Source of the DNA: Candidatus Thorarchaeota archaeon
GTDB taxonomy: Archaea > Asgardarchaeota > Thorarchaeia > Thorarchaeales > Thorarchaeaceae
Direction: 5' to 3'
DNA length: 64,000 nt
Assembly (NCBI GenBank): GCA_029855935.1
Contig: JAGSHN010000005.1
Location: 1-64,000, forward strand
Shown here: piece by piece, positions 1-64,000 of the stretch
How the letters are laid out: the number at the start of each line of letters is the position of its first letter
Position numbering within the stretch: the stretch's first letter is position 1
Translations under genes and position numbers: made by a program
Notes under the pieces: model-generated
Seen by the model: only the letters and a program-made list of their open reading frames with translations
What the model was told of the DNA's origin: nothing
The model's database searches: none

Positions 1-66
1 CGAAGATATAAGTGGGCAAGCAAAAAGATAAACGGCGTGAGGATAAGGTAGTTACTCGGAACTCGT

Positions 67-143
67 GGGCCGGTAGTTTAGCCTGGTAGAATGCCTCCTT
101 GGCATGGAGGAGGTCGCGAGTTCAAATCTCGCCCGGTCCACCA
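67..143 (+). tRNA. tRNA-Ala (GGC)
   Basis: Cloverleaf is visible. The acceptor GGGCCGG pairs with CCGGTCC (one G-U), the anticodon stem CCTCC/GGAGG encloses TTGGCAT (anticodon GGC), and the T arm GCGAG/CTCGC has loop TTCAAAT. Discriminator A and an encoded CCA end the gene. No intron is needed. A TATA-like AAAGATAAAC lies about 38 nt upstream. Confidence 0.96.
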
Positions 144-240
144 TTCCTCCTTCTTGCTCGCATAGTTCTCTCTGGCGCCGATATGGACCCAAAGTGATAT
201 GAGAATAGGAACAGCCGTCTGACTGTGAGCGTGTCCAGAG

Positions 241-798
241 ATGAGCTCGCCACCCCTCTTTGAGGAGGTCATACTCGACAATCTCAGGGGACCAGAGAGA
301 ATACTGGATGTTGGTGCGGGCGGGGAGGGCCTTGTTTCACGAATCGCCCGAACAAGAGTGTGTGCGGTCGACATTCGCGTGGACAGGATACGAGAGGCAA
401 GAATCTATGGGGCACCGGCCAACTGGATAGCCTGTGACGCACGTCATCTCTGTTTCAGGGAGGGGGCCTTCGACTATGCGACCATGTGGTTCTCGCTTGC
501 ATATATGATGACCGTGGAGACAAAGTTGCAGGTCCTGAGAGAAGTGAACAGAGTGCTGGTGAGAGGAGGCCACCTGTTGATATTGGCGATGCGGACCAGA
601 CCGGGTGAATCGGAACATACATTCCGGGCCTTGTTCAAGTTCCCAGATGGGACCGTTTCCCAGAGCGGCTATCGGGTGAGGGGAGGACAGGATCAGACGG
701 TTCAGTCCGTCTTGAGAATGGTGGAGTCCTCGGGGTTCTATGTCACCGAAATAGATGACAACGGTACTTGGTTCAGAATTCTCTCGAGGCGAGAGTAG
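241..798 (+). CDS. Class I SAM-dependent methyltransferase (Methyltransf_11 type)
   Basis: A 185-residue protein with a Rossmann-type methyltransferase fold. Residues 21-28 (ILDVGAGG) form the glycine-rich SAM-binding motif I. The acidic end of strand 2 follows at about residue 44 (CAVDIR), then a motif II-like segment CDARHLCF. The later LREVNRVLVRGGHLLIL segment is the strand 4 region typical of the family. The substrate cannot be told from sequence. The gene starts at an ATG about 100 nt after tRNA-Ala and stands alone ahead of a membrane protein. The fold call is solid; the function is unknown. Confidence 0.8.
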   Translation: MSSPPLFEEVILDNLRGPERILDVGAGGEGLVSRIARTRVCAVDIRVDRIREARIYGAPANWIACDARHLCFREGAFDYATMWFSLAYMMTVETKLQVLREVNRVLVRGGHLLILAMRTRPGESEHTFRALFKFPDGTVSQSGYRVRGGQDQTVQSVLRMVESSGFYVTEIDDNGTWFRILSRRE

Positions 799-880
799 GT
801 CACTTCCATACAGCAACTCCCAAAACCTTAAAGAGTGGACCAAAGTCCCCAGTGCCTCAACCCAGCCAACTACTAGGTAG

Positions 881-1405
881 ATGACTATGAGCCTCGCAAT
901 CTGGTGGCGACGCGGTAGCAAGCCAGGCCTCATCCTGATATTCTTCGGTATAGCAGGTCTGGTACAGGTGCCCGTCTTGTGGCATGCCCAGACATACATC
1001 AAGGTACTGAGCGCTGAGCTGCAGCTCGTCGTGGCGCTTGGAGCAGCTGGTGTCCTCACTGGTGCCTATGTGCTGATGGCCGAGGCCATGTATCGCTGGG
1101 CGAACATAGTGTCAAAGAGGAGAATACGACGCCGTCAGAGGGCCAAGACGGATTGGAAGACCAGACTCTCCTCACTTGCAAGGGCAACAGAGGACATGCC
1201 AGCGTTCGTTGGCGTCGGGTTGCTCACGGCACTGTTTCTGATGTTCTACTTTGTGCCGTTCGGAGTGGCCGATATCACACAGCAACCGTCCTGGCTCGCC
1301 ACCATCGCTTTTCTGGACTCGCTGTATGTATACCCCCTAGCTGTGAATATCGCAGCAATTCTGACCGCGCTTGTTGCAAGCTATGTGAATCACAAGATTC
1401 GGTGA
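881..1405 (+). CDS. Hypothetical four-helix membrane protein
   Basis: A 174-residue protein I do not recognise. Four hydrophobic segments can be seen: about residues 17-33 (LILIFFGIAGLVQVPVL), 47-68, 110-128 (GVGLLTALFLMFYFVPFG) and 145-168. A strongly basic loop (KRRIRRRQRAKTDWK) lies between the second and third and is probably cytoplasmic. It follows the methyltransferase by 82 nt on the same strand and precedes tRNA-Phe. No catalytic motif is apparent. Confidence 0.65.
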   Translation: MTMSLAIWWRRGSKPGLILIFFGIAGLVQVPVLWHAQTYIKVLSAELQLVVALGAAGVLTGAYVLMAEAMYRWANIVSKRRIRRRQRAKTDWKTRLSSLARATEDMPAFVGVGLLTALFLMFYFVPFGVADITQQPSWLATIAFLDSLYVYPLAVNIAAILTALVASYVNHKIR

Positions 1406-1433
1406 ACGGCACCATTCGAGATCAGCCATTACG

Positions 1434-1440
1434 TTTATAT
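1434..1440 (+). promoter_or_regulatory. TATA-like box of tRNA-Phe
   Basis: TTTATAT lies 43-49 nt before the tRNA 5' end. That would place transcription start roughly 20 nt upstream of the mature tRNA. Confidence 0.45.
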
Positions 1441-1482
1441 CCCAAAACTAGCGGAGTTGATGTTGCAGTAGGTACAACTGGA

Positions 1483-1588
1483 GCCGCGGTAGATCAGCCC
1501 GGGACACGGGGTGTATCTGCCCCTGGCGGGAGAGATCGCTCGACTGAAGATCGAGTTGTCGTGTGTTCAAATCACACCCGCGGCACCA
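1483..1588 (+). tRNA. tRNA-Phe (GAA) with a D-loop intron
   Basis: Acceptor GCCGCGG/CCGCGGC, anticodon stem CTCGA/TCGAG around CTGAAGA (anticodon GAA), T arm GTGTG/CACAC with loop TTCAAAT, then A and encoded CCA. The D arm GATC/GATC only forms a normal 9-nt loop (AGCCCGGGA) if about 29 nt at 1504-1532 are removed. A 4-bp helix CCCG/CGGG flanked by 3-nt bulges GGA and AGA supports a bulge-helix-bulge splice site there. The spliced length is 77 nt. Confidence 0.92.
1504..1532 (+). other. tRNA-Phe D-loop intron (29 nt)
   Basis: The boundaries come from a bulge-helix-bulge fold: central helix 1498-1501 with 1527-1530, cuts after the second base of bulges 1502-1504 and 1531-1533, and an inner GGGG/CCCC hairpin (1508-1511/1520-1523). 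Splicing leaves a canonical D loop with G18-G19. The exact ends could shift by a few bases because the flanks are G-rich. Confidence 0.75.
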
Positions 1589-1715
1589 ACCCATTCTCCT
1601 GACCCTCCACGTTCGTGGGCAGGCGTCACATCATCTGTGGTATGCCTGTGACCTCTAGCCCATCACCGTATCGTTTTTGTGCCAGTCAGCTGGTCCAATC
1701 GGCCGAGGCAATCCG

Positions 1716-2159
1716 GTGACCACAGAGAGAGTGATTGTGAAAGTCAAGCTGCTCCACTCCGAAGCGAGGATGCCCACAAGAGCACGAGAGGGAGACGTCG
1801 CCTTCGACCTGTACTCCGTTGTGGAACACGTTCTCGAACCTGGTGAGAGATTTGCTGTTCCGACTGGGATAAGCGTCGAGATTCCTCCGGGCTACGAGGG
1901 CGAGGTGCGCCCCAGGAGTGGACTGGCCCTAGAGTACGGTGTCACCGTGCTCAACACACCCGGGACAATCGATAGCGGATACAGGGGAGAGGTTAAGTCG
2001 GTGCTCATCAACTTGGGCGACGAACCATTCGTCATCAAGAAGGGTATGCGAATCAGCCAGCTCGCCATTCGTCCCGTTCCCGAAGTGGAGATGGTACAGG
2101 CGGAGCAGCTGTCGGAAACGGATCGCGGCGATAGAGGGTTCGGCAGTACCGGAGCATAG
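1716..2159 (+). CDS. dut: dUTP diphosphatase (dUTPase)
   Basis: Hydrolyses dUTP to dUMP and pyrophosphate, keeping uracil out of DNA and feeding dTMP synthesis. All trimeric dUTPase motifs are present in order: EGDVAFDLYS (motif 1), RPRSGLA (2), the GTIDSGYRGE segment with the catalytic Asp (3), RISQLAI (4) and the glycine-rich RGFGSTG tail (5). The length, 147 residues, is normal. An upstream in-frame start at 1677 exists, but homologues begin near the VKVKLLH segment, so GTG 1716 (or GTG 1731) is preferred. The neighbouring small gene is convergent, 9 nt away. Confidence 0.93.
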   Translation: MTTERVIVKVKLLHSEARMPTRAREGDVAFDLYSVVEHVLEPGERFAVPTGISVEIPPGYEGEVRPRSGLALEYGVTVLNTPGTIDSGYRGEVKSVLINLGDEPFVIKKGMRISQLAIRPVPEVEMVQAEQLSETDRGDRGFGSTGA

Positions 2160-2168
2160 GGAGCAGTA

Positions 2169-2423
2169 TTACGCGGCACGGAGGATGTCCTCCGCCACCA
2201 CATCCAACAAGGGGTCAGCGGAAAGTCCCATAAACGAGAAATACTTTCCTCCGCACTTGATTGATACAGAGCTCGTGGTCGTTGTCGCAAGAACCCGGAG
2301 CAGCGCCTTGACGGCCTCTGATGTCCAGCCCGTCACGTCAATGAACGCCTCGCCACTCTGAATGGCCTCGCGAACGAGGCCCTCATAGACTGAGATGTCG
2401 CCATCCTCCAACGTCAATCCCAC
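2169..2423 (-). CDS. Small hypothetical protein
   Basis: An 84-residue acidic protein, unrecognised. It has a regular strand/helix pattern (FIDVTGWTSEAVKALLRVLATT, then IKCGGKYFSFMG) and no membrane segment. The start is GTG at 2423; a TTG two codons in is possible. It converges on dut with a 9-nt gap. It is plausibly real because the amphipathic pattern and composition match neighbouring genes and no better frame overlaps it; no function can be offered. Confidence 0.55.
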   Translation of the reverse strand: MGLTLEDGDISVYEGLVREAIQSGEAFIDVTGWTSEAVKALLRVLATTTTSSVSIKCGGKYFSFMGLSADPLLDVVAEDILRAA

Positions 2424-2543
2424 ACTTAAGACCCGTTACGCCATCCTTTTCCGATTCCAAAGCGGCACAGGTGTACGGTCCTTCGTGTGCCCAACCCTAT
2501 TTAAGTAGCCACGACGGCAGCCCCTCTGCTCAATGGCGCAATG

Positions 2544-2550
2544 TTTTTAA
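2544..2550 (+). promoter_or_regulatory. TATA-like box of tRNA-Val
   Basis: TTTTTAA is centred about 37 nt upstream of the tRNA 5' end, close to the usual archaeal TATA position. A second AT-rich box (CTATTTAAG, near 2500) lies further up. Confidence 0.45.
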
Positions 2551-2583
2551 TCGCCCTGCATCCAACAGCTGAGGAAGGACAAT

Positions 2584-2661
2584 GGGCCGGTGGTCTAGCC
2601 CGGCTATGATACCGCATTGACAGTGCGGTGGTCGCTGGTTCAAATCCGGCCCGGCCCACCA
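2584..2661 (+). tRNA. tRNA-Val (GAC)
   Basis: Acceptor GGGCCGG/CCGGCCC, anticodon stem CCGCA/TGCGG with loop TTGACAG (anticodon GAC), T arm GCTGG/CCGGC with loop TTCAAAT, discriminator A and encoded CCA. No intron. Confidence 0.96.
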
Positions 2662-2676
2662 CTGTTTCTCCGAGAA

Positions 2677-3198
2677 CTAGAAAAACATCCCAGCACGCTG
2701 TGGGTACTTCTCACTGAAAAGCCTCCGTGCCTCCCTGTCAAGATCATCCCTCAGGCGCCTGAGCACCGAGTCGGACGATGTCAGGTCAGGACGCGTGAGA
2801 ACGGGACCGCTGAGGATATGCTTGTGCTTCCGAATATCAGTGAGGGGAATCGGCCTTCGTTGAAGGACTTGGGATAGGACCTCGGGGGACCGTGTCTGCT
2901 GGTCAACAGCATCGACTATGGCGCGCAGGTCGGCCTCCTCCAGAGGACGAAGTCCGAAGGTCACTCTATGACCGAGTGATGAAATGGCATCCAGATCACG
3001 TGGTATCTCTGTCCCAACACCAGTGAACTGAAAGGGGCTCAGCGGAATCAGACGCAACTGGAAGGCGCTCTCAGGACCAATTACAATCATATCGCCATCT
3101 AACGTATTGAGCACGTGCCATCCACTGGGTCGCTTGGAATACTCGTGCATGATCTGCTCGATGAGTTCCTCAGCCGGTTCAAAGCCCTCCGATTTCAT
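2677..3198 (-). CDS. Hypothetical protein
   Basis: A 173-residue soluble protein that I do not recognise. An N-terminal helical part (about 1-22) is followed by a mixed strand region with GWHVLNTLDGDMIVIGPESAF. The C-terminal third is basic and helical (LRRLRDDLDREARRLFSEKY). It lies 113 nt downstream of another unrecognised gene on the same strand, so the two may share a transcript. No catalytic or metal-binding motif is evident. Confidence 0.6.
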   Translation of the reverse strand: MKSEGFEPAEELIEQIMHEYSKRPSGWHVLNTLDGDMIVIGPESAFQLRLIPLSPFQFTGVGTEIPRDLDAISSLGHRVTFGLRPLEEADLRAIVDAVDQQTRSPEVLSQVLQRRPIPLTDIRKHKHILSGPVLTRPDLTSSDSVLRRLRDDLDREARRLFSEKYPQRAGMFF

Positions 3199-3311
3199 AC
3201 TATAGAATCGAGTACAGACGAACCCTCATATGCCTATTGGTCGCTCCCGGGCCGGACCTGTTGCCCCCACTACGTGAGGTCGTGTTTATGCTGATGCAGC
3301 GCGGAATGCTC

Positions 3312-3692
3312 TCAGATTCTTGCTGACAGTACCTGGCCCAGTGGGCGCCCCGTGTCAAGTGTTCCCTGCACCACGGGGGCCGGCGTGTCAAGCTGCTCGA
3401 CAATTCCTGCGAGAAGGAGATGGATGTCCTCAGACTGCTCGCTCCACTCTCGCGACAGGTCGCGGAGATCGTGATAGTCTATCACGCACTTGAAGGTCAG
3501 AGGCATACCACGGACAGGTACTCCGACTGCCATCAGAGTTATTCTCCGGAGCCGACCTCGATCGTCCTGAAAGGGGCCGTTGAAGTACTCGGGAGCAAAC
3601 GTCACAAGAGCTGCATCACGCGCAAATCTGCGAAAGTCCTCTATGTCGTCCACCACGATTGGGGGGATGTAGACGCGGTTCTCTGTACTCAT
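3312..3692 (-). CDS. Hypothetical protein
   Basis: A 126-residue soluble protein, not recognised. The middle part alternates strands (RRITLMAVGVPV, LTFKCVIDYHDL) and is followed by a C-terminal helix (DIHLLLAGIVEQL). The start is an ATG at 3692. An AT-rich TATA-containing stretch (about 3820-3870) lies upstream, and the 268-nt gene-free gap before the ferritin-like gene holds only that stretch and a small CCTCC/GGAGG hairpin near 3740-3757. It is probably transcribed together with the next gene. Confidence 0.6.
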   Translation of the reverse strand: MSTENRVYIPPIVVDDIEDFRRFARDAALVTFAPEYFNGPFQDDRGRLRRITLMAVGVPVRGMPLTFKCVIDYHDLRDLSREWSEQSEDIHLLLAGIVEQLDTPAPVVQGTLDTGRPLGQVLSARI

Positions 3693-3960
3693 CCTGTTTC
3701 ACCACATTGCGATTCCAGTCGAAGCCCCCCCACCCCTCCGTTTCCTATGGAGGGATTCTGGGGGATCGGCCTCGACTAGGCCTCCCGGCCAGTATGTCAA
3801 CACATAATGAGAGTACCTAATCCTATATAAATATATCGTATTAGTTATTCTTTTCGCACCATATCGAAATAAATAGGCTAGAACAGGTGTTCTAAGGGAG
3901 CACCGGACTGTGTAGGATGTTAGGCGGTCAGACGCAAGAGTGAGAACAAACTGATAGACT

Positions 3961-4416
3961 TCAGAAGGTTTCGCACACGCGTCGGATTCGCTTGATCTGA
4001 ATGAACTTGGTGTGCGCAAAGTACTGAAAGAGCCTGCTCACAATCTCAGAGTGCGAACGTGCTGCAATCGACAGAAAGAATGTGTACGCCTTTATCTCCT
4101 GTTCAAGAGCCTTGTTGCAGACGAACAGGCGTGGATCTGTCTCTGCGCGCACCAAGTCGAAAGGAGTTGGGTCGGGGTCCTCCTCAAAATCGATGTGAGC
4201 GGCGGTGTCAACAGCCTCCACAATTCCTCGAGCGAGCATCTCCTCGATTCTGCCCGCAAGTTCCTCTTCCTGTTCGGCCAGTACTGTCAACAGGGCACGG
4301 ACAGTTGTCGTCTGCGCGACACGGGCAGCATCGCTATAGAACTTGTAGTGATTCAGCACCGTGGCAAGGGCAAGCCGAAGCATGTGCTTGATGGGTGTAT
4401 AGTCTTCTTGCTTCAT
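3961..4416 (-). CDS. Ferritin-like four-helix protein with degenerate metal site
   Basis: A 151-residue, almost all-helical protein with the helix pairing of rubrerythrin/ferritin-like proteins: helix 1 LRLALATVLNHYKFYSDAA, helix 2 VRALLTVLAEQEEELAGRI, helix 3 ALEQEIKAYTFFLSIAA and helix 4 IVSRLFQYFAHTKFIQIKRI. Helices 2 and 3 keep Glu residues near the expected ligand positions. The helix 1 Glu is Asn, and the Glu-x-x-His of helix 4 is absent. Its ATG overlaps the stop of the phosphoribosyltransferase gene by 4 nt, so translation is probably coupled. Fold assignment is by pattern only; a diiron site looks unlikely. Confidence 0.6.
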   Translation of the reverse strand: MKQEDYTPIKHMLRLALATVLNHYKFYSDAARVAQTTTVRALLTVLAEQEEELAGRIEEMLARGIVEAVDTAAHIDFEEDPDPTPFDLVRAETDPRLFVCNKALEQEIKAYTFFLSIAARSHSEIVSRLFQYFAHTKFIQIKRIRRVCETF

Positions 4417-5165
4417 CTCACACAGATAGGCAACTGGCTGGTGAAATCACTTTCGCTGGTCAGCACCTTCTCGCCAAGATACTCGCTGATGATGGAGTAC
4501 TCTGAAGGGTCCATGACGTCCCGTATCATAGGCAACCCCTCGCTGGCAAACCGGATGAGAGTGTGAAGATGTATCCCCGCCTCTTGGGCGCGCTGTGAGG
4601 CACCCTGCTCACGATCAATTATCACAGCAACATCATCACATCGAACATCCTGTAGGCCTCTCCGGCTGACCTCCGCAAGAACCTGCGACCGCGCCACGAC
4701 TTTGCTCTCCAGTCCGGTGACGAGATCATCGACAAGACAGAGGACGTCACCATCCTCTATCACACCCTCAACAAGCGAGTGTTGACCGTACTCCCTGAGA
4801 AATTGGGCCAGGTCGGCCTCGCTGCGGATGCCAGCAAGCTTCCTCGTATGACACGCGGGAATCCCGGATGCGAGCGACACTGCAGTGGCGAGGGGGACTC
4901 CAGCAAAGGCGATTCCGACAAGCCTGTTGACGTGCGGGGCCTCCTCCCGGATCATCGTAGCTAGGGCTTTTCCCGCATCGCGAAGGACATCAGGAAAGGA
5001 ACAGATGATACGTAGCTGGAGGTAGAAGGGGCTCCACACCCCTGACACCAAGCGCCAGCCCTCGGGGCGATCTCTGACAGAGGTCAGGAGCATCCTTTTG
5101 GAGTAGATTGCGTGCATCAATCGCGATTTGATCTCGGTCAGTGAGCCGTCTGTTGTCGTGTTCAT
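4413..5165 (-). CDS. Phosphoribosyltransferase, orotate phosphoribosyltransferase-like
   Basis: A 250-residue type I phosphoribosyltransferase. Residues 143-152 (CLVDDLVTGL) are the PRPP-binding loop with two adjacent acidic residues, preceded by the IAFAGVPLATAVSLASG strand-loop typical of OPRT. ATG 5165 was chosen because upstream sequence in the same frame is only the reverse of the divergent gene. A PRPP motif and a length near 200-250 fit pyrE or a PyrE-like paralogue; no other pyrimidine gene is nearby, so the substrate is uncertain. It is coupled by ATGA overlap to the ferritin-like gene. Confidence 0.75.
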   Translation of the reverse strand: MNTTTDGSLTEIKSRLMHAIYSKRMLLTSVRDRPEGWRLVSGVWSPFYLQLRIICSFPDVLRDAGKALATMIREEAPHVNRLVGIAFAGVPLATAVSLASGIPACHTRKLAGIRSEADLAQFLREYGQHSLVEGVIEDGDVLCLVDDLVTGLESKVVARSQVLAEVSRRGLQDVRCDDVAVIIDREQGASQRAQEAGIHLHTLIRFASEGLPMIRDVMDPSEYSIISEYLGEKVLTSESDFTSQLPICVR

Positions 5166-5271
5166 TGCTGTGACATTTGAGGAGGCACCACCACAATAAC
5201 GTTTCGATTCATCCCTCGTCGTGTTGTCGGAGTGACTACAATGATAAGTGAACGTCTGCATACTCGAAACT

Positions 5272-6183
5272 ATGGAAGAACGCGACCTGCGACAATGGCT
5301 CACTGAGAACGCAGGACCAGTGATTCGATTCCGTACCGTCGTAGACCTGAGCCGCTCCCGCGATATTGGAATGGTCAGCCATGTTCTAGACCAACTGCTG
5401 ACCACGCCCGTGCTGAACGTGTGGCTCGAACGGCTCAGGCGACGACTCACCCCTGGAGATGTGTGGTCGACCAGTCCAGACAGTCTCTCCAACGTAATGG
5501 GCAAGCTCGTTCAACTCGGGATGCGTGCTGGCCTGCAACCGTTCGACAACCTTACCCTTCCAATGAGGGCGTGGTTGACGGATGTCATAGAGGCCGACGA
5601 GAAGCGAAGACTCTCCATCACCAGAGAGATGGTCGTCGTTGCCTGCTTCCTAGCGTTTGCAGGATATTCGGAGATCAAGTACGTCAGAGAGATACTCACT
5701 GCGCGGCTGGGTGAACTGTATCGACAGATAGCCACAGAAACATACGGGGAGAGGCGTCCGCGTATGAGCTTGGTAGAGTTGATGGGGATTGCCAGCTCTG
5801 AGCACATAATGAGAGATGGCAATCTGCGGATGCAGGCGGAAACACTGGTTGAGGAGGTGCTCGACGGAGAATATGGTGACGTGGTACCTGACGTAGATGG
5901 AAGGATTGCACCTCTGCTTGTCGCATTGGAGTTTCTGCCACGCTTTCAGGCTGTGAGGGAGAGCACTTGGTTGCAGAGGGCACTCGAGCGGCTAGAACAG
6001 GGGCGGACTATGGAGAACACGTACGACTTCTCTGAGGGGGAGCTCCCGGAGAGGGAGAGGGGGCATTGGCTTCACGGTGACTTCATGGCCTATGACAGCC
6101 GGGAGTCTGTCCCGCGAGCAACTGAGTGCGAGTCGACATTTCGTGTGCTGTATATCGATAGAGTGATCTCCGATCGTATCTGA
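5272..6183 (+). CDS. Hypothetical helical-repeat protein
   Basis: A 303-residue mostly helical soluble protein. The opening (WLTENAGPVIRFRTVVDL) resembles the start of an archaeal and bacterial family related to alpha/alpha-barrel squalene-cyclase-like proteins, which begins with a tryptophan-leucine segment followed by a variant of VRYRTLRDL. That resemblance is from memory and weak. GTG 5248 is an alternative start, but ATG 5272 sits where the family similarity begins. It is divergent from the phosphoribosyltransferase, with about 100 nt between for promoters of both. Confidence 0.55.
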   Translation: MEERDLRQWLTENAGPVIRFRTVVDLSRSRDIGMVSHVLDQLLTTPVLNVWLERLRRRLTPGDVWSTSPDSLSNVMGKLVQLGMRAGLQPFDNLTLPMRAWLTDVIEADEKRRLSITREMVVVACFLAFAGYSEIKYVREILTARLGELYRQIATETYGERRPRMSLVELMGIASSEHIMRDGNLRMQAETLVEEVLDGEYGDVVPDVDGRIAPLLVALEFLPRFQAVRESTWLQRALERLEQGRTMENTYDFSEGELPERERGHWLHGDFMAYDSRESVPRATECESTFRVLYIDRVISDRI

Positions 6184-6290
6184 TCAATGCGGAGAGTCGT
6201 GAGTTTCACCCATTGGCCAGGTCACCGACTGCGGAGATATCAGTACATGTCTGGTCGACACTTTGCGCAGAGCACGGCTGTGCGACAAAC

Positions 6291-6298
6291 TTTTTAAC
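6291..6298 (+). promoter_or_regulatory. TATA-like box of tRNA-Gly (GCC)
   Basis: TTTTTAAC lies about 31 nt upstream of the tRNA 5' end, at the canonical archaeal distance. Confidence 0.5.
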
Positions 6299-6325
6299 CC
6301 TCTCAGTAGCGCCCCTCCCGTGACT

Positions 6326-6400
6326 GCGCCCGTTGTCTAGGGGCTATGATGGCTGCCTGCCACGCAGCCGGCCCGGGTTCGAATCCCGGCGGGCGCACCA
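6326..6400 (+). tRNA. tRNA-Gly (GCC)
   Basis: Acceptor GCGCCCG/CGGGCGC, anticodon stem GCTGC/GCAGC with loop CTGCCAC (anticodon GCC), T arm CCGGG/CCCGG with loop TTCGAAT, discriminator A and encoded CCA. No intron. Confidence 0.97.
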
Positions 6401-6535
6401 TCTCCTGATTCTTTGCTCTGTACGCCAGACCGACAAATAGGACTCTACGTAGTGGGGGCTGACCCTAGACAGCAACATCTATTGCTCTCTCGTACGTCTC
6501 AGGATGACATTAGTAATCTCAGGAGTCACGGTCTG

Positions 6536-6976
6536 ATGAACAATGGCAGGATAACCGTTCTGTTCATCTGTACGGGAAACTCTGCTCGGAGCCAGATGGC
6601 AGAGGCTCTGCTGAGGACGATGGGGGGCGATCGATTCGTGGTGATGAGTGGGGGCACGGAGATTCAGAGCAGGGTGAATGAGTTCGCACTTAGAGTCCTC
6701 GAGGAGAGGGGAATTGACACGACTGGACTCCGTCCCAAGAGGGTTGACTCAGTCTACGGGCAGCACTTCAACATCGTCGTCACAGTCTGCGACTTGGCCA
6801 AGGAAACCTGCCCTGTCTTTCCCTCTGCGGACGAGATGTTGCATTGGTCAATAGAGGACCCTGCAGCATACAATGGCACGTATTTTGACATACTTACCAA
6901 GTTCAGGGAGGTGTGCGATGAGATAGAGAGAAGAATTCGCGAGGAGATCATCTCAAGGCGAGAGGGAGAACACTAG
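6536..6976 (+). CDS. arsC: ArsC-type arsenate reductase / low-molecular-weight protein tyrosine phosphatase family
   Basis: A 146-residue protein. The P-loop CTGNSARSQ holds the nucleophile Cys12. CDLAKETCP places Cys85 and Cys92 where thioredoxin-coupled arsenate reductases carry their two resolving cysteines; plain LMW phosphatases lack this pair. The ending WSIEDPAAYNGT is also ArsC-like. It is therefore probably a thiol-dependent arsenate reductase acting in the cytoplasm. ATG 6536 is chosen because the upstream sequence of the frame is not conserved-looking. No arsenic exporter or regulator is adjacent. Its 3' end overlaps the convergent topoisomerase gene by 4 nt. Confidence 0.85.
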   Translation: MNNGRITVLFICTGNSARSQMAEALLRTMGGDRFVVMSGGTEIQSRVNEFALRVLEERGIDTTGLRPKRVDSVYGQHFNIVVTVCDLAKETCPVFPSADEMLHWSIEDPAAYNGTYFDILTKFREVCDEIERRIREEIISRREGEH

Positions 6977-8985
6977 GTGTTCTCGACCCAAGCAAACTTC
7001 CGCTGTAGTGTCTTGGAGTACACCTTGCGCCAGTCGAGGTCCACCTTGTTGCACCAGTTGTATACAATCTTTGGGTGCACGTAGGACTTGAGCGACGTAC
7101 CGAGATTCCAAGTACGACACTCTCTCGCGATGGCAAAGTTTGTTTCCACCTTCTTTTTTGCAAGACGGGCCTTCTCAAGCGCCGCCCTGGCACACTCTAC
7201 TCCTCTCTTCGCCTTGTCAATGCGTTCTTCCGACTTCTCCTTGAAGACCTCAAGCTCCTTCCGCTTCTTGTCGAGCTGTTCGCGCGCCGCCGCATAGCGC
7301 GCCCTCGCAGTTGCCAGAGCCTGCTCTGCCCGCTCCAGACTCGCTCTTGCCTTTGTGACTCGTTCTCTGGCCTTGGCGATACGCTCCTTCTTTGTCGTCT
7401 TGGATCTGCGTCCCCGGCTTGCGCGAACCTCTCTGAGATGCTCTCTCGCGCGAGCTAGGGCCTCCTGTTTCCTGTTGCGTTGCTCGCGCCTTGCCTCGAC
7501 CTTCTGTCTGGCCCTCTCCACACGAGCCCGAAATTTCTCGATGGCGACTCTCTTCTTATTGAGTAGGGTGCGCTCCTTCTTTCTGCGCTCCGCCAGCCTC
7601 CTCTTCGCGTCAGCAAGCCGCCTCTCAGCCTTCTTGATGCGCTCCTCGGCCCTCACGATTCTCAGTCTGTATCGTTCCTCGGTCTTCGGCCAGCCCTTCG
7701 GAGCCTGCTTTGTGTGATTCATCACCCGTGCAACCTCAAGATTAGCGCGCTTGAAGGCCGCCTTCTTCATGAACTCAGGGTCCTTCTTTCTCACCTGTGA
7801 CCGTGACAGCCTGTCGCGCATCGTGACGGTCGCATGATGTGTTCGGAACATCTTCGCAGTCAATCCGGGAACAGCTCTGCTGAGGAACCTGTTCACGTGA
7901 GAGCTGCCAATGTGGGGAAATATCTGCGCGACCTTCTTGGGATCTGCGGATGTATCAGAGGGATGCGACCGTCTGAAGTCCTCAAGACGCTCCTTTGCCC
8001 TCTCATAGAGCTCTCGAAAGACGCTCATCACGTCAGGTGGCATCTCAAGTTCTTTGTGCCACGGGACGCTATCCTTTCCCAGAAAGTCAAAGACTATGGA
8101 GTCCCTCTTGAATGTCAGATGCTCCACTCTCAGAGTGGTGGCACCGACCGTGTCAGCCTCATCAGGGTCCTTCTCATCACCGACCCGAAGACTCAGTCTG
8201 TCTATGAGATAACAGGCGGCCGCGACCTCTCGTGTCCGTGGGTCGCTGCTTTTCAGGCCATCCATTATGTGCTGCCGAATCACGTCCATCTTTGACTCAA
8301 GCCTGAGAGCCTTGTCGAACTTCTCGGCCTCGCGACTCTGCTTGATGGGTGTGCTGTCGTGCAACCAGATGTACTTGGTCTTCCCCGTCAGCTTGTCCTT
8401 CCACTTTGCAATCCACATACAGTCGGGCGCCCAGACTACATCGCCCCAGTTTCCCGGTGGCACCTCCGCCTCAGGATCGAGATTGAGCGTGATGTCCTCG
8501 TGACGCGCACCCTCCTTCCAGCGGCCGCGCAAGGGATGCTTGCCACGTCCCATAAAGATACTCGACGGCTCCGTCATATATGTCGCGAGCTCCATCATCT
8601 CGCCGTCGACGATTGCGTAGCCATACTGCTCTTTCAGACGCTCTCGTTCTGCCTTGCGTCGTTCACGTGCTGCCTTCTTCTCTTCCTTGGTCATAGACTC
8701 CCGAGCGGCACGTTCTGCCTCCACAAACTCGATGACCTCGGAAAAGTCCACCTCGTCGACAGACAGTGGCGGGTTAAAGCCGAGAGCGGCACTGAAGTCC
8801 TTCATGAAATTGCTGACAAAGACGGGGTCCTCCACGTAGGGCGTGCCGAGCTTCTTCACCCAAGCAATCGCCATCTGTTCCTGAATCCGATTGAGCCGAA
8901 TCCTCTTTCCACGGACCGTAATCGACAGACCGTGTGGCTCTGGAGGCTCTATGACAAGGATTCCATTGTGTCGAAGTGTTTCCAT
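6973..8985 (-). CDS. DNA topoisomerase IB, eukaryotic type
   Basis: A 670-residue enzyme that relaxes supercoils through a 3'-phosphotyrosyl nick. It follows the human Top1 order: an N-terminal DNA-clamp region ending in EEKKAARERRK, then the cap with GRGKHPLRG, then the catalytic core. All catalytic residues are recognisable: Arg in LSLRVGDEKD, Lys in FLGKDS, Arg in KMFRTHHA, His in MNHTKQAPK and the nucleophile Tyr635 in LGTSLKSY. Between core and Tyr domain lies an unusually long charged coiled coil of about 195 residues (roughly 75 in human Top1). The protein ends RKFAW plus four residues, like eukaryotic enzymes. The start ATG 8985 follows tRNA-Gly (TCC) by about 105 nt. Confidence 0.95.
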   Translation of the reverse strand: METLRHNGILVIEPPEPHGLSITVRGKRIRLNRIQEQMAIAWVKKLGTPYVEDPVFVSNFMKDFSAALGFNPPLSVDEVDFSEVIEFVEAERAARESMTKEEKKAARERRKAERERLKEQYGYAIVDGEMMELATYMTEPSSIFMGRGKHPLRGRWKEGARHEDITLNLDPEAEVPPGNWGDVVWAPDCMWIAKWKDKLTGKTKYIWLHDSTPIKQSREAEKFDKALRLESKMDVIRQHIMDGLKSSDPRTREVAAACYLIDRLSLRVGDEKDPDEADTVGATTLRVEHLTFKRDSIVFDFLGKDSVPWHKELEMPPDVMSVFRELYERAKERLEDFRRSHPSDTSADPKKVAQIFPHIGSSHVNRFLSRAVPGLTAKMFRTHHATVTMRDRLSRSQVRKKDPEFMKKAAFKRANLEVARVMNHTKQAPKGWPKTEERYRLRIVRAEERIKKAERRLADAKRRLAERRKKERTLLNKKRVAIEKFRARVERARQKVEARREQRNRKQEALARAREHLREVRASRGRRSKTTKKERIAKARERVTKARASLERAEQALATARARYAAAREQLDKKRKELEVFKEKSEERIDKAKRGVECARAALEKARLAKKKVETNFAIARECRTWNLGTSLKSYVHPKIVYNWCNKVDLDWRKVYSKTLQRKFAWVENT

Positions 8986-9090
8986 CTGGGTACCCCGCGA
9001 TGAAGAACAATGGTTATCAGTGCGGCAGCCGGTCATGATATGAGGCGCTGTGATGCCACGATCTCCGTCCAGACCAAAGCGGATACCAAG

Positions 9091-9165
9091 TGGTGCGGCC
9101 GCCGGGAATCGAACCCGGGCCACAGGCTTGGAAGGCCTGCATCCTAACCCCTAGACAACGGCCGC
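9091..9165 (-). tRNA. tRNA-Gly (TCC)
   Basis: Read on the minus strand: acceptor GCGGCCG/CGGCCGC, anticodon stem CAGGC/GCCTG around CTTCCAA (anticodon TCC), T arm CCGGG/CCCGG with loop TTCGATT, A and encoded CCA. It lies just upstream of, and on the same strand as, the topoisomerase IB gene. No intron. Confidence 0.96.
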
Positions 9166-9242
9166 AGACCACGAGCGCTCTCTTGCTGCTCCTGTGAATG
9201 CAGCCTCGCGACAGAGCCGATTTAAGATTATTGATGTATAGG

Positions 9243-9965
9243 TCAGTCCTCCATCCGCCGTTCAGCCCATCTGTCGAGGCCAGTACGCAGCGTGTATGCC
9301 CAGAGCACCTCGGCACAGACATGCCAGGCCATGAGTACGTCTGGGTCAACTGAGATTCGTGTGTCAAAGAGAGAGATTATGTCTGATGCAAGATCACCGT
9401 GGGGAAATGCACCCACACCGACAACCACGGGGACCGACGGATCCGAGGGTAGAAACTCGACGAGAGCATGAACAGGTGTGGGATCTCCAGACTCGTGGGC
9501 CAGGACTGTGAGCGCCCGCTCATCATCGCCACGCAGGTTGCGAAGAAGTTGAGGCAGGTCAGTCTGGACGACCTCAAGAAGTGGAGGGCCATCTGGAGGT
9601 ACAGAACCGTGGGTCAGAAGCTGCTCAACCAGCCCCACAAATCTGTCGTAGTTCCGGGGCAGACGGACTGACGGGTCTATGCAGATAATCCTTGAGTCCT
9701 GGAGATGAAGGTGAATCGAGAGAAGTCCCGCTTTGCAGAGTGGGGTTTCAAGCAGGGCATGTAGGGCAAGAAACGTTATGTCGGGACGACCACGCCGTTG
9801 GTGATCCTCCAATCTCAGCATAGCACGTCCATGGTGCGTCTGGTCCAGCAGTAGCTCCGACACGGGTCTTCTTCGACGTGATGCATACTGCTGAATCTGC
9901 TTGAGTGCCCTCATCTCCAGAGGTATCAACTCAATCGCGCAGTCCAAGAGGATCACATGGAGCAT
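9243..9965 (-). CDS. nep1: rRNA small subunit pseudouridine N1-methyltransferase Nep1
   Basis: A 240-residue SPOUT-family enzyme (Nep1/Emg1) that methylates N1 of a conserved pseudouridine in helix 35 of 16S/18S rRNA. Diagnostic segments are RRGRPDITFLALHALLETPL, IICIDPSVRLPRNYDRFVGL and the SPOUT knot region VVVGVGAFPHGDL near residue 190-200. ATG 9965 matches the usual MLHVILLD-type opening. It is monocistronic as far as can be seen, and divergent from the RNase P/ribosomal operon, with about 130 nt between. Confidence 0.93.
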   Translation of the reverse strand: MLHVILLDCAIELIPLEMRALKQIQQYASRRRRPVSELLLDQTHHGRAMLRLEDHQRRGRPDITFLALHALLETPLCKAGLLSIHLHLQDSRIICIDPSVRLPRNYDRFVGLVEQLLTHGSVPPDGPPLLEVVQTDLPQLLRNLRGDDERALTVLAHESGDPTPVHALVEFLPSDPSVPVVVGVGAFPHGDLASDIISLFDTRISVDPDVLMAWHVCAEVLWAYTLRTGLDRWAERRMED

Positions 9966-10093
9966 TGTCTGACCTCCCGGTGCGCAGGGTGCTGGAAACA
10001 ATATAAGAGGTTCGAGGTGAGTCAGATGAACAGTAGTATCACATTCCAATGCGATGTAGACAATTCCGCAGCAGCTGCACGAGAGGGTTCTCA

Positions 10094-10420
10094 ATGCCAA
10101 GAGGCAGACCGCCAAAGAGAGACACAAGGGCTATCGCACGGGAGAGAATTGGACGCCTATGGGAACTGGCAGTCCGAACTGCACGCAAGAACCCCGAGCG
10201 CGCTGCACGCTACGCCGAGCTCGCACGCAGGGTTTCCAGGGGAGTCAGGCGGAGACTGCCGCTGCATATGGCACGCAACATATGCCGAGGCTGTGGCAGG
10301 CTCCTCATTCCGGGCGGAAACTGTAGAGTCCGCATCAGACACAATAGGCAACGACACGTGACTGTCACTTGCCTGCACTGCGGAGCAATACGCAGATTCC
10401 CTGTCACAAGAGAAGGTTAA
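10094..10420 (+). CDS. rnp4: RNase P protein component 4 (Rpp21/Rpr2)
   Basis: A 108-residue zinc-binding subunit of archaeal RNase P, which matures tRNA 5' ends. A basic N-terminal helix region (ARERIGRLWELAVRTARK) is followed by NICRGCGRLL and CLHCGAIRRFP, giving four cysteines for zinc. ATG 10094 is taken because homologues start with a short basic tail. It is first in a cluster that continues through CRM protein, S19e, PDCD5, L39e, L31e, eIF6, L18ae and prefoldin, an order found in many archaea. Confidence 0.9.
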   Translation: MPRGRPPKRDTRAIARERIGRLWELAVRTARKNPERAARYAELARRVSRGVRRRLPLHMARNICRGCGRLLIPGGNCRVRIRHNRQRHVTVTCLHCGAIRRFPVTREG

Positions 10421-10454
10421 AGTTCGAACGCGGCATGGTGCGGCACGAGGCGGT

Positions 10455-10715
10455 ATGAAGCGTCCTGATCCGACAAGGATAAGCATCGTTTGGCAAGAGA
10501 GTGCTATGATGCAGATTGGAAAGGCGGGACTCACCGACAGGGTGGTAGGTGAGGCAAAGCGCCTGCTGAAGACTCACAAGTATATCAAGGTGAGAGCACT
10601 GCGTAGCTCTGTGGATGAGATCCCAAAGGAGGACCTATTCCGGCAGCTCTGTGACAAGACAGGGGCCACACTTGCGGGGATACGGGGCAATACAGCAGTC
10701 ATCTACAAGCTCTAA
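10455..10715 (+). CDS. YhbY/CRM-domain RNA-binding protein
   Basis: An 86-residue protein with one CRM domain: MQIGKAGLTDRVVGEAKRLL, then HKYIKVRAL and TGATLAGIRGNTAVIYKL, including the GxxG-like IRGN loop. Such proteins bind ribosomal precursors and are implicated in subunit assembly. ATG 10455 gives an N-terminal extension of about 18 residues; ATG 10506 or 10509 would give just the domain. It lies between rnp4 and S19e, as in other archaea. Confidence 0.85.
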   Translation: MKRPDPTRISIVWQESAMMQIGKAGLTDRVVGEAKRLLKTHKYIKVRALRSSVDEIPKEDLFRQLCDKTGATLAGIRGNTAVIYKL

Positions 10716-10838
10716 GCGGCAGGTTGCAACGATAATCTTTTATGCGGACTCCTAAGTTGCGAGGGCAGCCTTCTGAGGTGGGCTACCCGCCCAGATGATG
10801 TGCGGTGACCCTCCCTCCACAGAAATGGTGACTGACAA

Positions 10839-11291
10839 ATGCCCACAGTCTATGACATTCCGGCCAACATATTCATTCGCCGTCTGGCCCAGGAGCTCAA
10901 GCACAGCAAGGACATCGAGCCTCCTGAATGGGCCCCCTTCGTAAAAACGGGAGCACACAAGGAGCGCGCGCCAGATGATCCAGACTGGTGGTACGTCCGT
11001 TGCGCGAGTGTCCTGAGGAAAATCTACCTCAAGGGGCCAATTGGCACCGAGAGGCTGAGAGTCGAGTACGGCGGACGAAAACGGCGAGGATGCAAGCCCA
11101 ACAGATTCCAGAAGGGAAGTGGGGCTGTCATCAGGAAAGTATTGCAGCAGTTGGAGAGAGCAGGGTTCATCGAGCGTCGTGCCAACAAGGGGCGGGAGAT
11201 TACCGACGTGGGCAGAGCATACTTAGACAAGCTGGCCGCAGCGATTAAGAGGGATCTTGAACAAGTTATTCCCGAGTTAAGCAAATACTGA
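10839..11291 (+). CDS. rps19e: Ribosomal protein S19e
   Basis: A 150-residue small-subunit protein shared by archaea and eukaryotes, needed for late 18S/16S maturation. Characteristic parts are TVYDIPANIFIRRLAQELK at the N terminus, the DPDWWYVRCASVLRKIYL helix and YGGRKRRGCKPNRFQKGSG. The winged-helix end is VIRKVLQQLERAGFIE. Length matches archaeal S19e. The stop is followed 3 nt later by the PDCD5 gene. Confidence 0.96.
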   Translation: MPTVYDIPANIFIRRLAQELKHSKDIEPPEWAPFVKTGAHKERAPDDPDWWYVRCASVLRKIYLKGPIGTERLRVEYGGRKRRGCKPNRFQKGSGAVIRKVLQQLERAGFIERRANKGREITDVGRAYLDKLAAAIKRDLEQVIPELSKY

Positions 11292-11294
11292 GAT

Positions 11295-11636
11295 GTGGTG
11301 ACTCCGGTGAGTGAGGACGAACTTGAGGCAATCCGGCAGAGAAAGCTCGCAGCGCTGAGAGAGCAGGCTCTCCAGCAGCAGGCGGCCGAGCAGAGAGCTG
11401 CTGAGTTGGAGGCCCAGAAGGAGGCAGTCCTCAGACAGATACTCACTCCAGAGGCGCGCGCCAGACTTGTCAACATCAAGATGGTACGACCACAGTTCGC
11501 CGAACAGATAGAGCTCCAGCTGATTCAGCTCGCCACTTCTGGACGGCTGAGGGCAAAGCTGACAGACCAGCAGCTGAAGGCACTGCTTCAGCAGATTCAA
11601 CAGCGAGAGCGTGAGCCGAAGATCACGTTCAGATAG
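11295..11636 (+). CDS. PDCD5-family DNA/RNA-binding protein
   Basis: A 113-residue member of the PDCD5 (TFAR19) family. An Ala/Gln/Glu-rich helical N terminus (about 8-45) precedes the conserved ILTPEARARLVNIKMVRP segment and QLIQLATSGRLRAKLTDQQLKALL. Archaeal homologues sit beside S19e, as here. Its role is not settled; nucleic-acid binding is the usual description. GTG at 11295, 11298 or 11307 are all possible starts; an ATG two bases upstream is out of frame. Confidence 0.92.
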   Translation: MVTPVSEDELEAIRQRKLAALREQALQQQAAEQRAAELEAQKEAVLRQILTPEARARLVNIKMVRPQFAEQIELQLIQLATSGRLRAKLTDQQLKALLQQIQQREREPKITFR

Positions 11637-11663
11637 GATTCGAGTGCTGCACGAGGTGAAGAG

Positions 11664-11819
11664 ATGGCAAGAAACAAGCCGCTGGGAAAGAAACTGCGAA
11701 TGGCGCGGGCCCTGAAGAGCAACAAGAGCGTTCCCACATGGGTCGTAGTCAAGACTGGAAGCAAGCTGAGAAGGACTCCAGCCCAGCGCAACTGGCGGCA
11801 GACCAAGCTCAAACCATAG
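11664..11819 (+). CDS. rpl39e: Ribosomal protein L39e
   Basis: A 51-residue basic protein near the peptide exit tunnel. Translation starts [20 protein letters not shown] and continues with VPTWVVVKT and [15 protein letters not shown], an almost textbook L39e. A good ribosome-binding site, GAGGTG, lies 5 nt before ATG 11664. It sits between PDCD5 and L31e in the expected order. Confidence 0.97.
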
Positions 11820-11832
11820 ACAGGTGTGCGAG

Positions 11833-12243
11833 ATGACCCCTGAAGAGAGCACCGAGATTGATGTGGAAGAGGCAGAGGGAGAGGATACTTCCGAGGAGGC
11901 CGAGATAAAGGAAACCGAAGAAGAGGCTCCCACTGAGGAGAAACCAACGGCCGCTGAGGAAGCTGTTCCTGAGGAGGAGGAAGAGATAGTTGAGGAGCGA
12001 ATATATACAGTTCCTCTCAGAAAGGCGTACTGGACAGGTAGTAGGCTCCGCAGGGCAAAACGTGCAGTGCGCATTCTCAGGGAGTTTGTCGAACGCCATA
12101 TGAAACCAGAGGAGATGCGGATTCAGCCAGAGGTCAATGAGAGAATCTGGTCAAGAGGTATCCAGAAACCACCAAGAAGGATACGCATAAGGGCAACTAA
12201 GAATGCTGACAATCTCGTACGCGTGTACCTAGCGGAGGGATAG
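11833..12243 (+). CDS. rpl31e: Ribosomal protein L31e with acidic N-terminal extension
   Basis: A 136-residue protein. The L31e core begins around ERIYTVPLRKAYWTG and continues with KRAVRILREFVERH, VNERIWSRGIQKPP and IRIRATK, all typical. Ahead of it is about 50 residues that are nearly half Glu/Asp with Ala, Pro and Thr and no hydrophobic core; ordinary L31e is about 85-95 residues. ATG 11833 has AGGTG 6 nt upstream and is preferred over GTG 11824. The tail is probably disordered; it is in frame and well placed in the operon, so it is likely translated. Confidence 0.95.
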   Translation: MTPEESTEIDVEEAEGEDTSEEAEIKETEEEAPTEEKPTAAEEAVPEEEEEIVEERIYTVPLRKAYWTGSRLRRAKRAVRILREFVERHMKPEEMRIQPEVNERIWSRGIQKPPRRIRIRATKNADNLVRVYLAEG

Positions 12244-12249
12244 CCCACG

Positions 12250-12915
12250 ATGATCGCCCGCACAGACTTCGAGGGCGATTCCAATGTGGGAGCGTTTGCA
12301 ATTGCCACGGACAGGTTTGTATTCCTCTCATCGAACCTGTCGGACAAGTCGGTCGCTCTCATCGAGAAGACATTTGATCTGCCACTGGTGAGGTGCACTG
12401 TTGCCACACTCGATGCGGTTGGGATAATGTCGGCTGCCAACTCCAATGGCATAATCGTTCCGTACACAATCACAGACGAGGAGCTTGCAGTCCTAAGACG
12501 GGCTGCTGATGTCCCCGTTGAGTGGATAGACAGCAAGATGACGGCGCTCGGAAATATCGTCTTGACCAATGATACGGGCGCCATCTGTCATCCCGACTTT
12601 GACACAAAGGCAAGGAGAAAGATTGCGGACACTCTAGATGTTGAGGTGGTGGAGGGCACGATTGCAGGGTTGCCAATCGTGGGATCGACTACCATTGCGA
12701 CCAACTCCGGCGCAGTGGTACATCCTCTGACAACAGCCGATGAAATGGAACTGATATCAGAGCTGTTAAAAGTGGATGTGGAAGTGGGAACGGTGAATCG
12801 TGGTAGCCCATATATCCGGCTCGGTGTGATTGCGAACACCGATGCGATGATAGTAGGGGCGGACACAACGGGTGTCGAGCTTGCACATATCTCGCAGGCA
12901 CTCGGAATCGTATAG
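12250..12915 (+). CDS. eif6: Translation initiation factor 6 (aIF6)
   Basis: A 221-residue anti-association factor that binds the large ribosomal subunit and blocks premature joining. The five-fold pseudo-symmetric repeats are visible as recurring phrases: NVGAFAIATDRFVFL, NSNGIIVPYTIT, LTNDTGAICHPDFD, ATNSGAVVHPLTT and IANTDAMIVGADTTG. It starts at ATG 12250, 6 nt after L31e, and is followed 13 nt later by L18ae, the standard archaeal order. Confidence 0.97.
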   Translation: MIARTDFEGDSNVGAFAIATDRFVFLSSNLSDKSVALIEKTFDLPLVRCTVATLDAVGIMSAANSNGIIVPYTITDEELAVLRRAADVPVEWIDSKMTALGNIVLTNDTGAICHPDFDTKARRKIADTLDVEVVEGTIAGLPIVGSTTIATNSGAVVHPLTTADEMELISELLKVDVEVGTVNRGSPYIRLGVIANTDAMIVGADTTGVELAHISQALGIV

Positions 12916-12928
12916 GTAGGTGATTCGG

Positions 12929-13174
12929 ATGAGTCGAAAGGTATGGCGCGCAACAGGAGAATATCGAAAGAACAAGAGGAAGTTCAAGTTCAGCCGAGAG
13001 CTCATAGCTATCAACGAGCGTCAAGTGCGAGAGAGAGTCATGTCAGAGCTCGGTAGTCGTCACCGAGTCAAACGCAGGGACATAGTATTTCACGAGATCA
13101 AGGAGATCAGACCAGAGGATGTGAAGAGTCTAGATATCAGAAGACTCCTTGGTGTAGAGAGCGTGGTAGGATGA
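12929..13174 (+). CDS. rplX: Ribosomal protein L18ae (LX)
   Basis: An 81-residue large-subunit protein, short archaeal form of L18a/L20a. It opens MSRKVWRATGEYRKNKRKFKFSR with the typical basic start, followed by RELIAINERQVRERVMSELGS and HRVKRRDIVFHEIKEI. ATG 12929 with an upstream GGTAGGTG is chosen over GTG 12920. Its last codon overlaps the prefoldin start (ATGA), so the two are probably translationally coupled. Confidence 0.93.
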   Translation: MSRKVWRATGEYRKNKRKFKFSRELIAINERQVRERVMSELGSRHRVKRRDIVFHEIKEIRPEDVKSLDIRRLLGVESVVG

Positions 13175-13608
13175 GCCATGATGAACAGAGAGCCCTGCAG
13201 CAGCTCTCGTTAGAACAGCAGGTTGTATCCAGCAAGATAGAGCTCACTCAGCAGAGAATGGAGTTGACACAGGCCTTCATAAGAGATCAGCGGACAGGCC
13301 TAGCAACGCTGGAGGAACTGGAGAAGCACAAAGAGAACGAAGAGATACTCGTCCACATCGGTGGCGGGATTCTTCTCAAGGCGCGCATAGTCGATCCGAA
13401 CACCGTCATACAGGAGATAGGCAGTGGTGTGAGAGTGGAACTCTCTGTCAGCGATGCCAAGAAGAAGGCAGAGAAGATCATAGAGAGGCTCCAGAAACAG
13501 TATGACGGCCTTGCTGAAGACCTTCGCAAGCTGAGTGCGAAGGCTGCGGACCTCGACTCACAGCTGAGAGAGGCCGTGAAGAAGATACAGACGCCAGCGG
13601 GGAAGTGA
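13171..13608 (+). CDS. pfdA: Prefoldin subunit alpha
   Basis: A 145-residue chaperone subunit; two alpha and four beta subunits form the hexameric prefoldin that passes unfolded proteins to the thermosome. Two long amphipathic helices (about 4-45 and 95-140) flank a beta-hairpin region with ILVHIGGGILLKARIVDPN and QEIGSGVRVELSVSDAKK. The position, immediately upstream of ftsY and after L18ae, is the conserved archaeal arrangement. Confidence 0.95.
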   Translation: MSHDEQRALQQLSLEQQVVSSKIELTQQRMELTQAFIRDQRTGLATLEELEKHKENEEILVHIGGGILLKARIVDPNTVIQEIGSGVRVELSVSDAKKKAEKIIERLQKQYDGLAEDLRKLSAKAADLDSQLREAVKKIQTPAGK

Positions 13609-13612
13609 GGCC

Positions 13613-14521
13613 TTGTTCGAGAAGCTTCGAGGAGCGCTGGACACGGCAATCACCAAAGCAACAACAAAGGAACTGACCGAGAAGAACCTGGCCGATGCGG
13701 TCTGGGAACTGCAGATGGTCCTGATACAGAACGATGTTGCCGTGGAAGTTGCCGAGCGCATATGCGAGCTGACTAAGAACAAGATACTCGGCACGAGAAC
13801 GGGACGATTGGAGAATGTCAAGCAGCTCTTCCGTGAGGCTATTCGTGATGCTGTCCTTGAGATTCTGCAGCCGGAGAAACCCCTTGACCTCATCGATTAT
13901 GTCAGGACCAGCAAGGAACAGGGAAGACCCACTGTCATAATGTTTGTTGGAGTGAACGGGACAGGGAAGACCACGACTCTGGCAAAGGTCGCCTACCTGC
14001 TCAAGAGCGAGGGGTTCTCAGTGGTGGCGGCAGCAGCGGACACGTATCGTGCCGGAAGCATCGAACAGCTGTCAGAACACTGCCGGCGCCTTGGTGTCCG
14101 CGTGATAGCACAGACATACGGTGCAGATGCTGCTGCAGTGGCATACGACAGTGTTGCTCATGCACGGGCGAAGAGAATTGATGCTGTGCTCATTGACACA
14201 GCTGGAAGAATGCAGAGCAACAAGAACCTGCTCGCGGAGATGGCGAAGATTGCACGTGTCACCGAGCCCGACCTCAAGATATTCGTTGGTGATGCCTTGG
14301 CCGGAAACGATGCTCTGTCACAGGCCAAGGAGTTTCACGAGGCCATCGGTATCGATGGGGCAATCCTGACCAAAGTGGATGCGGACCCCTCAGGCGGTGC
14401 TGCACTATCAATCACCTTTGTGACCGGTAGGCCTGTGATCTATGTGGGGGTCGGGCAAGACTACAAGGACCTGCGGCCGTTCGACCCCAAGTGGTTCGCC
14501 GAACGTCTCGTGGGAGGCTGA
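13613..14521 (+). CDS. ftsY: Signal recognition particle receptor FtsY
   Basis: A 302-residue SRP GTPase that docks ribosome-SRP complexes at the membrane. The N domain covers about 1-90, then the G domain with G1 GVNGTGKTT (113-121), DTYRAGS, G3 DTAGR (195-199) and G4 TKVD (253-256). The closing GVGQDYKDLRPFDPKWF is diagnostic for SRP GTPases. Lacking the acidic A domain of some bacteria is normal in archaea. The start is TTG 13613, 4 nt after prefoldin. Confidence 0.97.
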   Translation: MFEKLRGALDTAITKATTKELTEKNLADAVWELQMVLIQNDVAVEVAERICELTKNKILGTRTGRLENVKQLFREAIRDAVLEILQPEKPLDLIDYVRTSKEQGRPTVIMFVGVNGTGKTTTLAKVAYLLKSEGFSVVAAAADTYRAGSIEQLSEHCRRLGVRVIAQTYGADAAAVAYDSVAHARAKRIDAVLIDTAGRMQSNKNLLAEMAKIARVTEPDLKIFVGDALAGNDALSQAKEFHEAIGIDGAILTKVDADPSGGAALSITFVTGRPVIYVGVGQDYKDLRPFDPKWFAERLVGG

Positions 14522-14597
14522 ACTGGACAGATTATGGTGATGTTTATTACCATCATCCTGCTGTCACCCGTCAATAACAACGGGTGAGGTAGTCGAA

Positions 14598-15521
14598 TTG
14601 AGCCTAAAGGGTAGAAACTTCATAGACCTCTCGCACTTTGAGCGACGCGAACTTCGAAGAATTCTGGACACAGCACACGACCTGAAGCGCAAGCAGAAAC
14701 GCGGGGAGCGACACGAGCTTCTAAGAGGAAAGTCTCTCGCGATGATCTTCATGAAGTCCTCAACAAGGACTAGGGTCTCTTTCGAGGTTGGAATGACACA
14801 ACTTGGGGGTCACGCACTCTACCTGCAGCCAAGTGGGACCCAGCTTGGACGTGGCGAGACAATCGCTGACACTGCACGCGTGCTCAGTAGATACTGTGAC
14901 GCTATCATGGCGCGAGTCTATGGTCATGATGAAGTTGTTGAGCTCGCCGAGTATGCGACAGTCCCTGTGATCAACGGGTTGTCCGACCTCCTCCATCCCT
15001 GTCAGATAGTGGCAGACATGATGACGATTGAGGAGTATAAGGGGCGGCTTCAGGGACTGAAGATCGCCTATGTGGGCGACTCGAACAATGTGAGTAACTC
15101 GATAATGCAGGGCTGTACAATAATGGGGATGAATGTGACCGTTGGTTCTCCCAAGGGCTACACTCCTCGACCCGAGATTCTCAAGCGTGCCACTGAACTG
15201 AGCGAGCGCTATGACACACAACTCGAGGTCGTGAACGACCCCTACGAGGCTGTCAAGAATGCAGACATCATCTACACAGACACGTTCTTCAGCATGGGTC
15301 AGGAACGGTCTAAGGAGAAAGAAGAGGCGCTCATGCCATTCCAAGTCAACTCAGATCTTGTTGGAGCCGCCAAGAAGGACGTGATAGTGATGCACTGTCT
15401 CCCTGCTCATAGAGGAGAAGAAATCACTGACGACGTCATGGACGGGCCACATAGCGTGGTCTTTGATCAAGCAGAGAACCGTCTGCACGCACAAAAGGCA
15501 ATTCTCGTACTGATTGTCTGA
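14598..15521 (+). CDS. argF: Ornithine carbamoyltransferase
   Basis: A 307-residue transcarbamylase that makes citrulline from ornithine and carbamoyl phosphate. The carbamoyl-phosphate site STRTRVSFE, the HPCQ motif (SDLLHPCQIVAD), the SMG loop (FFSMGQERSKEKEE) and the HCLPAHRGEEITDDV segment are all present. The residue before the SMG loop is Thr-Phe-Phe instead of the more common Val-Trp-x, a modest variation. The start is TTG 14598 with GAGGT 7 nt upstream. The sugar kinase begins 10 nt downstream. Confidence 0.93.
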   Translation: MSLKGRNFIDLSHFERRELRRILDTAHDLKRKQKRGERHELLRGKSLAMIFMKSSTRTRVSFEVGMTQLGGHALYLQPSGTQLGRGETIADTARVLSRYCDAIMARVYGHDEVVELAEYATVPVINGLSDLLHPCQIVADMMTIEEYKGRLQGLKIAYVGDSNNVSNSIMQGCTIMGMNVTVGSPKGYTPRPEILKRATELSERYDTQLEVVNDPYEAVKNADIIYTDTFFSMGQERSKEKEEALMPFQVNSDLVGAAKKDVIVMHCLPAHRGEEITDDVMDGPHSVVFDQAENRLHAQKAILVLIV

Positions 15522-15531
15522 GGCAACCGGT

Positions 15532-16494
15532 ATGTCCGTAGAGGTCTTTGCCATCGGCCGAACCAACGTGGATGTGTGCGTTCACTCGGAGGAGATGCCC
15601 CGGACGGGGCAGCACCGAATAGCAGATGAGGGCTGTATGTCGTCGGGCGGATCTGCCGCAAACTTTGCTGCACAGATGGCACGTCTTGGCGTCAAGGTCG
15701 GACTGATAAGCTGTGTCGGCAATGACCTCTACGGGCAGTCCATGCTCAAGAACCTGTCGCAGATTGGTGTGGACACACGCCCAGTGCTACAGCTTGAGAA
15801 CCAGTCCACGGGAATATTCCTGAGTATCACCGACAAGACAGGCCGGCGTATGACCGTGGTCCATCCGGGTGCCAATAGGTTTCTCGAGAGGTACGTGGTG
15901 GACGAGGCCCTGCTGGTGAGGGCCAGCACGATACATATGGCTGGCGGTTTTCCGATGATGACGGAGAGAGTGGCCAAGATAGCGTCCGTGAACGGTATCA
16001 TCTTCTCTTTTGATCCAGGCAGGACTGCACAAGAGGTCGATTTTCAACGGATACTCGCACGGACGGACCTTCTCTTTGTGAACGAACGAGAACTCAAGGA
16101 GTATGTCAGAGTCAGAGCGAATGAGAGAGACCTCAAAGCCTTTGCAAAGACTTTCCCAGGCGTGGTCATCGTGAAGCTCGGAGAGCGGGGGGCCGTGGCG
16201 ACAGACGGCTTTGAGTTCTATCAGTCCTCGGCGTTCCCTGTAGACGTTGTTGACACGCTGGGTGCTGGTGACGCGTTCGCTGCAGGGTTTGTGACGGCAT
16301 GGACCAGGTTTGAGAACATTGAAACTGCTCTACACATGGCAAACGCCGTAGCGGCATTGACTGTGAGGAAAAGAGGCGCTCAGAATGGTCAGCCGACGAT
16401 GGAAGATGTAGCGGCCTTCCTAGCATCGCATAACGTCTCAATCGAGCCTGTCCTACGGACCTTCCGCAAGAGAGTACGCAAGAGAAAGAGATGA
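15532..16494 (+). CDS. PfkB-family carbohydrate or nucleoside kinase
   Basis: A 320-residue ribokinase-like enzyme. The N-terminal SGGSAANFAAQMARLG binds substrate, and the C-terminal VDTLGAGDAFAAGF is the PfkB signature with the catalytic Asp and anion hole. VIVKLGERGAVA before it also fits. The substrate cannot be read from sequence; ribokinase, adenosine/cytidine kinase or 2-keto-3-deoxygluconate kinase are options. ATG 15532 was preferred to TTG 15514, which would overlap argF; the two form a likely operon. Confidence 0.88.
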   Translation: MSVEVFAIGRTNVDVCVHSEEMPRTGQHRIADEGCMSSGGSAANFAAQMARLGVKVGLISCVGNDLYGQSMLKNLSQIGVDTRPVLQLENQSTGIFLSITDKTGRRMTVVHPGANRFLERYVVDEALLVRASTIHMAGGFPMMTERVAKIASVNGIIFSFDPGRTAQEVDFQRILARTDLLFVNERELKEYVRVRANERDLKAFAKTFPGVVIVKLGERGAVATDGFEFYQSSAFPVDVVDTLGAGDAFAAGFVTAWTRFENIETALHMANAVAALTVRKRGAQNGQPTMEDVAAFLASHNVSIEPVLRTFRKRVRKRKR

Positions 16495-16576
16495 GCGGCC
16501 TGTAATACGGGCGTAGTATTGCAGTTTTTCTTCACAGCCTGCTGTTCAGAGTCTGAACACGGAAGGTGTAGAAAGA

Positions 16577-17734
16577 ATGCATCCGCTTCTCGAAGAGGTT
16601 CTCAGTAGCACTACAGGCACCAGAAGAGAGCCGCATGGCACAAGGGGCCGGCGAGGAACAAAGAAGAGCGAAACGACCGATGAAGAGCTCGCGGACCTGC
16701 TTGAGTCGGTCACCGCCAGAATACTGGTCGTTGGAGTCGGTGGTGCTGGCAACAACGCAGTGACACGACTCATGGAGGTCGGTGTCGAGGGCGCTGAAAC
16801 GCTCGCTGTGAACACTGATGCTCAGGATCTGTACTTCTGTAATGCGGATCACAAACTGCTGCTGGGAAGGGAAACCTGTGGCGGACTTGGTGCTGGAAAT
16901 GACCCAGATGTAGGGGAGGCGGCAGCACTCGAGAGCTACGAGGCCATCAAGGAGAGCCTGCGTGCAGACCTCGTGTTCATAACGGCCGGAATGGGCGGTG
17001 GGACAGGCACTGGTGCGGCCCCCTTGATTGCAAAGGCAGCCCGAGAGAATGGAGCGTTGACTGTGGCCATAGTCTGCCTGCCTTTTGAGGTGGAGGGCGC
17101 CACGAGAAAGAAGAATGCTGCTCGCGGACTCAATGCACTGATGCAGCACGTTGATACACTCATTGCCATCCCCAACGAGAAGCTCCTTGAGATAGCGCCG
17201 GACCTCTCACTCGCCGAGGCCTTCATGGTGGCCGATGAGGTGCTGGTGCGGGCTGTGAAGGGGATTGCCGAGCTGATCTCAAGACCGGGGCTTGTCAACC
17301 TCGACTTTGCCGATGTCCGCACCACAATGAGAAACGGTGGTGTTTCCATAATCGCGCTTGGAGAGGGAACTGGTGACAACAGAGCCGAGGAGGCAGTCTA
17401 CAACGCCCTGCAGAACCCTCTCATCGATGTGTCCATAGAGAATGCGAGAAGCATCCTCATCAATGTCAGCGGCAGTACTGACCTGCAGCTGTCCGAGGCC
17501 AAGCGAGTGGTCGAGCTGGTGACCGAACAGGTGAACCCGGGCGCAGAGGTCATCTATGGGGCCCTGATAATTCCGGAACTCGAGGACCGACTCAGGGTGA
17601 CCATCATCGCGTCTGGCGTAAACTCGCCCTACGTTCTCGACTCTGGGTCAGAGTCTGTCACCCCGCTCGCGGACGACCTTGAGAGAGAGAGGAGCATAGC
17701 CAGCCCTGACGGGACGAGCCTAGGAGTCATGTGA
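16577..17734 (+). CDS. ftsZ: Cell division protein FtsZ
   Basis: A 385-residue tubulin-like GTPase that forms the division ring. A basic, low-complexity N-terminal tail (about 12-45) precedes the GTPase domain ILVVGVGGAGNNAVTRL. The tubulin signature GGGTGTG is at 140-146 and the T7 loop NLDFADV at 241-247, so polymerisation-dependent hydrolysis is expected. ATG 16577 has GGAAGGTG upstream. It heads the classic ftsZ-secE-spt5-L11-L1-L10-L12 gene order of Euryarchaeota and others. Confidence 0.97.
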   Translation: MHPLLEEVLSSTTGTRREPHGTRGRRGTKKSETTDEELADLLESVTARILVVGVGGAGNNAVTRLMEVGVEGAETLAVNTDAQDLYFCNADHKLLLGRETCGGLGAGNDPDVGEAAALESYEAIKESLRADLVFITAGMGGGTGTGAAPLIAKAARENGALTVAIVCLPFEVEGATRKKNAARGLNALMQHVDTLIAIPNEKLLEIAPDLSLAEAFMVADEVLVRAVKGIAELISRPGLVNLDFADVRTTMRNGGVSIIALGEGTGDNRAEEAVYNALQNPLIDVSIENARSILINVSGSTDLQLSEAKRVVELVTEQVNPGAEVIYGALIIPELEDRLRVTIIASGVNSPYVLDSGSESVTPLADDLERERSIASPDGTSLGVM

Positions 17735-17825
17735 TGGGCACCGTGGCCGCTCAGGAAGTATTAAAAGCCCAGCCGAGGGCTCTATCCTCAGTCAGCGACA
17801 GGTACACAGGCTGAGTTGAACAAAG

Positions 17826-18008
17826 ATGGGTCTAGGAGAATTTGTCAGGAGCAGTCTCAGAATACTGAGGCTGGCCACAAAGCCCTCACGGAAAGAGATG
17901 TGGATGAGCACAAAAGTCGCATTCCTAGCGATGATTCTAGTGGGTATGCTCAGCTTTATCGTACAGGTTCTCATGACCATAGTGACATCCAACTGGACCG
18001 GATCGTAG
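17826..18008 (+). CDS. secE: Preprotein translocase subunit SecE (Sec61 gamma)
   Basis: A 60-residue single-span protein that clamps SecY. A short amphipathic N-terminal helix (about 3-25, RSSLRILRLATKPSRKEMWM) is followed by one transmembrane helix (about 30-52, VAFLAMILVGMLSFIVQVLMTI), the standard archaeal SecE plan. It lies 91 nt after ftsZ and 38 nt before spt5. Confidence 0.9.
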   Translation: MGLGEFVRSSLRILRLATKPSRKEMWMSTKVAFLAMILVGMLSFIVQVLMTIVTSNWTGS

Positions 18009-18046
18009 ACGCCCACACCAGTTGCAGACAGGATGGATGATGCCCA

Positions 18047-18703
18047 TTGCCGCCAAGAACTAGTATTTTCGCGGTCAGAACGACCATAGGCCAAGAGAGA
18101 AGCGTCACCGATCTCATCACGACAGCCGTGATAGGAGAACCGGACATCTGGGAGTGCCCGTTCTGCTCCGAGCAATTCAATTCAGAGGAGGCAACACGCG
18201 AACATATGGCCACTTGCCCGAAGAAGAAGAGCACTGGTGAGCCGAAGCTCGTCTACAAGAATCCACTTCTCGGCCGTGTGAAGGCGATCCTAGTTCCAGA
18301 GACCCTGAGGGGATACGTCTTCATCGAAACTGAGGAGTACAGAGATGTGGAGATTGCAATATCGGGCGTGCCCCACGTCAGAGGTCGTGTCAGCGGAAAG
18401 GTCACAAAAGAGGAGATAGACAAGTATCTAGTGCCGAAGCCTGCAGCAGAGGGCATCTCCGTTTCTGACATTGTGGAGATAATCTCTGGACCCTTCAAGG
18501 GAGAGAGAGCCAAGGTCACCCGAGTCGACGCTGCAAAGGAGGAGTTGGTGATTGAGCTGATTGACAGCCCTGTCACCATACCGATGAGAATTCACGCGGA
18601 CTTCATCAAGCTTGTCGAGAAGGCGACAGAGGAGGAGGTCCCGGCCGGCGAGGCAGAGGAGGAGGGCGAGGAGGAAGAGGAGTCCTTCTGGTCGAGATCG
18701 TGA
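18047..18703 (+). CDS. spt5: Transcription elongation factor Spt5/NusG with inserted zinc finger and acidic tail
   Basis: A 218-residue protein; typical archaeal Spt5 is about 150. The NGN domain starts IFAVRTTIGQERSVTDLI, is interrupted by about residues 30-75, and resumes at KAILVPETLRGYVFIETE and VPHVRGRVSG. The insert holds CPFC-x12-HMATC (Cys37, Cys40, His53, Cys57), a C2HC zinc finger. A KOW domain follows (VEIISGPFKGERAKVTRVD, about 142-160), then an acidic tail (about 195-214) rich in Glu. The NGN domain normally binds RNA polymerase and Spt4. TTG 18047 is the only in-frame start close to the domain. Confidence 0.95.
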   Translation: MPPRTSIFAVRTTIGQERSVTDLITTAVIGEPDIWECPFCSEQFNSEEATREHMATCPKKKSTGEPKLVYKNPLLGRVKAILVPETLRGYVFIETEEYRDVEIAISGVPHVRGRVSGKVTKEEIDKYLVPKPAAEGISVSDIVEIISGPFKGERAKVTRVDAAKEELVIELIDSPVTIPMRIHADFIKLVEKATEEEVPAGEAEEEGEEEEESFWSRS

Positions 18704-18721
18704 GGCGGCCGCTCCACAAGC

Positions 18722-18730
18722 CTTAAAAAA
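18722..18730 (+). promoter_or_regulatory. TATA-like box upstream of the L11 operon
   Basis: CTTAAAAAA lies in the 211-nt gap between spt5 and L11. A second, closer candidate, TATTTTA, is near 18849-18855. Use of the first would give a leader of about 165 nt, use of the second about 40 nt. Confidence 0.4.
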
Positions 18731-18914
18731 GCACCAATGAGTGCGAGAGGCAAGTCCCTTAATCTGACACAGGCGCAGGACGTCGTGTCTGGGGTGAAGT
18801 AGAGTTGCCAAATGAACATGCAGTAGACCGGGCAGGATGTACGACGGTATTTTACCTGCAGGTCGACCAGAGTGGCGCCGCGTATGACGGCCCAGACCCA
18901 CTGCATGAGGAGAC

Positions 18915-19424
18915 GTGATTGTTTTGGGAGAGAAGATAACAGTCGAGGCACTAGTGGAGGGCGGAAAGGCCTCAGGAGGCCCGCCCATCGGTCCGGCACT
19001 CGGACCCACTGGAGTGAACATATTCCAAGTCGTACAGAAGATCAACGAGGTGACCAAGCCGTTTGAGGGACTGAAGGTCCCTGTGAAGATCATTGTCGAC
19101 CAAGAAACAAAGGAGTTCGAGGTTGAGGTAGGCGTTCCCCCCACAAGCGCTCTGATTCTCAAAGAGATCGGAGTGTCGAAAGGATCCTCCACACCGAACA
19201 CCGACTATGTTGGTAACCTCACGATTGATCAGCTGAAAGAGATTGCCAAGGCCAAGGCGGCCGAGCTGTCGGCGCTTGATATGAAGAGCGCAGTGATGAT
19301 AGTCGCGGGAACCTGTCTCTCGATGGGAGTGACCATCGAAGGCAAGAATGCCAAGGAGTTCCAGAGAGAGGTGCGAGAGGGTGTGTGGGACGAGCACCTC
19401 AACGAACCCCTGAGGGAGGAGTGA
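18915..19424 (+). CDS. rpl11: Ribosomal protein L11
   Basis: A 169-residue stalk-base protein that binds the GTPase-associated centre of 23S rRNA. The N-terminal domain has ALVEGGKASGGPPIGPALGPTG, the proline-rich L11 signature, with the C-terminal RNA-binding domain around LTIDQLKEIAKAKAAEL and IVAGTCLSMGVTIEGK. GTG 18915 is used, preceded by GAGGAG. It starts the L11-L1-L10-L12 cluster; gaps between members are 6-35 nt. Confidence 0.96.
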   Translation: MIVLGEKITVEALVEGGKASGGPPIGPALGPTGVNIFQVVQKINEVTKPFEGLKVPVKIIVDQETKEFEVEVGVPPTSALILKEIGVSKGSSTPNTDYVGNLTIDQLKEIAKAKAAELSALDMKSAVMIVAGTCLSMGVTIEGKNAKEFQREVREGVWDEHLNEPLREE

Positions 19425-19430
19425 TAGTAG

Positions 19431-20093
19431 ATGTCGTTCAACATCGACGGTATCGAGGCCGCTGTGGCTGAGGCAAGGGCGAAGGGCAAGGAACGCAACA
19501 TCAACTTCGAGCAGAGTTTCGACCTGGCGGTCAACTTTCGCAAGAAGGAGGTTGATGTGTCCAAGCCCGAGAACAGGTTGAACAAGGAGGTCATACTCCC
19601 ACACGAGCTGTACCCGCCAGCCAAGATATGTGCCTTTGGCGATGGTGAGTTTGCCGACAAGGCCCGTGAGGCGGGTGTGGACCGGGTCATCTCAAAGGAG
19701 GAGATACCAAAGATAGCCGAGGAGAAGAGGACGCGAAAGGCTCTCGCAAAGAGCTACGACTTTTTCATCGCGTCGGTCGACTCCATGCCGCTCGTCGGTA
19801 GGTATCTCGGTCAGGTACTCGGTTCGCGTGGAAAGATGCCGAAACCCCTCCCACCCCAGGCAGACCTGAGGCCCATGGTCGAGCAATATCGACGAACGGT
19901 GAGGGTCAGAATGCGAAACACGCCAACCTTTCACGTGAAGGTTGGCCATGAGAGGATGAGCGATCGTGAGATAGCGGAGAACATAGCAGCAGTGCTGTCG
20001 TTCATGGAGCGAGAGGGAATCCTCGGCAAGGTGGCGAGCATCGTCGTCAAGACGACTATGGGGCCGGCAGTAGAGGTGTCCTCGTGGAGGTGA
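19431..20093 (+). CDS. rpl1: Ribosomal protein L1
   Basis: A 220-residue L1-stalk protein, often an autoregulator of its own operon in archaea and bacteria. Segments include EQSFDLAVNFRKKEVDVSKP, VILPHELYPPAKICAFGDGE, LVGRYLGQVLGSRGKMPKPL and FHVKVGHERMSDREIAENI. The start ATG 19431 lies 6 nt after the L11 stop. Full-length by comparison with archaeal homologues. Confidence 0.96.
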   Translation: MSFNIDGIEAAVAEARAKGKERNINFEQSFDLAVNFRKKEVDVSKPENRLNKEVILPHELYPPAKICAFGDGEFADKAREAGVDRVISKEEIPKIAEEKRTRKALAKSYDFFIASVDSMPLVGRYLGQVLGSRGKMPKPLPPQADLRPMVEQYRRTVRVRMRNTPTFHVKVGHERMSDREIAENIAAVLSFMEREGILGKVASIVVKTTMGPAVEVSSWR

Positions 20094-20099
20094 CATTAG

Positions 20100-21119
20100 A
20101 TGGCAACGCAACAGCACGAAATCCCGAAGTGGAAGATTGAAGAGGTCAACACTCTTGCAAACATGATCAAGAAGAGCAAGATGGTCGGCCTCGTCAATGT
20201 CGAGGGAGTTGGGGCCAAGCAGCTGGGGAACATCAGAAATAGTCTCCGTGGTAAGGCCACGATCAGAATGGCTAGGAACACACTGATGCGAAGAGCAATC
20301 GAGAAGTCGGGCGTGAAGGGCATAAAGGAACTGTTGGAACACGTCCGCGGTCCCGTTGCCTTTGTCTTCAGCGAGATGGACCCCTTCGTCCTGAGCAAGT
20401 TCCTCAGTGAGAACAAGACCTCAGCGCCTGCTAAGGGTGGACAAATCGCGCCCAAGGACATAGTGATTCCGGCGATGAACACTGGAGTCGCGCCAGGTCC
20501 ATTTATCAGCGAGCTGGCTGCTCTCGGCATCCCCGCTAGGGTGAAGGGAGGCGTCATCCACATCACGGAGGACACCGTGGCCGTCAAAGCAGGAGAGGTC
20601 ATCTCGAACGCAATGGCCCAGATGCTCGGTCGGCTTGGGATAGAGCCGATGGAACTCCAGCTCAAGCTGGTAGCAGCATACACTGATGGCATGGTCCTGA
20701 CTGCGGAGGACCTTGACGTAGACCTTGAAGAACTGTTCCAGATGGTCATTCAGGGTCACCAATACGCGGTCAATCTGTCAGTCAATACCGGATATCCGAC
20801 CAGTGAAACCATTCCACTGATAATCGCGAGGGCCGATATGGATGCGAGAGTCTTGGCACTCAATATCGGGTTCTTCGAGCCCGAGATGGTCAGAGAGTTC
20901 CTTGTCAAGGCAAACTCCGAGGCCTTCGCATTGGCAGCACTACTCGCAGAGAGGAATCCGGACGCAATACCCTCGGACATCCTCAGCCAAGTCCAGAGTG
21001 CGGCGGCAGCAGCAACCGCGCCAGCCGCCTCCCAAGACACGAGCTCGGAGGAGCCTGAGGAAGAAGAGGAAGAGAAGGAAGAAGAGTCCGTGGCAGGCCT
21101 TGGTAGCCTGTTCGGATAA
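20100..21119 (+). CDS. rpl10: Ribosomal protein L10 (acidic stalk protein P0)
   Basis: A 339-residue stalk scaffold: N-terminal rRNA-binding domain (KKSKMVGLVNVEGVGAKQLGNI, RMARNTLMRRAIEK), the archaeal/eukaryotic insertion domain, C-terminal spine helices for L12 dimers, then an Ala-rich hinge and acidic tail ending GLGSLFG. The identical GLGSLFG end in L12 is the factor-recruiting tip. ATG 20100 is 6 nt after L1. Confidence 0.96.
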   Translation: MATQQHEIPKWKIEEVNTLANMIKKSKMVGLVNVEGVGAKQLGNIRNSLRGKATIRMARNTLMRRAIEKSGVKGIKELLEHVRGPVAFVFSEMDPFVLSKFLSENKTSAPAKGGQIAPKDIVIPAMNTGVAPGPFISELAALGIPARVKGGVIHITEDTVAVKAGEVISNAMAQMLGRLGIEPMELQLKLVAAYTDGMVLTAEDLDVDLEELFQMVIQGHQYAVNLSVNTGYPTSETIPLIIARADMDARVLALNIGFFEPEMVREFLVKANSEAFALAALLAERNPDAIPSDILSQVQSAAAAATAPAASQDTSSEEPEEEEEEKEEESVAGLGSLFG

Positions 21120-21154
21120 GAGAACTAAGAGAACTGAATGAGAGGTAGAGAAAA

Positions 21155-21466
21155 ATGGAGTACGTGTATTCGGCCCTTCTGCTCCACAAGGCAGGCCAGG
21201 AGATCAATGAGAAGAACATGGAGGCCGTACTGACTGCAGCGGGTGTCAAGGCCGACAAGGGCAGGATAAAGGCCCTCTTGGCCGCCCTTGAGGGAGTTGA
21301 CATCGATGAGGCTCTGAAGAGCGCGGCCGCTATGCCAGTGGCTGCAGCTCCCGCTGCGCCGGGACAGGCAGCAGAGGCGGCTCCTGCAGCCGAAGAGGAG
21401 AAGAAGGAAGAGGAAGAAGAGAAGGAAGAGGAGTTCACCGCTGGACTTGGGAGCCTCTTTGGGTAG
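21155..21466 (+). CDS. rpl12: Ribosomal protein L12 (P1)
   Basis: A 103-residue archaeal P1-type stalk protein. The N-terminal dimerisation helices ([20 protein letters not shown], then [20 protein letters not shown]) are followed by an Ala-rich hinge and a Glu/Lys-rich tail ending [10 protein letters not shown], which recruits elongation factors. It is last in the stalk operon; a perfect palindrome CACCAGCTGGTG lies just after its stop (about 21469-21480). Confidence 0.96.
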
Positions 21467-21595
21467 ACCACCAGCTGGTGTCTCCGCCCGAATGATGGCG
21501 AGGACAAGGGGCTTGCTCCTTGCCTCCCACATTCCATCCTCATTTTTCTGACAGTGGGTGCTAATCGGTCAAGCCGAGCCATTGCCTCGCGGAAA

Positions 21596-21604
21596 GGTTT
21601 ATGA
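21596..21604 (+). promoter_or_regulatory. TATA-like box of tRNA-Arg
   Basis: GGTTTATGA is centred about 33 nt upstream of the tRNA-Arg 5' end. Confidence 0.4.
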
Positions 21605-21652
21605 CCCGACAGCCCCCGGAGCTACTTGAAGAGGGCCCGTTGCCTAGTCTGG

Positions 21653-21681
21653 ACCCGTACGGAATACCGTATGAGGGAAAG
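21653..21681 (+). other. tRNA-Arg intron 1 (D loop, 29 nt)
   Basis: The inner helix GTACGG/CCGTAT with an AATA loop, bulges GGA and AGA at the two junctions and a short TCT/GGA central helix fit a relaxed bulge-helix-bulge. Removal yields D loop AGTCTGGATA. Confidence 0.8.
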
Positions 21682-21700
21682 ATAGGGCGCTAGCCTTCTA

Positions 21701-21729
21701 TGGAGCCGTCCGATGATGGCCTCGTAGAC
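21701..21729 (+). other. tRNA-Arg intron 2 (position 37/38, 29 nt)
   Basis: Central pairing of 21695-21698 with 21724-21727 (3 of 4 pairs), bulges at 21699-21701 and 21728-21730, and an inner stem closed by CGAT give a bulge-helix-bulge at the standard archaeal position. Confidence 0.85.
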
Positions 21730-21782
21730 AGTTAGAGATCGCCGGTTCAAATCCGGCCGGGCCCGCCACCTCTCGCGCATCC

Positions 21783-23492
21783 CTACTCGTTGTTGAACTC
21801 AATAGACTCAGCTAGCCAGTCAGGGAGGGTCATATCCAGCTGGCGCTCAATCGAGGCGAGGTTCCGCCACGGACCACCACGTTTGAGGCGAGCTGCTCGT
21901 CGTGCGCCAATTCCCGGGACACTGCGCCACTGGGACAGGGACGCCCGTGATACACGGAATGGAAACGGCAGCACCGTCACAGACCTCGGACCATGGTCAA
22001 CAACAAATACGTCAGAAACCTCAGGAACAGTATCGCCGAGAGGCATATGGCAGAGCAGAGGATACGAACCCAGAGGGCGCAGTAGTGCATAGTTCCCCTC
22101 GACCCGGTCAAGATACGCTGAACGAATGATTGTGCCAAGAGGTGCAACCTTGCGGAGCATATGCACATCCACAGTGTTCCTGACCTCGCGTTTATGGCTG
22201 AAGAACTCATTCCGCCGAATCTTGGTCCCTCGAGTCCGACCGAGGCGAGTGCCCTCGAAACCTATGACCTGCCTGATGTTGATTCTCCGCACCAGCAGGT
22301 CCTCCTCAATCAGTCTGCGCATGAATGCCATATTGTGTTCGAGAGTCCTTCGGCTCTCTCCAGGAAGACCATAGAGAAAGTTGAGGCCAGGGAGGAGGTG
22401 GGGGAGCTCGCGTGGGGGAGCCACGCGCCCCTCCTCGTTGAGTATGCGCACTGCCTCAAACGCCTCCTCGGCGTCGACCTTCAGATTGTTGCGGCGAATC
22501 ACTTCGGGATCCGTCGACTCAATGCCGAATGCGGCAACATCGCCTGTTGTGTGGTATCGCATGATTATGCGTGCCACTCGACGGCTCTCCTCGGGATGAT
22601 GAACTATCGTACCGGGATTGACATTGTCGATGTGCAGTGTCTGCAGCTCAGGGCAGACCACACGAATCTTGGAGAACAGGTCGAGGATTGCGTCGGGGTT
22701 GGGACGTGGAAACTCCTCCTCGCCAATCTCCGATGAACCATAAGTGAACATATCGGCTTGGCGCCCAATTCTAAATGCGCGGACGCCCACATTGTAGAGG
22801 GTCTCTATCTCTCTCACGATGTCATTGACCGTTCTGCTCTGGGGCATACCATAGGTAGGTTCCACGCAGAACGAACAGCCACCTGACACAAATCTCGGAC
22901 ATCCGCGATAGGTCTCAATTTCACAGATGACGTAGCCACGTGGAAAGTTTTGATGCTGGGCGACAATTCGCGCCCCTCGAACAATATACTCCTCTATCTC
23001 ACTCATCGACCTTCGCTGAGAGTCCAGAGGAACAGAGTCGATATCACCAGTTTCGAACACTTCGGCAAGCACTATCTCGGGGTCCCCACTCACAATATAG
23101 TCGAAGGGAGGCGAGAGAGTCTCTGAGGCCACAGACATCCGGCCGCCCTCGATTCCACATCCGAAGCGGCCCCATGGGCCGACCAGCATCTTGGGGACAT
23201 CTCTGACGAGCGGATGAGAGAAGAGTTCTCTCGCCTCGCGGACCGAGATGGGAGTGCCGCCGACGTATTTGCCGGGGACTATCATTCCAGCAATGAGTAT
23301 TATCAGGTCTGCTGTTGACCATACTCGCCAGGCAGACTCGAAGCTCTCTCGGACCTCATCAATGGTCTGGTAGACTATCTCCGTGTGAGGCGAGTGAAAC
23401 CAGATGGCACCAGCAATGTACCTTGGGTAGGTGCTGATGTATGGAGGCACCCCGAGGCACGTTGGCTCGTCGACATATCCGTCAAGCATCAC
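21783..23492 (-). CDS. Radical SAM protein with C-terminal helix-hairpin-helix (COG1031 type)
   Basis: A 569-residue protein. The Fe-S cluster cysteines lie in RGCPRFVSGGCSFC (Cys198, Cys206, Cys209), a C-x7-C-x2-C spacing instead of C-x3-C-x2-C. A TIM-barrel core follows, with IDNVNPGTIVHHPEES and FGIESTDPEVIRRNN, and the C terminus has a helix-hairpin-helix SVPGIGARRAARLK (about 528-541). This combination matches an uncharacterised archaeal radical SAM family. The N-terminal 190 residues resemble a degenerate cobalamin-binding-type domain. The HhH suggests nucleic-acid contact; the reaction is unknown. It lies 12 nt downstream of thiL on the same strand. Confidence 0.85.
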   Translation of the reverse strand: MMLDGYVDEPTCLGVPPYISTYPRYIAGAIWFHSPHTEIVYQTIDEVRESFESAWRVWSTADLIILIAGMIVPGKYVGGTPISVREARELFSHPLVRDVPKMLVGPWGRFGCGIEGGRMSVASETLSPPFDYIVSGDPEIVLAEVFETGDIDSVPLDSQRRSMSEIEEYIVRGARIVAQHQNFPRGYVICEIETYRGCPRFVSGGCSFCVEPTYGMPQSRTVNDIVREIETLYNVGVRAFRIGRQADMFTYGSSEIGEEEFPRPNPDAILDLFSKIRVVCPELQTLHIDNVNPGTIVHHPEESRRVARIIMRYHTTGDVAAFGIESTDPEVIRRNNLKVDAEEAFEAVRILNEEGRVAPPRELPHLLPGLNFLYGLPGESRRTLEHNMAFMRRLIEEDLLVRRINIRQVIGFEGTRLGRTRGTKIRRNEFFSHKREVRNTVDVHMLRKVAPLGTIIRSAYLDRVEGNYALLRPLGSYPLLCHMPLGDTVPEVSDVFVVDHGPRSVTVLPFPFRVSRASLSQWRSVPGIGARRAARLKRGGPWRNLASIERQLDMTLPDWLAESIEFNNE

Positions 23493-23504
23493 GACTCGTT
23501 TCAG

Positions 23505-24503
23505 TCACGACCACTCCCTGAAACTGTCGTATCCTCTGGGGGGGATCGGTACGGGATTCGAGCCGGCCTCGCCTAGGAGGACCACACCACGGCCCTGTGT
23601 GACACGTCCAATCCGGGTCATCCCAAATGTACTCTGACGAGATATCTCCACAGCATCATCCCACTTCTCCGGGGGGACTGTGAACACCAGAGCGAACTCC
23701 TCACCGCCTCCGAAGACCAGATCCATTGCGTCCAGCCCATTCGCACTGGCAAAGTCCGCCACTCCAGGGGCCATTGGGATTCGCTCAATCTCAAGACGTA
23801 CATTGCTGTGCTCACTAATCGCATTGAGAGTGACTGCAAGACCGTCACTGGAGTCCATCGATGACGTCACTGCGCTGGCGGACCGCAGTCGGCGTATCAG
23901 GTCGTAGTCAATGACTGGCTTGTAGGCCGCAATCAGAGCACGCTGAGCCAAGGAGGGGGGAGGCTCGAGTCCCTCCAAGAGCATCTTGAACGCGACTGAT
24001 GTCAGACCGAATCTCCCGCTAACAGCCACGATGTCACCCGGCTTGGCCCCGGATCGAGGGACAATCTCAGCAGGATGGGCAGTACCAATGGCAACCCCAG
24101 TGACCACAAGGTCGTCGGCCAGCCCGGTGTCGCCGCCGATGAGCTGCACCCCGTTCTTGAGGCAGTATTGGGACGCGCCACGGACTATCTCGAGCGACTC
24201 CTCCTGATTGGTATCAGGGGGGACTGAGAGAGATAGCATCATCATCGTTGGTTGCACACCTTTGGCAACGAGGTCGCTGAGAGTCATCACTGCCACTTTG
24301 CGTCCAATCTGGGCTGCCGACATACCAGGCAGTCTGTCGGTCGAGCCCACGAGGGTGTCTACATTGATGACCACGTGTCGCTCTGAGTCGAGAGGAATAT
24401 CAGATGCATCATCATCCCACTGCAGAACAGCGTCCTGCGGGACTCTCACAAACGCCGATATCTTTCTGAGGAAGTCGCGTTCACCGATATCGCTGATTCT
24501 CAT
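23505..24503 (-). CDS. thiL: Thiamine-monophosphate kinase
   Basis: A 332-residue PurM-like enzyme that phosphorylates thiamine monophosphate to the diphosphate cofactor. Key segments are GERDFLRKI at the N terminus, WDDDASDI with metal-binding aspartates, VVINVDTLVGSTD, GGDTGLADDLVVTGVAIG, SSMDSSDGLA and FGGGEEFALVFTV. ATG 24503 follows a TTG one codon upstream, which is a less likely start. No other thiamine gene is near; the radical SAM gene downstream is probably co-transcribed. Confidence 0.94.
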   Translation of the reverse strand: MRISDIGERDFLRKISAFVRVPQDAVLQWDDDASDIPLDSERHVVINVDTLVGSTDRLPGMSAAQIGRKVAVMTLSDLVAKGVQPTMMMLSLSVPPDTNQEESLEIVRGASQYCLKNGVQLIGGDTGLADDLVVTGVAIGTAHPAEIVPRSGAKPGDIVAVSGRFGLTSVAFKMLLEGLEPPPSLAQRALIAAYKPVIDYDLIRRLRSASAVTSSMDSSDGLAVTLNAISEHSNVRLEIERIPMAPGVADFASANGLDAMDLVFGGGEEFALVFTVPPEKWDDAVEISRQSTFGMTRIGRVTQGRGVVLLGEAGSNPVPIPPRGYDSFREWS

Positions 24504-24604
24504 CAAGACCAGCGAGGCATCTCGCTACACGTTTCATAAAGCTTTGGAGAGATGTTCGACTTGCCCGTGAAGATGGCCCTCGTGATACCCTCAGATGATA
24601 ATAG

Positions 24605-24613
24605 TTTTATAGA
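24605..24613 (+). promoter_or_regulatory. TATA-like box of tRNA-Thr
   Basis: TTTTATAGA is centred about 31 nt upstream of the tRNA-Thr 5' end. Confidence 0.5.
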
Positions 24614-24639
24614 TAAGAAAGAGGGCTTGATATTAGCGA

Positions 24640-24743
24640 GCCTCGGTGGCCTAGTGGTTACGGCGCCTGCCTCGTAAGCAGGCGATCGCGGGTTCGAAAT
24701 GATCTGTTGGACGCAGAGCACGAGACTCCCGCCCGGGGCTCCA
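24640..24743 (+). tRNA. tRNA-Thr (CGT) with a T-loop intron
   Basis: Acceptor GCCTCGG/CCGGGGC, anticodon stem CCTGC/GCAGG with loop CTCGTAA (anticodon CGT), discriminator T as usual for archaeal tRNA-Thr, and encoded CCA. The T stem GCGGG (ending 24692) meets its partner CCCGC only at 24728-24732, so 28 nt interrupt the T loop. Removing 24699-24726 gives TTCGAAT and a 76-nt tRNA. Confidence 0.93.
24699..24726 (+). other. tRNA-Thr T-loop intron (28 nt)
   Basis: The fold is a near-perfect bulge-helix-bulge: outer helix is the T stem itself, central helix TTCG/CGAG, bulge 1 AAA, bulge 2 ACT, inner helix TGATCTG/CAGAGCA with one A-G mismatch. Cuts after the second bulge base restore loop TTCGAAT. 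Confidence 0.88.
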
Positions 24744-24903
24744 TCTACTGTATCTCTGTTTGTGTGGTACGCGGCCATCCTGAGTTACTGTCAGCTTGTG
24801 GACTGTAGTCCGCAGGATGACCAGTCACAGTCCAACTTTGTGCAGACATCAATATAGTTAAGTGGACTGATTAGTAGATAATAAGAATACGAGGTGAAAG
24901 GAA
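24744..24903 (+). other. Gene-free stretch with paired inverted repeats
   Basis: Between tRNA-Thr and the small open frame there is no recognisable gene. The stretch contains inverted repeats CATCCTG (24776-24782)/CAGGATG (24823-24829) and GGACTGT (24800-24806)/ACAGTCC (24837-24843). These stems interleave and so would compete. An AT-rich ATATAGTTAAG box (about 24851-24861) may be a promoter. From 24991 to 25178 only the tRNA-Leu promoter region is visible. Confidence 0.4.
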
Positions 24904-24990
24904 ATGAAGAAGAAGGACAAGAAGACAAAGAGAGTGTCCCGACAGAGACCACTCCCGCCATTCGAGTGGTTTGCCGCTGCCACTCGATGA
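24904..24990 (+). CDS. Candidate 28-residue basic peptide
   Basis: A short open frame starting MKKKDKKTKRVSRQRPLPPF and ending in a short aromatic/alanine segment EWFAAATR. It has a strong ribosome-binding site, GAGGTGAAAGG, just before the ATG, and a TATA-like box about 45 nt upstream. Nothing else occupies this interval. The strong lysine bias suggests nucleic-acid or ribosome binding if it is made. I do not recognise a family; L41e-like peptides are of similar size but different in sequence. Confidence 0.4.
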   Translation: MKKKDKKTKRVSRQRPLPPFEWFAAATR

Positions 24991-25122
24991 GTATTGTTGA
25001 TACAATAGCGGCGTATGGTCTGAATAGAATCCCGTGATGAGATTCGACTTTCATCACAACCATCGCTTCACATCCTCATGTGACGGCGAGGGCCACGTTC
25101 GTTGCTCGAGAGCTCCGACATG

Positions 25123-25129
25123 TTTAAGT
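25123..25129 (+). promoter_or_regulatory. TATA-like box of tRNA-Leu
   Basis: TTTAAGT is centred about 53 nt before the tRNA, implying a leader of roughly 25-30 nt. Confidence 0.4.
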
Positions 25130-25178
25130 GGCCCAGCTGGCCGTCACATGACGTAGACCCTGTCTTTGGTCAACGTAT

Positions 25179-25266
25179 GCGGAGGTTGCCAAGCCAGGTC
25201 AAAGGCGCTAGGTTGAGGGCCTAGTCCCGTAGGGGTTCGCGAGTTCAAATCTCGCCCTCCGCACCA
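25179..25266 (+). tRNA. tRNA-Leu (GAG)
   Basis: A class II tRNA: acceptor GCGGAGG/CCTCCGC, anticodon stem CTAGG/CCTAG with loop TTGAGGG (anticodon GAG), a long variable arm TCCCGTAGGGGT, T arm GCGAG/CTCGC with TTCAAAT, A and encoded CCA. No intron. Confidence 0.96.
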
Positions 25267-25375
25267 CCGTTTCTCCTCTCCCCTGTAAGGCCAGTTGGAC
25301 TTATGACCTGCCATCTGTTCAGCAGGGCAACCTATAACTACAAGAGTTGAACGAGGTCCTCTCACAGAAGAATAG

Positions 25376-26380
25376 GTGAGAGGCTTGACACCCCGGATCG
25401 GAATCGTCGGAACAGGCAACATGGGCAGGATTCACGCACGCGTCCTGAGCGGCCAGAGGGCGTTGGTGGCTGTTGCGGACACAGACGTTCGTCGGGCGCA
25501 GGAGGTCGCAGACAGATATGATGTCAAGGCCTTCAACAGCGTCGAGAAAATGCTCGACGAGACAGCACTTGATGGCGTCGTGATAGCAACACCGACCAAG
25601 ACCCATGCACAGATTGCCACCGCAATTGCTGAGAACTATGACGTGAAGGGGCTACTCATTGAAAAGCCCCTGGCCAGTACCATAGAGGACGCGAAGAAAC
25701 TGGCTGATGTACTGCACAGACGGAGTATTGGTGTTGTAGTATCGCACACAGAGATATACAATCCTGTGGTAGAACGTGCTATCACACTGATCCGACAGGG
25801 GGCCGTTGGAAAGGTCAGGACTGTAATCCATGATCGCAGGGGATTCGTGCAGCCAGCGAGACTGTCATCACTGGGGGACATATTCGAGGACATCGGCGTT
25901 CACGACTTTGACATAATGTCACGAATAAGCAATGGCTCCGCGAAGCTATACGCGCAGTGCCTGTCTGCAGAGGGCGTGCTTAATTCGGGAGTTGTGATTA
26001 TCAGGTTTGACTCCGGGCCGATGCATGTCTTTCACCTGTCCAGACAATACGTCGGTCGGAGACGCTCCATGGACGTTTCGGGGACCAAGGGCACTCTTGT
26101 CATCGACCTGTTTGGGCAGATCATCAAAGTCCAAGATCTCGACAAGGCACCATCAGCGGATGGACGAACAATCAGTCTTCCCGAACGCGGGGCGACAATC
26201 AAGGCATATGGAGAGCCTGTGGGGGAGGTAATTGGAGACTTCTTGAGGATGATAGAGACTGGTAGCGCTCCTCGCGTGGGTCTTGATGATGGTCTGGCAG
26301 CGCTGAAAATAGTTGAGGCAGCAAGGCTGAGTGCACGCACACAGAGCATAGTCGATGTTCAAGTGGACAGCCGCGGATGA
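25376..26380 (+). CDS. Gfo/Idh/MocA-family NAD(P)-dependent oxidoreductase
   Basis: A 334-residue dehydrogenase. The N-terminal Rossmann fold has IGIVGTGNMGRIHARVL (residues about 8-24) for NAD(P). VVIATPTKTHAQIA and LLIEKPLAST carry the EKP motif, whose Lys is catalytic in this family. The C-terminal domain contains DIFEDIGVHDFDIM with the conserved His. The substrate is unknown, probably a sugar or cyclitol derivative. GTG 25376 is used; TTG 25385 is an alternative. Its 3' end overlaps the convergent methylthiotransferase by 22 nt. Confidence 0.88.
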   Translation: MRGLTPRIGIVGTGNMGRIHARVLSGQRALVAVADTDVRRAQEVADRYDVKAFNSVEKMLDETALDGVVIATPTKTHAQIATAIAENYDVKGLLIEKPLASTIEDAKKLADVLHRRSIGVVVSHTEIYNPVVERAITLIRQGAVGKVRTVIHDRRGFVQPARLSSLGDIFEDIGVHDFDIMSRISNGSAKLYAQCLSAEGVLNSGVVIIRFDSGPMHVFHLSRQYVGRRRSMDVSGTKGTLVIDLFGQIIKVQDLDKAPSADGRTISLPERGATIKAYGEPVGEVIGDFLRMIETGSAPRVGLDDGLAALKIVEAARLSARTQSIVDVQVDSRG

Positions 26381-27654
26381 CCCACGAGATGTGTTCGGCC
26401 AGCCTCGACAATCTTGACCTCGACAAGACTGCCCACAGGCACGTTTCCGTGAACTATCACTGGAACATATGATTGATTCCGGGCCATCATTCCGCCACGC
26501 GGAGCCTCTCCAGTGACCAGCACATCACCACGCCATCCTAGCCAGCGGGCGTGTTCCTCAGTTACGATTCTCTCAACAATACGTGATAGTGTGCGACTAC
26601 GCTCTTTCTTGGTCTTGGTGTGCACTTTATTGTCAGAGCGAGCCGCTGGGGTACCGGGTCGATCGCCGTATTTGGAGATATTTACTATCTGAGGACGCAT
26701 CCGTGTTATGGCATCAAGAGTGTCCTCAAAGTCGCGAGCGCTCTCACCAGGAAAACCGACTATGATGTCTGTTGCAATAGTGGCCATTGGGAATCGCGCT
26801 CGGATTGTCCTCACAATGTCAGCCCATTCTTCGAACATGTACCGTCGTCCCATCAGGCGCAAAACCCTATTACTCCCAGACTGAAGGGGTATGTGAAAGA
26901 ACTTGAAGAAGCGAGGAGACGCCATCACATCGAGCAACTCGTCGAGTTGATCTCCCACAAGGTCTGGATTGAACATGCCGAGTCTGAACCGATGATCGCC
27001 AGGAATGGAGTCAAGTGTTCTGAGTAGCGTCACAAGTGACTCACCAGTGTCTCGACCGAATGCGCCCGCATCTTGAGCAGTCAGCCTGATCTCTCGATAT
27101 CCCATGTGAACGACACGCCGGACGACCTGGAGTATCTCATCGATTGTGTAGCTTCGCAACGAGCTTCTGGCGAGACGGACAGCACAGTATGTACAGGCTC
27201 CAAGACACCCCTCACAGATTGGAATCGTGCAGATGACGGTGTTGGGCGGTCCTTCGTAGAAACGAAGCTTTGAGGTTGTGTCAGACTCCAAATGTATGAT
27301 CCCGCGCTCGCCCTCCACCACCCGCCTGAAGATATCCCCCAGAGTGTCGATTGACTGAGGACCAACTATTGCTGCAAAGTCTGGAACCGAGTATTTCACC
27401 CGCTCTAGCGATATCTTGGGAAGACACCCTGTCACAATCAGTGCCGCTGGGAGATGGGAGAGTTGACTGAGACGATACACTATCTTGTCCTCTGTCGGCT
27501 CTTTGACACCGCAGGTGTTTACTATGACTACGTCGGCCTCTTCAGGCCGCTCGACACGTCGGGCACCAAGCTGATGAAGATGACCGACAATCATGTCAGA
27601 GTCGGCTGCGTTGAGAGAACACCCGTATGTTTCCAGGTAGAAGGAAGGGGTCAC
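26359..27654 (-). CDS. tRNA t6A37 methylthiotransferase (archaeal MtaB/CDKAL1 type)
   Basis: A 431-residue radical SAM enzyme that adds a methylthio group to N6-threonylcarbamoyladenosine 37. The N-terminal UPF0004 domain carries Cys12, Cys48 and Cys77 for the auxiliary cluster. The radical SAM motif CLGACTYC gives Cys150, Cys154 and Cys157. A TRAM-like C-terminal region (about 370-428) binds RNA. The archaeal/eukaryotic e-MtaB subgroup is the best fit given the lineage. It lies 3 nt downstream of the MoaD-like gene, last in the operon that begins with gcvPA. Confidence 0.9.
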   Translation of the reverse strand: MTPSFYLETYGCSLNAADSDMIVGHLHQLGARRVERPEEADVVIVNTCGVKEPTEDKIVYRLSQLSHLPAALIVTGCLPKISLERVKYSVPDFAAIVGPQSIDTLGDIFRRVVEGERGIIHLESDTTSKLRFYEGPPNTVICTIPICEGCLGACTYCAVRLARSSLRSYTIDEILQVVRRVVHMGYREIRLTAQDAGAFGRDTGESLVTLLRTLDSIPGDHRFRLGMFNPDLVGDQLDELLDVMASPRFFKFFHIPLQSGSNRVLRLMGRRYMFEEWADIVRTIRARFPMATIATDIIVGFPGESARDFEDTLDAITRMRPQIVNISKYGDRPGTPAARSDNKVHTKTKKERSRTLSRIVERIVTEEHARWLGWRGDVLVTGEAPRGGMMARNQSYVPVIVHGNVPVGSLVEVKIVEAGRTHLVGHPRLST

Positions 27655-27657
27655 CAG

Positions 27658-27945
27658 CTATCCCCCACCTCCCTGTACGTGCGGCAGGATCGCGACCTCA
27701 TCTCCGTCACGTACCACAGTTTCCATGCCTTGAAGCGTGTTGACATCGCGCTTATTGACCATGACAATCAGATTACCGCTGAGCTGATTGCCACTCAGTA
27801 TCAACTCGGCCAGCCGGTGGCCATAGATATCAATCAATTTTCTGACTACGTCACCCACTGTGACATTGCCGTCGAACTCCAAAGGGATCTCACTCGAGCC
27901 GCATACGGCCCGCAGTGGACCAAAGGGCTTGAACACGATACGCAA
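27658..27945 (-). CDS. MoaD/ThiS/SAMP-like small sulfur-carrier protein
   Basis: A 95-residue beta-grasp protein: RIVFKPFGPLRAVCG, then DVVRKLIDIYG, LIVMVNKRDVNTLQG and DGDEVAILPHVQGGGG. The C-terminal glycine run is what E1-like enzymes adenylate in MoaD, ThiS and SAMPs; four glycines is longer than the usual two. TTG 27945 is chosen because AGGAGG precedes it by 9 nt and the domain starts there. It is tightly packed between the LpdD-like gene and the methylthiotransferase. The target pathway (molybdopterin, thiolation, or protein modification) is not decided by sequence. Confidence 0.82.
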   Translation of the reverse strand: MRIVFKPFGPLRAVCGSSEIPLEFDGNVTVGDVVRKLIDIYGHRLAELILSGNQLSGNLIVMVNKRDVNTLQGMETVVRDGDEVAILPHVQGGGG

Positions 27946-27964
27946 GTCGTTCGGCCTCCTGCGT

Positions 27965-28384
27965 CTACGACTGGAGATAGGATGAGGTGAGGTCCTCAAC
28001 GAGCGCGTCAACGGTCGCGATTATCTGCCGGATGTCATCCTGCGAGGCGCGGTCGAGATGAATTCCGACCACTGCCACGACTGTCACGCCAATCTCCTTG
28101 GCAAGACGCTCTGAGATGTCGCGGGAGAGTACATAGTCCTTGTGACCCGGCAAGGAGATTGTGCTCACACTGACACTGACTCGCCCCGTTTCTGCTGCGC
28201 TTGGAGAGAGGTGGGCAATCGAAACCGCACCTATATGCGAGCGGTCGCCACCGTAGAGCAGCACATGCAGGTCTCGGCCCACCCAGCGGGCATCAAGAGT
28301 TATGGTTCGCCCACGGACTTCCCCGCATAGTTCGACCACAAATGCAACCTCCAGCGACCTGTGAGTCAGCTCAGCGATGATCAA
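27965..28384 (-). CDS. LpdD-like protein of unknown function
   Basis: A 139-residue protein. The GRDLHVLLYGGDRSHIGAVSIA region and the later GHKDYVLSRDISERLAKEIG, then VVAVVGIHLDRASQDDI, resemble the family named after LpdD, a small partner of a prenylated-flavin decarboxylase. That link is from memory of the motif pattern and is tentative. TTG 28384 overlaps the gcvPB stop codon, implying coupled translation. Neighbours are glycine dehydrogenase upstream and the MoaD-like gene downstream. Confidence 0.6.
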   Translation of the reverse strand: MIIAELTHRSLEVAFVVELCGEVRGRTITLDARWVGRDLHVLLYGGDRSHIGAVSIAHLSPSAAETGRVSVSVSTISLPGHKDYVLSRDISERLAKEIGVTVVAVVGIHLDRASQDDIRQIIATVDALVEDLTSSYLQS

Positions 28385-29931
28385 TCTCTGTGCTCTTGCT
28401 GCTTCCGCAGGTGCATCCGCCAAGAGAGTGTTAGAGTGGAGGGGTGTGCAGCCTTGTACTCGTCGAGCAGACGTATTGAGGCATTGTGAGGAGCGGTCAG
28501 CACAATCTCGGGGTCTTCATACGCCTCCCTCGATATCTCGGCTATTGCCTCGATGAACCGGTCAAGCTCCTCCTTCGACTCCGACTCTGTGGGCTCTATC
28601 ATCAGCGCCTCGTCCACTATTAGCGGAAAGTAGATGGTCGGAGCGTGCACGCCGAAGTCGAGAAGACGCTTTGCAACATTCAAGGCAGAAACTCCCGTTT
28701 CCTTCTTGAGAGCCGTTGCCGAGATGACACACTCGTGCATCCGTGGAGTGTCCTCAGAACAGGGAAGCGAGAAGCCACGTATTTGTCTGATGTGATGGGC
28801 CACGTAGTTTGCGTTCAACACCGCGACCTCAGAGGCGCGTCTCAGACCCTCTTGGCCCATGGCATAGATGTACGCATAAGCACGCAGGAGTACCCCAACG
28901 TTTCCATAGAACCCGTGAACCTTGCCAATCGACTTGGGGCGGTCATAGTCAAGGTCGAAGAAGCCATCCTGACGCCTGACGACTACGGGCACGGGGAGGA
29001 AGTCGGCAAGATCCTTCTTCACACCAACGGGGCCTGCACCGGGTCCTCCGCCACCGTGTGGGGTCGAGAAGGTCTTGTGCAGATTGAGATGAACAACGTC
29101 GAAGCCCATATCACCAGGCCTGACGATTCCCATGATGGCATTGAGGTTCGCCCCATCATAGTATAGGAGACCTCCCGCGTCGTGGACAATCCCACCAATC
29201 TCCTCTATGTTCTTCTCGAACACGCCAATCGTGTTTGGGTTTGTCAACATCAGACCCGCCGTCCTTGGTCCAACAGCCTCCTTGAGAGCGTCGATGTCAA
29301 CGAGGCCCTCGCTGTCCGATGGAACAACTACCACCTTGAAGCCAGCCATAGTGGCTGATGCGGGGTTGGTCCCGTGCGCGGCATCCGGGATTATCATCTC
29401 CTGCCGCGCCTCCCATTCGCCTGTGACCTGACGATGATACTCCCTGATGATCAGTGCTCCGGTCATCTCGCCCTGAGCACCAGCTGAGGGCTGGAGTGTG
29501 ACCTCATCCATTCCGGTGATTTCGGCGAGCCACTGCTGAAGCTCCCACATCATCTCAAGGGTCCCTTGCGCCATCCGTGGGTCCTGATACGGATGCACCC
29601 ACGCAAACTCAGGCATAGACGCGAGTATCTCGTCCACAACGGGGTTGTATTTCATAGTGCAGCTACCGAGCGGGTACGTCCCCACCGTCACGGAGTAGTT
29701 CATCTGCGACAGACGTGTGTAGTGCCGTACGATACGGGGCTCGGGAACTGTCGGAAGCGATGGTGGTGAGCCGCGGAACAGGGACTTGGGAAGAAGCTCG
29801 CTCAGTGCTGGCATTGCATCACGAATCTCCGGCTCGAGCGGAGGGGGATGATGACTGACCATTCCCGGGCGAGATAGCTCGAAGAGCAGAGGCTCGTGCC
29901 ACTCGGCCTGATGGAACTCTGAGTGTACCAC
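28381..29931 (-). CDS. gcvPB: Glycine dehydrogenase (decarboxylating) subunit 2
   Basis: A 516-residue PLP-binding half of the P protein of the glycine cleavage system, which decarboxylates glycine and passes the aminomethyl group to GcvH lipoamide. Lys286 in HLNLHKTFSTPHGGGG is the Schiff-base lysine. Other landmarks are SYPLGSCTMKYNP-like YPLGSCTMKYNP and LQPSAGAQGE. GTG 29931 overlaps the gcvPA stop by 1 nt, so the two subunits are co-translated. No gcvT or gcvH is in the window. Confidence 0.95.
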   Translation of the reverse strand: MVHSEFHQAEWHEPLLFELSRPGMVSHHPPPLEPEIRDAMPALSELLPKSLFRGSPPSLPTVPEPRIVRHYTRLSQMNYSVTVGTYPLGSCTMKYNPVVDEILASMPEFAWVHPYQDPRMAQGTLEMMWELQQWLAEITGMDEVTLQPSAGAQGEMTGALIIREYHRQVTGEWEARQEMIIPDAAHGTNPASATMAGFKVVVVPSDSEGLVDIDALKEAVGPRTAGLMLTNPNTIGVFEKNIEEIGGIVHDAGGLLYYDGANLNAIMGIVRPGDMGFDVVHLNLHKTFSTPHGGGGPGAGPVGVKKDLADFLPVPVVVRRQDGFFDLDYDRPKSIGKVHGFYGNVGVLLRAYAYIYAMGQEGLRRASEVAVLNANYVAHHIRQIRGFSLPCSEDTPRMHECVISATALKKETGVSALNVAKRLLDFGVHAPTIYFPLIVDEALMIEPTESESKEELDRFIEAIAEISREAYEDPEIVLTAPHNASIRLLDEYKAAHPSTLTLSWRMHLRKQQEHRD

Positions 29932-31328
29932 TACGCTCCCCTCCTCTGAACAATCTCATCGACAGCCTCCACAAGACTGTCTATGTCCTGCTTACTGTGA
30001 ATCTCTGTCACGGAGAACAACATCGACTCGCCAAACTCAGGAAAGTCGTCCGTCAATACCTTTCCTCCATGAATACCTCGCTGCAGTAGGTCCTCGTGCA
30101 CACCCTTCGCAGACACGTTCTCGAACGACACGACGAAATCACGCCATATGGCGGTGCCTATCGCAGGAGCAGTGACACCATCTATCTCGTTCAGACGCCG
30201 TGCGGCATAGTTGGACTTGTACCCGATTGTGGTGGCCAGTTCACGCAGTCCCTCGGGACCCATCGTGGCGAGATATACGGCAGCACGTACGGCCATCAGC
30301 GCTTGGTTAGAGCAGATATTGCTCGTCGCCTTCTCCCGCCGAATGTGCTGTTCTCTGGCGCTGAGAGTCAGTACAAATCCACGCTCAAGCGGCTCCTCCT
30401 TTGTCGTGGTCATCCCCACAAGTCGCCCCGGCATCTGATAGATGAGCTTACGATCATCCCGACAGCCGAATACCCCCAGCAGCGGTCCACCAAAGGAAAC
30501 AGGATTGCCCAGCGGCTGCCCCTCCGCAATCACGATGTCAGCACCATATTCTCCGGGGGGACGCAGGAGGCCCAATGAGAGCACATCCACGCCAGCAACG
30601 AGAAGTGCACCAGCATTGTGGACGGTTTCTGCAATGCGATCCACCTGCGGCTCGAGGAACCCGAGATAGCTGGGATTCTCAACGTATACGCCCGCGACAT
30701 CCTCTCCAAGCTTTGAGTCAAGGTCGGCAAGGGACATCCCGCCAGAACCGGGCTCGTGCAAGATTGTGTCCACCTTGACACCGATGGGCTCGGTGAATGT
30801 CCTCAGAACACGGAGATGAGTGGGGTTGATTGTGTCGGGGACAAGAAAACGGGTCCGTTTCTTTTTCACACGAGCAGTCATCCTCGCGGCCTCACCCAAT
30901 GAGGTCGCCATGTCATACATGCTGCTGTTGACAACACCCACGCCCAACAGCTCGGCCAGCATGCTCTGGTACTCGAAGAGGGTCTGTAGCATCCCCTGAC
31001 TGATCTCTGGTTGATAGCTGGTATATGATGTCACGAACTCGGACCTCTCAGCAAGAGCGGTCACCGTTGCAGGGATATAGTGGAGGCTTGCGCCTGCACC
31101 AAGGAACACTTTAGCGTTGAGGGCCGGACTGTTCTTCGACGCCAGCTCTCGAAGCCTTGCAACAACCTCGTACTCGGTGTGAGCGTGAGGAATGTCTAGT
31201 GGGCGTCGAAGACGAAACTTCTCGGGAATGTTGACAAGAAGGTCGTCAAAAGTCTTCAGACCCATAGACTCGAGCATCTCTCTCTCAGTATCGGGCGTCA
31301 TAGGAATGTAGGGATGTCTGAATGCCAT
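29931..31328 (-). CDS. gcvPA: Glycine dehydrogenase (decarboxylating) subunit 1
   Basis: A 465-residue partner subunit of the two-gene P protein. Typical parts: HPYIPMTPDTEREMLESMG at the start, FLGAGASLHYIPATVTAL, FVTSYTSYQPEISQGMLQTL and TSNICSNQALMAVRAAVYL. ATG 31328 fits the conserved opening; sequence upstream of it in the frame has no similarity. It heads a five-gene minus-strand operon (gcvPA, gcvPB, LpdD-like, MoaD-like, methylthiotransferase). Confidence 0.95.
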   Translation of the reverse strand: MAFRHPYIPMTPDTEREMLESMGLKTFDDLLVNIPEKFRLRRPLDIPHAHTEYEVVARLRELASKNSPALNAKVFLGAGASLHYIPATVTALAERSEFVTSYTSYQPEISQGMLQTLFEYQSMLAELLGVGVVNSSMYDMATSLGEAARMTARVKKKRTRFLVPDTINPTHLRVLRTFTEPIGVKVDTILHEPGSGGMSLADLDSKLGEDVAGVYVENPSYLGFLEPQVDRIAETVHNAGALLVAGVDVLSLGLLRPPGEYGADIVIAEGQPLGNPVSFGGPLLGVFGCRDDRKLIYQMPGRLVGMTTTKEEPLERGFVLTLSAREQHIRREKATSNICSNQALMAVRAAVYLATMGPEGLRELATTIGYKSNYAARRLNEIDGVTAPAIGTAIWRDFVVSFENVSAKGVHEDLLQRGIHGGKVLTDDFPEFGESMLFSVTEIHSKQDIDSLVEAVDEIVQRRGA

Positions 31329-31485
31329 GATGCACATCACCAGACTGCAGGTCGGACCAAGATGGACGGATACCCCATAGAAAGCCTTTCGCTTCGGGCC
31401 AGCAAGGTATTTCAGATGCTGGTGAGAATCATTTTTATGTGGACACAGCGACTCGACCCGAATAGGCCACGGGAGGCCATTCGGA

Positions 31486-31824
31486 ATGAAGCCATGGCTC
31501 ATCGAGATCCTCGTCTGTCCTGACGCTGACTGCAGGGGTGACCTGAGTATCACGGTATTTGAGTCACACAAGGAGGACGTCGACGGAGAGACATTTGAGG
31601 AGATTGATGAGGCACTCCTCACCTGTCAGAGATGTGGACGGTGGTATCCGGTCATTGATGGCATTGCCTGTCTCCTACCTGATTCTCTGAGGTTATCGGG
31701 CAAGCAGAGGATTGAAGAGGAGAGGTTTCTGGTGAGATGGCAGGACAGGATAGACGAGAAAATCCTGAACAGCGGCCGCCCGTTCGGCCTTGGCTCGAAG
31801 CGTGACCAGCCGAGCGAAGCATAG
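31486..31824 (+). CDS. Trm112-like zinc-binding protein
   Basis: A 112-residue protein. Cys11 (LVCPDADCRGDL) and the CQRCGRWYPVIDGIACLLP segment match Trm112p-type zinc proteins, which in eukaryotes and archaea activate tRNA, rRNA and release-factor methyltransferases. The C-terminal 40 residues are charged and unlike the family. A TATA-like ATTTTTATG lies about 50 nt upstream. The stop codon TAG shares two bases with the first nucleotides of tRNA-Gln, so processing of the tRNA would trim the message at its stop. Confidence 0.82.
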   Translation: MKPWLIEILVCPDADCRGDLSITVFESHKEDVDGETFEEIDEALLTCQRCGRWYPVIDGIACLLPDSLRLSGKQRIEEERFLVRWQDRIDEKILNSGRPFGLGSKRDQPSEA

Positions 31825-31898
31825 CCCCGTGGTGTAGTGGTCAAGCATAGCGGGTTTTGGCCCCGCTGACCCAGGTTCGAATCCTGGCGGGGCTGCCA
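31823..31898 (+). tRNA. tRNA-Gln (TTG)
   Basis: Acceptor AGCCCCG/CGGGGCT, anticodon stem GCGGG/CCCGC with loop TTTTGGC (anticodon TTG), T arm CCAGG/CCTGG with TTCGAAT, discriminator G and encoded CCA. It overlaps the preceding stop codon by two bases and has no separate promoter that I can see, so it may be cut from the upstream transcript. Confidence 0.95.
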
Positions 31899-31902
31899 TC
31901 TC

Positions 31903-32757
31903 CTACCTCTCACGCATACTGATGCGTTCCTCGGGGTGTTCAATCTGAACACGGAACAGACGTCGGACCCTTGATAGCACCAAGCGCTCACCGTTGACAA
32001 GCACGTCCACGGCTATGTGATCTTTGAGCCCTGTTGTGGAGATCTTCTTCTCAAGCACGGCTTGGACTTGGAACACGCCCGCAGGATTATCCATAGCGAC
32101 TGTGATGAGCAGGGGTCTGTCCTTACCTGGCTCCAGTGTCACATTCTGAATCGCCATTGCGCTGACAGAATGTATGTCAACCTTTCCCTTTTGATACGGG
32201 ATTATGGTGCGCCCCTTGGTCATATCGCATCCGTCGCCAATCTTCGTGACACCGGCCTCAAATGTGAGACATTGAGTGTCATCATCATGTGCGTATATGC
32301 CGTGAAGTGCAAATGAGAGAATGTCCGTGGCCTTACTGGGGTCATCGTATATCTCGTTGAGTTTTGCATCGAGTATGGGAGCCGCGAGATGAACTGCAGC
32401 CTGGGGATGCTCGTTCCGATGAATTACCATCCCGATGTCGTGTAGATACGTCGAGGCCAAGATTACCAACCTAGAGTCATCGATGTCGCCAATTCCCTCG
32501 GCGACAACGTTGGGCCGAAATGTCTGCTCCAAGATCTCGAAGGCACGCAGTGCATTCCACGTTGCAACCTCTGCGTGAATGGGGCCGTGATCCGTATAGC
32601 CCAGACGCGACACAGCCATCCTGTTTGCGGTCCGTAGATACGACTGCACCTTCGGGTGACTGCGGAGATACTCGTACATCTCCATCGCCTTGGAGCCCGG
32701 CTCCAGCAAGTCGCGGACGCTGATTGCCTCTCGATTGAAAACGACTGTGTCATTCAT
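31903..32757 (-). CDS. HD-domain phosphohydrolase
   Basis: A 284-residue protein. Metal ligands of the HD superfamily are visible: His in YTDHGPIHAEVA, the HD pair in TYLHDIGMVIHR, and HAxAD-like sites downstream (ILSFALHGIYAHDDDTQ). A C-terminal half (about 190-284) forms beta strands (KVDIHSVSAMAIQNVTLEPG, LITVAMDNPAGVFQVQAVLE) of unknown role. It is probably a nucleotide or cyclic-nucleotide phosphatase acting in the cytoplasm. It sits downstream of the ribophorin-like gene on the same strand, 145 nt away. Confidence 0.8.
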   Translation of the reverse strand: MNDTVVFNREAISVRDLLEPGSKAMEMYEYLRSHPKVQSYLRTANRMAVSRLGYTDHGPIHAEVATWNALRAFEILEQTFRPNVVAEGIGDIDDSRLVILASTYLHDIGMVIHRNEHPQAAVHLAAPILDAKLNEIYDDPSKATDILSFALHGIYAHDDDTQCLTFEAGVTKIGDGCDMTKGRTIIPYQKGKVDIHSVSAMAIQNVTLEPGKDRPLLITVAMDNPAGVFQVQAVLEKKISTTGLKDHIAVDVLVNGERLVLSRVRRLFRVQIEHPEERISMRER

Positions 32758-32902
32758 TTACCCCATCACCTGTGGTGATACATAGAGAGAAATGGTCAGG
32801 CACTACGTGAGCTGATAAGCATTACGCAATGGACGAACGAGAGTGCTACGGACTCGACGGTATCCGAGATAGAAAGGTGATGGCGGGACAGCCGATCTAC
32901 GA

Positions 32903-35851
32903 CTATATCTCGCCCGCCTCTTCCTGCATAGAGAGGAGTATTCTGTCGGTGGCGGTCACGGCCTGCTTTATGGTCTTCAGGTATTCCTGGCGAGTCTTCT
33001 CAAAGGCAGCCCGGCTGATGCGCTGCTTCTTCTTCCGCAACAGGAGCTGACGCAGCCCAGCCTTTGCACCCTCCATTCTCTCCTCCTGCAGCTCAAGCTG
33101 GGCAATCATATCGCGATACCGTGAGCCGTATTGCATAAGCTCCTGCTTCAGCGAGGAGAGCTCGGACTCTATCTGCTGCAGCTGGCTCTTGATGTCGCGT
33201 TCGCGAACCATGAATTCGCGTTTGGACACCTTGCCTTTCCTCCGAGCCGACTCCAGCTTCTCCAGGTCAAGATTTAGTGCCGTCTTGCGAGAGTATGTCT
33301 TTGCAAACGAACTCAGGAGCTCGGGTGGTGCGCCCACCTGTGCGGCAACAGGGCCGCCCCTAGCTGCGGCCTCAGTAGTCACTTCAAGACGCGCCTTCCT
33401 TGCCACGACGTAGGCCGCTGCCACAAGTCCCACTATTGCAGAGAATATGAGTGGACGAGCAAAGACGCCAATTGTGACCTGATAGATGAGATAGCTCCGG
33501 GGGGGATTGTGGACAGTGGTGTTGAAGTAGCTATACCGGAAGATTGCATTGAATGGCCCACTGAGCAGTCTGTACTCGCCGGATATGTAGACCACGTTGA
33601 CACTCGTGGGAATGATTATGTCGACAGTGTGACTCCGGACGAGTAGCTCATCGAGAGTGGCCATCGGGAAATCAATCCTAAGGCCCCGGGGGACAACCTC
33701 CTGATACTCGGGCAGATAGATGTCGTATTCCACATTGAAGGTGTACTTGTAGTTCGGCCAGAAGCCCTTCTCACCGAATCGGTCGGCCTTGAGATTAATG
33801 CGCTGGTCGAAGGTGGCATTCCAGTCATAATCGTGAGGCATAGATGCTGCCAAGATTCCCACTTGATCGTAGATTCGGATGTTTGACGCATACGCTGGAA
33901 ACGTGAACGTGAGATCGTTCTCACGCGCGGGACCGATGTTGTCAACGTGTATTGTTTCTTTGTAGTGAAGCCAGCCCCATGGGTCCACAGTTATCTCCGT
34001 TGTCCGCGTGGCGGCAAGAAGTGGTGTGAACGACTTTATGACAATCTCGAAAGACTCTACTGTCATGGGAGCTATGTTCGTGTACACACCCTCTGGATTG
34101 GTACCTGAATGCAGGCTGTCGCCACTCCGAAATCCTATCGTGAATGACAGCCGGGAGATGACATATGGGACCACCGGATACTTCAGAAAGCGCATCTCGT
34201 AGAGGTTGTCATCGGAGTTGATGAGTGTGTGAGTCGAATGGAAGAACATTCGGACCGTGAATTCGTATGTTTCGCCAGGCTCGACTTGATCCAAGAAGTA
34301 GACGCGCCAGCGGTACATTCCGTTGTAGTCACCCACACGGACGACCTGTAGCGCTGCCTCACTCTCACTCTCGGCCTCTATGGACATGAAGTTTGACGTG
34401 TAGGGCTTTGGGAGAAACACGTCGAAAGCGCTGATTGGAACGGCGTCATCGTTTACGATTGTGAAAACGTCTTCAGACTTGACCGAGTGATACAACAGTG
34501 TGCTGACCGTTCGGGCCACCCTAAGAGTGATTCCAAGCAACGGCGTGTAGGGAATCTCGACGGTCACATTGATGAACATCACCGAGGTTGTGTTGGAGGG
34601 GTCTGTTGCATTGAACCAGAGCGTATGGGCCGTGCCCGACTCATAGTCAGACACGTCAAGCACGCCAGTCCACAGATCAGACTTGAAGTCGTACTCAAGC
34701 GGATTCCACGACTCGTTGTCAAATCGGAAAAAGGCCCGTCGCACCCATGAGTTGTCTGTGATGTTGATGCGGAGGTCCATAATCCAGTCAAGTGAGTCGC
34801 CATCCTTGGGACTCACAGGATTAATCCTAGGCGGCGTATTCGGCACGAGCCGAATCATCATCGGGCTCGACCAATCCGTATGACGCACGGGAAAGCCGTC
34901 GATGTCCTCATCAGCACCAATAAGTAAGACAAAGGGATAGTAGATGTTGTTGGCGCTGACAAGAGGAACGTCGTTGGTGTCCGTACTGTTCATCCGAATG
35001 AAGTACTCAATGCTGGTGGTAGCACCGTTGTCGCTAGCGTTTGCTGCCAGTATTCTGGTCGAGTCGTCATCAGGAAGGTGGTTGAACGTGCTGACACCGT
35101 GATCGTCACGATAGACAATTCTGCTGTAGTCAGCCGGGTTCTCCTCGCTGGACCCAATCTTGCGAAGTGTCACCACGTACTCAAGGTCCTTTCCGTAAAG
35201 CTCGTGGCCAGGGGAGTTGTAGGCCTCCTCCGCGGGGATTATGAAGTGTCTGACCTCGCCCACGCGCATGCCAATTATCGCCTCCTTGTAGGCGGTCAGC
35301 AGCTTTTCCTCATTGAGGGGTGTATCCCCGGTTCCGTCCGGGGCCATCCCCTCCTCCAGCAGAGTCCCGTTCCTGTCGTATAGACGATACTCGACCGCCA
35401 CGACCTCATTTCCGGTGACACGTGGAAATGCCTTATGAGGTGTTCCGGGAGCAAAGCCATAGACTAGGTCCGTGTTGTTCAGGCCATCGGTGGTATAGGT
35501 GCCATTGGGAGCCTTCCATCCTATGCCAACCCAACCCGAGGTGGGAGCCTCTAGGCCGACGAATAGAACGGATGAGTTGTGCTCCATATAGACTGTGACT
35601 CCCGTCGCAGGGTCTGTGAAGTTGAGGGCATACTCCTGCGGGTCGATTATCCCATCTGCATAGCCATAGTGCTGGTCGACAAATGGAGCCGAGATGTTGG
35701 GCAAAGAGGATGCCAGCACAGGCTGAGGGCTGTTTGACGACAGAGAAACCGGATGCGTACCGAGTGTACCGTCAGCTGGGAGAGAGCTCAGTCCAACCAA
35801 CAGTGTCAACAATGCCACGACAATGATTTGTCTATGCAGATGGTTCAACAC
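32903..35851 (-). CDS. Ribophorin I (OST1)-like membrane protein with DOMON-like and FKBP-like domains
   Basis: A 982-residue protein. A signal peptide (about 1-27) leads to a DOMON-like domain (57-135, VLFVGLEAPTSGWVGIGW), an FKBP-like domain (150-233, EAIIGMRVGEVRHFIIPAEEAYN), an Ig-like stretch (340-435), then two domains (440-790) closely matching ribophorin I. Parallels with human ribophorin I include LLAATRTTEITVDPWGWLHYKE (610-631), YDQVGILAASMPHDYD (661-676), FPNY/YTFNVEYDIYLPEYQEV (about 698-719) and DELLVRSHTVDIIIPTSVNV (734-753). One transmembrane helix (800-817) and a cytoplasmic coiled coil (856-970) follow, as in ribophorin I. Many NxS/T sequons occur outside. Ribophorin I is a structural oligosaccharyltransferase subunit; STT3 is not in this window. 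Confidence 0.85.
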   Translation of the reverse strand: MLNHLHRQIIVVALLTLLVGLSSLPADGTLGTHPVSLSSNSPQPVLASSLPNISAPFVDQHYGYADGIIDPQEYALNFTDPATGVTVYMEHNSSVLFVGLEAPTSGWVGIGWKAPNGTYTTDGLNNTDLVYGFAPGTPHKAFPRVTGNEVVAVEYRLYDRNGTLLEEGMAPDGTGDTPLNEEKLLTAYKEAIIGMRVGEVRHFIIPAEEAYNSPGHELYGKDLEYVVTLRKIGSSEENPADYSRIVYRDDHGVSTFNHLPDDDSTRILAANASDNGATTSIEYFIRMNSTDTNDVPLVSANNIYYPFVLLIGADEDIDGFPVRHTDWSSPMMIRLVPNTPPRINPVSPKDGDSLDWIMDLRINITDNSWVRRAFFRFDNESWNPLEYDFKSDLWTGVLDVSDYESGTAHTLWFNATDPSNTTSVMFINVTVEIPYTPLLGITLRVARTVSTLLYHSVKSEDVFTIVNDDAVPISAFDVFLPKPYTSNFMSIEAESESEAALQVVRVGDYNGMYRWRVYFLDQVEPGETYEFTVRMFFHSTHTLINSDDNLYEMRFLKYPVVPYVISRLSFTIGFRSGDSLHSGTNPEGVYTNIAPMTVESFEIVIKSFTPLLAATRTTEITVDPWGWLHYKETIHVDNIGPARENDLTFTFPAYASNIRIYDQVGILAASMPHDYDWNATFDQRINLKADRFGEKGFWPNYKYTFNVEYDIYLPEYQEVVPRGLRIDFPMATLDELLVRSHTVDIIIPTSVNVVYISGEYRLLSGPFNAIFRYSYFNTTVHNPPRSYLIYQVTIGVFARPLIFSAIVGLVAAAYVVARKARLEVTTEAAARGGPVAAQVGAPPELLSSFAKTYSRKTALNLDLEKLESARRKGKVSKREFMVRERDIKSQLQQIESELSSLKQELMQYGSRYRDMIAQLELQEERMEGAKAGLRQLLLRKKKQRISRAAFEKTRQEYLKTIKQAVTATDRILLSMQEEAGEI

Positions 35852-36000
35852 AGTATCACCCTGCTGATATGGTCTTGGTATCTCGTGCAGAGCCTTTGCT
35901 ACACTGCAAACGCGGCGCCCCAGCAGTCGGGACAGTTAAAACAGTTTCGGACGTCAAAGCAGTGTACGAAGAAGAACAGGAGCGCCTCGCAGAGCCCAAA

Positions 36001-36011
36001 GCATAAAATAT
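36001..36011 (+). promoter_or_regulatory. TATA-like box upstream of the Alg7-like gene
   Basis: GCATAAAATAT lies about 40 nt before the TTG start, in the 195-nt divergent gap shared with the ribophorin-like gene. A second AT-rich box (AGTTAAAACAG, about 35935-35945) could serve either strand. Confidence 0.4.
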
Positions 36012-36046
36012 CGATGTGACAGCCGACTCATCCGGAGTGACGCCAC

Positions 36047-37078
36047 TTGTATCTGCTGCTACTCTCAGTCCTAATCGCCTTCGTGATAGTCATCGTCGTG
36101 ATGCCGAGCACTATCCGGCTTCTACAAGAGAGAGGCCAGATGGGCATTGATGTGCACAAGCCGGATCAACCCGAGGTCCCCAAGGGGGGCGGCTTTGTGG
36201 TGCTGTTCGCCATTGTGACCTCTCTGCTCCTCATCATAGGCGGCACCACATTCACAGATGGAGTTGCCAATCCAGCACTCCTCGCATCACTCGTTTCAAT
36301 TCTGATGGCTGGAATGATTGGTCTACTGGACGACAATCTGGACTTCAGGAATCGGACTAAGATTATCCTCCCCCTATTGGCCTCAATACCATTGGCAGCA
36401 GTACGCGCAGGCACTACAAAGATGGCCATTCCCCTCATAGGCGAGATCAACCTTGGCCTGATGTATCCACTTGTCATCGTGCCACTGATGATGACATTCA
36501 TTGTCGACTCCACGAACATGTACGGCGGCATGAATGGCCTTGAGGCGGGGCTCGCAGCCATCAATTCTTCAGCCATTGTCTTGTATGCGTTCCTGTGGCC
36601 CCTATTTACCGGCTCGACACAACCGCAGTCGACCATTGAGGCAGGCATCGTCGCAGGAGCGCTTATGGGGGCCTCTGTAGCGTTCTGGCTGTTCAACAGG
36701 TACCCGGCCAAGGTTCTGCCCGGCGACGTTGGAAGACTGCCAATGGGTGCGGCGATAGCAGCAGCTCTCATTCTCGGGAATATGGACAGGTTGGCAATAC
36801 TGCTCTACGTTCCCTTCGGCCTCAACTTTCTGTTGTACATAGTGTACCGACTCCATGTGAGGAGGACTGGCATGGAGTATGCGAAGTTTGCATCTCCAAG
36901 GGAGGACGGTACCCTTGAGGTTGTTGGACCATTCACGGTCTACTGGATAGTACCGTATCTGTGGAGAGTCACAGAGAAGAGGAATGTGGAGATTCTTCTG
37001 CTTGTCCAAGCAGTAATAGCGTATGGTACGGTGTTGATGTTGCTGCTGGGGTATCCCTTCGGCGTCGGCTGGATCTAG
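36047..37078 (+). CDS. Alg7-like polyprenyl-phosphate GlcNAc-1-phosphate transferase
   Basis: A 343-residue multi-spanning GT4-type membrane enzyme, expected to move GlcNAc-1-P from UDP-GlcNAc to a dolichyl phosphate carrier, the first step of N-glycan assembly. Hydrophobic segments alternate along the whole chain. Motifs resembling eukaryotic Alg7: DVHKPDQPEVPKGGG, GLLDDNLDFRNRTKIILPLL, VDSTNMYGGMNGLEAG and RYPAKVLPGDVGRLPMG. Alg7 has a conserved Asn-Gly in the same loop. A C-terminal RVTEKRNVE helix is present. Start TTG 36047. It is divergent from the ribophorin I-like gene and overlaps top6A by 4 nt at the 3' end. Confidence 0.88.
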   Translation: MYLLLLSVLIAFVIVIVVMPSTIRLLQERGQMGIDVHKPDQPEVPKGGGFVVLFAIVTSLLLIIGGTTFTDGVANPALLASLVSILMAGMIGLLDDNLDFRNRTKIILPLLASIPLAAVRAGTTKMAIPLIGEINLGLMYPLVIVPLMMTFIVDSTNMYGGMNGLEAGLAAINSSAIVLYAFLWPLFTGSTQPQSTIEAGIVAGALMGASVAFWLFNRYPAKVLPGDVGRLPMGAAIAAALILGNMDRLAILLYVPFGLNFLLYIVYRLHVRRTGMEYAKFASPREDGTLEVVGPFTVYWIVPYLWRVTEKRNVEILLLVQAVIAYGTVLMLLLGYPFGVGWI

Positions 37079-38127
37079 CCCAGCTTGTCAGCCAGATAGT
37101 GCTCCACCACAAAGTCCATGCCATACCTGCTGAAGGCCTGCTGCTCGGCCTTCTTGCGCAGGGACTTGAAGCCAGCAATATGATGCTGACATTCTGGAGA
37201 GCTGTATCGCACATCGTTAGACAGTTCGTCCAGCCGGCGGAGATCTGCATCATTTAGAGGCTCAGTGGGAAGAGTGTAGTCCCGGATATCGTCGGGAGTA
37301 ACACCAATCCAAGCGGCATCAGGTACTACGAGACCAGGGACATGTGCGGCGTTCGCACTACCAGAGATTATGACTCGTGCGATGTGCATCCCCCACGGAT
37401 CACCATCCGTGAAGATGTACACCGGCAGGTCTAGGGCATCATGCAGGAGACGAATCATACGACGGGTTGCACGTGGCGGCTGGCCCCCCAGATGGACGAG
37501 AATTGCTCTGAAACGCTTCCACGCCCCTGTCTCGATGAGGCGGGAGAACATGCCACCAGACTCAACTGCAAGAATGAGTTTCGCATCCGCTGAGATCGGC
37601 TCTGCGGTGACAAGTGCGGGTCCTATTGGGAAACCGTCCGGGCTGAGGGTAAGGTCGATGACCCTGCCCTCATATCCGGGCACTGTATACCTCATCTTGA
37701 CCGCCCCATAGATTGAGGACCTCTCTTCAGGAAATATGCCGAAGTCCTCGCGGGAGAAACCCGTGACACACTCAAGGTCGGCCACTGTACGGTCAGACTC
37801 GGCCTGATCCTTGAACCTTATTCCAAAGGCCTCGGCGGAGTAGTAGAGGTCCCTTAGCGAGCTTGTCCGCCCAGACACAAGAAGACGCTTCGCATACGAT
37901 GCCACCCAGACCAGCTGAGCGAAGCTGCGGATGTGCTTCAGGTTGCTCGAGTCCCTGACCACCTTCTTGGGGCCCATCACAAATTGGTGACGCTGCTCAT
38001 CAAAGACTATGTTTGTAGTTCCCCTGTCGGGAATCTCGAGTACTGGGAACTCGCCAGAGCGAATGCTCTCGACTATGCGATGGCCTATGCCACGAAGCAG
38101 ATGCAGGGGCTGGGCAGGGTCACTCAT
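37075..38127 (-). CDS. top6A: DNA topoisomerase VI subunit A
   Basis: A 350-residue Spo11-like cleavage subunit. The CAP domain includes the catalytic tyrosine in SSLRDLYYSAEAFG (Tyr95/96). The TOPRIM metal residues are Glu in LAVESGGMF and Asp in FTDGDPWGMHI. ATG 38127 is used; it overlaps the end of top6B by 8 nt, as in most archaea, so production of the two subunits is coupled. Decatenation and relaxation of chromosomal DNA is the expected role; this is in addition to the topoisomerase IB gene upstream. Confidence 0.96.
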   Translation of the reverse strand: MSDPAQPLHLLRGIGHRIVESIRSGEFPVLEIPDRGTTNIVFDEQRHQFVMGPKKVVRDSSNLKHIRSFAQLVWVASYAKRLLVSGRTSSLRDLYYSAEAFGIRFKDQAESDRTVADLECVTGFSREDFGIFPEERSSIYGAVKMRYTVPGYEGRVIDLTLSPDGFPIGPALVTAEPISADAKLILAVESGGMFSRLIETGAWKRFRAILVHLGGQPPRATRRMIRLLHDALDLPVYIFTDGDPWGMHIARVIISGSANAAHVPGLVVPDAAWIGVTPDDIRDYTLPTEPLNDADLRRLDELSNDVRYSSPECQHHIAGFKSLRKKAEQQAFSRYGMDFVVEHYLADKLG

Positions 38128-39631
38128 CAATATCAACTCCAAACAGTGTCTGGACAAGGTGGCCCGTAGGGGGCACTGGAACATCCGCGAGCTCGGCACC
38201 GTATTTCACAACAAGGGAAAAGAAGCGCTTGAACTCCCTCAATCGCCGCGACTCACGAGCCGCACGTGCTCGAGATCCTGATAGTCTACCTAACTTGCGC
38301 CCCAGGTCCCTGTAGAGATGCTGAACCTCTGTCTCTATCTCAGGAATGGTGTCTATCGACTGTTTTCCTGCTGCCCGGTAGGGAATTCTCGTTGAACATA
38401 CGTGGACGAGGATCACAGGAGTGCCGAGATCCATTATGCCGTATCTTGACCAGTTCGTTTCACGGAGGCCCTTGGTGAGTACACAGCCACTGGCATCATA
38501 GAGCAAAGGTACTCTGTTGGCAAATCTGTAGAGGATTGGGAAACTGCCAGATGTGTTGCGAAACCCCCTCGCGACACAGAGGACCGCCTCGATCAATAGC
38601 GGGTTGCCATTCCACTCTGTGGGGCCCCTCACGGCATATGCGGCAATGTCACACTCAAAGAGAGAACGAACTGCAGTCAGCATCGGTTCCTTTCCTACAG
38701 GGCTGAGGCAGTCTGAGGACGGTTTCTGAATGCCCTGAAAGGAACGCAGCGCGGAGCTCAGGGTAAGAATGTCATCACGGTCCAGTTCCGCTGTCTTCCT
38801 ATTCGGGTCGATGTTTGCAAATCTCAGTAGTCGGCTGGCTGTTCTCGTACCCAGCTGTTGAAACGAACTGACGAGGAACTCCCTGACCCGGATGCCGGGA
38901 CTCGCGGATATCATACGACGCAATAGTTCCACATCAGCAGCTCGAGGGTGCGGCCGACAGACTCGTGACCGTCTTGGGAGTTCGCGCGTGTGTGGACCGA
39001 CACGAATGTGACTATCATCAATTGAGAGGGAGAACAGAACGTGCGGAGATACTATGGTACTCAGGCGCACATAGTCCAGTATACGTTCCTGGGAGCGCGC
39101 GAGATTGCCTCTCAGACGGATTGTCACTGTCGTCCCGGGACCTTCGCGCTCGCCCTCGCTCTCACTGACCACTACGGGCCTGTTCTTCTGTACGTCAATC
39201 AGTATCTCAAATCGCTTGGCCGGCTGTTCGCCACACTTGGTCTCCACCATGACTGGGGAATCTGTCGTAATCTGACCGTACAGAACAGCCATAGTGACAC
39301 CAAGGCCAAAGGTACCTCGTTGCTGACACATAGCGAACTTGCTGCCAAAGAGAACCCGACCGAATGCCTCGGGAACATGCTCATATGAAACCCCTGATCC
39401 ATTGTCTGTCACCGAAACTTCGTAGGTCTTAGGGGCCACTGTGCGGACCCTGATGTCGACTACCGGATTGACACCAGCGAGGTCACATGCATCGAGACTG
39501 TTCTCGACGAGTTCACGAACTGTTGAGAACAGGGCTTGTGCAGGATTGCCAAAGCCCGCCATCTGTCTGTTTCTGTAGAAGAATTCTGCTGGCGAGATAC
39601 TCCCGAATGAGTCATCTGGTAACGAGTCCAT
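38120..39631 (-). CDS. top6B: DNA topoisomerase VI subunit B
   Basis: A 503-residue GHKL ATPase subunit. Bergerat-fold motifs: ELVENSLDACDLAG (box N), VTDNGSGV (G1), GTFGLGVTMAVLYGQ (G2) and GPGTTVTIRL (G3). An H2TH domain (about 215-280, LLRMISASPGIRVREFLVSSF) and a transducer with Lys switch (PFRK-type region NRVPLLYDASG) follow. It lies downstream of the KH-domain gene on the same strand. Confidence 0.96.
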   Translation of the reverse strand: MDSLPDDSFGSISPAEFFYRNRQMAGFGNPAQALFSTVRELVENSLDACDLAGVNPVVDIRVRTVAPKTYEVSVTDNGSGVSYEHVPEAFGRVLFGSKFAMCQQRGTFGLGVTMAVLYGQITTDSPVMVETKCGEQPAKRFEILIDVQKNRPVVVSESEGEREGPGTTVTIRLRGNLARSQERILDYVRLSTIVSPHVLFSLSIDDSHIRVGPHTRELPRRSRVCRPHPRAADVELLRRMISASPGIRVREFLVSSFQQLGTRTASRLLRFANIDPNRKTAELDRDDILTLSSALRSFQGIQKPSSDCLSPVGKEPMLTAVRSLFECDIAAYAVRGPTEWNGNPLLIEAVLCVARGFRNTSGSFPILYRFANRVPLLYDASGCVLTKGLRETNWSRYGIMDLGTPVILVHVCSTRIPYRAAGKQSIDTIPEIETEVQHLYRDLGRKLGRLSGSRARAARESRRLREFKRFFSLVVKYGAELADVPVPPTGHLVQTLFGVDIDE

Positions 39632-39714
39632 GACCGCTCCGAATGTTCCTAGTGGCAGTCTATATTAGAGAGGGGGTATTACGTTGGGGATCACAGGTCG
39701 GAGTTTCACCTATC

Positions 39715-40284
39715 TCAGGGTGTTGGTTCCCACAGGTCCGCCTTAAGACGATTAATCTCTCTACGCATTCGTTCCAAGTATCTGTACACTGCACTGTGGG
39801 GCGCACCATCAATGAGCATGTTCACCGCACGTGTTGCGTACTCAAGGCCAGGGTCAGCGCCAATCAATGCGACGGTCCGCCCATAGACCGACATCTTGGT
39901 CTCTGTGGTCTGTTCAATCACCCTCCGAGTCCGACCGTGCTCTCCTATTATGCGGCCAGCGACCCTACGTATCTGGGAAGGCGAGGTCCCAACAAACTCG
40001 CGCAGGGAGATTATCACAAGGCGCATGTCGTCATCGATAAGCGTGAGGGCGTTCTTCGGACTGAAGCCGCGCGCCATCGCTCTGACCATATCTCGTGCCT
40101 TCCAAATCAGCACGGGGTCCCTGGGATCAGGCGGGCAGCTGATTGTAACGACTCCATCCCTGCTCACAGTCACGTGCGAGTGCGTCAACTCCTCAATCCG
40201 GCGCTTGACACGTCCATTGCGGCCGACAATCACGCCCACTCTCTCGGCGGGCACACGAACAGTTTCTTGTATCAGCATAATCAT
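39715..40284 (-). CDS. KH-domain RNA-binding protein (Pno1/Dim2-like)
   Basis: A 189-residue protein with two KH-like repeats. The first has VRVPAERVGVIVGRNGRVKRRIEE (GxxG at VGRNG), the second SQIRRVAGRIIGEHGRTRRVIEQ (IIGEHG) with TKMSVYGRTVALIG. This is the archaeal Dim2/Pno1 homologue, involved in small-subunit maturation with Rio1. Its start overlaps the rio1 stop by 4 nt (ATGA); the pair is expected to act together. Confidence 0.9.
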   Translation of the reverse strand: MIMLIQETVRVPAERVGVIVGRNGRVKRRIEELTHSHVTVSRDGVVTISCPPDPRDPVLIWKARDMVRAMARGFSPKNALTLIDDDMRLVIISLREFVGTSPSQIRRVAGRIIGEHGRTRRVIEQTTETKMSVYGRTVALIGADPGLEYATRAVNMLIDGAPHSAVYRYLERMRREINRLKADLWEPTP

Positions 40285-41126
40285 CCTTCACCTGAGAGAA
40301 TGTATTCAAGTATTACCTCAGGATCCTCTGTTTCAACACCTAGTCTTCGGAAATATCGTGTAATGTTTTGAATGTCACGATATAGATACTCGCGTGCGTT
40401 GCTATGGACCATGAGCACTGACTGGGACACGTCGATGAAGACTGGCTCATCGAACCAGAGGATGTTGTACTCGCTCAGGTCTGCGTGGACGAGCTGGGCT
40501 TTTCGCACTCCACGCTCTATCATCTCAATCACTCTGTTGAACACGTCGACAGAGTCTTCGAGATGAACATCCTTCAAGAGCGGCGCGGGAATCCCCTCCT
40601 CCGCATCACCAATGAACTCCATGACGACCACATTGCGCTCTATCGCGATGGGCTTGGGAACACGCACACCCGCCTCAGAATATCGAACCAGATTCTTGAA
40701 CTCCTTCATTGCCCAGACGGGGATCAGAGCGCGTTTCTTGCGTTTCACACGTCGGAACCGTGGATCGCCCTCGATATACTCCATCATGTAGTCAGACTCT
40801 GCTGTAGTGACTCGATAGATCTTGACCGCTATGGAGCGTCCATCAGGATTGATGCCCCGATACACATTCGCCTCCTTTCCCGTGCTGATGGCACCGAAGA
40901 GCGAACTTATGATTCCGCGATTCAGAAGCCTGTACAGGGCCTTCATTGTGGCAGAGTCGAGCACACCCTCTACTACCTTGAACTCATCAGAGTCGCGACG
41001 ACGAAACCTGCGCCGTTCCAGCTCGTCCTGTATTCTCTTCCACTTGCTCTGAATACGAGTCAAATAGTGTTCCACCACTGCCCTTGTGAACGTGTTGTAG
41101 GCGGATCGAACCATAGATATGAACAA
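40281..41126 (-). CDS. rio1: Serine/threonine protein kinase Rio1
   Basis: A 281-residue RIO kinase of the Rio1 subgroup involved in pre-40S maturation. The Rio flexible loop and P-loop are in SLFGAISTGKEANVYRG, with Lys in SIAVKIYR, the catalytic loop VHADLSEYNIL (Asp in HAD) and the metal-binding FIDVSQSV. It lacks the basic C-terminal tail of eukaryotic Rio1, as archaeal enzymes do. Upstream, aIF1A ends 19 nt before it in the same direction; the order aIF1A-rio1-KH-top6B-top6A recurs in archaea. Confidence 0.94.
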   Translation of the reverse strand: MFISMVRSAYNTFTRAVVEHYLTRIQSKWKRIQDELERRRFRRRDSDEFKVVEGVLDSATMKALYRLLNRGIISSLFGAISTGKEANVYRGINPDGRSIAVKIYRVTTAESDYMMEYIEGDPRFRRVKRKKRALIPVWAMKEFKNLVRYSEAGVRVPKPIAIERNVVVMEFIGDAEEGIPAPLLKDVHLEDSVDVFNRVIEMIERGVRKAQLVHADLSEYNILWFDEPVFIDVSQSVLMVHSNAREYLYRDIQNITRYFRRLGVETEDPEVILEYILSGEG

Positions 41127-41145
41127 AGAAAAAAGATACGGCAGG

Positions 41146-41472
41146 TCAGAACATCTTCAGGATTCCACGGCGCTTCAGCCACTCAAGCTCGTTGTTGCGA
41201 TAACGCCAGACAACATCGCACTTGGCGTCACTCTGAAAGTCCCACGGGACAATCAGAACGGTGTCGCCAATTCGCATCCACACTCTCTTCTTCATTCGAC
41301 CTGGAATTCGGCCGACACGGATCTCTCCATCCTCACAACGTACCCGCACCCGGTCATGACCGAGCATCTGCACTATGACTCCGAACATCTCCCCCTCGTC
41401 GCGATTGGGGACACGCACTCGGACGAGCTCTCCGTCAGTCTGATCCGGCTTGGACTGTTTGCCTTTGGCCAA
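41146..41472 (-). CDS. eif1A: Translation initiation factor 1A (aIF1A)
   Basis: A 108-residue OB-fold factor that binds the ribosomal A site during initiation. Signature segments are LVRVRVPNRDEGEMFGVIVQ, RVRVRCEDGEIRVGRIPGRMKKRVWMR-type OB strands and GDTVLIVPWDFQSDAKCDVVWRY. TTG 41472 is chosen since the preceding sequence in the frame is not part of the family. It is first of the rio1/KH/top6 cluster. Confidence 0.95.
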   Translation of the reverse strand: MAKGKQSKPDQTDGELVRVRVPNRDEGEMFGVIVQMLGHDRVRVRCEDGEIRVGRIPGRMKKRVWMRIGDTVLIVPWDFQSDAKCDVVWRYRNNELEWLKRRGILKMF

Positions 41473-41558
41473 AATTATCCTCCACTTACATTTTGTTCGA
41501 GGTGCACTTGTTGAGAAACTGCTGGTGCTGGGCATTTAAGCGTACCGAAAGAACGGCG

Positions 41559-42644
41559 CTATTCTGGCTCTGATGGGAGAGAATAGAAGCGATTATCAAT
41601 CGTCACAGCACGAACAATGTCACCAACACGTATCGAGGGGTCAAGTAGTTCGGGCTCCACCTCTATGATCTCAAACGTCTGCGAGTCCATCAGATGAGTA
41701 GGCTGGCCATATCCTTGGGAGATCACACTATACTCTCTGCTCTCTGAGGAGGAGGCGAGATACTCTATTGTACGCCACTTGGAGCTCTTTGGGCTCACGC
41801 TGAACCGGGATCTGTCAACGAGGTCGAAGCATCTCAGAACACCATTCCCTATGGACAAGACCTGACAGGGATGGCCAGCAACTGTGATGAAGTCCCCACG
41901 GTGATAGCGAGGAAGACGAAGAAGAATTGTCACACGATATTTCCGTCGGCCAGTCCGATCCTGTGTGATGAGCTTGTAGTTCTCCTTCCTCTCCGCGAGA
42001 AATGTCGACTGTATCTCATCAGCTATCAGGCGCGAGAGATGCTGAGAACCCACGTGAAAGTCAATGCCATGTTTCGTTTCCGCCACCTGTTGTACGAACG
42101 CCTTTGCATCGTGTCCGTGCTCGGAATATGTACGATTCAGCACAATCCCTCGAATCTCATCGATCTCGTCTTGTGTCACTGAGCGGCCGTCCGCACGAAT
42201 CTGCAGTATCGCCTCATGATAGCCGCCACGAGCCAGTGAGCATGTCTGACATGTGCCATACATGACCCGAATCTCAACTGGTACTCGTTCCTCATGTTCC
42301 GGAAGAGCCTCGTGCGACCTTCCGCGTGCTATCACACTCGTCCTCAGTGTGCTATCGAGATGCGAGTCTATCTCCAGTCCGAGCGTGACGCTCGAATTGA
42401 GAACAGAGACGCTGCGGGCCAGCAGTATCTGGAGCTGGCGGTCAAGACGTTCGGAGTCGGTCTTTGGAGGAGGAACGAGTTGTTGCCAGCCACCCGGTAT
42501 CTTGACGGCACCACAATGCCGACAGACCGTGATGACGAGCCGAGGGTCGACTGCCAAGAGAGGGTGCGCATCATTGTAGCAACTGGCGCACAGGCCACCA
42601 ACAACTGCTTCGGCTCCACACACATAGCAAGGGACTGGCATCAT
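41559..42644 (-). CDS. nmd3: 60S export/assembly factor NMD3 homologue
   Basis: A 361-residue protein. The zinc-binding N terminus has CYVCG (Cys6, Cys9), CASC (Cys19, Cys22) and CRHCG (Cys41, Cys44), and a further CQTC pair near 132. An eIF5A-like domain with RGDFITVAGHPCQVLSIG lies in the second half. In eukaryotes NMD3 escorts the large subunit; archaeal copies are thought to act in assembly. ATG 42644 is used. Divergent UPF0251 gene is 131 nt away. Confidence 0.9.
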   Translation of the reverse strand: MMPVPCYVCGAEAVVGGLCASCYNDAHPLLAVDPRLVITVCRHCGAVKIPGGWQQLVPPPKTDSERLDRQLQILLARSVSVLNSSVTLGLEIDSHLDSTLRTSVIARGRSHEALPEHEERVPVEIRVMYGTCQTCSLARGGYHEAILQIRADGRSVTQDEIDEIRGIVLNRTYSEHGHDAKAFVQQVAETKHGIDFHVGSQHLSRLIADEIQSTFLAERKENYKLITQDRTGRRKYRVTILLRLPRYHRGDFITVAGHPCQVLSIGNGVLRCFDLVDRSRFSVSPKSSKWRTIEYLASSSESREYSVISQGYGQPTHLMDSQTFEIIEVEPELLDPSIRVGDIVRAVTIDNRFYSLPSEPE

Positions 42645-42775
42645 CCGTTCAGGATTGATTCGTGCCGCAGGGGCTTAAAATGTCTATGAAGTGGGCGAAC
42701 ATAGTCTGATACAGCAGCCCGATGGGAGGGAACCTAATCGTAGAACCTATTTGTGAGGATGAGCAAGCCGAAGTC

Positions 42776-43231
42776 ATGCCACGCAAGAAGCGCTGGAGAA
42801 GAGTTTTTCGTGAGCCGACCGTGTCAGTGTTCAAACCTGCGGGAGTTCCCGCCAAGGAACTAGAGGAGATACTCCTAGCGGTCGACGAATTTGAGGCACT
42901 GCGGCTTGCGGACTATGAGGGCATGAATCAGAGAGATGCGAGCGAGATCATGGGAGTGAGCCAGCCTACGTTCCACAGGATTCTCTCCTCAGCCAGGCAC
43001 AAGGTGGCCAAGGGACTGGTCGAGGGCCAGGTGATACGGATAGAGGGGGGCAGGTATATTCTGGCAGATGGCAGCGGAGTATTGGTCTGTCAGGACTGTG
43101 GCCAGGAGATAGATCCCAAAGAGCTGGAGAAGACCGAGACCTGCCCACGTTGTGGTTCAAGGCATATCAGATGGCTTCGCTGGGGGGAGCATCGTGATCG
43201 GCACGGGGCGACGGGTCATCACGGTGGGTGA
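42776..43231 (+). CDS. UPF0251-family DNA-binding protein with zinc ribbon
   Basis: A 151-residue protein. The sigma-70-like helix-turn-helix core ELEEILLAVDEFEALRLADYEGMNQRDASEIMGVSQ-type region (about 24-60) and TFHRILSSARHKVAKGL match UPF0251. The tail CQDCGQEIDPKELEKTETCPRCGS contains two CxxC knuckles for zinc, followed by a His-rich end. The family is often linked to metal-dependent regulation, but no target is evident here. ATG 42776 is preferred; an upstream ATG 42722 would add 18 unrelated residues. Confidence 0.85.
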   Translation: MPRKKRWRRVFREPTVSVFKPAGVPAKELEEILLAVDEFEALRLADYEGMNQRDASEIMGVSQPTFHRILSSARHKVAKGLVEGQVIRIEGGRYILADGSGVLVCQDCGQEIDPKELEKTETCPRCGSRHIRWLRWGEHRDRHGATGHHGG

Positions 43232-43388
43232 GCGAGCTACCGAGACTGTCAGAATGAAGCGGGCAGGCTAGAACTCTCGAGGCGCAATCCACTGAGGCGA
43301 AGCACCTTGACGGAGGGCTGGTATATGTTGCTGGCGACAGGGCGTACGCCAAGTGTGTGGCCGTGACATGGAGTAGTCACTACTGGGA

Positions 43389-43688
43389 CTAGAGACGTAC
43401 CCATTGAGCATGAGGATGCCCATCGATGTAGAGCACTGCAGACTCGTGGACGATTCCTGCCTCAATCGCAGCTCTGACAGTGACCTCGCCTATCATGTTG
43501 ACAATGGTGGCCTGTTTGATATGCTCCAGGCAGGTGGAGAGATCCACGAGGTCACCACCGTAGAACTCTTCGCTCACTGTAAAAGTGATGTCACCATGCT
43601 CAAGCGTCTTTCCCAAGAGCTCCTTGTCGCATACTGCGACAACATAGTGCTCGATTGTCTTTCGCACACGCATGTATACCGAGTTCAT
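43389..43688 (-). CDS. DUF424-family protein
   Basis: A 99-residue small protein whose family is found across archaea beside aIF2-beta. Typical stretches are VAVCDKELLGKTLEHGDITF and FYGGDLVDLSTCLEHIKQATIVNMIGE, ending with GHPHAQWVRL. Function is unknown. It lies 24 nt downstream of aIF2-beta on the same strand, suggesting a shared transcript and a translation-linked role. Confidence 0.88.
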   Translation of the reverse strand: MNSVYMRVRKTIEHYVVAVCDKELLGKTLEHGDITFTVSEEFYGGDLVDLSTCLEHIKQATIVNMIGEVTVRAAIEAGIVHESAVLYIDGHPHAQWVRL

Positions 43689-43712
43689 ACAACACCCTCT
43701 TCTACTCGGGAC

Positions 43713-44126
43713 TCACACAGGGCGAATGGCGGTCCTTGCACCACAGGCTGAACAGTGGAGGTAGTAGGCGTTCCCCTCCTTGACTATTGTGGTGTCAGGT
43801 CGCGTACAGACAGGGCAGATGACATACGAGTCGATGTATCGATTGAGCGCCTCCTCAACCGTTTCGGCCGTGAACTTACCATTGAACACTGCAGTACTAC
43901 CCTCAAAGTTTCCAGCAGTGGCAAGTTGTCCAGCGATAAACTTGAGAACCTCCTTGCCCGGGCGGTTTAGAACATTTAGTATCTCCTGAAAGTTCTGCCA
44001 AATGGTGCGATTGCCCTGGATCATTAGCTGCACTCGTGGGACCTTGAATCGCTCACCCGACCTCTTGAAGGCATCCTCCGGAATCTGTGATCGCGCCCGT
44101 TCCAAGAGCTTCTCGTATTCGTCCAT
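43713..44126 (-). CDS. eif2b: Translation initiation factor 2 subunit beta
   Basis: A 137-residue subunit of the initiator-tRNA carrier aIF2. The core segments are FKVPRVQLMIQGNRTIWQNF, ILNVLNRPGKEVLKFIAGQLATAG, and the C-terminal zinc ribbon VICPVCTRPDTTIVKEGNAYYLHCSACG with four cysteines. ATG 44126 is chosen because the sequence before it is unlike the family. Neighbours are DUF424 downstream and an RPA-like gene upstream. Confidence 0.95.
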   Translation of the reverse strand: MDEYEKLLERARSQIPEDAFKRSGERFKVPRVQLMIQGNRTIWQNFQEILNVLNRPGKEVLKFIAGQLATAGNFEGSTAVFNGKFTAETVEEALNRYIDSYVICPVCTRPDTTIVKEGNAYYLHCSACGARTAIRPV

Positions 44127-44199
44127 ACCGACTGACGGACCATGACCTCTATTGAACCTTGCGACACAGCCATTCAGCAACTGAACGTCGCTGGGTCAA

Positions 44200-44910
44200 C
44201 TACTCGCACCTGTAGACGCCGATGGGGTCCTCAATTATCGCACCATCATCAAGCAGATCCAGTATCTTCAGAGTGATGTCATTCTTGTCGAAGCCCTTCT
44301 CGACAAAGTAGGCGATGATCTCATCGTTGGGTACTGGCCCGCCACTCGAACGGATGAATTCCAGTATCTGCTTGACAAGAGGGCCAGTCATGCCCGAGGA
44401 GCCCTTGGGCGAAGGGGCAGAAGACACCGACTCTTCAGCCGAGGGTGGAGATGCAACAACGAGAGGTGGGCCCTCAACACCTCCCTCGGGCTCCGCGGGC
44501 TCGATACCAGTGAGACCGCTGCGCTCCAAGATTGTCCGCAGCCTCTCTAGCTTGTGTAGAGTAAGATAGTTGGAGTTGGGAATGTCTCGGATAATCTCCG
44601 GCACGATATAGCGCTCCCCCTCGTACTCACGGACACGCCCCACTACAAGAGCAAGACTGTATAGGTTCACTTGGGACAGCATCTCGGCCTCTGCTCCCCA
44701 GCCCTTGACTCGAATCGTTCCTGTGCCATCATCAAGCGTGAGGGTTGCATATTCACTGGAAGAGTAGTTGCCCACTACGAACCCGATCAATACGGCTCTC
44801 CGAATCTCTACACCATAGGGCGACACCACGCGAGGGCTGTCCTCCTCAGAGTATTTCCCGTGGATTATATCTGATATGTCGCAGCGGATGGCGGTCATTC
44901 GTCTTCTCAT
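44200..44910 (-). CDS. RPA32-like single-stranded DNA-binding protein
   Basis: A 236-residue protein. A single OB fold (about 30-115: VEIRRAVLIGFVVGNYSSSEYATLTLDDGTG region) is followed by a Pro/Ser-rich linker (about 135-175) and a C-terminal winged helix (MTGPLVKQILEFIRSSGGPVPNDEI onwards). This OB-linker-wH order is that of eukaryotic RPA2. No RPA1-type partner is in the window. ATG 44910 or 44898 are both possible. It sits 89 nt upstream of aIF2-beta and 97 nt downstream of FEN1. Confidence 0.8.
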   Translation of the reverse strand: MRRRMTAIRCDISDIIHGKYSEEDSPRVVSPYGVEIRRAVLIGFVVGNYSSSEYATLTLDDGTGTIRVKGWGAEAEMLSQVNLYSLALVVGRVREYEGERYIVPEIIRDIPNSNYLTLHKLERLRTILERSGLTGIEPAEPEGGVEGPPLVVASPPSAEESVSSAPSPKGSSGMTGPLVKQILEFIRSSGGPVPNDEIIAYFVEKGFDKNDITLKILDLLDDGAIIEDPIGVYRCE

Positions 44911-45007
44911 AGATCAGCACACCACATCGGATCGGAGCTCGTAGACCGAGTCACGTCCACACTCTCGTAGTTCGGCCCAGTTAAAAAACTTCGACATGGT
45001 GGCGCCC

Positions 45008-46042
45008 CTAGAAGAAGTCGGTCAGCGAGCTCTGTGCGCCGGACTCTGCCAGTTCCTGTAGTTTCTTCTCAAGGCGTTCAAGAGCAGACTGTACACGATT
45101 CTCACTAAAGTCGTGCTCCTGGCACAGAATCTTGAATATCTCAGTATCGTTAGGCGGATGCCAGTCCAGCTTTGGGACATCGGCCTCTGGAGGATCCAAG
45201 AATATCCTACGGATCTCCTGATACGGAAACTCCAACTTGATGCCCTTCTCCCGTTCAATCGTTTCAAGATTGCCGTACTGCTTTATGAGCTTCAATGCCG
45301 TCTTGGGACCAATTCCAGGCACTCGGTCGTTGTAGTCAGTCCCCACCAAGATGGCAATATCGACCAACTGCTCGCGTGTGATCCCCAGCGCACGAAGGTT
45401 AGACTCGAGCTCGATGAGTTCTGGGTATATCACCTTGTAGCTCTTCGAACGTCCAGACCGTCTTCGTCCTGTGATTGACAGGTTGCGGACCATTCGGGGA
45501 CAGTTGTAGAGTAGAGAGTCATTGTCTTGGCTCGCGCTCGCCCACGCTACACCCGCACGTGTCATCTGAGCAGCCAGTGCCTCGCCCTCCGAGGGGGCCT
45601 GGACAACGGGTATGCCCATTGCCGTGAGAAGACTCTTGCTCTCTTCGATCATCTCAGCCGACAGGCGCGAACTGGCCCGGGCCGCCTTTCTTGCGTCCTC
45701 CATACGCCCCTCCTCAAGAGCACGTCTCCACTCCTGTCGAGCCTCCTCTCTGATCTTGCGACGACGTTCCTTCTCAGGTTCCTTCAGCACTGGGGACTCT
45801 CCATCAAATACGTACACAGGTCGAATACCGTGTTCGAGAAAGTTGAGATTGCGATAGAACAGGCCCGACAGATGACTAGTGACGCGACCCTGCCGGTCCA
45901 TCAACGGGGTCCCATCGGGTTGGCGGATTGTTGACAGGAACTGGTACAACGTGTTGAATGCGTCCACTGCAATTACCCGGTCCCGCAGGTCCTCGAGAGA
46001 GATTGTCTGAGCCGTGATTATGTCGCCCAGCTTTGTTCCCAA
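45008..46042 (-). CDS. fen1: Flap endonuclease 1
   Basis: A 344-residue nuclease that removes 5' flaps during Okazaki fragment maturation and base-excision repair. The N domain has VIAVDAFNTLYQFLSTIR and the I domain has VQAPSEGEALAAQMTRAGVAWASASQDNDSLL with clustered acidic metal ligands. The helix-two-turn-helix DIAILVGTDYNDRVPGIGPKTALKLIK binds duplex DNA. It ends QSSLTDFF, a PIP-box for PCNA. It is a normal archaeal length. Confidence 0.97.
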   Translation of the reverse strand: MGTKLGDIITAQTISLEDLRDRVIAVDAFNTLYQFLSTIRQPDGTPLMDRQGRVTSHLSGLFYRNLNFLEHGIRPVYVFDGESPVLKEPEKERRRKIREEARQEWRRALEEGRMEDARKAARASSRLSAEMIEESKSLLTAMGIPVVQAPSEGEALAAQMTRAGVAWASASQDNDSLLYNCPRMVRNLSITGRRRSGRSKSYKVIYPELIELESNLRALGITREQLVDIAILVGTDYNDRVPGIGPKTALKLIKQYGNLETIEREKGIKLEFPYQEIRRIFLDPPEADVPKLDWHPPNDTEIFKILCQEHDFSENRVQSALERLEKKLQELAESGAQSSLTDFF

Positions 46043-46206
46043 AGTATCAGCCCCTTGGCCTGATGATGCACGACCGTGTCTACGGCGGTGTTCCCAGCAG
46101 TAGACAGTCGGTCAGATTCCGCATCCTTCGGTATGCTTATAAGATTCACACTTAGTGGGGGCCAAGACTCTCAGAAAAAGACACCCCTGGTGAGTATTTG
46201 TTGTCG

Positions 46207-46374
46207 ATGCGCGCAATCCGATGTACGTCCTGTCACAGGTCGATATCGCCTCAGGAGGACAGTGTCAAGTTCGAGTGCCCCAACTGCGGAGCCTTCACAA
46301 TAAGAAGATGTGAAACATGCCGCAAGTTCTCTGTCAAGTACAAGTGTCCAAACTGCGGATTTGAGGGGCCATAG
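46207..46374 (+). CDS. Small four-cysteine-pair zinc ribbon protein
   Basis: A 55-residue protein with four CxxC pairs: CTSC (6-9), CPNC (24-27), CETC (35-38) and CPNC (47-50), ending GFEGP. It closely resembles the archaeal double zinc-finger proteins (HVO_2753-type) encoded upstream of EF1-beta. ATG 46207 is used; TTG 46198 or 46201, nearer a GGTGAG, are alternatives. It ends 46 nt before EF1-beta, the usual archaeal pairing. Confidence 0.88.
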
Positions 46375-46420
46375 TGAGAATGAGATAGTCAGAGTCGATT
46401 CAAGATTGGAGTGAGGATAG

Positions 46421-46687
46421 ATGGCCAGAGTTGTAATGACGCTCAGGATAATGCCCGAGGATGTCGATGTGGACTTGGAGGCGCTACTGGAGGAGATTAG
46501 GAGGAGGATGCCGGAAGGAACCGATGTCCGTGCGACAGAGATAGTGCCAGTCGCCTTTGGTCTCAAGGCTCTACGGATGAATGTTGCAAGGGAAGAGTCT
46601 ATGGGAGGTCCAGATGACATAGAAGCCGCAATCTCGGTCATCAAGGGCGTGGGGCAGATAGAAGTCGAGAGAGTCTCTCGAATGTAG
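46421..46687 (+). CDS. ef1b: Elongation factor 1-beta (aEF1B)
   Basis: An 88-residue guanine-nucleotide exchange factor for aEF1A. The compact fold shows VVMTLRIMPEDVDVDLEALLEEI, then ATEIVPVAFGLKALRMNVA and IEAAISVIKGVGQIEVERVSR, all standard for archaeal EF1-beta. GTGAGG precedes ATG 46421 by 6 nt. Transcribed with the zinc ribbon gene upstream. Confidence 0.95.
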   Translation: MARVVMTLRIMPEDVDVDLEALLEEIRRRMPEGTDVRATEIVPVAFGLKALRMNVAREESMGGPDDIEAAISVIKGVGQIEVERVSRM

Positions 46688-46900
46688 GCTGTAGTCTGGG
46701 CAGACCAAATCATATCTCAGTGCTTATATTCGAAGACAGCGTAGGAGAGAACAGGGTCGGGCCGCAGTGTGGGCTTGACTGTCAACAGAGGTAGACTAAT
46801 TAGATAACGTTGTGGCGACAGTGATGGTCAATGATAGCAATTGGGACGGTCAATCCTGCTTCTCAAGAAACATCAACATGCCGGAGGATGCGTATAGGCC

Positions 46901-49099
46901 GTGGTTGAGATTGTACTGAAGGTCGCAGAGGCCGAACACAGAGACATTGGACGCTTCATAGTAAGGATAGATGCCATCTCCATGGAGAAGCTCGGGATCA
47001 GGACAGGAGACATCATTCAGATCAAGGGAAAGAAGACGACCGCGGCCATTGCATGGCCAGCCTACCAAGGTGACAAGGGTCGTGAGATAATAAGGATGGA
47101 TGGCAGAATCCGGCGGAATGCTGGTGTCAGCCTTGGTGACAAGGTCGTTGTTTCCAGAGCCAATGAGGAGCCTGCACGCAGTGTGACACTGGCGCCAACA
47201 TCTGTTCCGATACGACCGGAGCCACGTTTCGAGGAATTCGTGAAGAGGAAGCTGCTGAACTGTCCCGTCACCGTCGGAGATACTGTATATATTCCAATCT
47301 TGGGTAGGGCCATTCCATTCAAAGTGACAGAGGTAAAACCCAGTGGCACGGTCCTCGTTCAGCACTCGACAATGTTGACGATTGCAGAGAAGCCCACAGG
47401 GGAAACGACAACAGCTGCGCAGGTGACATACGAGGAGATTGGTGGACTCGATGAGGCCATCCAGCGAATCAGGGAGATGGTCGAACTCCCGATGAGGCAT
47501 CCGGAGATCTTCAAGAGGCTAGGAATAGACCCGCCACGAGGCCTCATTCTGCACGGTCCCCCGGGCACTGGCAAGACACTACTTGCCAAGGCGGTTGCAA
47601 GCGAGTCCGAGGCCAACTTCATCCACATCAACGGGCCCGAGATAATGTCCAAGTTCTATGGTGAGTCGGAGCAGAAGTTGAGGAAGATCTTCGAGGAGGC
47701 AGAGGAGAACGCACCGAGCATCATATTCATCGATGAACTCGATGCCATCGCCCCGAAGCGCGAAGATGTGCAGGGAGAGGTGGAGCGACGCGTAGTTGCT
47801 CAGCTGCTCGCCACAATGGACGGTCTCAAGTCACGAGGACAGGTCGTGGTGATAGGCGCTACCAACAGAATCAATGCTCTCGATCCTGCGCTCAGACGAC
47901 CAGGACGCTTCGACCGCGAGATTGAGATAGGAGTACCCGACGAAACCGGTCGACTGGAGATTCTGCAGATCCACTCGAGGGGGATGCCACTGACCAAGGA
48001 GGGCCCCAAGAAGGTCGATCTCAATCACCTTGCGAAGATCACTCACGGATTTGTGGGAGCTGACCTGCAGGCGCTGTGCCGTGAGGCAGCTATGAAGGCT
48101 CTGCGAAGATACCTTCCCGAGATGGACCTCGACCAAGAGGAGATACCCCAGGAAGTACTGGACAAGATGGAGGTGAATGCAGAAGACTTTCAGAATGCCC
48201 TCCGCGAGATACAACCATCTGCAGTACGAGAGGTGTTCATAGAGGTCCCGAATGTCCACTGGGATGACATCGGGGGACTTGAGGATGTCAAACAGCAACT
48301 GATAGAGGTCGTCGAATGGCCTCTAAAGAAGCCCGAGGCGTTCAAACGCATTGGGATAACCCCGCCAAAGGGAGTTCTCATCTTTGGTCCGCCGGGTTGC
48401 GGTAAGACCCTACTGGCCAAGGCGGTGGCCACAGAGAGCGAGGCCAACTTCATCAGTGTCAAGGGTCCAGAACTGCTGTCCAAGTGGGTTGGAGAGAGCG
48501 AGAAGGCAGTCCGAGAGATCTTCCGGAAAGCGAGAACCGCAGCACCCGCAGTGATATTCTTTGATGAGATTGATGCGATTGCACCGACCAGAGGCGGACG
48601 CGCTGGCGACAGTCATGTCACTGAACGGGTCATAAGTCAGATTCTCACCGAGATGGATGGCCTTGAGGCGATGAAGGACGTTCTTGTTCTCGCCGCCACC
48701 AACAGGCCTGACCTTGTCGACCCCGCACTACTGCGGACGGGACGCTTTGACAGGCTCGTATATGTTGGAGTCCCAGACGCACAGGGGCGCAGGGAGATTT
48801 TCAAGATATATACCGCCAACATGCCTCTGGATGACGACGTCGATATGGATAGGCTTGTTGCGGAAACAGAGCTCTTTGTCGGCGGAGACATAGAGGCGCT
48901 CTGCCGAGAGGCGGGAATGCGTGCACTGCGGGAGGACATGAATATCGAGAAGGTCTCGTGGCGGCACTTCGAGGCGGCGCTGAAGGTAATCCACTCGTCC
49001 GTCAGACCACAGGACCTAGAGCGCTATGAGCGGATGAACGAAGAGCTCAGGAAATCCGCCGTCGCTAGTACGACGGCTGAGCCCCCAGCCTACATCTAG
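46901..49099 (+). CDS. cdc48: Cdc48/p97 AAA+ ATPase
   Basis: A 732-residue segregase. The N domain covers about 1-170, D1 Walker A GPPGTGKT is at 219-226 with Walker B FIDELD (276-281), and D2 Walker A GPPGCGKT at 496-503 with FFDEID. It unfolds ubiquitin-like-tagged or proteasome-bound substrates. The C terminus ends Pro-Ala-Tyr-Ile, close to the HbYX pattern used to dock on 20S proteasomes, though Ala is a weak hydrophobic. GTG 46901 is used, with GGAGG upstream. A TATA-like GCTTATATT lies near 46720. Confidence 0.96.
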
Positions 49100-49122
49100 T
49101 AAAGTACAGGAGGACGAGAACA

Positions 49123-49383
49123 GTGATAGCGTGGAATGTACTCCCTCTTAGAACCGTCATAATGAATATTCTGAGAAAGCGACGCGGCGTCATGCTTGAT
49201 GACGAGCTGGAGAGGGCCATCAAGAAGGAGATTGGGCGTCATCCAACAGATGCGGAACTGAACGATGCGCTGATGCAGTTGGAGATCAACGGCCTGATCC
49301 ACGTCAGCCAGATCACCAAGACCAAACGGAGAATCGAGATGATAGAAGAGGGAACTGAATTTCTCGCCGTCGATGAGGACTGA
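49123..49383 (+). CDS. Small winged-helix-like protein
   Basis: An 86-residue protein; I do not recognise the family. Helical segments (LRTVIMNILRKRRGVMLDDEL, ELNDALMQLEINGLIHVSQI) followed by a short hairpin (KTKRRIEMIEEG) look like a small winged helix. Start GTG 49123 is 23 nt after cdc48, and FAD synthase begins 35 nt downstream, so all three may be co-transcribed. Confidence 0.6.
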   Translation: MIAWNVLPLRTVIMNILRKRRGVMLDDELERAIKKEIGRHPTDAELNDALMQLEINGLIHVSQITKTKRRIEMIEEGTEFLAVDED

Positions 49384-49418
49384 GCTAGCTGGCTATTAGC
49401 AGATGAAGGTCGCATCCA

Positions 49419-49880
49419 ATGGCAGGGAAGAGAGTACTGGCAGCAGGCAAGTTTGACATCCTTCACCTTGGACATATCGCATATCTTGAGCAGGCAAGAG
49501 AGCTTGCAGGGGAGGATGGCGAACTAATAGTGGTGGTGGCCCGTGACACGACAATCCTCCGAGAGAGAGGCGCCCCGCCAGTCTTCCCACAGGAGCAGCG
49601 AAGACGCATAATAGCGTCGCTCAAGATGGTCGACGAGGCCGTGATAGGCTATGATACGACAGACCGCACAAAGATAGTGGCCGACTACCAACCCGACATA
49701 ATTGCGCTGGGCTATGATCAGGAGATAGATATAGAACAACTCTCCCTCGAGCTCGAACGACGGGGCCTGAGGACCAAGATTGTAAGACTTGAGCGCAAGG
49801 ATGCAGACGGCCTCTCTTCATCGACCACTATTAGAAGACGCATCATAGAGTACTACAAGAATAACGGCACCGTCAGATAG
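49419..49880 (+). CDS. ribL: FAD synthase (archaeal RibL type)
   Basis: A 153-residue cytidylyltransferase-family enzyme that adenylates FMN to FAD. The HxGH site is AAGKFDILHLGHIAYLEQA, followed by LIVVVARDTTILRERG, VDEAVIGYDT and IIALGYDQ. The ending DADGLSSSTTIRRRI resembles the TSxTTxxR-type nucleotide-binding tail. ATG 49419 begins at the domain. Only FAD synthase, not riboflavin kinase, activity is expected; a CTP-dependent kinase would be separate. Confidence 0.88.
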   Translation: MAGKRVLAAGKFDILHLGHIAYLEQARELAGEDGELIVVVARDTTILRERGAPPVFPQEQRRRIIASLKMVDEAVIGYDTTDRTKIVADYQPDIIALGYDQEIDIEQLSLELERRGLRTKIVRLERKDADGLSSSTTIRRRIIEYYKNNGTVR

Positions 49881-49881
49881 T

Positions 49882-51240
49882 TCATATGACCAGCTCGCCG
49901 CGTTCCTCCGCCTCTCTAATCAGACGAAGTCTCTTCTCTCTTCTCTCAATGGCCTTTTTCCAGAGAACATAAGCGAGCCCGGTGAACCCAATTATGGCGG
50001 TCAGTCCAAAGAGAGAATACCATCCTGGGACAAAGTGGCTGGTAAAGTCAGGTAGCGGGCCCGTGATGAAGTAGGGCCAATTGCAGGCCACCCCTAGCGT
50101 GTACAGCAGTCCGACCACCGTCATCTCTCTCAAATAGCCGGATGCCTGTTCGTCCTTTTTGAACAACAACACTGCAGGACCTAGCCAGAATAGGTACCAT
50201 GGCATCACCCAACGAAATGCAAATAGTGCCCCAGGGAGAAGATATAGATAGAGAGGGACCATCAGCCCGAGCTTCTCTCTGATAGTGGCCTTCGTGAATT
50301 CCTCGCGCTTTGGAAGGTACCGATGAATAGTGAGTAGCATAAAGGCGACATAGATCGTCAGCGGAATGAACCCGGGGGGCCAGAAGTAGTACTGGACGGG
50401 ATCGGTGGTGAAGTCAGGCGTCGCCAGACCAAGTCCCGGGAACAGGGGGTTGACAATGTATGAACTGTACTCGGAGGTGTTGAGAAAGTGATTGACAAGT
50501 GAGCTGAAGTTTACCCCAAGCAACGTCAGTGGGATGACCGTGAGTAACATGGATATGAAGAACCATATGGCTGCAGTTGGAGCCTCGAGGAATAGAATTG
50601 GAAAGAAGACGGCGGGGTAGATCTTCGTCTGAACCGACAGACCCAATGTGAACATCGACTTTCCATACTGTTTCTCCTGACGCAGTACTAGCGACATCAG
50701 AAGTAGACAGTCCACTATCGGTTCCAGCTTTCCGCCCCCGGCAGACATTATGAGCCCATAGATGAAGTAGCCCCCAAAGAATAGTCGAGCCCATCTTGAG
50801 TAGTAGATCTTGTCCCCAAGCAGTATCGCCACTAGAACAAGGTTGAGATTGAAGGTCAATACCAACAGGAAGTTCAGCCATAGTGGTTGAAGGTCGTTCA
50901 CACCCGGGAACAACCACGTGGCGATTGCAAAGAATATGAGACCAAAGACAGGATATTCGTACTTGACATTGCCTAGGTAGCTGGGAAGCACATGCAGGCC
51001 ATCGTTAAACCCCCACTCTGGTGGTAGCGACTCGGCCAGCTCTTGGTCGGTCATATTGTACACGCCAAAGCCGTAGATCCAGAATGCCTCACCGTACATC
51101 TCGTTCCTGTTCCGGTCACGCTGAATCACAATCATGTTGGCAAAGGGAATCGCTACGATAGATATGACAAGACTGAGAACGAGATAACGCCGCATCTCAT
51201 AAATCTTGAAGGAGATAGCACGAAGCATTCGGTGGACCAC
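49882..51240 (-). CDS. GT-C fold membrane glycosyltransferase (GT87/DUF2029-like)
   Basis: A 452-residue multi-spanning protein. About ten hydrophobic helices are visible. After the first (about 19-38) comes a periplasmic-side loop with WIYGFGVYNMTDQELAESLPPEWG and VKYEYPVFGLIFF, then GGGKLEPIVDCLLLMSLVLRQEKQYG. Later there is LSVQTKIYPAVFFPILFLE, which recalls the K-x-Y-P motif of DUF2029/GT87 mannosyltransferases. It probably uses a polyprenyl-phosphate sugar donor. Placement in N-glycan or lipid glycosylation is inferred only. ATG 51240 or 51228 could start it; it converges on ribL with a 1-nt gap. Confidence 0.75.
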   Translation of the reverse strand: MVHRMLRAISFKIYEMRRYLVLSLVISIVAIPFANMIVIQRDRNRNEMYGEAFWIYGFGVYNMTDQELAESLPPEWGFNDGLHVLPSYLGNVKYEYPVFGLIFFAIATWLFPGVNDLQPLWLNFLLVLTFNLNLVLVAILLGDKIYYSRWARLFFGGYFIYGLIMSAGGGKLEPIVDCLLLMSLVLRQEKQYGKSMFTLGLSVQTKIYPAVFFPILFLEAPTAAIWFFISMLLTVIPLTLLGVNFSSLVNHFLNTSEYSSYIVNPLFPGLGLATPDFTTDPVQYYFWPPGFIPLTIYVAFMLLTIHRYLPKREEFTKATIREKLGLMVPLYLYLLPGALFAFRWVMPWYLFWLGPAVLLFKKDEQASGYLREMTVVGLLYTLGVACNWPYFITGPLPDFTSHFVPGWYSLFGLTAIIGFTGLAYVLWKKAIERREKRLRLIREAEERGELVI

Positions 51241-51333
51241 CTAGTAGCGTAGCGCCTAGCGCTGTCACAAGGGCCGTGATAATTAAGGTTTCGTAACATA
51301 TGGGCCACAGACATCAGGACCTGACAGCCATTC

Positions 51334-53166
51334 TCACTGCAGATAGGTCGGGCAGGGGAAGGTATCGCACTGCAGACAATGCGTGCACCGTTTGGAGTCT
51401 ACTGCAATCTTACCATCTGGGCCCAGATAGAGAGCATTATGAGGGCACTGCGGAACACAAGACCCACAGCCCTGACAGAAGAGGGCCCGCCGAACCGCAC
51501 GCTCGACCGGAGTGACAAGTTTCCGAACGGTCTGCTCATCAGGGCCACGTATTGTGAGAGAACCAGAGCTGAACAGAACAATGCTCGTCTTGTCAGTTGC
51601 AATACGGACACCGCCAAGCGACTCTGATACGCTGAGTCGTCCGAATATCGGGAGGAGTCTACGAACTCGCTCGATGTCAACACTGGAGGAGAACTGTCCC
51701 TCCACACTGAATCCCGCGGAAACGCATGGCGAGACCCCCTTCACAATCCTAAGGCTCAGCATTTCCGTGGGGGCATCTCTCACGGGTCTGAGAGAGAGCC
51801 CCAGTCGCTCGGCAAGTTCGCGTTGGGCTGGAGGCAGATGCTTCCATCGCCAGAACCCGAGCGTTGCCCACTCTCGGGGAAGACCCTGCTTCTCGGCCCA
51901 GTCCAACAGAAAGTTATGCCAGCGGGCATAGAGGCCCGGATGAGTGACCTTGAGCGACTCCAGCTCTGCCATCGACGAGGCTGGACATAGGTAACATCCC
52001 ATTCGATGATATCCGCGCTCGTAGAGCGGGTTGAACGACACGCCCTCCCGAAATATGTACAACCACACCTCAAGGGCATTCCAGTTCTGAATCGGGTTGG
52101 CAGAAGTCTGTCCCGGCACCCACGGATTGGATGTGACACGAGGCTCCATAGAACGCTGAAACGACTCCAGACGCCGTTGCCCCAGAAATGCCAGTGTGCG
52201 TCCCCCCATCTTCTCGGCAATTGCGGTGGCGGCCGGGCCAAGCTTTAGGACCTTACAGCACCACCGGAAGTCGCGTGCAGGGGGACCAAATGAATCAAGA
52301 GATCTCCAGAAACGACCACCAGCCTTCTCGCCGATTATCTCGACACCGTGCTCCCGTGCTATGCTCCTCACATACTCCACAGTCTCTGGAAGCTCTAGTC
52401 CTGTGTCCATGAAGAACATTGGCGGACTGCGGCCCAGTGCCTTCTCCACAAGCAGATATGTTACAAGAGAGTCCTTCCCCCCACTGAAACCTACGACCAC
52501 AGGAAGGGAGTGACGCTCCACCGTGGAGCGAATGAATTGTATTGCCTCGGCCTCAATCATCTCAAGGTCGGCCCGGTTCGCCTCCACAGCATCAGCCCAG
52601 CTACTGGAGCGGTCGTTGATTGAGGGAGGCTGGGACTCTGCCGACAACCGCACCTTCACGGCCACACCTCTTCGCTCATTCTGCATAGACCGACCGCTCA
52701 TCCGTGCGATGCCGGTTCCGAGGACTTCGTCTTGGGGGCCGAGTATGTATACCTCATCGCCCGGCTCTATGGCGGGGTCACAGTCAGACACACCCGGTAC
52801 GAGCAGACTGCCACCATTCTTGAGATATGGAATCACATCCTCGTGGCACCTCACCCAACTCTTTCTGCTGAAACGAGCAACACGCCTCGCGCCCTCTAGG
52901 GACAGCAGGAAGTTGTAACAAAGACGAGGGATGTCAAAGCGTAGCCTGCCGACGATATGACCATCGACAACTACCTCGAACATTGCATCGATAGCCGATA
53001 CTTTGTTCAACACAATCGTCTTGTTCCGCGGAAAGAGCTTCTCGCCTACGCCAGGCCCGAACTGCCTGTCGACAGCACCAACCATCTGGACGCGATGACC
53101 ATCCATTGCTGGAAAGCTGTCGCCAGGTGGCGAGATTGGTACACGGCGAGGAGGCTGTCCGCACAC
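51334..53166 (-). CDS. PAPS-reductase-like protein with PUA and ferredoxin domains
   Basis: A 610-residue protein from GTG 53166. A PUA-like region (about 105-175, with LLVPGVSDCDPAIEPGDEVYILG) precedes the PP-loop domain VVVGFSGGKDSLVTYLL (about 227-243). Further on, CKVLKLGP and GYHRMGCYLCPASSM fit a PAPS/adenylylsulfate reductase-type core. The C terminus is a two-cluster ferredoxin: CQGCGSCVPQCPHNALY and CTHCLQCDTFPCP. This architecture is a known archaeal family of uncertain function. In-frame sequence upstream (53167-53298) encodes a zinc ribbon that homologues have, but no ATG, GTG or TTG occurs there; see findings. Confidence 0.85.
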   Translation of the reverse strand: MCGQPPRRVPISPPGDSFPAMDGHRVQMVGAVDRQFGPGVGEKLFPRNKTIVLNKVSAIDAMFEVVVDGHIVGRLRFDIPRLCYNFLLSLEGARRVARFSRKSWVRCHEDVIPYLKNGGSLLVPGVSDCDPAIEPGDEVYILGPQDEVLGTGIARMSGRSMQNERRGVAVKVRLSAESQPPSINDRSSSWADAVEANRADLEMIEAEAIQFIRSTVERHSLPVVVGFSGGKDSLVTYLLVEKALGRSPPMFFMDTGLELPETVEYVRSIAREHGVEIIGEKAGGRFWRSLDSFGPPARDFRWCCKVLKLGPAATAIAEKMGGRTLAFLGQRRLESFQRSMEPRVTSNPWVPGQTSANPIQNWNALEVWLYIFREGVSFNPLYERGYHRMGCYLCPASSMAELESLKVTHPGLYARWHNFLLDWAEKQGLPREWATLGFWRWKHLPPAQRELAERLGLSLRPVRDAPTEMLSLRIVKGVSPCVSAGFSVEGQFSSSVDIERVRRLLPIFGRLSVSESLGGVRIATDKTSIVLFSSGSLTIRGPDEQTVRKLVTPVERAVRRALFCQGCGSCVPQCPHNALYLGPDGKIAVDSKRCTHCLQCDTFPCPTYLQ

Positions 53167-53317
53167 GCTGCAGAGGGTTTCACGGACTCGCGGTACGTTA
53201 CATGTGTCACACCAGAAGAGGCGAATCTTGCCTAGGTAGGGGGCGTGGCCCCGCCTGAACTTCTTGCGCCTCCTGCGTACATGGCCAGTCCCCAGGGCTT
53301 ATCCACTCCATGCCTGC

Positions 53318-53983
53318 TCAGGTTTTGAATCCCGATATGATCTGGACGCCTCTGCTGGCACCAATACGAGTGGCGCCCGCCTCGATCATAGAGATGGCGT
53401 CCTCCAGAGTGCGAATCCCACCTGCAGCCTTGACACCCAGATGATTGCCTACAACACTTCGCATCAGTCGCACGTCCTCCACCGTTGCACCACGAGGACC
53501 AAATCCAGTAGATGTCTTGACAAAGTGCGCACCAGCCTCCTCAGCAAGGCTGCAGCCCAGCCTGACCTCCTCTGTTGTCAGATAGCCGGTTTCGAGAATC
53601 ACCTTCACCGTGTTTCCCTCTGCAGCATCGACAACGGAAACGATGTCATTCCTCACGTCGTCTGTCTGGCCCGCCTTGAGGAAACCAATGTTGATCACCA
53701 TGTCAATCTCAGTGGCACCATCACTGACCGCGGTCTGTGTCTCCAAGGCCTTTGCTCTGCTGCTCATAGCGCCCAGCGGGAAACCCACAACACTACAGAC
53801 CGCTACGTTCTCCCCCTCAAGGAGTGTGCTTGCCAACCTCACGTAGCAGCTGTTCACGCACACAGCGCCGAATGAGAACTCGACTGCCTCGGAGCAGAGC
53901 TCCCGAATCCTGTCCGGGGTCGCAGTGGGTTTCAGCTCAGTGTGATCAATCATCCTTGCAAGTTCGTTTCGCGTTATCTTCAC
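53318..53983 (-). CDS. deoC: Deoxyribose-phosphate aldolase
   Basis: A 221-residue TIM-barrel class I aldolase that splits 2-deoxyribose 5-phosphate into glyceraldehyde 3-phosphate and acetaldehyde. The segment DHTELKPTATPDRIRELC opens it. The Schiff-base lysine is in HFVKTSTGFGPRGAT, with VKVILETGYL and GVKAAGGIRT following (the latter contains the second catalytic Lys). ATG 53983 is used. Its stop is 16 nt from a TAA of the PAPS-like frame; both are minus strand. Confidence 0.94.
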   Translation of the reverse strand: MKITRNELARMIDHTELKPTATPDRIRELCSEAVEFSFGAVCVNSCYVRLASTLLEGENVAVCSVVGFPLGAMSSRAKALETQTAVSDGATEIDMVINIGFLKAGQTDDVRNDIVSVVDAAEGNTVKVILETGYLTTEEVRLGCSLAEEAGAHFVKTSTGFGPRGATVEDVRLMRSVVGNHLGVKAAGGIRTLEDAISMIEAGATRIGASRGVQIISGFKT

Positions 53984-54055
53984 AGCGAGAGCACCGGGTG
54001 CTGTGCCTCGCCACCACTATTAACCGCTTCGAAACGTACCAGCGGTATGACTCAC

Positions 54056-54394
54056 TCATCGTCCGCCGAGATAACTCCGGATGTCGTCCATCACCTCTTT
54101 CTGTAGTCGAATGACATCGTGAACCTCGATCTCTTCTGCATCCTTGACCACGGAGTTGAGCTGGACGACTGTGCCGACAGTTTCAACCTTCGAGAAGTCA
54201 ACGGGAAACTCCACCTCGGCCCCTTTCACAATGAGCTCGGACCTTGTGGGATGAAGACCTATCCGAACACTGCGGACAATTCCTATGCGGCGGGCCCTAC
54301 TGTCCAGTACCTCCTTGCCAATCAGTCTTCCTGGCATGGTGAGTTCATAGAGTTCGGCTTCAATGCTCGGTATGGTGTCCTCTTTGGCCGTCAT
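54056..54394 (-). CDS. PRC-barrel domain protein
   Basis: A 112-residue protein. The PRC-barrel is visible as LIGKEVLDSRARRIGIVRSVRIG (about 23-46) and ELIVKGAEVEFPVDFSKV, with VHDVIRL at the end. Such small proteins bind RNA or serve as adaptors; in archaea they have been linked to cell division and 16S processing. This copy is in the same strand as deoC, 72 nt upstream. The 274-nt gap between it and hef holds a candidate 24-residue frame and two AT-rich boxes. Confidence 0.8.
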   Translation of the reverse strand: MTAKEDTIPSIEAELYELTMPGRLIGKEVLDSRARRIGIVRSVRIGLHPTRSELIVKGAEVEFPVDFSKVETVGTVVQLNSVVKDAEEIEVHDVIRLQKEVMDDIRSYLGGR

Positions 54395-54475
54395 CGTAAT
54401 GATGCTCCTAAGATCTCAACTCTAAATGGCATAACACACGTTTTTTACGGTAAGTATTACACAGGAGGATGAACA

Positions 54476-54550
54476 ATGCGCACGACAGACGCACCTGACA
54501 ACGGAATGAGGCGTCTTGGAACTGCAAGACTCTGTCCCTGCTGTCGTTGA
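54476..54550 (+). CDS. Candidate 24-residue peptide
   Basis: A short frame MRTTDAPDNGMRRLGTARLC ending CPCCR, with an ideal AGGAGG ribosome-binding site 7 nt upstream and a TATA-like TTTTTTACGG about 40 nt upstream. It lies in the gap between the PRC-barrel gene and hef. The three cysteines close to the end could bind metal. No family is recognised and it may be a leader peptide or spurious. Confidence 0.3.
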   Translation: MRTTDAPDNGMRRLGTARLCPCCR

Positions 54551-54668
54551 TATAGATTAGGCGCAGAATCGTGACCGAGAGTGCCTGTGCGTGAACATCA
54601 TCAGAGAACATGTGGCAATGTCCGTCGGCCGGGATGATTCTGCACCTATCAAGGAGAGGTAGAGCCCC

Positions 54669-56987
54669 GTGGAGCGCAGACCTGATACAATAGAAATGCC
54701 GCTGATTCGACCGAATACAATCGAGTACAGGGAATATCAGGTCAACTTGGCCAGGATTGCAGCCGAAGAGGACACACTGATAGTGCTCAGCACAGGACTT
54801 GGAAAGACCGTCATAGCAGCCCTTGTGGCCGCAATCCGGCTTGACAGGTTCCATGACTCACAGGTCCTCTTTCTCGCACCCTCAAGACCTCTGGTGGACC
54901 AGCAGGCGAGATTCCTGAGAGCCGCACTCACGCTCCCTGAGAACAGCGTCATTTGCCTCACAGGACAGGATGGTCCTGCCGCGCGGCGAGATAAGTGGGA
55001 CACAGCGAGAGTCATCGTGATGACGCCACAGGCGCTACAGAACGATCTCGTCCAAGGGAGCTACGACCTTGCAGATGTATGTCTGATAGTGTACGATGAG
55101 GCCCACCGCGGCGTTGGGAACTACGCGTATACGTTCATCGCGGGGATGTATGAGAAGCAGGGGATCCACCGACGGTCTCTCGGCCTCACAGCATCCCCGG
55201 GGAGCGATAGCGAACACATCCGTACCGTGTGTAGCAATCTCCGACTCAAGAGGGTGGAGGTCAGGGACCATAGCAGCCCGGATGTCCGGCCATACGTGGT
55301 AGGGGTGAATACGGACATCAAGTATGTACATCTCCCATCGGAGATTGAGGTGCTTCGGGACATGTTGTACGATCTGCTAAAGGTCTATCTCGCTCCGTTG
55401 AAGAACTACGGCTACACCATCTCCGACCCAAAGAGACTCGGCAAACGGGAGATACTGGACCTTCAGATGCAGATTCGAAGGGAGATAGGAACGTACACGA
55501 AACCGCCGCGCCATCTCTTCACTTTGGTCAGAAACCTTACGGCGGCTCTTCGCGTGAACAGTCTTCTTGAGTTCGTCGGAACTCAGGGCCTACTACCAAC
55601 ATTCCGATACATCCAGGGAATATACGAAGAGGTGAGGAATAGGAGAGGGTCCAAGGGGGTAAAGGATTTGATATCAAGGTCAGAGTTCCGGGAGTTCGAG
55701 AAACTCCTGCAGGCCCTGATAGCTAACGGGATGCGACACCCCAAGGCGGACCTCCTGCTGGAGATTGTAGAGGAGCAGCTCTCTATCAATCCTGACTCTA
55801 GAATACTTGTCTTCACACGATACCGCGACACAGCATCAGAAGTAGCAGAGATAATTGACAGTCTCGATGCAGCACGCGTGAGCAGGTTTGTCGGCCAAGG
55901 TTCTCGGTCGCTCGACAAGGGCTTTACTCAGAAGAAACAAGTGGAGGTGCTGGACGCATTCAGGCTGAACGAGTTCAATGTTCTCGTGGCCACGCAGGTG
56001 GGTGAGGAGGGGCTCGATATCCCAGAGTGTAATCTAGTGGTGTTCTACGATTGCGTACCGTCAGTCGTCCCGTTCATTCAGAGAAAGGGACGCACTGGCA
56101 GACGTACTCCTGGCCGAGTCGTGATCTTCGTTGCGAAAGGCACCCATGATGAGTACTACTACTGGAGCGTCAAGAACAAGCTCAGGCGTATGAGTTCCAC
56201 TCTCAGAGAGGTGGGAGAGATTGTGGAGGAAGAGAAACAGACAAGAATTGACGAGTTCGAGGAAGAGGCCGCGCCAGCCATTGAGAGGGAACCAACTGAG
56301 AGAGCCAGCCAGACGTTTCGGGCCAAGTTGATAGTAGACACGAGGGAGATGCCCACAGCAGTGGCCAGAGAACTGGCTAGGCTGGACGTCCAGATTGTCG
56401 GAGAGCAACTCCAGATAGGAGACTATGTGGCCTCAGAGGAGGTGGCCATCGAACGCAAGGATGTGGGCGACTTTGTGCAGTCCCTGATTGATGGCAGACT
56501 CTTCTCGCAACTGACATCACTGAGAGCAGCGTATCGGAGGCCAGTCCTAATAATCGAAGGGGAACAACTTCTGGGACAGAGAGCCGTGAACCCGGCGGCA
56601 ATCTTCGGTGCCTTGGCCTCCATTGCCATCCGCCTCCAAGTCCCAATACTGTGGACTAGGTCTCCAGAGGAAACCGCCCTTCTACTCTACCGAATAGCAG
56701 TCATTGAGCAGAGAGAGGAACGGAGGACCCTGAGGACACGCGCTGCCGATTCTAAGGCGACAGATGCAGAGGTCCTTGAGTATATATTGTCAGGCTTTCC
56801 AGGCGTTGACACTGTGATATCTCGTGCCCTCCTAGAGCATTTTGGAACTCTGGAGAACGTGTTCAATGCCGAAGAGAGAGAGTTGCGCAAGGTCAAGGGG
56901 GTCGGCCCCAAGACTGCCAGCTCAATCAAGAGGCTATTGAGAACGAAGTATCCTTTGTACGGAGAGAGTCGGTCGGCCGATCAGTAG
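54669..56987 (+). CDS. hef: Hef helicase/XPF-family nuclease
   Basis: A 772-residue protein for stalled-fork repair. The SF2 helicase has Walker A STGLGKT (41-47), DEAH (143-146), TASPG and QRKGRTGR (about 475-490). The XPF-type nuclease has DTREMPTAVARELARL and VAIERKDVGDFVQSLIDGRL (about 555-605). Two helix-hairpin-helix motifs follow (LSGFPGVDTVISRALLEHFG, KVKGVGPKTASSIK). Both halves keep their catalytic residues, so it is active-looking, unlike FANCM. GTG 54669. Its end overlaps the convergent ArsR gene by 7 nt. Confidence 0.95.
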   Translation: MERRPDTIEMPLIRPNTIEYREYQVNLARIAAEEDTLIVLSTGLGKTVIAALVAAIRLDRFHDSQVLFLAPSRPLVDQQARFLRAALTLPENSVICLTGQDGPAARRDKWDTARVIVMTPQALQNDLVQGSYDLADVCLIVYDEAHRGVGNYAYTFIAGMYEKQGIHRRSLGLTASPGSDSEHIRTVCSNLRLKRVEVRDHSSPDVRPYVVGVNTDIKYVHLPSEIEVLRDMLYDLLKVYLAPLKNYGYTISDPKRLGKREILDLQMQIRREIGTYTKPPRHLFTLVRNLTAALRVNSLLEFVGTQGLLPTFRYIQGIYEEVRNRRGSKGVKDLISRSEFREFEKLLQALIANGMRHPKADLLLEIVEEQLSINPDSRILVFTRYRDTASEVAEIIDSLDAARVSRFVGQGSRSLDKGFTQKKQVEVLDAFRLNEFNVLVATQVGEEGLDIPECNLVVFYDCVPSVVPFIQRKGRTGRRTPGRVVIFVAKGTHDEYYYWSVKNKLRRMSSTLREVGEIVEEEKQTRIDEFEEEAAPAIEREPTERASQTFRAKLIVDTREMPTAVARELARLDVQIVGEQLQIGDYVASEEVAIERKDVGDFVQSLIDGRLFSQLTSLRAAYRRPVLIIEGEQLLGQRAVNPAAIFGALASIAIRLQVPILWTRSPEETALLLYRIAVIEQREERRTLRTRAADSKATDAEVLEYILSGFPGVDTVISRALLEHFGTLENVFNAEERELRKVKGVGPKTASSIKRLLRTKYPLYGESRSADQ

Positions 56988-57781
56988 ACCTCGGGGTTTT
57001 TCCCTGCACCTCTACGATAGGCATCTCGCAGAGCGTCCGTCACTTCTCGACTGATCTGCCAGTAGTGCTCATAGTCGGTGTCGTGGAGACTTATGATACT
57101 CAGGAGGCGCCGAAGAGCGACATAGACCTCAGGGTCGATGACGGGGACCATCCGGAGCATCTGTTCTGCATGTCCGCGACCCTTTCGCCAGAGCTCGTCC
57201 CACTCCACGTACTTCTTGGCCAGTTCTCTGATCTCCGGCTCACTAGGAATCGCAAATCCCATCTGTTTCATGACTGAAACAATGTTGTAGGCGGTGGCAA
57301 TGTCTGCAGCGCGCCTGGATGGAAGATTATCGAGGTTCTCAGTCGCGATAAAGATATTCTCTGCTGTGGCACGCCAGACCTTTTTCATGATGTGGGTATC
57401 GCCATTCCCCGCTGGCTCGTAGCCGTCCTGCCGAATCAGGCCGCTCCGGGCCAGTTCCTTGAGGTGATACCTCACGGTCTGAGGCTTGATTTCCTTGTTG
57501 GGATCCTGCTGTGATAGGAATTCCACTATCTCGCTCGTTGACATCCTGCGTGCCTTGAGGGCATGAAAAATCCTGCGTCGGGTTTCGTCGGATAGGGCCT
57601 TGAATGCCTGAATTGCCTCATCGCCTGTCAGTATCTTTAGAGAATCCATCCCACAATCACCCGTCATACAAGAAGAGTTGCCACTCGATATTCCGCCAAT
57701 GATCTCCCGTATCATGCGTCCCGAAGTAATCGTGACTAGGTCGGCGTCCGAGCGAGAGGAGGAGTCATCAGCAGAAGCCAT
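56981..57781 (-). CDS. ArsR-type winged-helix transcriptional regulator
   Basis: A 266-residue protein. The winged helix lies at about 55-125 (IQAFKALSDETRRRIFHALKARR, STSEIVEFLSQQD, TVRYHLKELARSGLI). The C-terminal half is helical and not recognised; it could be an effector or dimerisation domain. ATG 57781 has GAGG 7 nt upstream. It follows another winged-helix gene by 9 nt, so the two are likely co-transcribed. Autoregulation is plausible but not shown. Confidence 0.78.
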   Translation of the reverse strand: MASADDSSSRSDADLVTITSGRMIREIIGGISSGNSSCMTGDCGMDSLKILTGDEAIQAFKALSDETRRRIFHALKARRMSTSEIVEFLSQQDPNKEIKPQTVRYHLKELARSGLIRQDGYEPAGNGDTHIMKKVWRATAENIFIATENLDNLPSRRAADIATAYNIVSVMKQMGFAIPSEPEIRELAKKYVEWDELWRKGRGHAEQMLRMVPVIDPEVYVALRRLLSIISLHDTDYEHYWQISREVTDALRDAYRRGAGKNPEVY

Positions 57782-57790
57782 TCGTCTGCC

Positions 57791-58042
57791 TCACGCCGGT
57801 ATGTAGATGTACTGGCGCATGTCCTGTAGACAGGGTACTCTCTTGATCAGCTTCTTCTTGAGTAGCTTTCTCAGTGCATACCTGACAGTCCTAGGCGCGA
57901 AAGACACCTTGTCCAGTAGCTGCTTTGGTGTCACCCCGTCCTTTCCACTGCTGCGCAGGATATCAAGGACTATCATCTGGCTCTTCGTGAGCTTCATGTC
58001 CTTGAGCTCTTCCCGAAGTTCTGCATCGGTCATCATTTCCAA
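57791..58042 (-). CDS. Small winged-helix regulator
   Basis: An 83-residue protein that is nearly all one winged helix: KSQMIVLDILRSSGKDGVTPKQLL, SFAPRTVRYALRKLLKKKLI and wing RQYIYIPA. TTG 58042 has GGAG 7 nt upstream, better than the internal ATGs. It precedes the ArsR-type gene. The divergent gap to the nucleotidyltransferase holds AT-rich TATA candidates (TTATTAATTTA near 58135). Confidence 0.75.
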   Translation of the reverse strand: MEMMTDAELREELKDMKLTKSQMIVLDILRSSGKDGVTPKQLLDKVSFAPRTVRYALRKLLKKKLIKRVPCLQDMRQYIYIPA

Positions 58043-58231
58043 TCGGTATCTCCTTCAAATTGTGTTATCGTGTTCCCGGGTGGCAGTCTCTTCACTGCCC
58101 CACGATACACTAGATTGTACACACAGTGACCCTTATTAATTTATCGCCGTCTGGCTATGCGTACCGCGGTCTATCACCGCGCCATAAACGTGCAAATGAT
58201 TTATCCGAGAGCAGGGTGATGGACGGGCCGA

Positions 58232-59518
58232 GTGAAGATGAAGGCAGCAATCCTTGCAGCAGGCGAGTCCACTAGAATGCGACCGTTGTCAGCATATGTG
58301 CCTAAGCACCTCCTCCCAGTAGCGGGGGAGCCGATGATATTTCACACCCTCAGAGGCCTGAGGGCCGCAGGGATAAGGGATGTACTGATAGTCACCGGAT
58401 ATATGGAGGAAGAGCTCAGAAGGACCATTGATGATCGTGACTGGGGACCAATGAGTATCGCCTATGTGACTCAGACCGAGCGGCGGGGGACGGCTGATGC
58501 CGCATCATTTGCAAGAGAGTTCGCTGGCGATGAGAATCTTCTGCTCATGTATGGAGATGTCATGGTGGGACCCGGGACCTTTGAGGGGCTTGTGAGGGCC
58601 CACAGAGAGAGCGGACTGGCACTTACGCTATCAGTCATCGAGATGGAGGACCCGACCGCGTACGGGGTCGTTGTTGTTGGTGATGACGGATGTGTGAAAC
58701 GACTTGTCGAGAAGCCGAGTAGAGATAATCTGCCGAGTAACCTCGTGAATGCTGGTGTATACGTGGTAGGCCCAGAACTGTGGGAGGCTATTGAAAAGAC
58801 GGAGGAGTCGGAGCGAGGAGAACGAGAGATCACGGACTCCATTAGCCTGCTCATTGAGAGAGGGGTCGTGGGAGCCTATTGGTTGCCCTCGTGGTGGATA
58901 GATGTCGGTCGACCGTGGGACCTTCTTGAGGCCAACGAATTGATTCTCAGAGATGCTATGAGAAGGGTCGATGGTGACATCGAGGAGGGCGTAGTTCTCA
59001 AGGGACCTGTGATTGTGGAGAGGGGTGCAACCGTCAGGTCGGGCGCCTACATAATCGGTCCCGCGTATATTGGGCCAGAGTGTGTTGTTGGGCCCAACTG
59101 TTTCATCAGACCGTACACCTGTTTGGTACGGAAGGTCAAGATAGGCAACGCTGTTGAGATAAAGAACAGTATCATCATGGAGGGCACCAATATCGGACAT
59201 CTGTCTTATGTGGGCGACTCTGTCATAGGCAGGAGGGTCAACTTCGGTGCTGGGACTATCACTGCAAACCTGCGACACGACAATCGGCCCGTCAAGGTGA
59301 CAGTCAAGGACCAGAGAGTGAGTTCCGGACGGAGGAAGCTGGGAGCCATCATCGGCGACAACGTGAAGACGGGCATAGGGACCTCCATAGGACCAGGTGT
59401 AGTGATTCATCAGGACTCTAGGACGGGGATTGGCGTGATAGTTGACAGGGACATACCGCCCGGGCGACTCGTTGTGGCGGACCAGCCCCGACGCGTGCTC
59501 GACGTTACAAGGATGTAG
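58232..59518 (+). CDS. Sugar-1-phosphate nucleotidylyltransferase with left-handed beta-helix (archaeal GlmU-like)
   Basis: A 428-residue bifunctional-looking enzyme. The N-terminal Rossmann domain has AAILAAGESTRMRPLSAYVPKHLLPVAGEP-type signature (residues about 4-33) and EKPSRDNLPSNLVNAGVYV. The C-terminal part (about 250-420) is hexapeptide repeats (GAYIIGPAYIGPECVVGPN) forming a left-handed beta-helix, as in archaeal GlmU/ST0452-type enzymes that acetylate GlcN-1-P and make UDP-GlcNAc. That would feed the Alg7-like step. Start GTG 58232, or ATG 58238. Confidence 0.88.
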   Translation: MKMKAAILAAGESTRMRPLSAYVPKHLLPVAGEPMIFHTLRGLRAAGIRDVLIVTGYMEEELRRTIDDRDWGPMSIAYVTQTERRGTADAASFAREFAGDENLLLMYGDVMVGPGTFEGLVRAHRESGLALTLSVIEMEDPTAYGVVVVGDDGCVKRLVEKPSRDNLPSNLVNAGVYVVGPELWEAIEKTEESERGEREITDSISLLIERGVVGAYWLPSWWIDVGRPWDLLEANELILRDAMRRVDGDIEEGVVLKGPVIVERGATVRSGAYIIGPAYIGPECVVGPNCFIRPYTCLVRKVKIGNAVEIKNSIIMEGTNIGHLSYVGDSVIGRRVNFGAGTITANLRHDNRPVKVTVKDQRVSSGRRKLGAIIGDNVKTGIGTSIGPGVVIHQDSRTGIGVIVDRDIPPGRLVVADQPRRVLDVTRM

Positions 59519-59544
59519 TAGAGAATCGTAGCTGGTGCGATCAC

Positions 59545-61068
59545 TTGTCACAGTTTCCCCGCGAGATTAACACTGTCACCAAGGATGTGAGACAAGTCAA
59601 CATCCTGTTCGCGCTCTGCTATCCCTCCACATACCGCGCGGGGATGAGCGGACTCGCAATGCATCTCTTTTATTCAGCGCTCAATGCACGCCAGGACACC
59701 TCATGTGAGCGATACTTTAGATTCGACACCCCCTCTCCTGTTCGGTCTCTTGAGAGCGGCCGTGGGCTGAGGGACAATCATATCGTTGGATTCTCCCTGA
59801 CCTATGAAATCGATATTCTTCATCTCGTGCAGATGCTTGAGATGGCGGGCATCCCAGCCTTTGCATCGGACAGGGAGTGTGATGACCCCATAGTCATCAT
59901 CGGAGGACCAGCCGTAAGTGCCAACCCCCTCCCCTTCTCAAGATTTGCTGACGCGTTCGTCATCGGCGAGGGCGATTTGGTAATTCACGACATAGTCGAC
60001 ACTGTGGGGGAAGACAAGAGTCGGAATGATATCATAGATGCAATTGCGGACATAGAGGGGGTGTATGTCCCCCACAGATCGGAGGGGCCGGTCCGTAGGC
60101 TCAAGATTGACAATATTGACCACATCTTCCATCCGACCCGTCAGATAGTCGCGGATGTTCCTGATGGGAGTCGCCATCAACCCATCTTCGGAAGAGCCCT
60201 GCTGGTCGAGGTCACACGAGGCTGTGGTCATGCCTGCAAGTTCTGTCTGATTGGCCATATCCCGGGGCCACGCAGGGCAAGGTCCCTTGAGCGTCTGCAG
60301 TCCATCATCCAGAGAGGTATTGCCGAAACGCCAGTGAAGAAGCTTGCCCTTATCGGGTCGTCGCTAGGTGATATGCCCCGTCTACAGGAACTGATAGACT
60401 GGATTGTGGGAGCGGGACTACAGCTGTCGGTGCCATCACTCAGGGCCGACACGGTCACTCAAGAACTGGTGTCGTCCATTGCGAAGGGTGGACAGAGGAC
60501 GCTCACGATTGCCCCCGAAACTGGTACCGAGGAGTTGCGCAGACGCGTAGGCAAGGGGATTAGGGACGACCAGATAGAGAGAGCAATTGACATGGCAGAG
60601 TCCGCAGGAATGCACGCCGTGAAGTTGTATTTCATAGTAGGTCTGCCAAGCGAGCAAGAGTCCGACGTTGCCGCCATAGCTGAGATGGTGAGGTCACTTG
60701 CAGAGCGGCACCGGATACGCATAACGGTTGGTGTGAACCCCTTTGTACCGAAGGCCCATACGAGGTTCGAGAGAGAGGCCCAACCCTCGCTTGAGGTCAT
60801 CCGTGCCAAGATTCGACTCGTAGAGGAACGTCTCCGCAGTGTGCCGAGGGTCATATTTGAGGGACTCGATCCTAGGGAGGCCCGAGTTCAGGCTGCACTA
60901 TCAATGGGGGACGAGTCCCTCTCCGAGGTGATACTGTTGGCATCAAGATACGGCGGACTTGGAGGATGGAGAAGGGCAGAACGTGAGAGCGGCATCGCAT
61001 TCTTCTCCGTGGCAAGCGACACATCAAGGCGAGAGGGGGATCTCCCCTGGTCATTTATAGTGGACTAG
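59545..61068 (+). CDS. B12-binding-type radical SAM protein
   Basis: A 507-residue protein. The N-terminal about 150 residues have the cobalamin-domain pattern (ILFALCYPSTYRAGMSGLAM, VGFSLTYEIDILHLVQML, VIIGGPAVSANPLP). The radical SAM motif is RGCGHACKFC (Cys227, Cys231, Cys234). Later segments LTIAPETGTEELRRRVGKG and KLYFIVGLPSEQESDV fit the family. The reaction is unknown. TTG 59545 lies 26 nt after the GlmU-like gene and is probably co-transcribed. Confidence 0.85.
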   Translation: MSQFPREINTVTKDVRQVNILFALCYPSTYRAGMSGLAMHLFYSALNARQDTSCERYFRFDTPSPVRSLESGRGLRDNHIVGFSLTYEIDILHLVQMLEMAGIPAFASDRECDDPIVIIGGPAVSANPLPFSRFADAFVIGEGDLVIHDIVDTVGEDKSRNDIIDAIADIEGVYVPHRSEGPVRRLKIDNIDHIFHPTRQIVADVPDGSRHQPIFGRALLVEVTRGCGHACKFCLIGHIPGPRRARSLERLQSIIQRGIAETPVKKLALIGSSLGDMPRLQELIDWIVGAGLQLSVPSLRADTVTQELVSSIAKGGQRTLTIAPETGTEELRRRVGKGIRDDQIERAIDMAESAGMHAVKLYFIVGLPSEQESDVAAIAEMVRSLAERHRIRITVGVNPFVPKAHTRFEREAQPSLEVIRAKIRLVEERLRSVPRVIFEGLDPREARVQAALSMGDESLSEVILLASRYGGLGGWRRAERESGIAFFSVASDTSRREGDLPWSFIVD

Positions 61069-61161
61069 GTGAGAATAGCCGACAGGAATTATGTTATAAG
61101 CGTGCCAGGACTAGCTCATTATGGATGGCCGAAATGCCCCCTGTCACTGCGGTGAGCACTG

Positions 61162-61506
61162 ATGGAACGAGACGAGTTCGAGAAGGCGTTTCCAGCGCTC
61201 AGTGAGGAGATCAGGACAGGCAAGACAAAGACGTATAGGATTACTGGAGTCCGTCTGGAGATGAAGGAAGAGAGTGAGAGCGACTCGAACCAAGACCAAG
61301 GGACCTTCCTGCCCGATGTCGTTGACTACATCCGCCGATGCGACACAGTGCCACAGGCACTTGAGATAGTCGACTATCTCCTGAAACAGGGTGAGATAAG
61401 CAGGTCGGAGGCGTCATCAATCAAACGTCAATTGAAGACGCAGGGTCTCAGAAGTTTTGGTTCAAAGAAGGAGAAGGACTACTATCTCCACCACGGAATT
61501 GGCTGA
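61162..61506 (+). CDS. DUF2095-like archaeal protein
   Basis: A 114-residue soluble protein. The start RDEFEKAFPALSEEIRTG and the later ALEIVDYLLKQGEISRSEASSIKRQL plus LRSFGSKKEKDYY match an uncharacterised archaeal family I associate with DUF2095; that assignment is by memory. A stretch of Glu/Ser (about 36-44) in the middle is poorly conserved-looking. It stands alone between a radical SAM gene and the convergent atpB. Confidence 0.7.
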   Translation: MERDEFEKAFPALSEEIRTGKTKTYRITGVRLEMKEESESDSNQDQGTFLPDVVDYIRRCDTVPQALEIVDYLLKQGEISRSEASSIKRQLKTQGLRSFGSKKEKDYYLHHGIG

Positions 61507-61565
61507 GCGGTTCCAGACACCTTCTCACAATTGAGGTCGAATATGAAGAAAAAAGAGGCGGGAGA

Positions 61566-62966
61566 TCAGGGCGGCACATAGACACCCTTCTCTCTGGCCC
61601 ACGCTATTGTGGAGGGGTCACATCTCTTCAGTTCGCGTTCAGGAAACTCGCTGAGCAGTTTCCAGCCCAGGTCGAGCGTTTCCTCAAAGGATCGGTCCTC
61701 GTACTCATCTTGACTTATGAATTCCGCCTCGAACCGGTCAGCAAACTTGAGGTATTTCTGGTCTCGTTCTGTGAGAGCCTCAGATCCAACAACGGCTACC
61801 AAGTCTCGCAAGTCGCGCCCTTCAGAGTACGCGTAGTAGAGCTGGGCTTGAACCTCTCTGTGATCGAAGCGAGTCATCCCCTTACCAATGCCCTCCTTCA
61901 TCAACCGGCTGAGAGAGGGGCCAGGATCAATGGGCGGATAGACGCCACGTCTGTGGAGTGCCCTGCTCACCAGAAGCTGTCCTTCTGTGATGTATCCTGA
62001 CAGATCAGGAATTGGATGTGTCATATCGTCCTGTGGCATAGACAGAATTGGCATCTGGGTGATTGTGCCCTTGCGACCGTGGATACGTCCAGCACGCTCG
62101 TAGATTGTACTCAAGTCAGTGTAGAGATAACCGGGATAGCCGCGTCGCCCTGGCACCTCTGACCTAGCGGCGCTAATCTCGCGAAGAGCCTCGGCATAGT
62201 TTGTCATATCAGTCAAGATGACGAGAACGTGCATGTCTGACTCGTAGGCCAAATACTCAGCTGCAGTGAGTGCTGCGCGAGGCGTGATGATACGCTCGAT
62301 TGCAGGGTCGTTTGCGAGGTTAAGGAACAGTGCTGTGTGCTCAAGAGCGCCAGTTTCCTGAAATGAGGATATGAAGTACTGGGCCTCGGTGGCAGTGATT
62401 CCCATCGCCGCAAAGACTATTGCGAACTCGCTCTCCTCGCCGGGAATCTTGGCCTGTCTCACAATCTGGGCTGCGATGCGGTTATGGGGCAGTCCAGAGC
62501 CAGAGAATATGGGCAGCTTCTGTCCCCGGACCAGCGTGTTGAGGCCGTCAATGACAGAGAGGCCAGTCTGAATAGGCTGACGGGGATACTGTCGGGCGTA
62601 GGGGTTGATTGGGGACCCGTAGATGTCCCAGTGATCCTCTGCTGTGAGCGGTGGCCCTCTGTCAAGGGGGTTGCCCGAGCCATCGAGGACACGACCTAGT
62701 ATCTCAGATGATACGGGGAGCTTCAGAGTTTCGCCGATGAAGCGGACTGCGGTGAGCTCGGTGTCAAGTCCGCGAGTCCCCTCAAAGACCTGGATGACCG
62801 CCCGCCCTCTTCCTGTTTCGAGCACAGTCCCGGTGAGGGTCTCTCCCGACGGCGCACGTATCTTTACGACCTCGTTGTATGCCACATCGTGAATGTTCTC
62901 CACAACAAGAAGAGGCCCGCTGACATCGGACACCGTGCGATAAGTGATTGTGGTTTCCTTCCTCAT
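61566..62966 (-). CDS. atpB: V/A-type ATP synthase subunit B
   Basis: A 466-residue non-catalytic nucleotide-binding subunit of the A-type ATP synthase. Landmarks are [23 protein letters not shown], the degenerate P-loop region [42 protein letters not shown] and [30 protein letters not shown]. Full length. Unusually, no subunit A upstream or D downstream is present; the upstream neighbour is a small membrane protein on the same strand and the downstream one is convergent. Confidence 0.96.
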
Positions 62967-63041
62967 ACTAGGCAGCCGTCCCGTGAGTGCAAGCGGTAGT
63001 GACCTGTTTTAAGAATTGCTCTGTGAAGGAAACCATTTGGG

Positions 63042-63551
63042 TCACCACAGCCATATGACTGCAGAGAGGGACACGAATATTGTCAGCACGATTAGCGAAC
63101 GCACAATCAGTCTTTTTCCAGTTCGTTCCATCTCAGGGGACAGATGGGTAAAGTATGTAATTGCTCCCACAAGCACGCATATTGCACAGATTGCAGAGCC
63201 GAATGCATAGACCAGGGGAAGAGTTTCGACATCGGACAGCTTTAGCAGCTGCGCGGGAATGAAGTCCACGTTTGCGAGCAGCAGTGCAATGTTCTCAACA
63301 TCCACGATGGTGCCAAGTATGTTCCCCAGTACATAGAAGACAATTCCGATGATGATTGACCCCTTCGCGGCAGAATCGCTCAGTGTCGAGGCATAGACGA
63401 CCAGCCCTATGACTAGAAAGACATAGTAGAAGCGAACGCAGAGTACGTAGGCCACAACGAGAATGTTGTAGACAGTGTCTACACCGTTGAACGAGGGAAG
63501 AGGCGTGTTCTGCAGCAATGCTCTGAAGATTGGCAGGGCTGGAGAAACCAT
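63042..63551 (-). CDS. Hypothetical four-helix membrane protein
   Basis: A 169-residue protein not recognised. Four hydrophobic helices are evident: about 27-55 (TVYNILVVAYVLCVRFYYVFLVIGLVV), 65-82, 109-127 (LVYAFGSAICAICVLVGAITYF) and 146-167 (RSLIVLTIFVSLSAVIWLW). ATG 63551 was chosen over GTG 63560. It lies 14 nt downstream of the uracil-DNA glycosylase gene, so the two may be co-transcribed. Confidence 0.65.
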   Translation of the reverse strand: MVSPALPIFRALLQNTPLPSFNGVDTVYNILVVAYVLCVRFYYVFLVIGLVVYASTLSDSAAKGSIIIGIVFYVLGNILGTIVDVENIALLLANVDFIPAQLLKLSDVETLPLVYAFGSAICAICVLVGAITYFTHLSPEMERTGKRLIVRSLIVLTIFVSLSAVIWLW

Positions 63552-63565
63552 TGATCTCACAATGA

Positions 63566-64000
63566 CTAGTGCGAAGTGGCGGATATAACCCCCACTCGAA
63601 TCAGCTCCCGTTGTAACACACGAAGGTCGTGGCGTAACAGGTCAAGTATCGTGCGACTTCGGAGCGCGGCTGCAGGATGATACGTCATGAACATCTTCAG
63701 AGAGTCAGCCTCGTAGAATCGTCCGTGCGCCTCAGAAACCCTCCACGGACCAACAACCGAGGAGATAGCCACCCCGCCGAGAAGGACGACGACCTCTGGC
63801 CGAATGATGTCGATCTGATGTAGGAGATATGGCAGGCATCGTTCGATCTCGCTAGCCGCTGGAGCCCGATTGCGCGGAGGACGGCATTTCAATACCGACG
63901 TTATGAAGACATCACTGCGGTCAATGCCTATCTCACCCAGTAGCTCTGTCAGGAGCCTACCAGAACGCCCTACGAAGGGTCGGCCAGTTTCATCTTCCCT
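63566..64000 (-). CDS. Family 4 uracil-DNA glycosylase (5' end outside window)
   Basis: The C-terminal 144 residues of a protein that removes uracil from DNA. The frame is open to the window edge, where it starts EDETGRPFVGRSGRLLTELL. ITSVLKCRPPRNRAPAASEIERC contains the Fe-S-linked Cys of family 4, and TYHPAAALR has the catalytic-loop His. A second Cys is in ERCLPYL. The N-terminal Fe-S cysteines and GExPG motif are beyond the edge. It is the first gene of a possible two-gene unit with the membrane protein. Confidence 0.88.
   Translation of the reverse strand, partial: REDETGRPFVGRSGRLLTELLGEIGIDRSDVFITSVLKCRPPRNRAPAASEIERCLPYLLHQIDIIRPEVVVLLGGVAISSVVGPWRVSEAHGRFYEADSLKMFMTYHPAAALRSRTILDLLRHDLRVLQRELIRVGVISATSH

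Follow-up and report, generated by a model that had tools for sequence, protein, structure and literature searches.

What does a zinc finger do in the middle of Spt5? The question is raised by a gene in a 64,000-nucleotide stretch of DNA from a Candidatus Thorarchaeota archaeon (hereafter the window), whose product is an archaeal Spt5 with a small predicted C2HC finger set into its NGN domain, the part that binds RNA polymerase. Spt5 is a universal transcription factor, and Thorarchaeota are an archaeal class related to the ancestors of eukaryotes. Below we describe the gene and the inserted segment, their distribution, and the position that the finger would take in the Spt4/5 complex.

The spt5 gene and its inserted finger

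The spt5 gene (18047–18703, plus strand) starts with TTG and encodes 218 residues, comprising an NGN domain with the inserted finger, a KOW domain and an acidic tail. The gene order is ftsZ-secE-spt5-rpl11-rpl1-rpl10-rpl12, in which all names other than Spt5 were assigned by eye. The SecE-like ORF (17826–18008, plus strand) lies upstream of spt5 in the conserved ftsZ-secE-spt5 segment, and the ribosomal protein L11-like ORF (18915–19424, plus strand), recognised from its translation, lies downstream and is followed by the genes for L1, L10 and L12; these segments match those reported for Asgard archaea (PMC10833476). The window protein scored 144.8 bits against the archaeal Spt5 model TIGR00405 (cut-off 69.95), with a match that starts only at profile position 28, indicating that the NGN domain is split. 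The NGN and KOW domains scored 61.4 bits (PF03439) and 30.5 bits (PF00467), respectively, and the best solved relatives are the Spt5 proteins of Pyrococcus and Methanocaldococcus; the KOW domain (residues 137–190; 18455–18616, plus strand) also matches that of Mja and Pfu Spt5 in structure. The source genome encodes the partner protein Spt4 (contig 17 of G000; PF06093, 41.3 bits). The protein thus shares with archaeal Spt5 (TIGR00405; Mja, Pfu and Tko) the NGN and single KOW domains, the gene order, the Spt4 partner and the NGN core residues, and differs from it in that the NGN domain is interrupted by a C2HC finger and that a long acidic tail with a terminal SFW is present. Judged from its sequence, it is an ordinary archaeal Spt5 carrying an added finger in the NGN domain, and binding to the RNA polymerase clamp and to Spt4 is predicted from the residues it retains.

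The first part of the NGN domain, strand beta-1 and helix 1 (residues 1–28; 18047–18130, plus strand), was delimited by alignment to other Asgard Spt5s, and the second, from beta-2 to the NGN end and including E94 (residues 77–130; 18275–18436, plus strand), by PF03439 and by comparison with the aligned Spt5s of Mja and Pfu. The inserted segment lies between these two parts and occupies approximately residues 29–76 (18131–18274, plus strand; about 48 residues). Read from the aligned sequences, helix 1 (...TTAV) is followed by IGEPDIWECPFCSEQFNSEEATREHMATCPKKK...GEPKLV..NPLLG and then by beta-2 (RVKAILVPE). The finger core (residues 33–57; 18143–18217, plus strand) displays the pattern C37-x2-C40-x12-H53-x3-C57, that is, an NGN domain split after its first helix with exactly the four ligands named in the original prediction. 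It is followed by a Lys-rich stretch (residues 58–63; 18218–18235, plus strand), which column counts place in most, not all, family members.

When the full-length window Spt5 was modelled with AF2 from a three-sequence input, the mean pLDDT was 44.6, with values of about 80–86 for residues 31–70. The isolated segment gave a mean pLDDT of 77.7 and a strand-strand-helix (beta-beta-alpha) arrangement, with block values of 84–90 over the finger. As the full-length model is poor outside the finger, the placement of the finger discussed below was not derived from it. Foldseek matched the finger model mainly to C2H2 and MYST C2HC fingers; the tightest superpositions had an rmsd of 0.4–1.3 A over 21–28 columns, with non-significant E-values (above 0.9) for this very short domain. 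A profile of 21 finger sequences matched solved C2H2 fingers with E-values from 2.6e-10, among them that of the archaeal-virus protein B-129, and the MOZ finger at E 0.0097. The Pfam family zf-C2H2_4 matched 23 of 25 members at E<=0.1, the window protein scoring below the gathering threshold. A single beta-beta-alpha finger of the C2HC type, predicted to bind zinc and set between helix 1 of the NGN domain and the strand that follows, as had been proposed, is supported by the motif and its conservation, by the predicted fold and by the profile matches to solved C2H2-type fingers. With classical C2H2 and MYST C2HC fingers it shares the C-x2-C-x3-F-x8-H-x3-C spacing, the predicted fold and the profile and structure matches, whereas it is single, is embedded in a transcription elongation factor, has Thr for the usual core Leu and has lost the fourth ligand in one genus.

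Conservation in Thorarchaeota and distribution among archaea

Each of the 45 Thorarchaeal Spt5 genes that were read, from 13 genera, contains the insert, at a length of 46–50 residues; it is therefore neither a chance feature nor an assembly error. C37, C40 and H53 were each found in 45 of 45 sequences and C57 in 42; in genus g3 (L038, L039 and L040) all three species have Glu at the fourth ligand position and keep the remaining finger, and one Thorarchaeal species has H-x4-C spacing. The core positions F44 and T50 were conserved in 44 and 43 sequences, respectively. D33, P38, P66, N72, L74, G76 and R77, which lie in or around the insert, were invariant, pointing to a fixed placement of the finger. 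Summed over 12 close pairs, omega was 0.065 for the insert, as against 0.026–0.028 in the NGN and KOW domains and 0.133 in the tail. This indicates purifying selection on the insert, weaker than that on the two flanking domains.

TIGR00405 matches start at about position 24–28 in the Thorarchaeal genomes and at position 1–2 in the listed matches from other Asgard families, and none of the 44 Spt5s examined from 20 other Asgard families has the insert. A wider search covered 392 genomes and extended to other phyla of archaea; among its listed matches, those outside Thorarchaeota begin at positions 60–80 of the model, with the exception of those in two methanogen-like genomes (G227, locus L141, and G269, locus L140). 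These two proteins carry, at the same alpha-1/beta-2 site of the NGN domain, about 40–50 residues of coiled-coil repeats (REAEELN...) that contain no Cys, and related genomes of the same family are without the insert. Since the repeats are heptad-like and helical and have no zinc ligands, in contrast to the Thorarchaeal finger, they represent an independent event and were ruled out as relatives of the finger. Among the matches listed for another two archaeal phyla, with 246 and 194 genomes searched, no protein combined an NGN domain with the finger; the candidates checked there were plain Spt5s or unrelated fingers, and the match in G600 that had appeared to cover the finger proved to be a plain Spt5 aligned by chance. 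Viral contigs scanned with the Thorarchaeal and all-Asgard alignments yielded no relative, and no second copy of the finger was found in the source genome. The close relatives found in GTDB contigs all came from Candidatus Thorarchaeota.

The insertion looks class-wide in Thorarchaeota, the genomes compared listing no other family of the same order or class, and judging from the samples and the matches listed it is likely absent outside them. As the original prediction had it, then, the insert is not a common archaeal feature in this sample. The finger would have been inserted between NGN helix 1 and beta-2 in the ancestor of Thorarchaeota and retained since. An earlier description of an Spt5 finger was not found in the open-licence literature searched. 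Spt5, Spt4 and Elf1 are reported in a 2026 survey of the elongation factors of 218 Asgard proteomes, the main text of which, when searched, contained no mention of Thorarchaeota or of an Spt5 zinc finger (PMC13289920).

The same data bear on whether the finger does anything at all. It could be a neutral or structural ornament, a folded but functionally marginal spacer at an alpha-1/beta-2 site that tolerates insertions, as the unrelated coiled coil in G227 and G269, the ligand lost in genus g3 and the faster evolution of the insert relative to NGN and KOW would suggest. However, the omega of 0.065 and the residues that stay the same in all 13 genera indicate real constraint, and we regard this explanation as improbable.

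The acidic tail predicted after the KOW domain is indeed present (residues 193–218, ending in SFW; 18623–18700, plus strand), and its Phe-Trp pair (F214 and W215; 18683–18691) was invariant in 45 of 45 Thorarchaeal Spt5s. The accompanying claim that archaeal Spt5 normally has neither finger nor tail holds for the finger and fails for the tail: many other Asgard Spt5s (loci L009–L033 and L078–L093) end in acidic stretches with hydrophobic or aromatic tips, although the end motifs differ (for instance EEEEEDIFSEFFKT, EEDEWAKFDGF and EEEEELLEL), so that on this comparison the tail occurs more widely among Asgards and is not special to Thorarchaeota. The finger, the tail or both might serve as a docking site that brings a further Thorarchaeal protein, such as a termination nuclease, the ribosome, a histone or another partner, to the elongation complex. 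An aromatic knuckle (CP[FYW]C) and surface residues that are conserved would fit such a role, as would the invariant FW within the acidic tail. A histone-fold protein is encoded in most Thorarchaeal genomes, and in yeast Spt5 a histone-binding motif lies in the acidic N-terminal tail (PMC8886531); the link between tail and histone that these two observations suggest is only a lead. Similar acidic tails in Asgards that have no finger argue against docking, and a DNA pattern covering part of the possible codon spellings retrieved no second protein ending in SFW from the source genome. We consider a docking function unlikely.

Position of the finger relative to Spt4

In the alignment, V78 of the window protein corresponds to Mja V30 and E94, which is invariant in the Spt5 alignment, to Mja E46. 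From this alignment and the E. coli NusG sequence, we take E94 to be the Glu needed for Spt4 binding. That Glu, universally conserved in Spt5 and replaced by Gln in NusG, is reported to be essential if Spt4 is to bind (PMC7593976). In a simple beta-2/beta-3 hairpin register, E94 would lie opposite V78, which is two residues past the end of the insert.

Thorarchaeal Spt4 also turned out to carry a conserved loop insertion, newly described here, of about 8 residues (ILPGRDPHEDPRKTSYIAERL versus ILDPENSEIAKRL in others), directly before a helix (before SYIAERL). It was found in 30 of 30 Thorarchaeal Spt4s read (L102–L131, including L108) and in none of eight other Asgard Spt4s, and the Spt4 match lengths across all matches agree with it; a long match in G036 reflects another insertion, which lies between the zinc pairs. 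All four Spt4 cysteines are kept, and the idea that the finger replaces a lost Spt4 zinc ribbon was therefore rejected. Judging from published Spt4/5 structures, the start of the Spt4 helix presumably meets the Spt4-binding Glu. If so, the two Thorarchaeal insertions, the Spt5 finger and the Spt4 loop, would flank the same Spt4-Spt5 contact. A finger located beside the Spt4 interface is suggested both by the end of the insert, 1–2 residues before the part of beta-2 that faces E94, and by the Spt4 insertion, which directly precedes the helix thought to meet E94; this position depends on the alignment register and textbook topology. The original expectation that the insert lies near Spt4 thus gains indirect support, from V78/Mja V30 opposite E94 and from an Spt4 insertion confined to Thorarchaea.

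The reading that we favour, with a probability of about 0.5, is that an ancestral finger insertion acts as a fixed side module by the Spt4 interface and extends the Spt4/5 clamp. The finger would pack beside the Spt4-Spt5 interface and touch the extra Spt4 loop, as a rigid structural addition to the Spt4/5 clamp, which closes RNA polymerase over DNA, and in most species the Lys-rich stretch would add a general, non-sequence-specific contact to upstream DNA or nearby RNA. More tentatively, the paired insertions may have rebuilt the Spt4-Spt5 joint into a composite surface that is specific to Thorarchaeota and makes a regulatory contact; if true, this contact would be absent from the elongation complexes of other archaea and eukaryotes. 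It may also be that the two insertions, although they occur together in one clade, are unrelated events. A co-varying change in RNA polymerase was not apparent, as Rpo1N matches from Thorarchaeota and from other Asgards showed no length difference. As a separate observation, the gene for Rpo1N (RNA polymerase A') contains, in four genomes (G001, G081, G166 and G177), an in-frame interruption of about 1.5 kb at profile position 446–453, probably an intein.

Nucleic-acid binding and comparison with inserted NusG domains

C2H2-type fingers often bind nucleic acids, and the finger and its Lys-rich linker could form a nucleic-acid module that contacts upstream DNA, the non-template strand or nascent RNA and thereby controls processivity or pausing. 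Four to six Lys follow the finger in most members, and such a module would resemble the large domains that certain bacterial NusGs carry within the NGN, which have been proposed to add DNA contacts (PMC7593976). In contrast, the finger core is slightly acidic (-1.8 on average), finger helix positions 2 and 6 vary among members, and genus g12 (L070 and L071) is without the Lys run, with an insert charge down to -10. The Glu ligand of genus g3 and the missing Lys run of g12 show that neither full zinc ligation nor positive charge is universal. Moreover, in the T. kodakarensis complex NGN residues 12, 13 and 68 contact non-template DNA (PMC11616081), whereas the insert is at the end of helix 1 opposite that of residues 12–13. 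Such a module appears somewhat unlikely as the primary role, and sequence-specific DNA reading by the finger is unlikely, since the base-reading helix positions vary and the core is slightly acidic.

Domains inserted in the NGN are already known from Aquifex and Thermotoga NusG (PMC3382729), at a different site. There the insert replaces the NusG beta-hairpin loop, where Spt4 sits, and Spt5s are without insertions at that position (PMC7593976). The Thorarchaeal insert, on the other hand, is a predicted zinc finger between helix 1 and beta-2, with Spt4 retained, and as it is not at the beta-hairpin loop position it was rejected as a domain of the Aquifex/Thermotoga type.

In Thorarchaeota, a joint that is among the most conserved in transcription has apparently been remodelled. 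The Spt5 finger is a clear molecular marker for this class within the Asgard archaea, and a class-wide finger together with a change in Spt4 offers a natural test of which clamp-closing parts tolerate modification.

Follow-up and report, generated by a model that had tools for sequence, protein, structure and literature searches.

Within the window, by which we mean the whole stretch of 64,000 nucleotides that was analyzed, a gene for tRNA-Thr(CGT) is interrupted in its T loop by 28 nt. This raises the question whether the gene is functional and its transcript is spliced, or whether the insertion has destroyed it. The gene occupies positions 24640-24743 of the forward strand, including an encoded CCA (24741-24743), and direct reading gave the layout GCCTCGG TG GCC..GGC G CCTGC CTCGTAA GCAGG CGATC GCGGG TTCGAA-ATGATCTGTTGGACGCAGAGCACGAGAC-T CCCGC CCGGGGC T CCA, with the anticodon CGT at 24673-24675. 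The 5' exon (24640-24698) comprises tRNA positions 1-59 and is conserved in Thorarchaeota relatives. It is followed by the insert (24699-24726) and by the 3' exon (24727-24743), which runs from position 60 to the CCA. Thus, TTCGAA represents positions 54-59 and the T behind the insert is position 60. Excision restores the T loop sequence TTCGAAT, and ARAGORN accepted the spliced form as a tRNA. An insertion between positions 59 and 60 places the intron in a listed non-canonical class of archaeal tRNA introns (Yoshihisa 2014, PMC4090602). Rich sources of non-canonical introns are, according to that review, the Crenarchaeota and the Nanoarchaeota.

The structure of the T arm was analyzed with RNAfold. 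The T stem forms the outer helix, in which 24688-24692 pairs with 24728-24732. The exon strand TTCG (24693-24696) and the intron strand CGAG (24721-24724) form a central helix of 4 bp with one U.G wobble. On opposite strands, this helix is flanked by two 3-nt bulges, AAA (24697-24699) and ACT (24725-24727). The inner helix within the intron is formed by 24700-24706 and 24714-24720, contains an A.G mismatch (24702/24718), and was also supported by the comparison with homologues. The predicted fold is therefore an almost ideal strict hBHBh' motif, having a 4-bp central helix, 3-nt bulges on opposite strands and a helix on each side; the wobble and the mismatch are its departures from a perfect bulge-helix-bulge (BHB). 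In this, the preliminary description, which had assigned the T stem, the central helix and both bulges from the letters, was right base for base. When the T arm was folded alone, the minimum-energy fold was exactly this structure, unprompted. The minimum-energy fold of the whole 104-nt pre-tRNA had an identical T arm; this fold accounts for 12% of the ensemble, and in the centroid structure the central helix is open. As a control, the intron letters were shuffled with the exons fixed. As many central and inner pairs as observed were reached in 30 of 50,000 shuffles.

Based on the BHB rule and the restored T loop, cuts would be expected after 24698 and after 24726. Computational removal of the sequence between these sites, each behind the second base of its bulge, yields a canonical 76-nt tRNA (ARAGORN on the spliced form). 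The junction 24698/24727 named at the outset thus stands. The final base of the 3' bulge, position 60, is a T in 12 of 12 homologues.

We also examined how tRNA finders treat the gene, since it had been suggested that an automated annotator would probably miss it. ARAGORN reported no tRNA on the unspliced gene and tRNA-Thr (cgt) once the 28 nt were removed, which bears out the suggestion. With the Rfam tRNA model it held only by half: a weak match of 32.8 bits was obtained for 24640-24715, with a wrong 3' end. It may not extend to tRNAscan-SE 2.0, whose default search covers non-canonical introns of archaea (PMC8450103).

Conservation of the insert was tested in related genomes. The records with the closest tRNA genes mostly bear the name Candidatus Thorarchaeota; a few are labelled Lokiarchaeota or only 'archaeon'. 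The 59/60 intron was present in tRNA-Thr(CGT) of all three congeners compared and also in members of several further genera of the family. Among Thorarchaeota, 12 distinct sequences carry an intron of 28-31 nt at the same site, with inner helices that mostly differ. The same arrangement was found in independent assemblies, including Thorarchaeota B65_G9 and A399. For covariation, 11 T-loop introns were aligned, namely nine from tRNA-Thr together with those of tRNA-Asn and tRNA-Arg from the host genome. Standard pairs filled 94.9% of the cells compared with 70.9% in shuffles, 11 of 16 pairs showed two-sided changes, and the covariation score was 0.701 compared with 0.223; these values come from an alignment that leans to structure, in that hairpin loops were padded or trimmed to equal length and two Thr sequences with bulged inner helices were left out. 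None of 500 shuffles was as high on any of the three measures. In the inner helix, both partners of every pair vary among the homologues. When the 3' partners were shifted by one to three columns, pairing fell to 41-53%. An arm-swap test with seven representatives needs no gap placement but scores pairs in a fixed register, counted from the splice sites. Here, the native combination of 5' and 3' arms was the single best of 5040 permutations. The insert thus shows the compensatory structural conservation of an archaeal BHB tRNA intron, and the comparisons indicate that the intron-bearing gene is real and evolutionarily maintained.

Two further gene arrangements were seen in relatives. In G019, contig C148 (L086/L120), a truncated copy of tRNA-Thr(CGT) lies directly upstream of the intact intron-bearing copy. 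In G025, contig C100 (L113), a tRNA-Thr(TGT) seems to have arisen by duplication of tRNA-Thr(CGT) and a change of the anticodon; its T-loop intron is nearly the same.

The preliminary description had proposed a search for another tRNA-Thr(CGT), since an intact second copy, together with a lack of spliced reads at this site, would speak for a pseudogene. The host genome is a draft of 2.97 Mb in 32 contigs and is 97.3% complete. A search of this sequence with the spliced tRNA returned the gene itself, in two pieces, and weak matches, hence no second copy. A pattern combining the CGT anticodon arm and the T loop recovered the gene itself and one site unlike a tRNA. The anticodon CGT was absent from all other tRNA hits of the genome. 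As the genome is 97% complete, another copy could sit in the missing sequence. In theory, wobble pairing would allow Thr(TGT) to decode ACG, and the gene is then perhaps non-essential. Upstream of the gene, a putative BRE/TATA promoter element, GATAATAGTTTTATA, is located at 24597-24611 on the forward strand. A similar promoter-like element was found about 30-40 bp upstream in 15 of 15 sequences compared, intron-bearing as well as intron-less.

The genome encodes both the splicing endonuclease and the RtcB ligase with which BHB introns are processed. Two proteins with the domain PF01974 were detected. The putative catalytic alpha subunit (L051) matched Aeropyrum pernix EndA (3p1z/3ajv, best E 4e-47) and keeps the active-site Tyr, His and Lys in the motifs FAVY, IDHAPF and SVRKKF. 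Its crenarchaea-specific loop (CSL), GQPVGIRKPK, aligned to A. pernix EndA without gaps, and K44 of A. pernix corresponds to K51. In A. pernix EndA, the lysine of this loop is required for the broad substrate range (PMC6379350). The putative structural beta subunit (L052) lacks the catalytic His. By these features, the predicted enzyme is an (alpha beta)2 endonuclease with a CSL. It resembles that of A. pernix in combining a catalytic subunit bearing the CSL lysine with a second subunit devoid of the catalytic His. In contrast to A. pernix, the second subunit keeps its N-terminal domain according to Pfam, and the Thorarchaeota enzyme is known here from sequence alone.

By analogy to the known pathway of tRNA splicing in archaea, the precursor would be cut by the (alpha beta)2 endonuclease after the second base of each 3-nt bulge, and RtcB would join 24698 to 24727. 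The mature 76-nt tRNA-Thr(CGT) would then presumably read ACG codons. As long as the intron is present, the T loop should be unable to dock on the D loop, and splicing would thus have to precede final folding.

Taken together, the BHB, the covariation, the lack of another copy among the sequences searched, the TATA element and the genes for both endonuclease subunits and RtcB argue for a functional spliced gene rather than a pseudogene. We hold it to be very probable that the locus is a functional tRNA-Thr(CGT) gene, present as a single copy, and that its transcript contains a 28-nt archaeal BHB intron at 59/60 in the T loop, and judging from these features the precursor is almost surely spliced. 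A disrupted pseudogene, in which a chance insertion into the T loop happens to fold, would explain why the unspliced gene is not recognized by a standard tRNA finder. However, 12 distinct sequences of relatives have inserts at the same site with diverged letters and compensatory pairing, the exons are intact, the promoter-like element is conserved, and no other tRNA-Thr(CGT) was found. A pseudogene is therefore very unlikely. Decay of the exons, a further intact copy or lack of conservation of the insertion would be signs of a pseudogene; these were looked for and not observed. An artefact of assembly or binning might come to mind with a draft of 32 contigs, but recurrence of the arrangement in independent assemblies such as B65_G9 and A399 makes it hardly credible. 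Group I and group II introns are known in some tRNA and rRNA genes, and a self-splicing intron or an encoded element within the tRNA was considered as well. An insert of 28 nt leaves no room for a ribozyme or an open reading frame, and Rfam shows no intron family at the gene; this possibility can practically be dismissed. A phage origin was rejected, as no match in phages was obtained.

The origin of the intron is a separate matter. It could be a recent copy of an intron from a different tRNA in the host genome, and transposition of introns between tRNAs has reportedly been proposed for Thermoproteales. Such a mechanism would fit with the roughly five different intron sites of tRNA-Thr(CGT) within one family and with the presence of at least six T-loop introns in the host genome. 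In G025, moreover, tRNA-Thr(TGT) and tRNA-Thr(CGT) share almost the same intron, although in that genome the gene as a whole seems to have been duplicated. Against a recent copy, all congeners compared have the 59/60 intron and its sequence has diverged. Furthermore, similarity scores between the T-loop introns of the host genome were only weakly raised, and this weak resemblance is partly forced by the shared splice-site letters, which may explain it. Recent transposition is thus unlikely, and the functional gene with a maintained BHB intron remains the preferred reading.

Within one family, the intron states of tRNA-Thr(CGT), with sites assigned by eye, comprised 59/60, 59/60 together with a variable-loop intron (G014), a variable-loop intron alone, 53/54, approximately 58/59 (G007), 37/38 (G011) and no intron. 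G031 and G007, which are near neighbours on the RpoB tree, have their introns at different sites, and at least three changes of the 59/60 state were counted on this tree. A second analysis of the tree left out two fragmentary rows. A single gain of the 59/60 intron is compatible with the well-supported branches. Because the deep RpoB branches lack resolution, gains and losses are not firmly countable.

The preliminary description had called T-loop introns rare, and this proved wrong for both the host and its phylum. In the host genome, at least five other tRNAs carry one, namely Asn(GTT), Arg(TCG), Ser(GCT), Tyr(GTA) and Leu(TAA), as determined by eye and with ARAGORN on the spliced forms. Those of Ser(GCT) and Tyr(GTA) look like 58/59 introns with a longer 3' bulge. 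The tRNA-Asn(GTT) has a second intron in the variable loop, and further tRNAs of the genome were seen by eye to have introns in the D loop, the anticodon loop or the variable loop. With a covariance model of the T-arm BHB, 101 of 148 Asgard genomes yielded candidates at E <= 0.001. We checked 50 matches, of which 30 were among the best and 20 were mostly weaker; the genes used for building the model are among the 50. After splicing, ARAGORN reported a tRNA across the junction in 43 of them, compared with three when unspliced; for genes that contain more than one intron, the isotype given by ARAGORN is unsure. Of the remaining seven, several apparently carry additional introns upstream. Among non-Asgard archaea, one of 12 genomes gave a match at the same threshold. 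This was a real-looking tRNA-Leu with a T-loop intron in a Methanomicrobia bin, which may be foreign sequence.

The intron is therefore of a kind already known and an ordinary instance, common in the Asgard phylum. It shares its position, its BHB geometry and the expected processing by EndA and RtcB with the archaeal 59/60 introns listed before (PMC4090602), and differs from these in its host, Thorarchaeota, and in bulges and a central helix close to the strict motif. A report on three complete wetland Asgard genomes, Atabeyarchaeia and Freyarchaeia, describes introns in 92-95% of tRNA genes, often at non-canonical sites (PMC11291895). As far as its main text goes, these archaea resemble the Thorarchaeota in belonging to the same phylum and having many, often non-canonical, tRNA introns with several per gene, whereas the comparison there concerns three complete wetland genomes and the term 'T-loop' is absent from that text. 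An intron in the T arm of an Asgard tRNA, as here in tRNA-Thr(CGT), has also been described for a different tRNA, the tRNA-Sec of Lokiarchaeota (Mariotti 2016, as cited in PMC5330540). In literature outside most subscription journals, we found no paper joining Thorarchaeota, tRNA, introns and the splicing endonuclease.

It is an evenly balanced matter whether 59/60 in the T loop is a phylum-wide Asgard intron site shared by many tRNAs, with a structure conserved without sequence and with rapid gain, loss and relocation within a single gene. If documented, such a site would offer a large and well-sampled system of intron gain and loss outside the Thermoproteales. Tools without a model of T-loop introns count too few tRNAs in Asgard genomes, and 'missing' tRNAs can have escaped detection instead of being absent; the examples here are Thr(CGT), Asn, Arg(TCG), Tyr, Ser(GCT) and Leu(TAA). 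Since no closer relatives of eukaryotes are known than the Asgard archaea, the substrate range of their two-subunit endonuclease bears on the origin of eukaryotic tRNA splicing.

Several other tRNA genes were noted. The tRNA-Leu(TAA) with the T-loop intron (L189, G000:C17:174040-174420) was found only by the T-arm BHB model. No tRNAs for Pro(GGG) and Val(CAC) were detected in the host genome; introns may hide them. A likely tRNA-Sec with the anticodon TCA (L066, G000:C5:29230-29298) scored 14 bits with the tRNA model, which suggests that the host organism uses selenocysteine. In another Asgard family, a probable tRNA-Sec (L208, G144:C53) has two introns, one of them in the T loop, and may be compared with the Lokiarchaeota tRNA-Sec. 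Two genes in the window, both on the forward strand, were missed by ARAGORN. One is a tRNA-Phe(GAA) with a probable D-loop intron at 1483-1588 (3' end approximate), which just reached the Rfam threshold in the genome search. The other, at 21633-21768, is a tRNA-Arg(TCT) with a probable D-loop intron and an anticodon-loop intron and remained below that threshold. Finally, an identical tRNA-Ala(GGC) with near-identical short flanks lies at the start of two contigs (67-143 in the window and G000:C21:12-85), so that the two contigs probably join at this gene.

Follow-up and report, generated by a model that had tools for sequence, protein, structure and literature searches.

A predicted FKBP-in-DOMON module at the N terminus of the thorarchaeal OST1/ribophorin I homologue

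In Thorarchaeota, the oligosaccharyltransferase subunit OST1 (ribophorin I) is enlarged by an outward N-terminal extension in which an FKBP is predicted to be nested inside a DOMON domain, and which we lean towards interpreting as an extracellular substrate-handling module on the oligosaccharyltransferase. OST1 is among the eukaryotic signature proteins that Asgard archaea also possess, and what it does in a cell that has no endoplasmic reticulum is largely untested; Thorarchaeota are Asgard archaea near the ancestry of eukaryotes. OST1 was already known from Asgard archaea (PMC10307638, PMC8813620, PMC11417166) and what is new is the thorarchaeal N terminus, no report of an FKBP or a DOMON fused to OST having been found in the open-access literature. 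That FKBP and OST1 are encoded as one covalent chain is evidence, at the level of the genome, for a common site of action of the folding and N-glycosylation machineries, and it turns their co-location into a question that can be tested with purified proteins.

The window analysed here is the whole stretch of 64,000 nucleotides (contig C14:1-64000) from a genome of 2.97 Mb that is 97% complete. Positions 32903-35851 of its minus strand form an uninterrupted frame of 982 codons with a GTG start, and some 30 relatives align with the 982-aa protein over its full length at 45-61% identity, in frames that are free of stops. Relatives in Candidatus Thorarchaeota, AB_25 and SMTZ1-45 among them, place the window in this Asgard lineage. 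This is a genuine gene conserved across Thorarchaeota. Its parts, and the gene divergent from it, are as follows:

35762..35851, minus strand: signal peptide, residues 1-30, from the GTG start (hydrophobic stretch in windows 5-10; start aligned with relatives)
35444..35689, minus strand: DOMON first half, residues ~55-136 (hhalign to the stand-alone Asgard DOMON profile, E 8.8e-16, columns 32-107 of 228)
35147..35416, minus strand: FKBP predicted to be nested in the DOMON, residues 146-235 (Pfam FKBP_C 1.7e-7; Foldseek to FKBP13/SlyD, TMt 0.7-0.76)
34895..35125, minus strand: DOMON second half, residues ~243-319 (hhalign E 1.4e-8 alone, columns 109-189 of the DOMON profile)
34547..34837, minus strand: Ig-like domain, residues 339-435 (strands in the N-terminal AlphaFold2 model, residues ~342-431)
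33473..34540, minus strand: OST1/ribophorin I ectodomain, residues 438-793 (profile match to OST1 of human and yeast; eight best Foldseek matches all OST1)
33395..33472, minus strand: transmembrane helix, residues 794-819 (hydropathy; helix in the AlphaFold2 model)
32906..33334, minus strand: cytoplasmic four-helix domain of ribosome-binding type, residues 840-982 (phmmer to 8whn_A, E 1.2e-6)
36047..37078, plus strand: glycosyltransferase family 4 gene (GlcNAc-1-P transferase type), divergent from OST1 (Pfam PF00953, 1.5e-27)

Where a thorarchaeal locus extends far enough for the neighbour to be seen, the family 4 glycosyltransferase gene nearly always adjoins OST1, and the order of OST1, the glycosyltransferase and genes for an HD-domain protein, Trm112 and gcvP is retained across Thorarchaeota. 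Overlapping genes for topoisomerase VI A and B (37075-39631) lie beside the glycosyltransferase, an arrangement conserved in most of the lineage and missing at this place in a few loci (L102, L103, L114 and L118). Separately, N-X-S/T sequons are enriched in the 982-aa protein at residues 31-142 (35426-35761; 5 vs 1.1 expected) and at residues 339-437 (34541-34837; 5 vs 1.4 expected), with none in the cytoplasmic domain.

The identity of the C-terminal part is carried by profile and fold tests. The Pfam family Ribophorin_I (PF04597) has no match in the 982-aa protein or its genome, and a family profile and the predicted fold were therefore used instead; PF04597 matches 14 of the 19 members of alignment A2 (best 4.9e-32) and is a remote model for the thorarchaeal sequences. 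A profile (A3) of residues ~436-982 and 18 relatives matched human OST1 (6s7o_E) with an E-value of 1.8e-49, positions 44-584 of 590 aligning to human residues 22-606, MK-D1 OST1 (8whn) with 6.5e-39 and yeast OST1 with 6.4e-21. An AlphaFold2 model of the whole protein (mean pLDDT 78, high over residues 440-790) retrieved OST1 chains as its best eight Foldseek matches in the PDB (E 1.4e-28 to 3.1e-17). Matches to calicivirus, tropomyosin and integrin proteins were low-scoring and were set aside as coiled-coil or multi-domain beta-sandwich chance matches. Residues 438-982 are thus, as judged from profile and model, a true OST1/ribophorin I, in which the OST1 body, the membrane helix and a cytoplasmic domain of ribosome type can all be recognized. 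The initial annotation had recognized this homology through ectodomain, membrane helix and cytoplasmic region, all of which stands, but the simple coiled coil that it placed in the cytoplasm is better described by four predicted helices (843-871, 877-906, 910-942 and 947-978), as in the bundle of 8WHN.

Upstream of this body, FKBP_C is matched by the 982-aa protein at 31.9 bits (cut-off 21.1) and by 20 of 20 relatives scanned with Pfam. The model of residues 48-437, computed from 41 sequences (pLDDT 91.5, pTM 0.85), has FKBP13, SlyD and FKBP2 (TMt up to 0.76) as well as Ig-like modules among its Foldseek matches. Single-sequence Pfam matches to DOMON are weak in this region. A profile was built from ~30 stand-alone Asgard DOMONs, which align on both flanks of the FKBP, and the two halves were compared with it separately by hhalign (segments of residues 48-145 and 236-338). 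The second half scored 53.6, and shuffled controls at most 17.6; when the halves were joined with the FKBP removed, the match reached 99.4% (E 3.2e-21), while the FKBP and Ig parts gave no match to the same profile. The finding that the two halves match adjacent columns of one DOMON profile argues for insertion of the FKBP into the DOMON, and a simple tandem of DOMON followed by FKBP was dropped for that reason. Profiles and model together thus place the FKBP inside a split DOMON, with an Ig-like domain predicted to join the module to OST1. Both of the N-terminal domains first proposed, DOMON-like and FKBP-like, are therefore present, but their order was misread, since the FKBP is nested and the DOMON runs on to ~319-338, and the Ig-like domain (~339-435) had been overlooked. 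Of the 20 relatives scanned, 17 have a match to Pfam Big_7, and the 982-aa protein itself has one only weakly, at residues 268-292; stretch 295-387 of the N-terminal profile also matches many other Asgard ORFs.

A closer look at the FKBP pocket was taken with FKBP12 as reference, the relevant positions of which we take to be Y26, F36, D37, I56, W59, Y82 and F99. Five of these (Y26, I56, W59, Y82 and F99) correspond to Y155, L185, Y188, Y211 and Y225 of thorarchaeal OST1, which are invariant or nearly so among 41 sequences. In the same set, Gln or Glu replaces Asp37 in 39 of 41 sequences and the Phe36 position is mostly Ile, Leu or Val, so that strong prolyl isomerase (PPIase) activity is doubtful in a domain whose pocket is kept. 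As for the DOMON, heme-type members use a Met and a His as ligands (PMC10691727), and nearly all stand-alone Asgard DOMONs retain both residues. Heme binding by the OST1 DOMON was ruled out because the Met position is Leu or Ile in 41 of 41 sequences; sugar binding, by analogy, is possible. An FKBP_C scan of the source genome matched only OST1 and one 317-aa frame. Elsewhere, other Asgard families have stand-alone, membrane-anchored FKBPs that are predicted to be extracellular (L125-L135), two of which (L130:1207-1968 and L134:1560-2327) combine a signal peptide, an FKBP, a membrane helix and a basic tail in an FKBP11-like layout.

The genome also encodes the expected partners of OST1, as a search for STT3 and OST3/6 found homologues of both on the same contig. 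STT3 (934 aa) lies beyond the window at C14:141446-144247, and the two features that matter here are:

L124:5447-5977, i.e. contig C14 ~141446-141976, outside the window: DOMON-like domain suggested at the C terminus of STT3 (hhalign)
L124:12196-12621, contig C14, near STT3: OST3/6 homologue of 141 aa, membrane half only, without thioredoxin domain

The last ~170 residues of thorarchaeal STT3 are found only in this lineage, homology with other Asgard STT3 stopping near residue 760. This tail matches the DOMON profile with a probability of 94.8% (E 5e-8; score 54.6, shuffled controls at most 23.3) and the OST1 DOMON with an E-value of 9e-6, while seven other Asgard STT3 tails gave no match to the profile (probability under 2%). 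Pfam and PDB searches with the tail returned nothing convincing; since the support comes from profile-profile comparison, its assignment as DOMON-like is suggestive. Other Asgard STT3 frames (L201-L207; 1038-1306 aa) have long C-terminal extensions of their own, with Ig-type repeats by eye, none of them matching DOMON. In other Asgard genomes, OST3/6 matches are likewise mostly of the membrane half, or are separate thioredoxin-like stretches elsewhere.

How might such an extended OST1 work? In the substrate-handling interpretation that we cautiously prefer, the cytoplasmic domain would be a docking site for the ribosome alongside the Sec channel and the OST1 body would be a neighbour of STT3, while the FKBP pocket, which the DOMON holds in place, would bind proline-containing stretches of the emerging chain awaiting glycosylation. 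Acting as a holdase or a slow isomerase, the FKBP could keep acceptor loops accessible or let folding begin, and the DOMON, along with the DOMON-like domain of STT3, could serve as a scaffold or a glycan-binding partner. In favour of this scheme are the profile and fold matches of OST1, FKBP and nested DOMON, the conserved pocket, the presence of the module in 44 of 47 thorarchaeal genomes, the scarcity of other FKBP_C matches in the genome, the occurrence of STT3 and OST3/6 genes on the contig that carries OST1, the suggested DOMON-like C terminus of STT3, the binding of ribosomes by the cytoplasmic domain of MK-D1 OST1 (PMC11417166) and that of the translocon by human FKBP11 (PMC12804085); against it are the Gln or Glu found at position 37 in 39 of 41 sequences, the mostly aliphatic residue at position 36 and the pocket of human FKBP11, which is buried by a partner. 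We infer from the conserved pocket that folding might be coupled to glycosylation, as initially suggested, with the caveat that the catalytic Asp is replaced by Gln or Glu. A more ambitious version, which we put forward only tentatively, is that thorarchaeal oligosaccharyltransferase has evolved its own extracellular folding module, in which an FKBP with PPIase or holdase activity is set in a glycan-recognising DOMON that faces the DOMON-like domain of STT3, while eukaryotes separately recruited FKBP11 in trans. Were this true, chain capture, folding and glycan transfer would be joined in one complex.

The best surviving alternative, which we nevertheless regard as unlikely, holds that the module is no more than a structural spacer or a surface adhesion arm; its FKBP would then be a rigid insert without catalytic activity, and glycosylation would proceed as in other Asgard archaea. 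The loss of the catalytic Asp would fit this, as would the fact that DOMON and Ig-like modules are present in many other Asgard ORFs. It would also be consistent with a thorarchaeal paralogue (L112:6129-7889) that lacks the OST1 body and carries the DOMON[FKBP]-Ig module together with an extra domain, a Ser/Thr linker and a membrane helix; having its own membrane anchor, this paralogue indicates that the module is able to exist apart from OST1. However, near-invariance of the five pocket residues (n=41) goes beyond what a spacer would need, and all genera sampled have the module joined to OST1. Alternatively, and with a lower probability still, the module might be an adaptor whose FKBP pocket binds a surface partner that gates or positions substrates, rather than the nascent chain, much as FKBP11 does with CCDC134. 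This would account for a conserved pocket without the catalytic Asp and has a precedent at the translocon, where human FKBP11, its pocket buried by a partner, was read as an adaptor and not an isomerase (PMC12804085). Nevertheless, FKBP11, which is not singled out as a closest relative in sequence, offers a parallel in location only.

A substrate-handling module would in any case be an invention of this lineage. Searches with the N-terminal profile found the fusion in 44 of 47 Thorarchaeota genomes, across 13 genera, the three genomes without a match being 86%, 60% and 87% complete, and in 0 of 181 other Asgard genomes, where pieces of FKBP, DOMON or Ig type were seen only separately, in other genes; most genomes compared are metagenome-assembled. 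OST1 itself was found in 45 of 45 high-quality genomes of the phylum, and the frames listed for other Asgard families (~500-714 aa) begin directly with the OST1 ectodomain. Since no Asgard family searched other than Thorarchaeota has it, the extension is derived rather than ancestral, and a single gain is the simplest reading. The opposite idea, floated in the initial annotation, that the extended protein preserves an ancestral oligosaccharyltransferase design can draw on the Asgard-wide presence of OST1 but is extremely improbable, as it would require many independent losses and conflicts with the count of 0 in 181, with solved eukaryotic OST1 chains that have no extension and with the grouping of thorarchaeal OST1 sequences as one (support 100/100, in a tree of unknown root).

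Other translocon-associated systems offer instructive comparisons. In eukaryotic OST, the OST3/OST6 subunit carries a thioredoxin-type folding domain, which like the OST1 FKBP is folding-related and borne by an OST subunit, although both the fold and the subunit differ. Human RPN1 and yeast OST1 (6s7o, 6c26) share ectodomain and membrane helix with the thorarchaeal protein, and the human chain a cytoplasmic bundle as well, but no DOMON, FKBP or Ig-like N-terminal module is seen in these structures, so that the absence of the first two from eukaryotic OST1 had been rightly noted. MK-D1 OST1 (8WHN; PMC11417166, PMC10307638) has the same ectodomain, single membrane helix and cytoplasmic four-helix ribosome-binding domain, the last of which binds ribosomes (PMC11417166), whereas, like other non-thorarchaeal Asgard OST1, it is without the DOMON[FKBP]-Ig module. 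At the human secretory translocon, FKBP11 is bound beside OST-A (PMC12804085; PDB 9n9j). It shares with the arrangement proposed for thorarchaeal OST1 an FKBP outside a ribosome-bound translocon, beside OST, and contact with the ribosome by the same protein, but it is not fused to OST1, being an independent protein that has a membrane helix of its own. Orthology was rejected, as FKBP11 matches the thorarchaeal FKBP with an E-value of 0.036, below many FKBPs, with FKBP2/FKBP13-type and plant FKBPs scoring better; not being singled out as the closest sequence relative, it is a parallel in location, for which no homology is claimed. Taken together, the OST1 fusion, the putative DOMON-like domain of STT3 and human FKBP11 suggest that the translocon-OST core acquired substrate-handling modules on more than one occasion.
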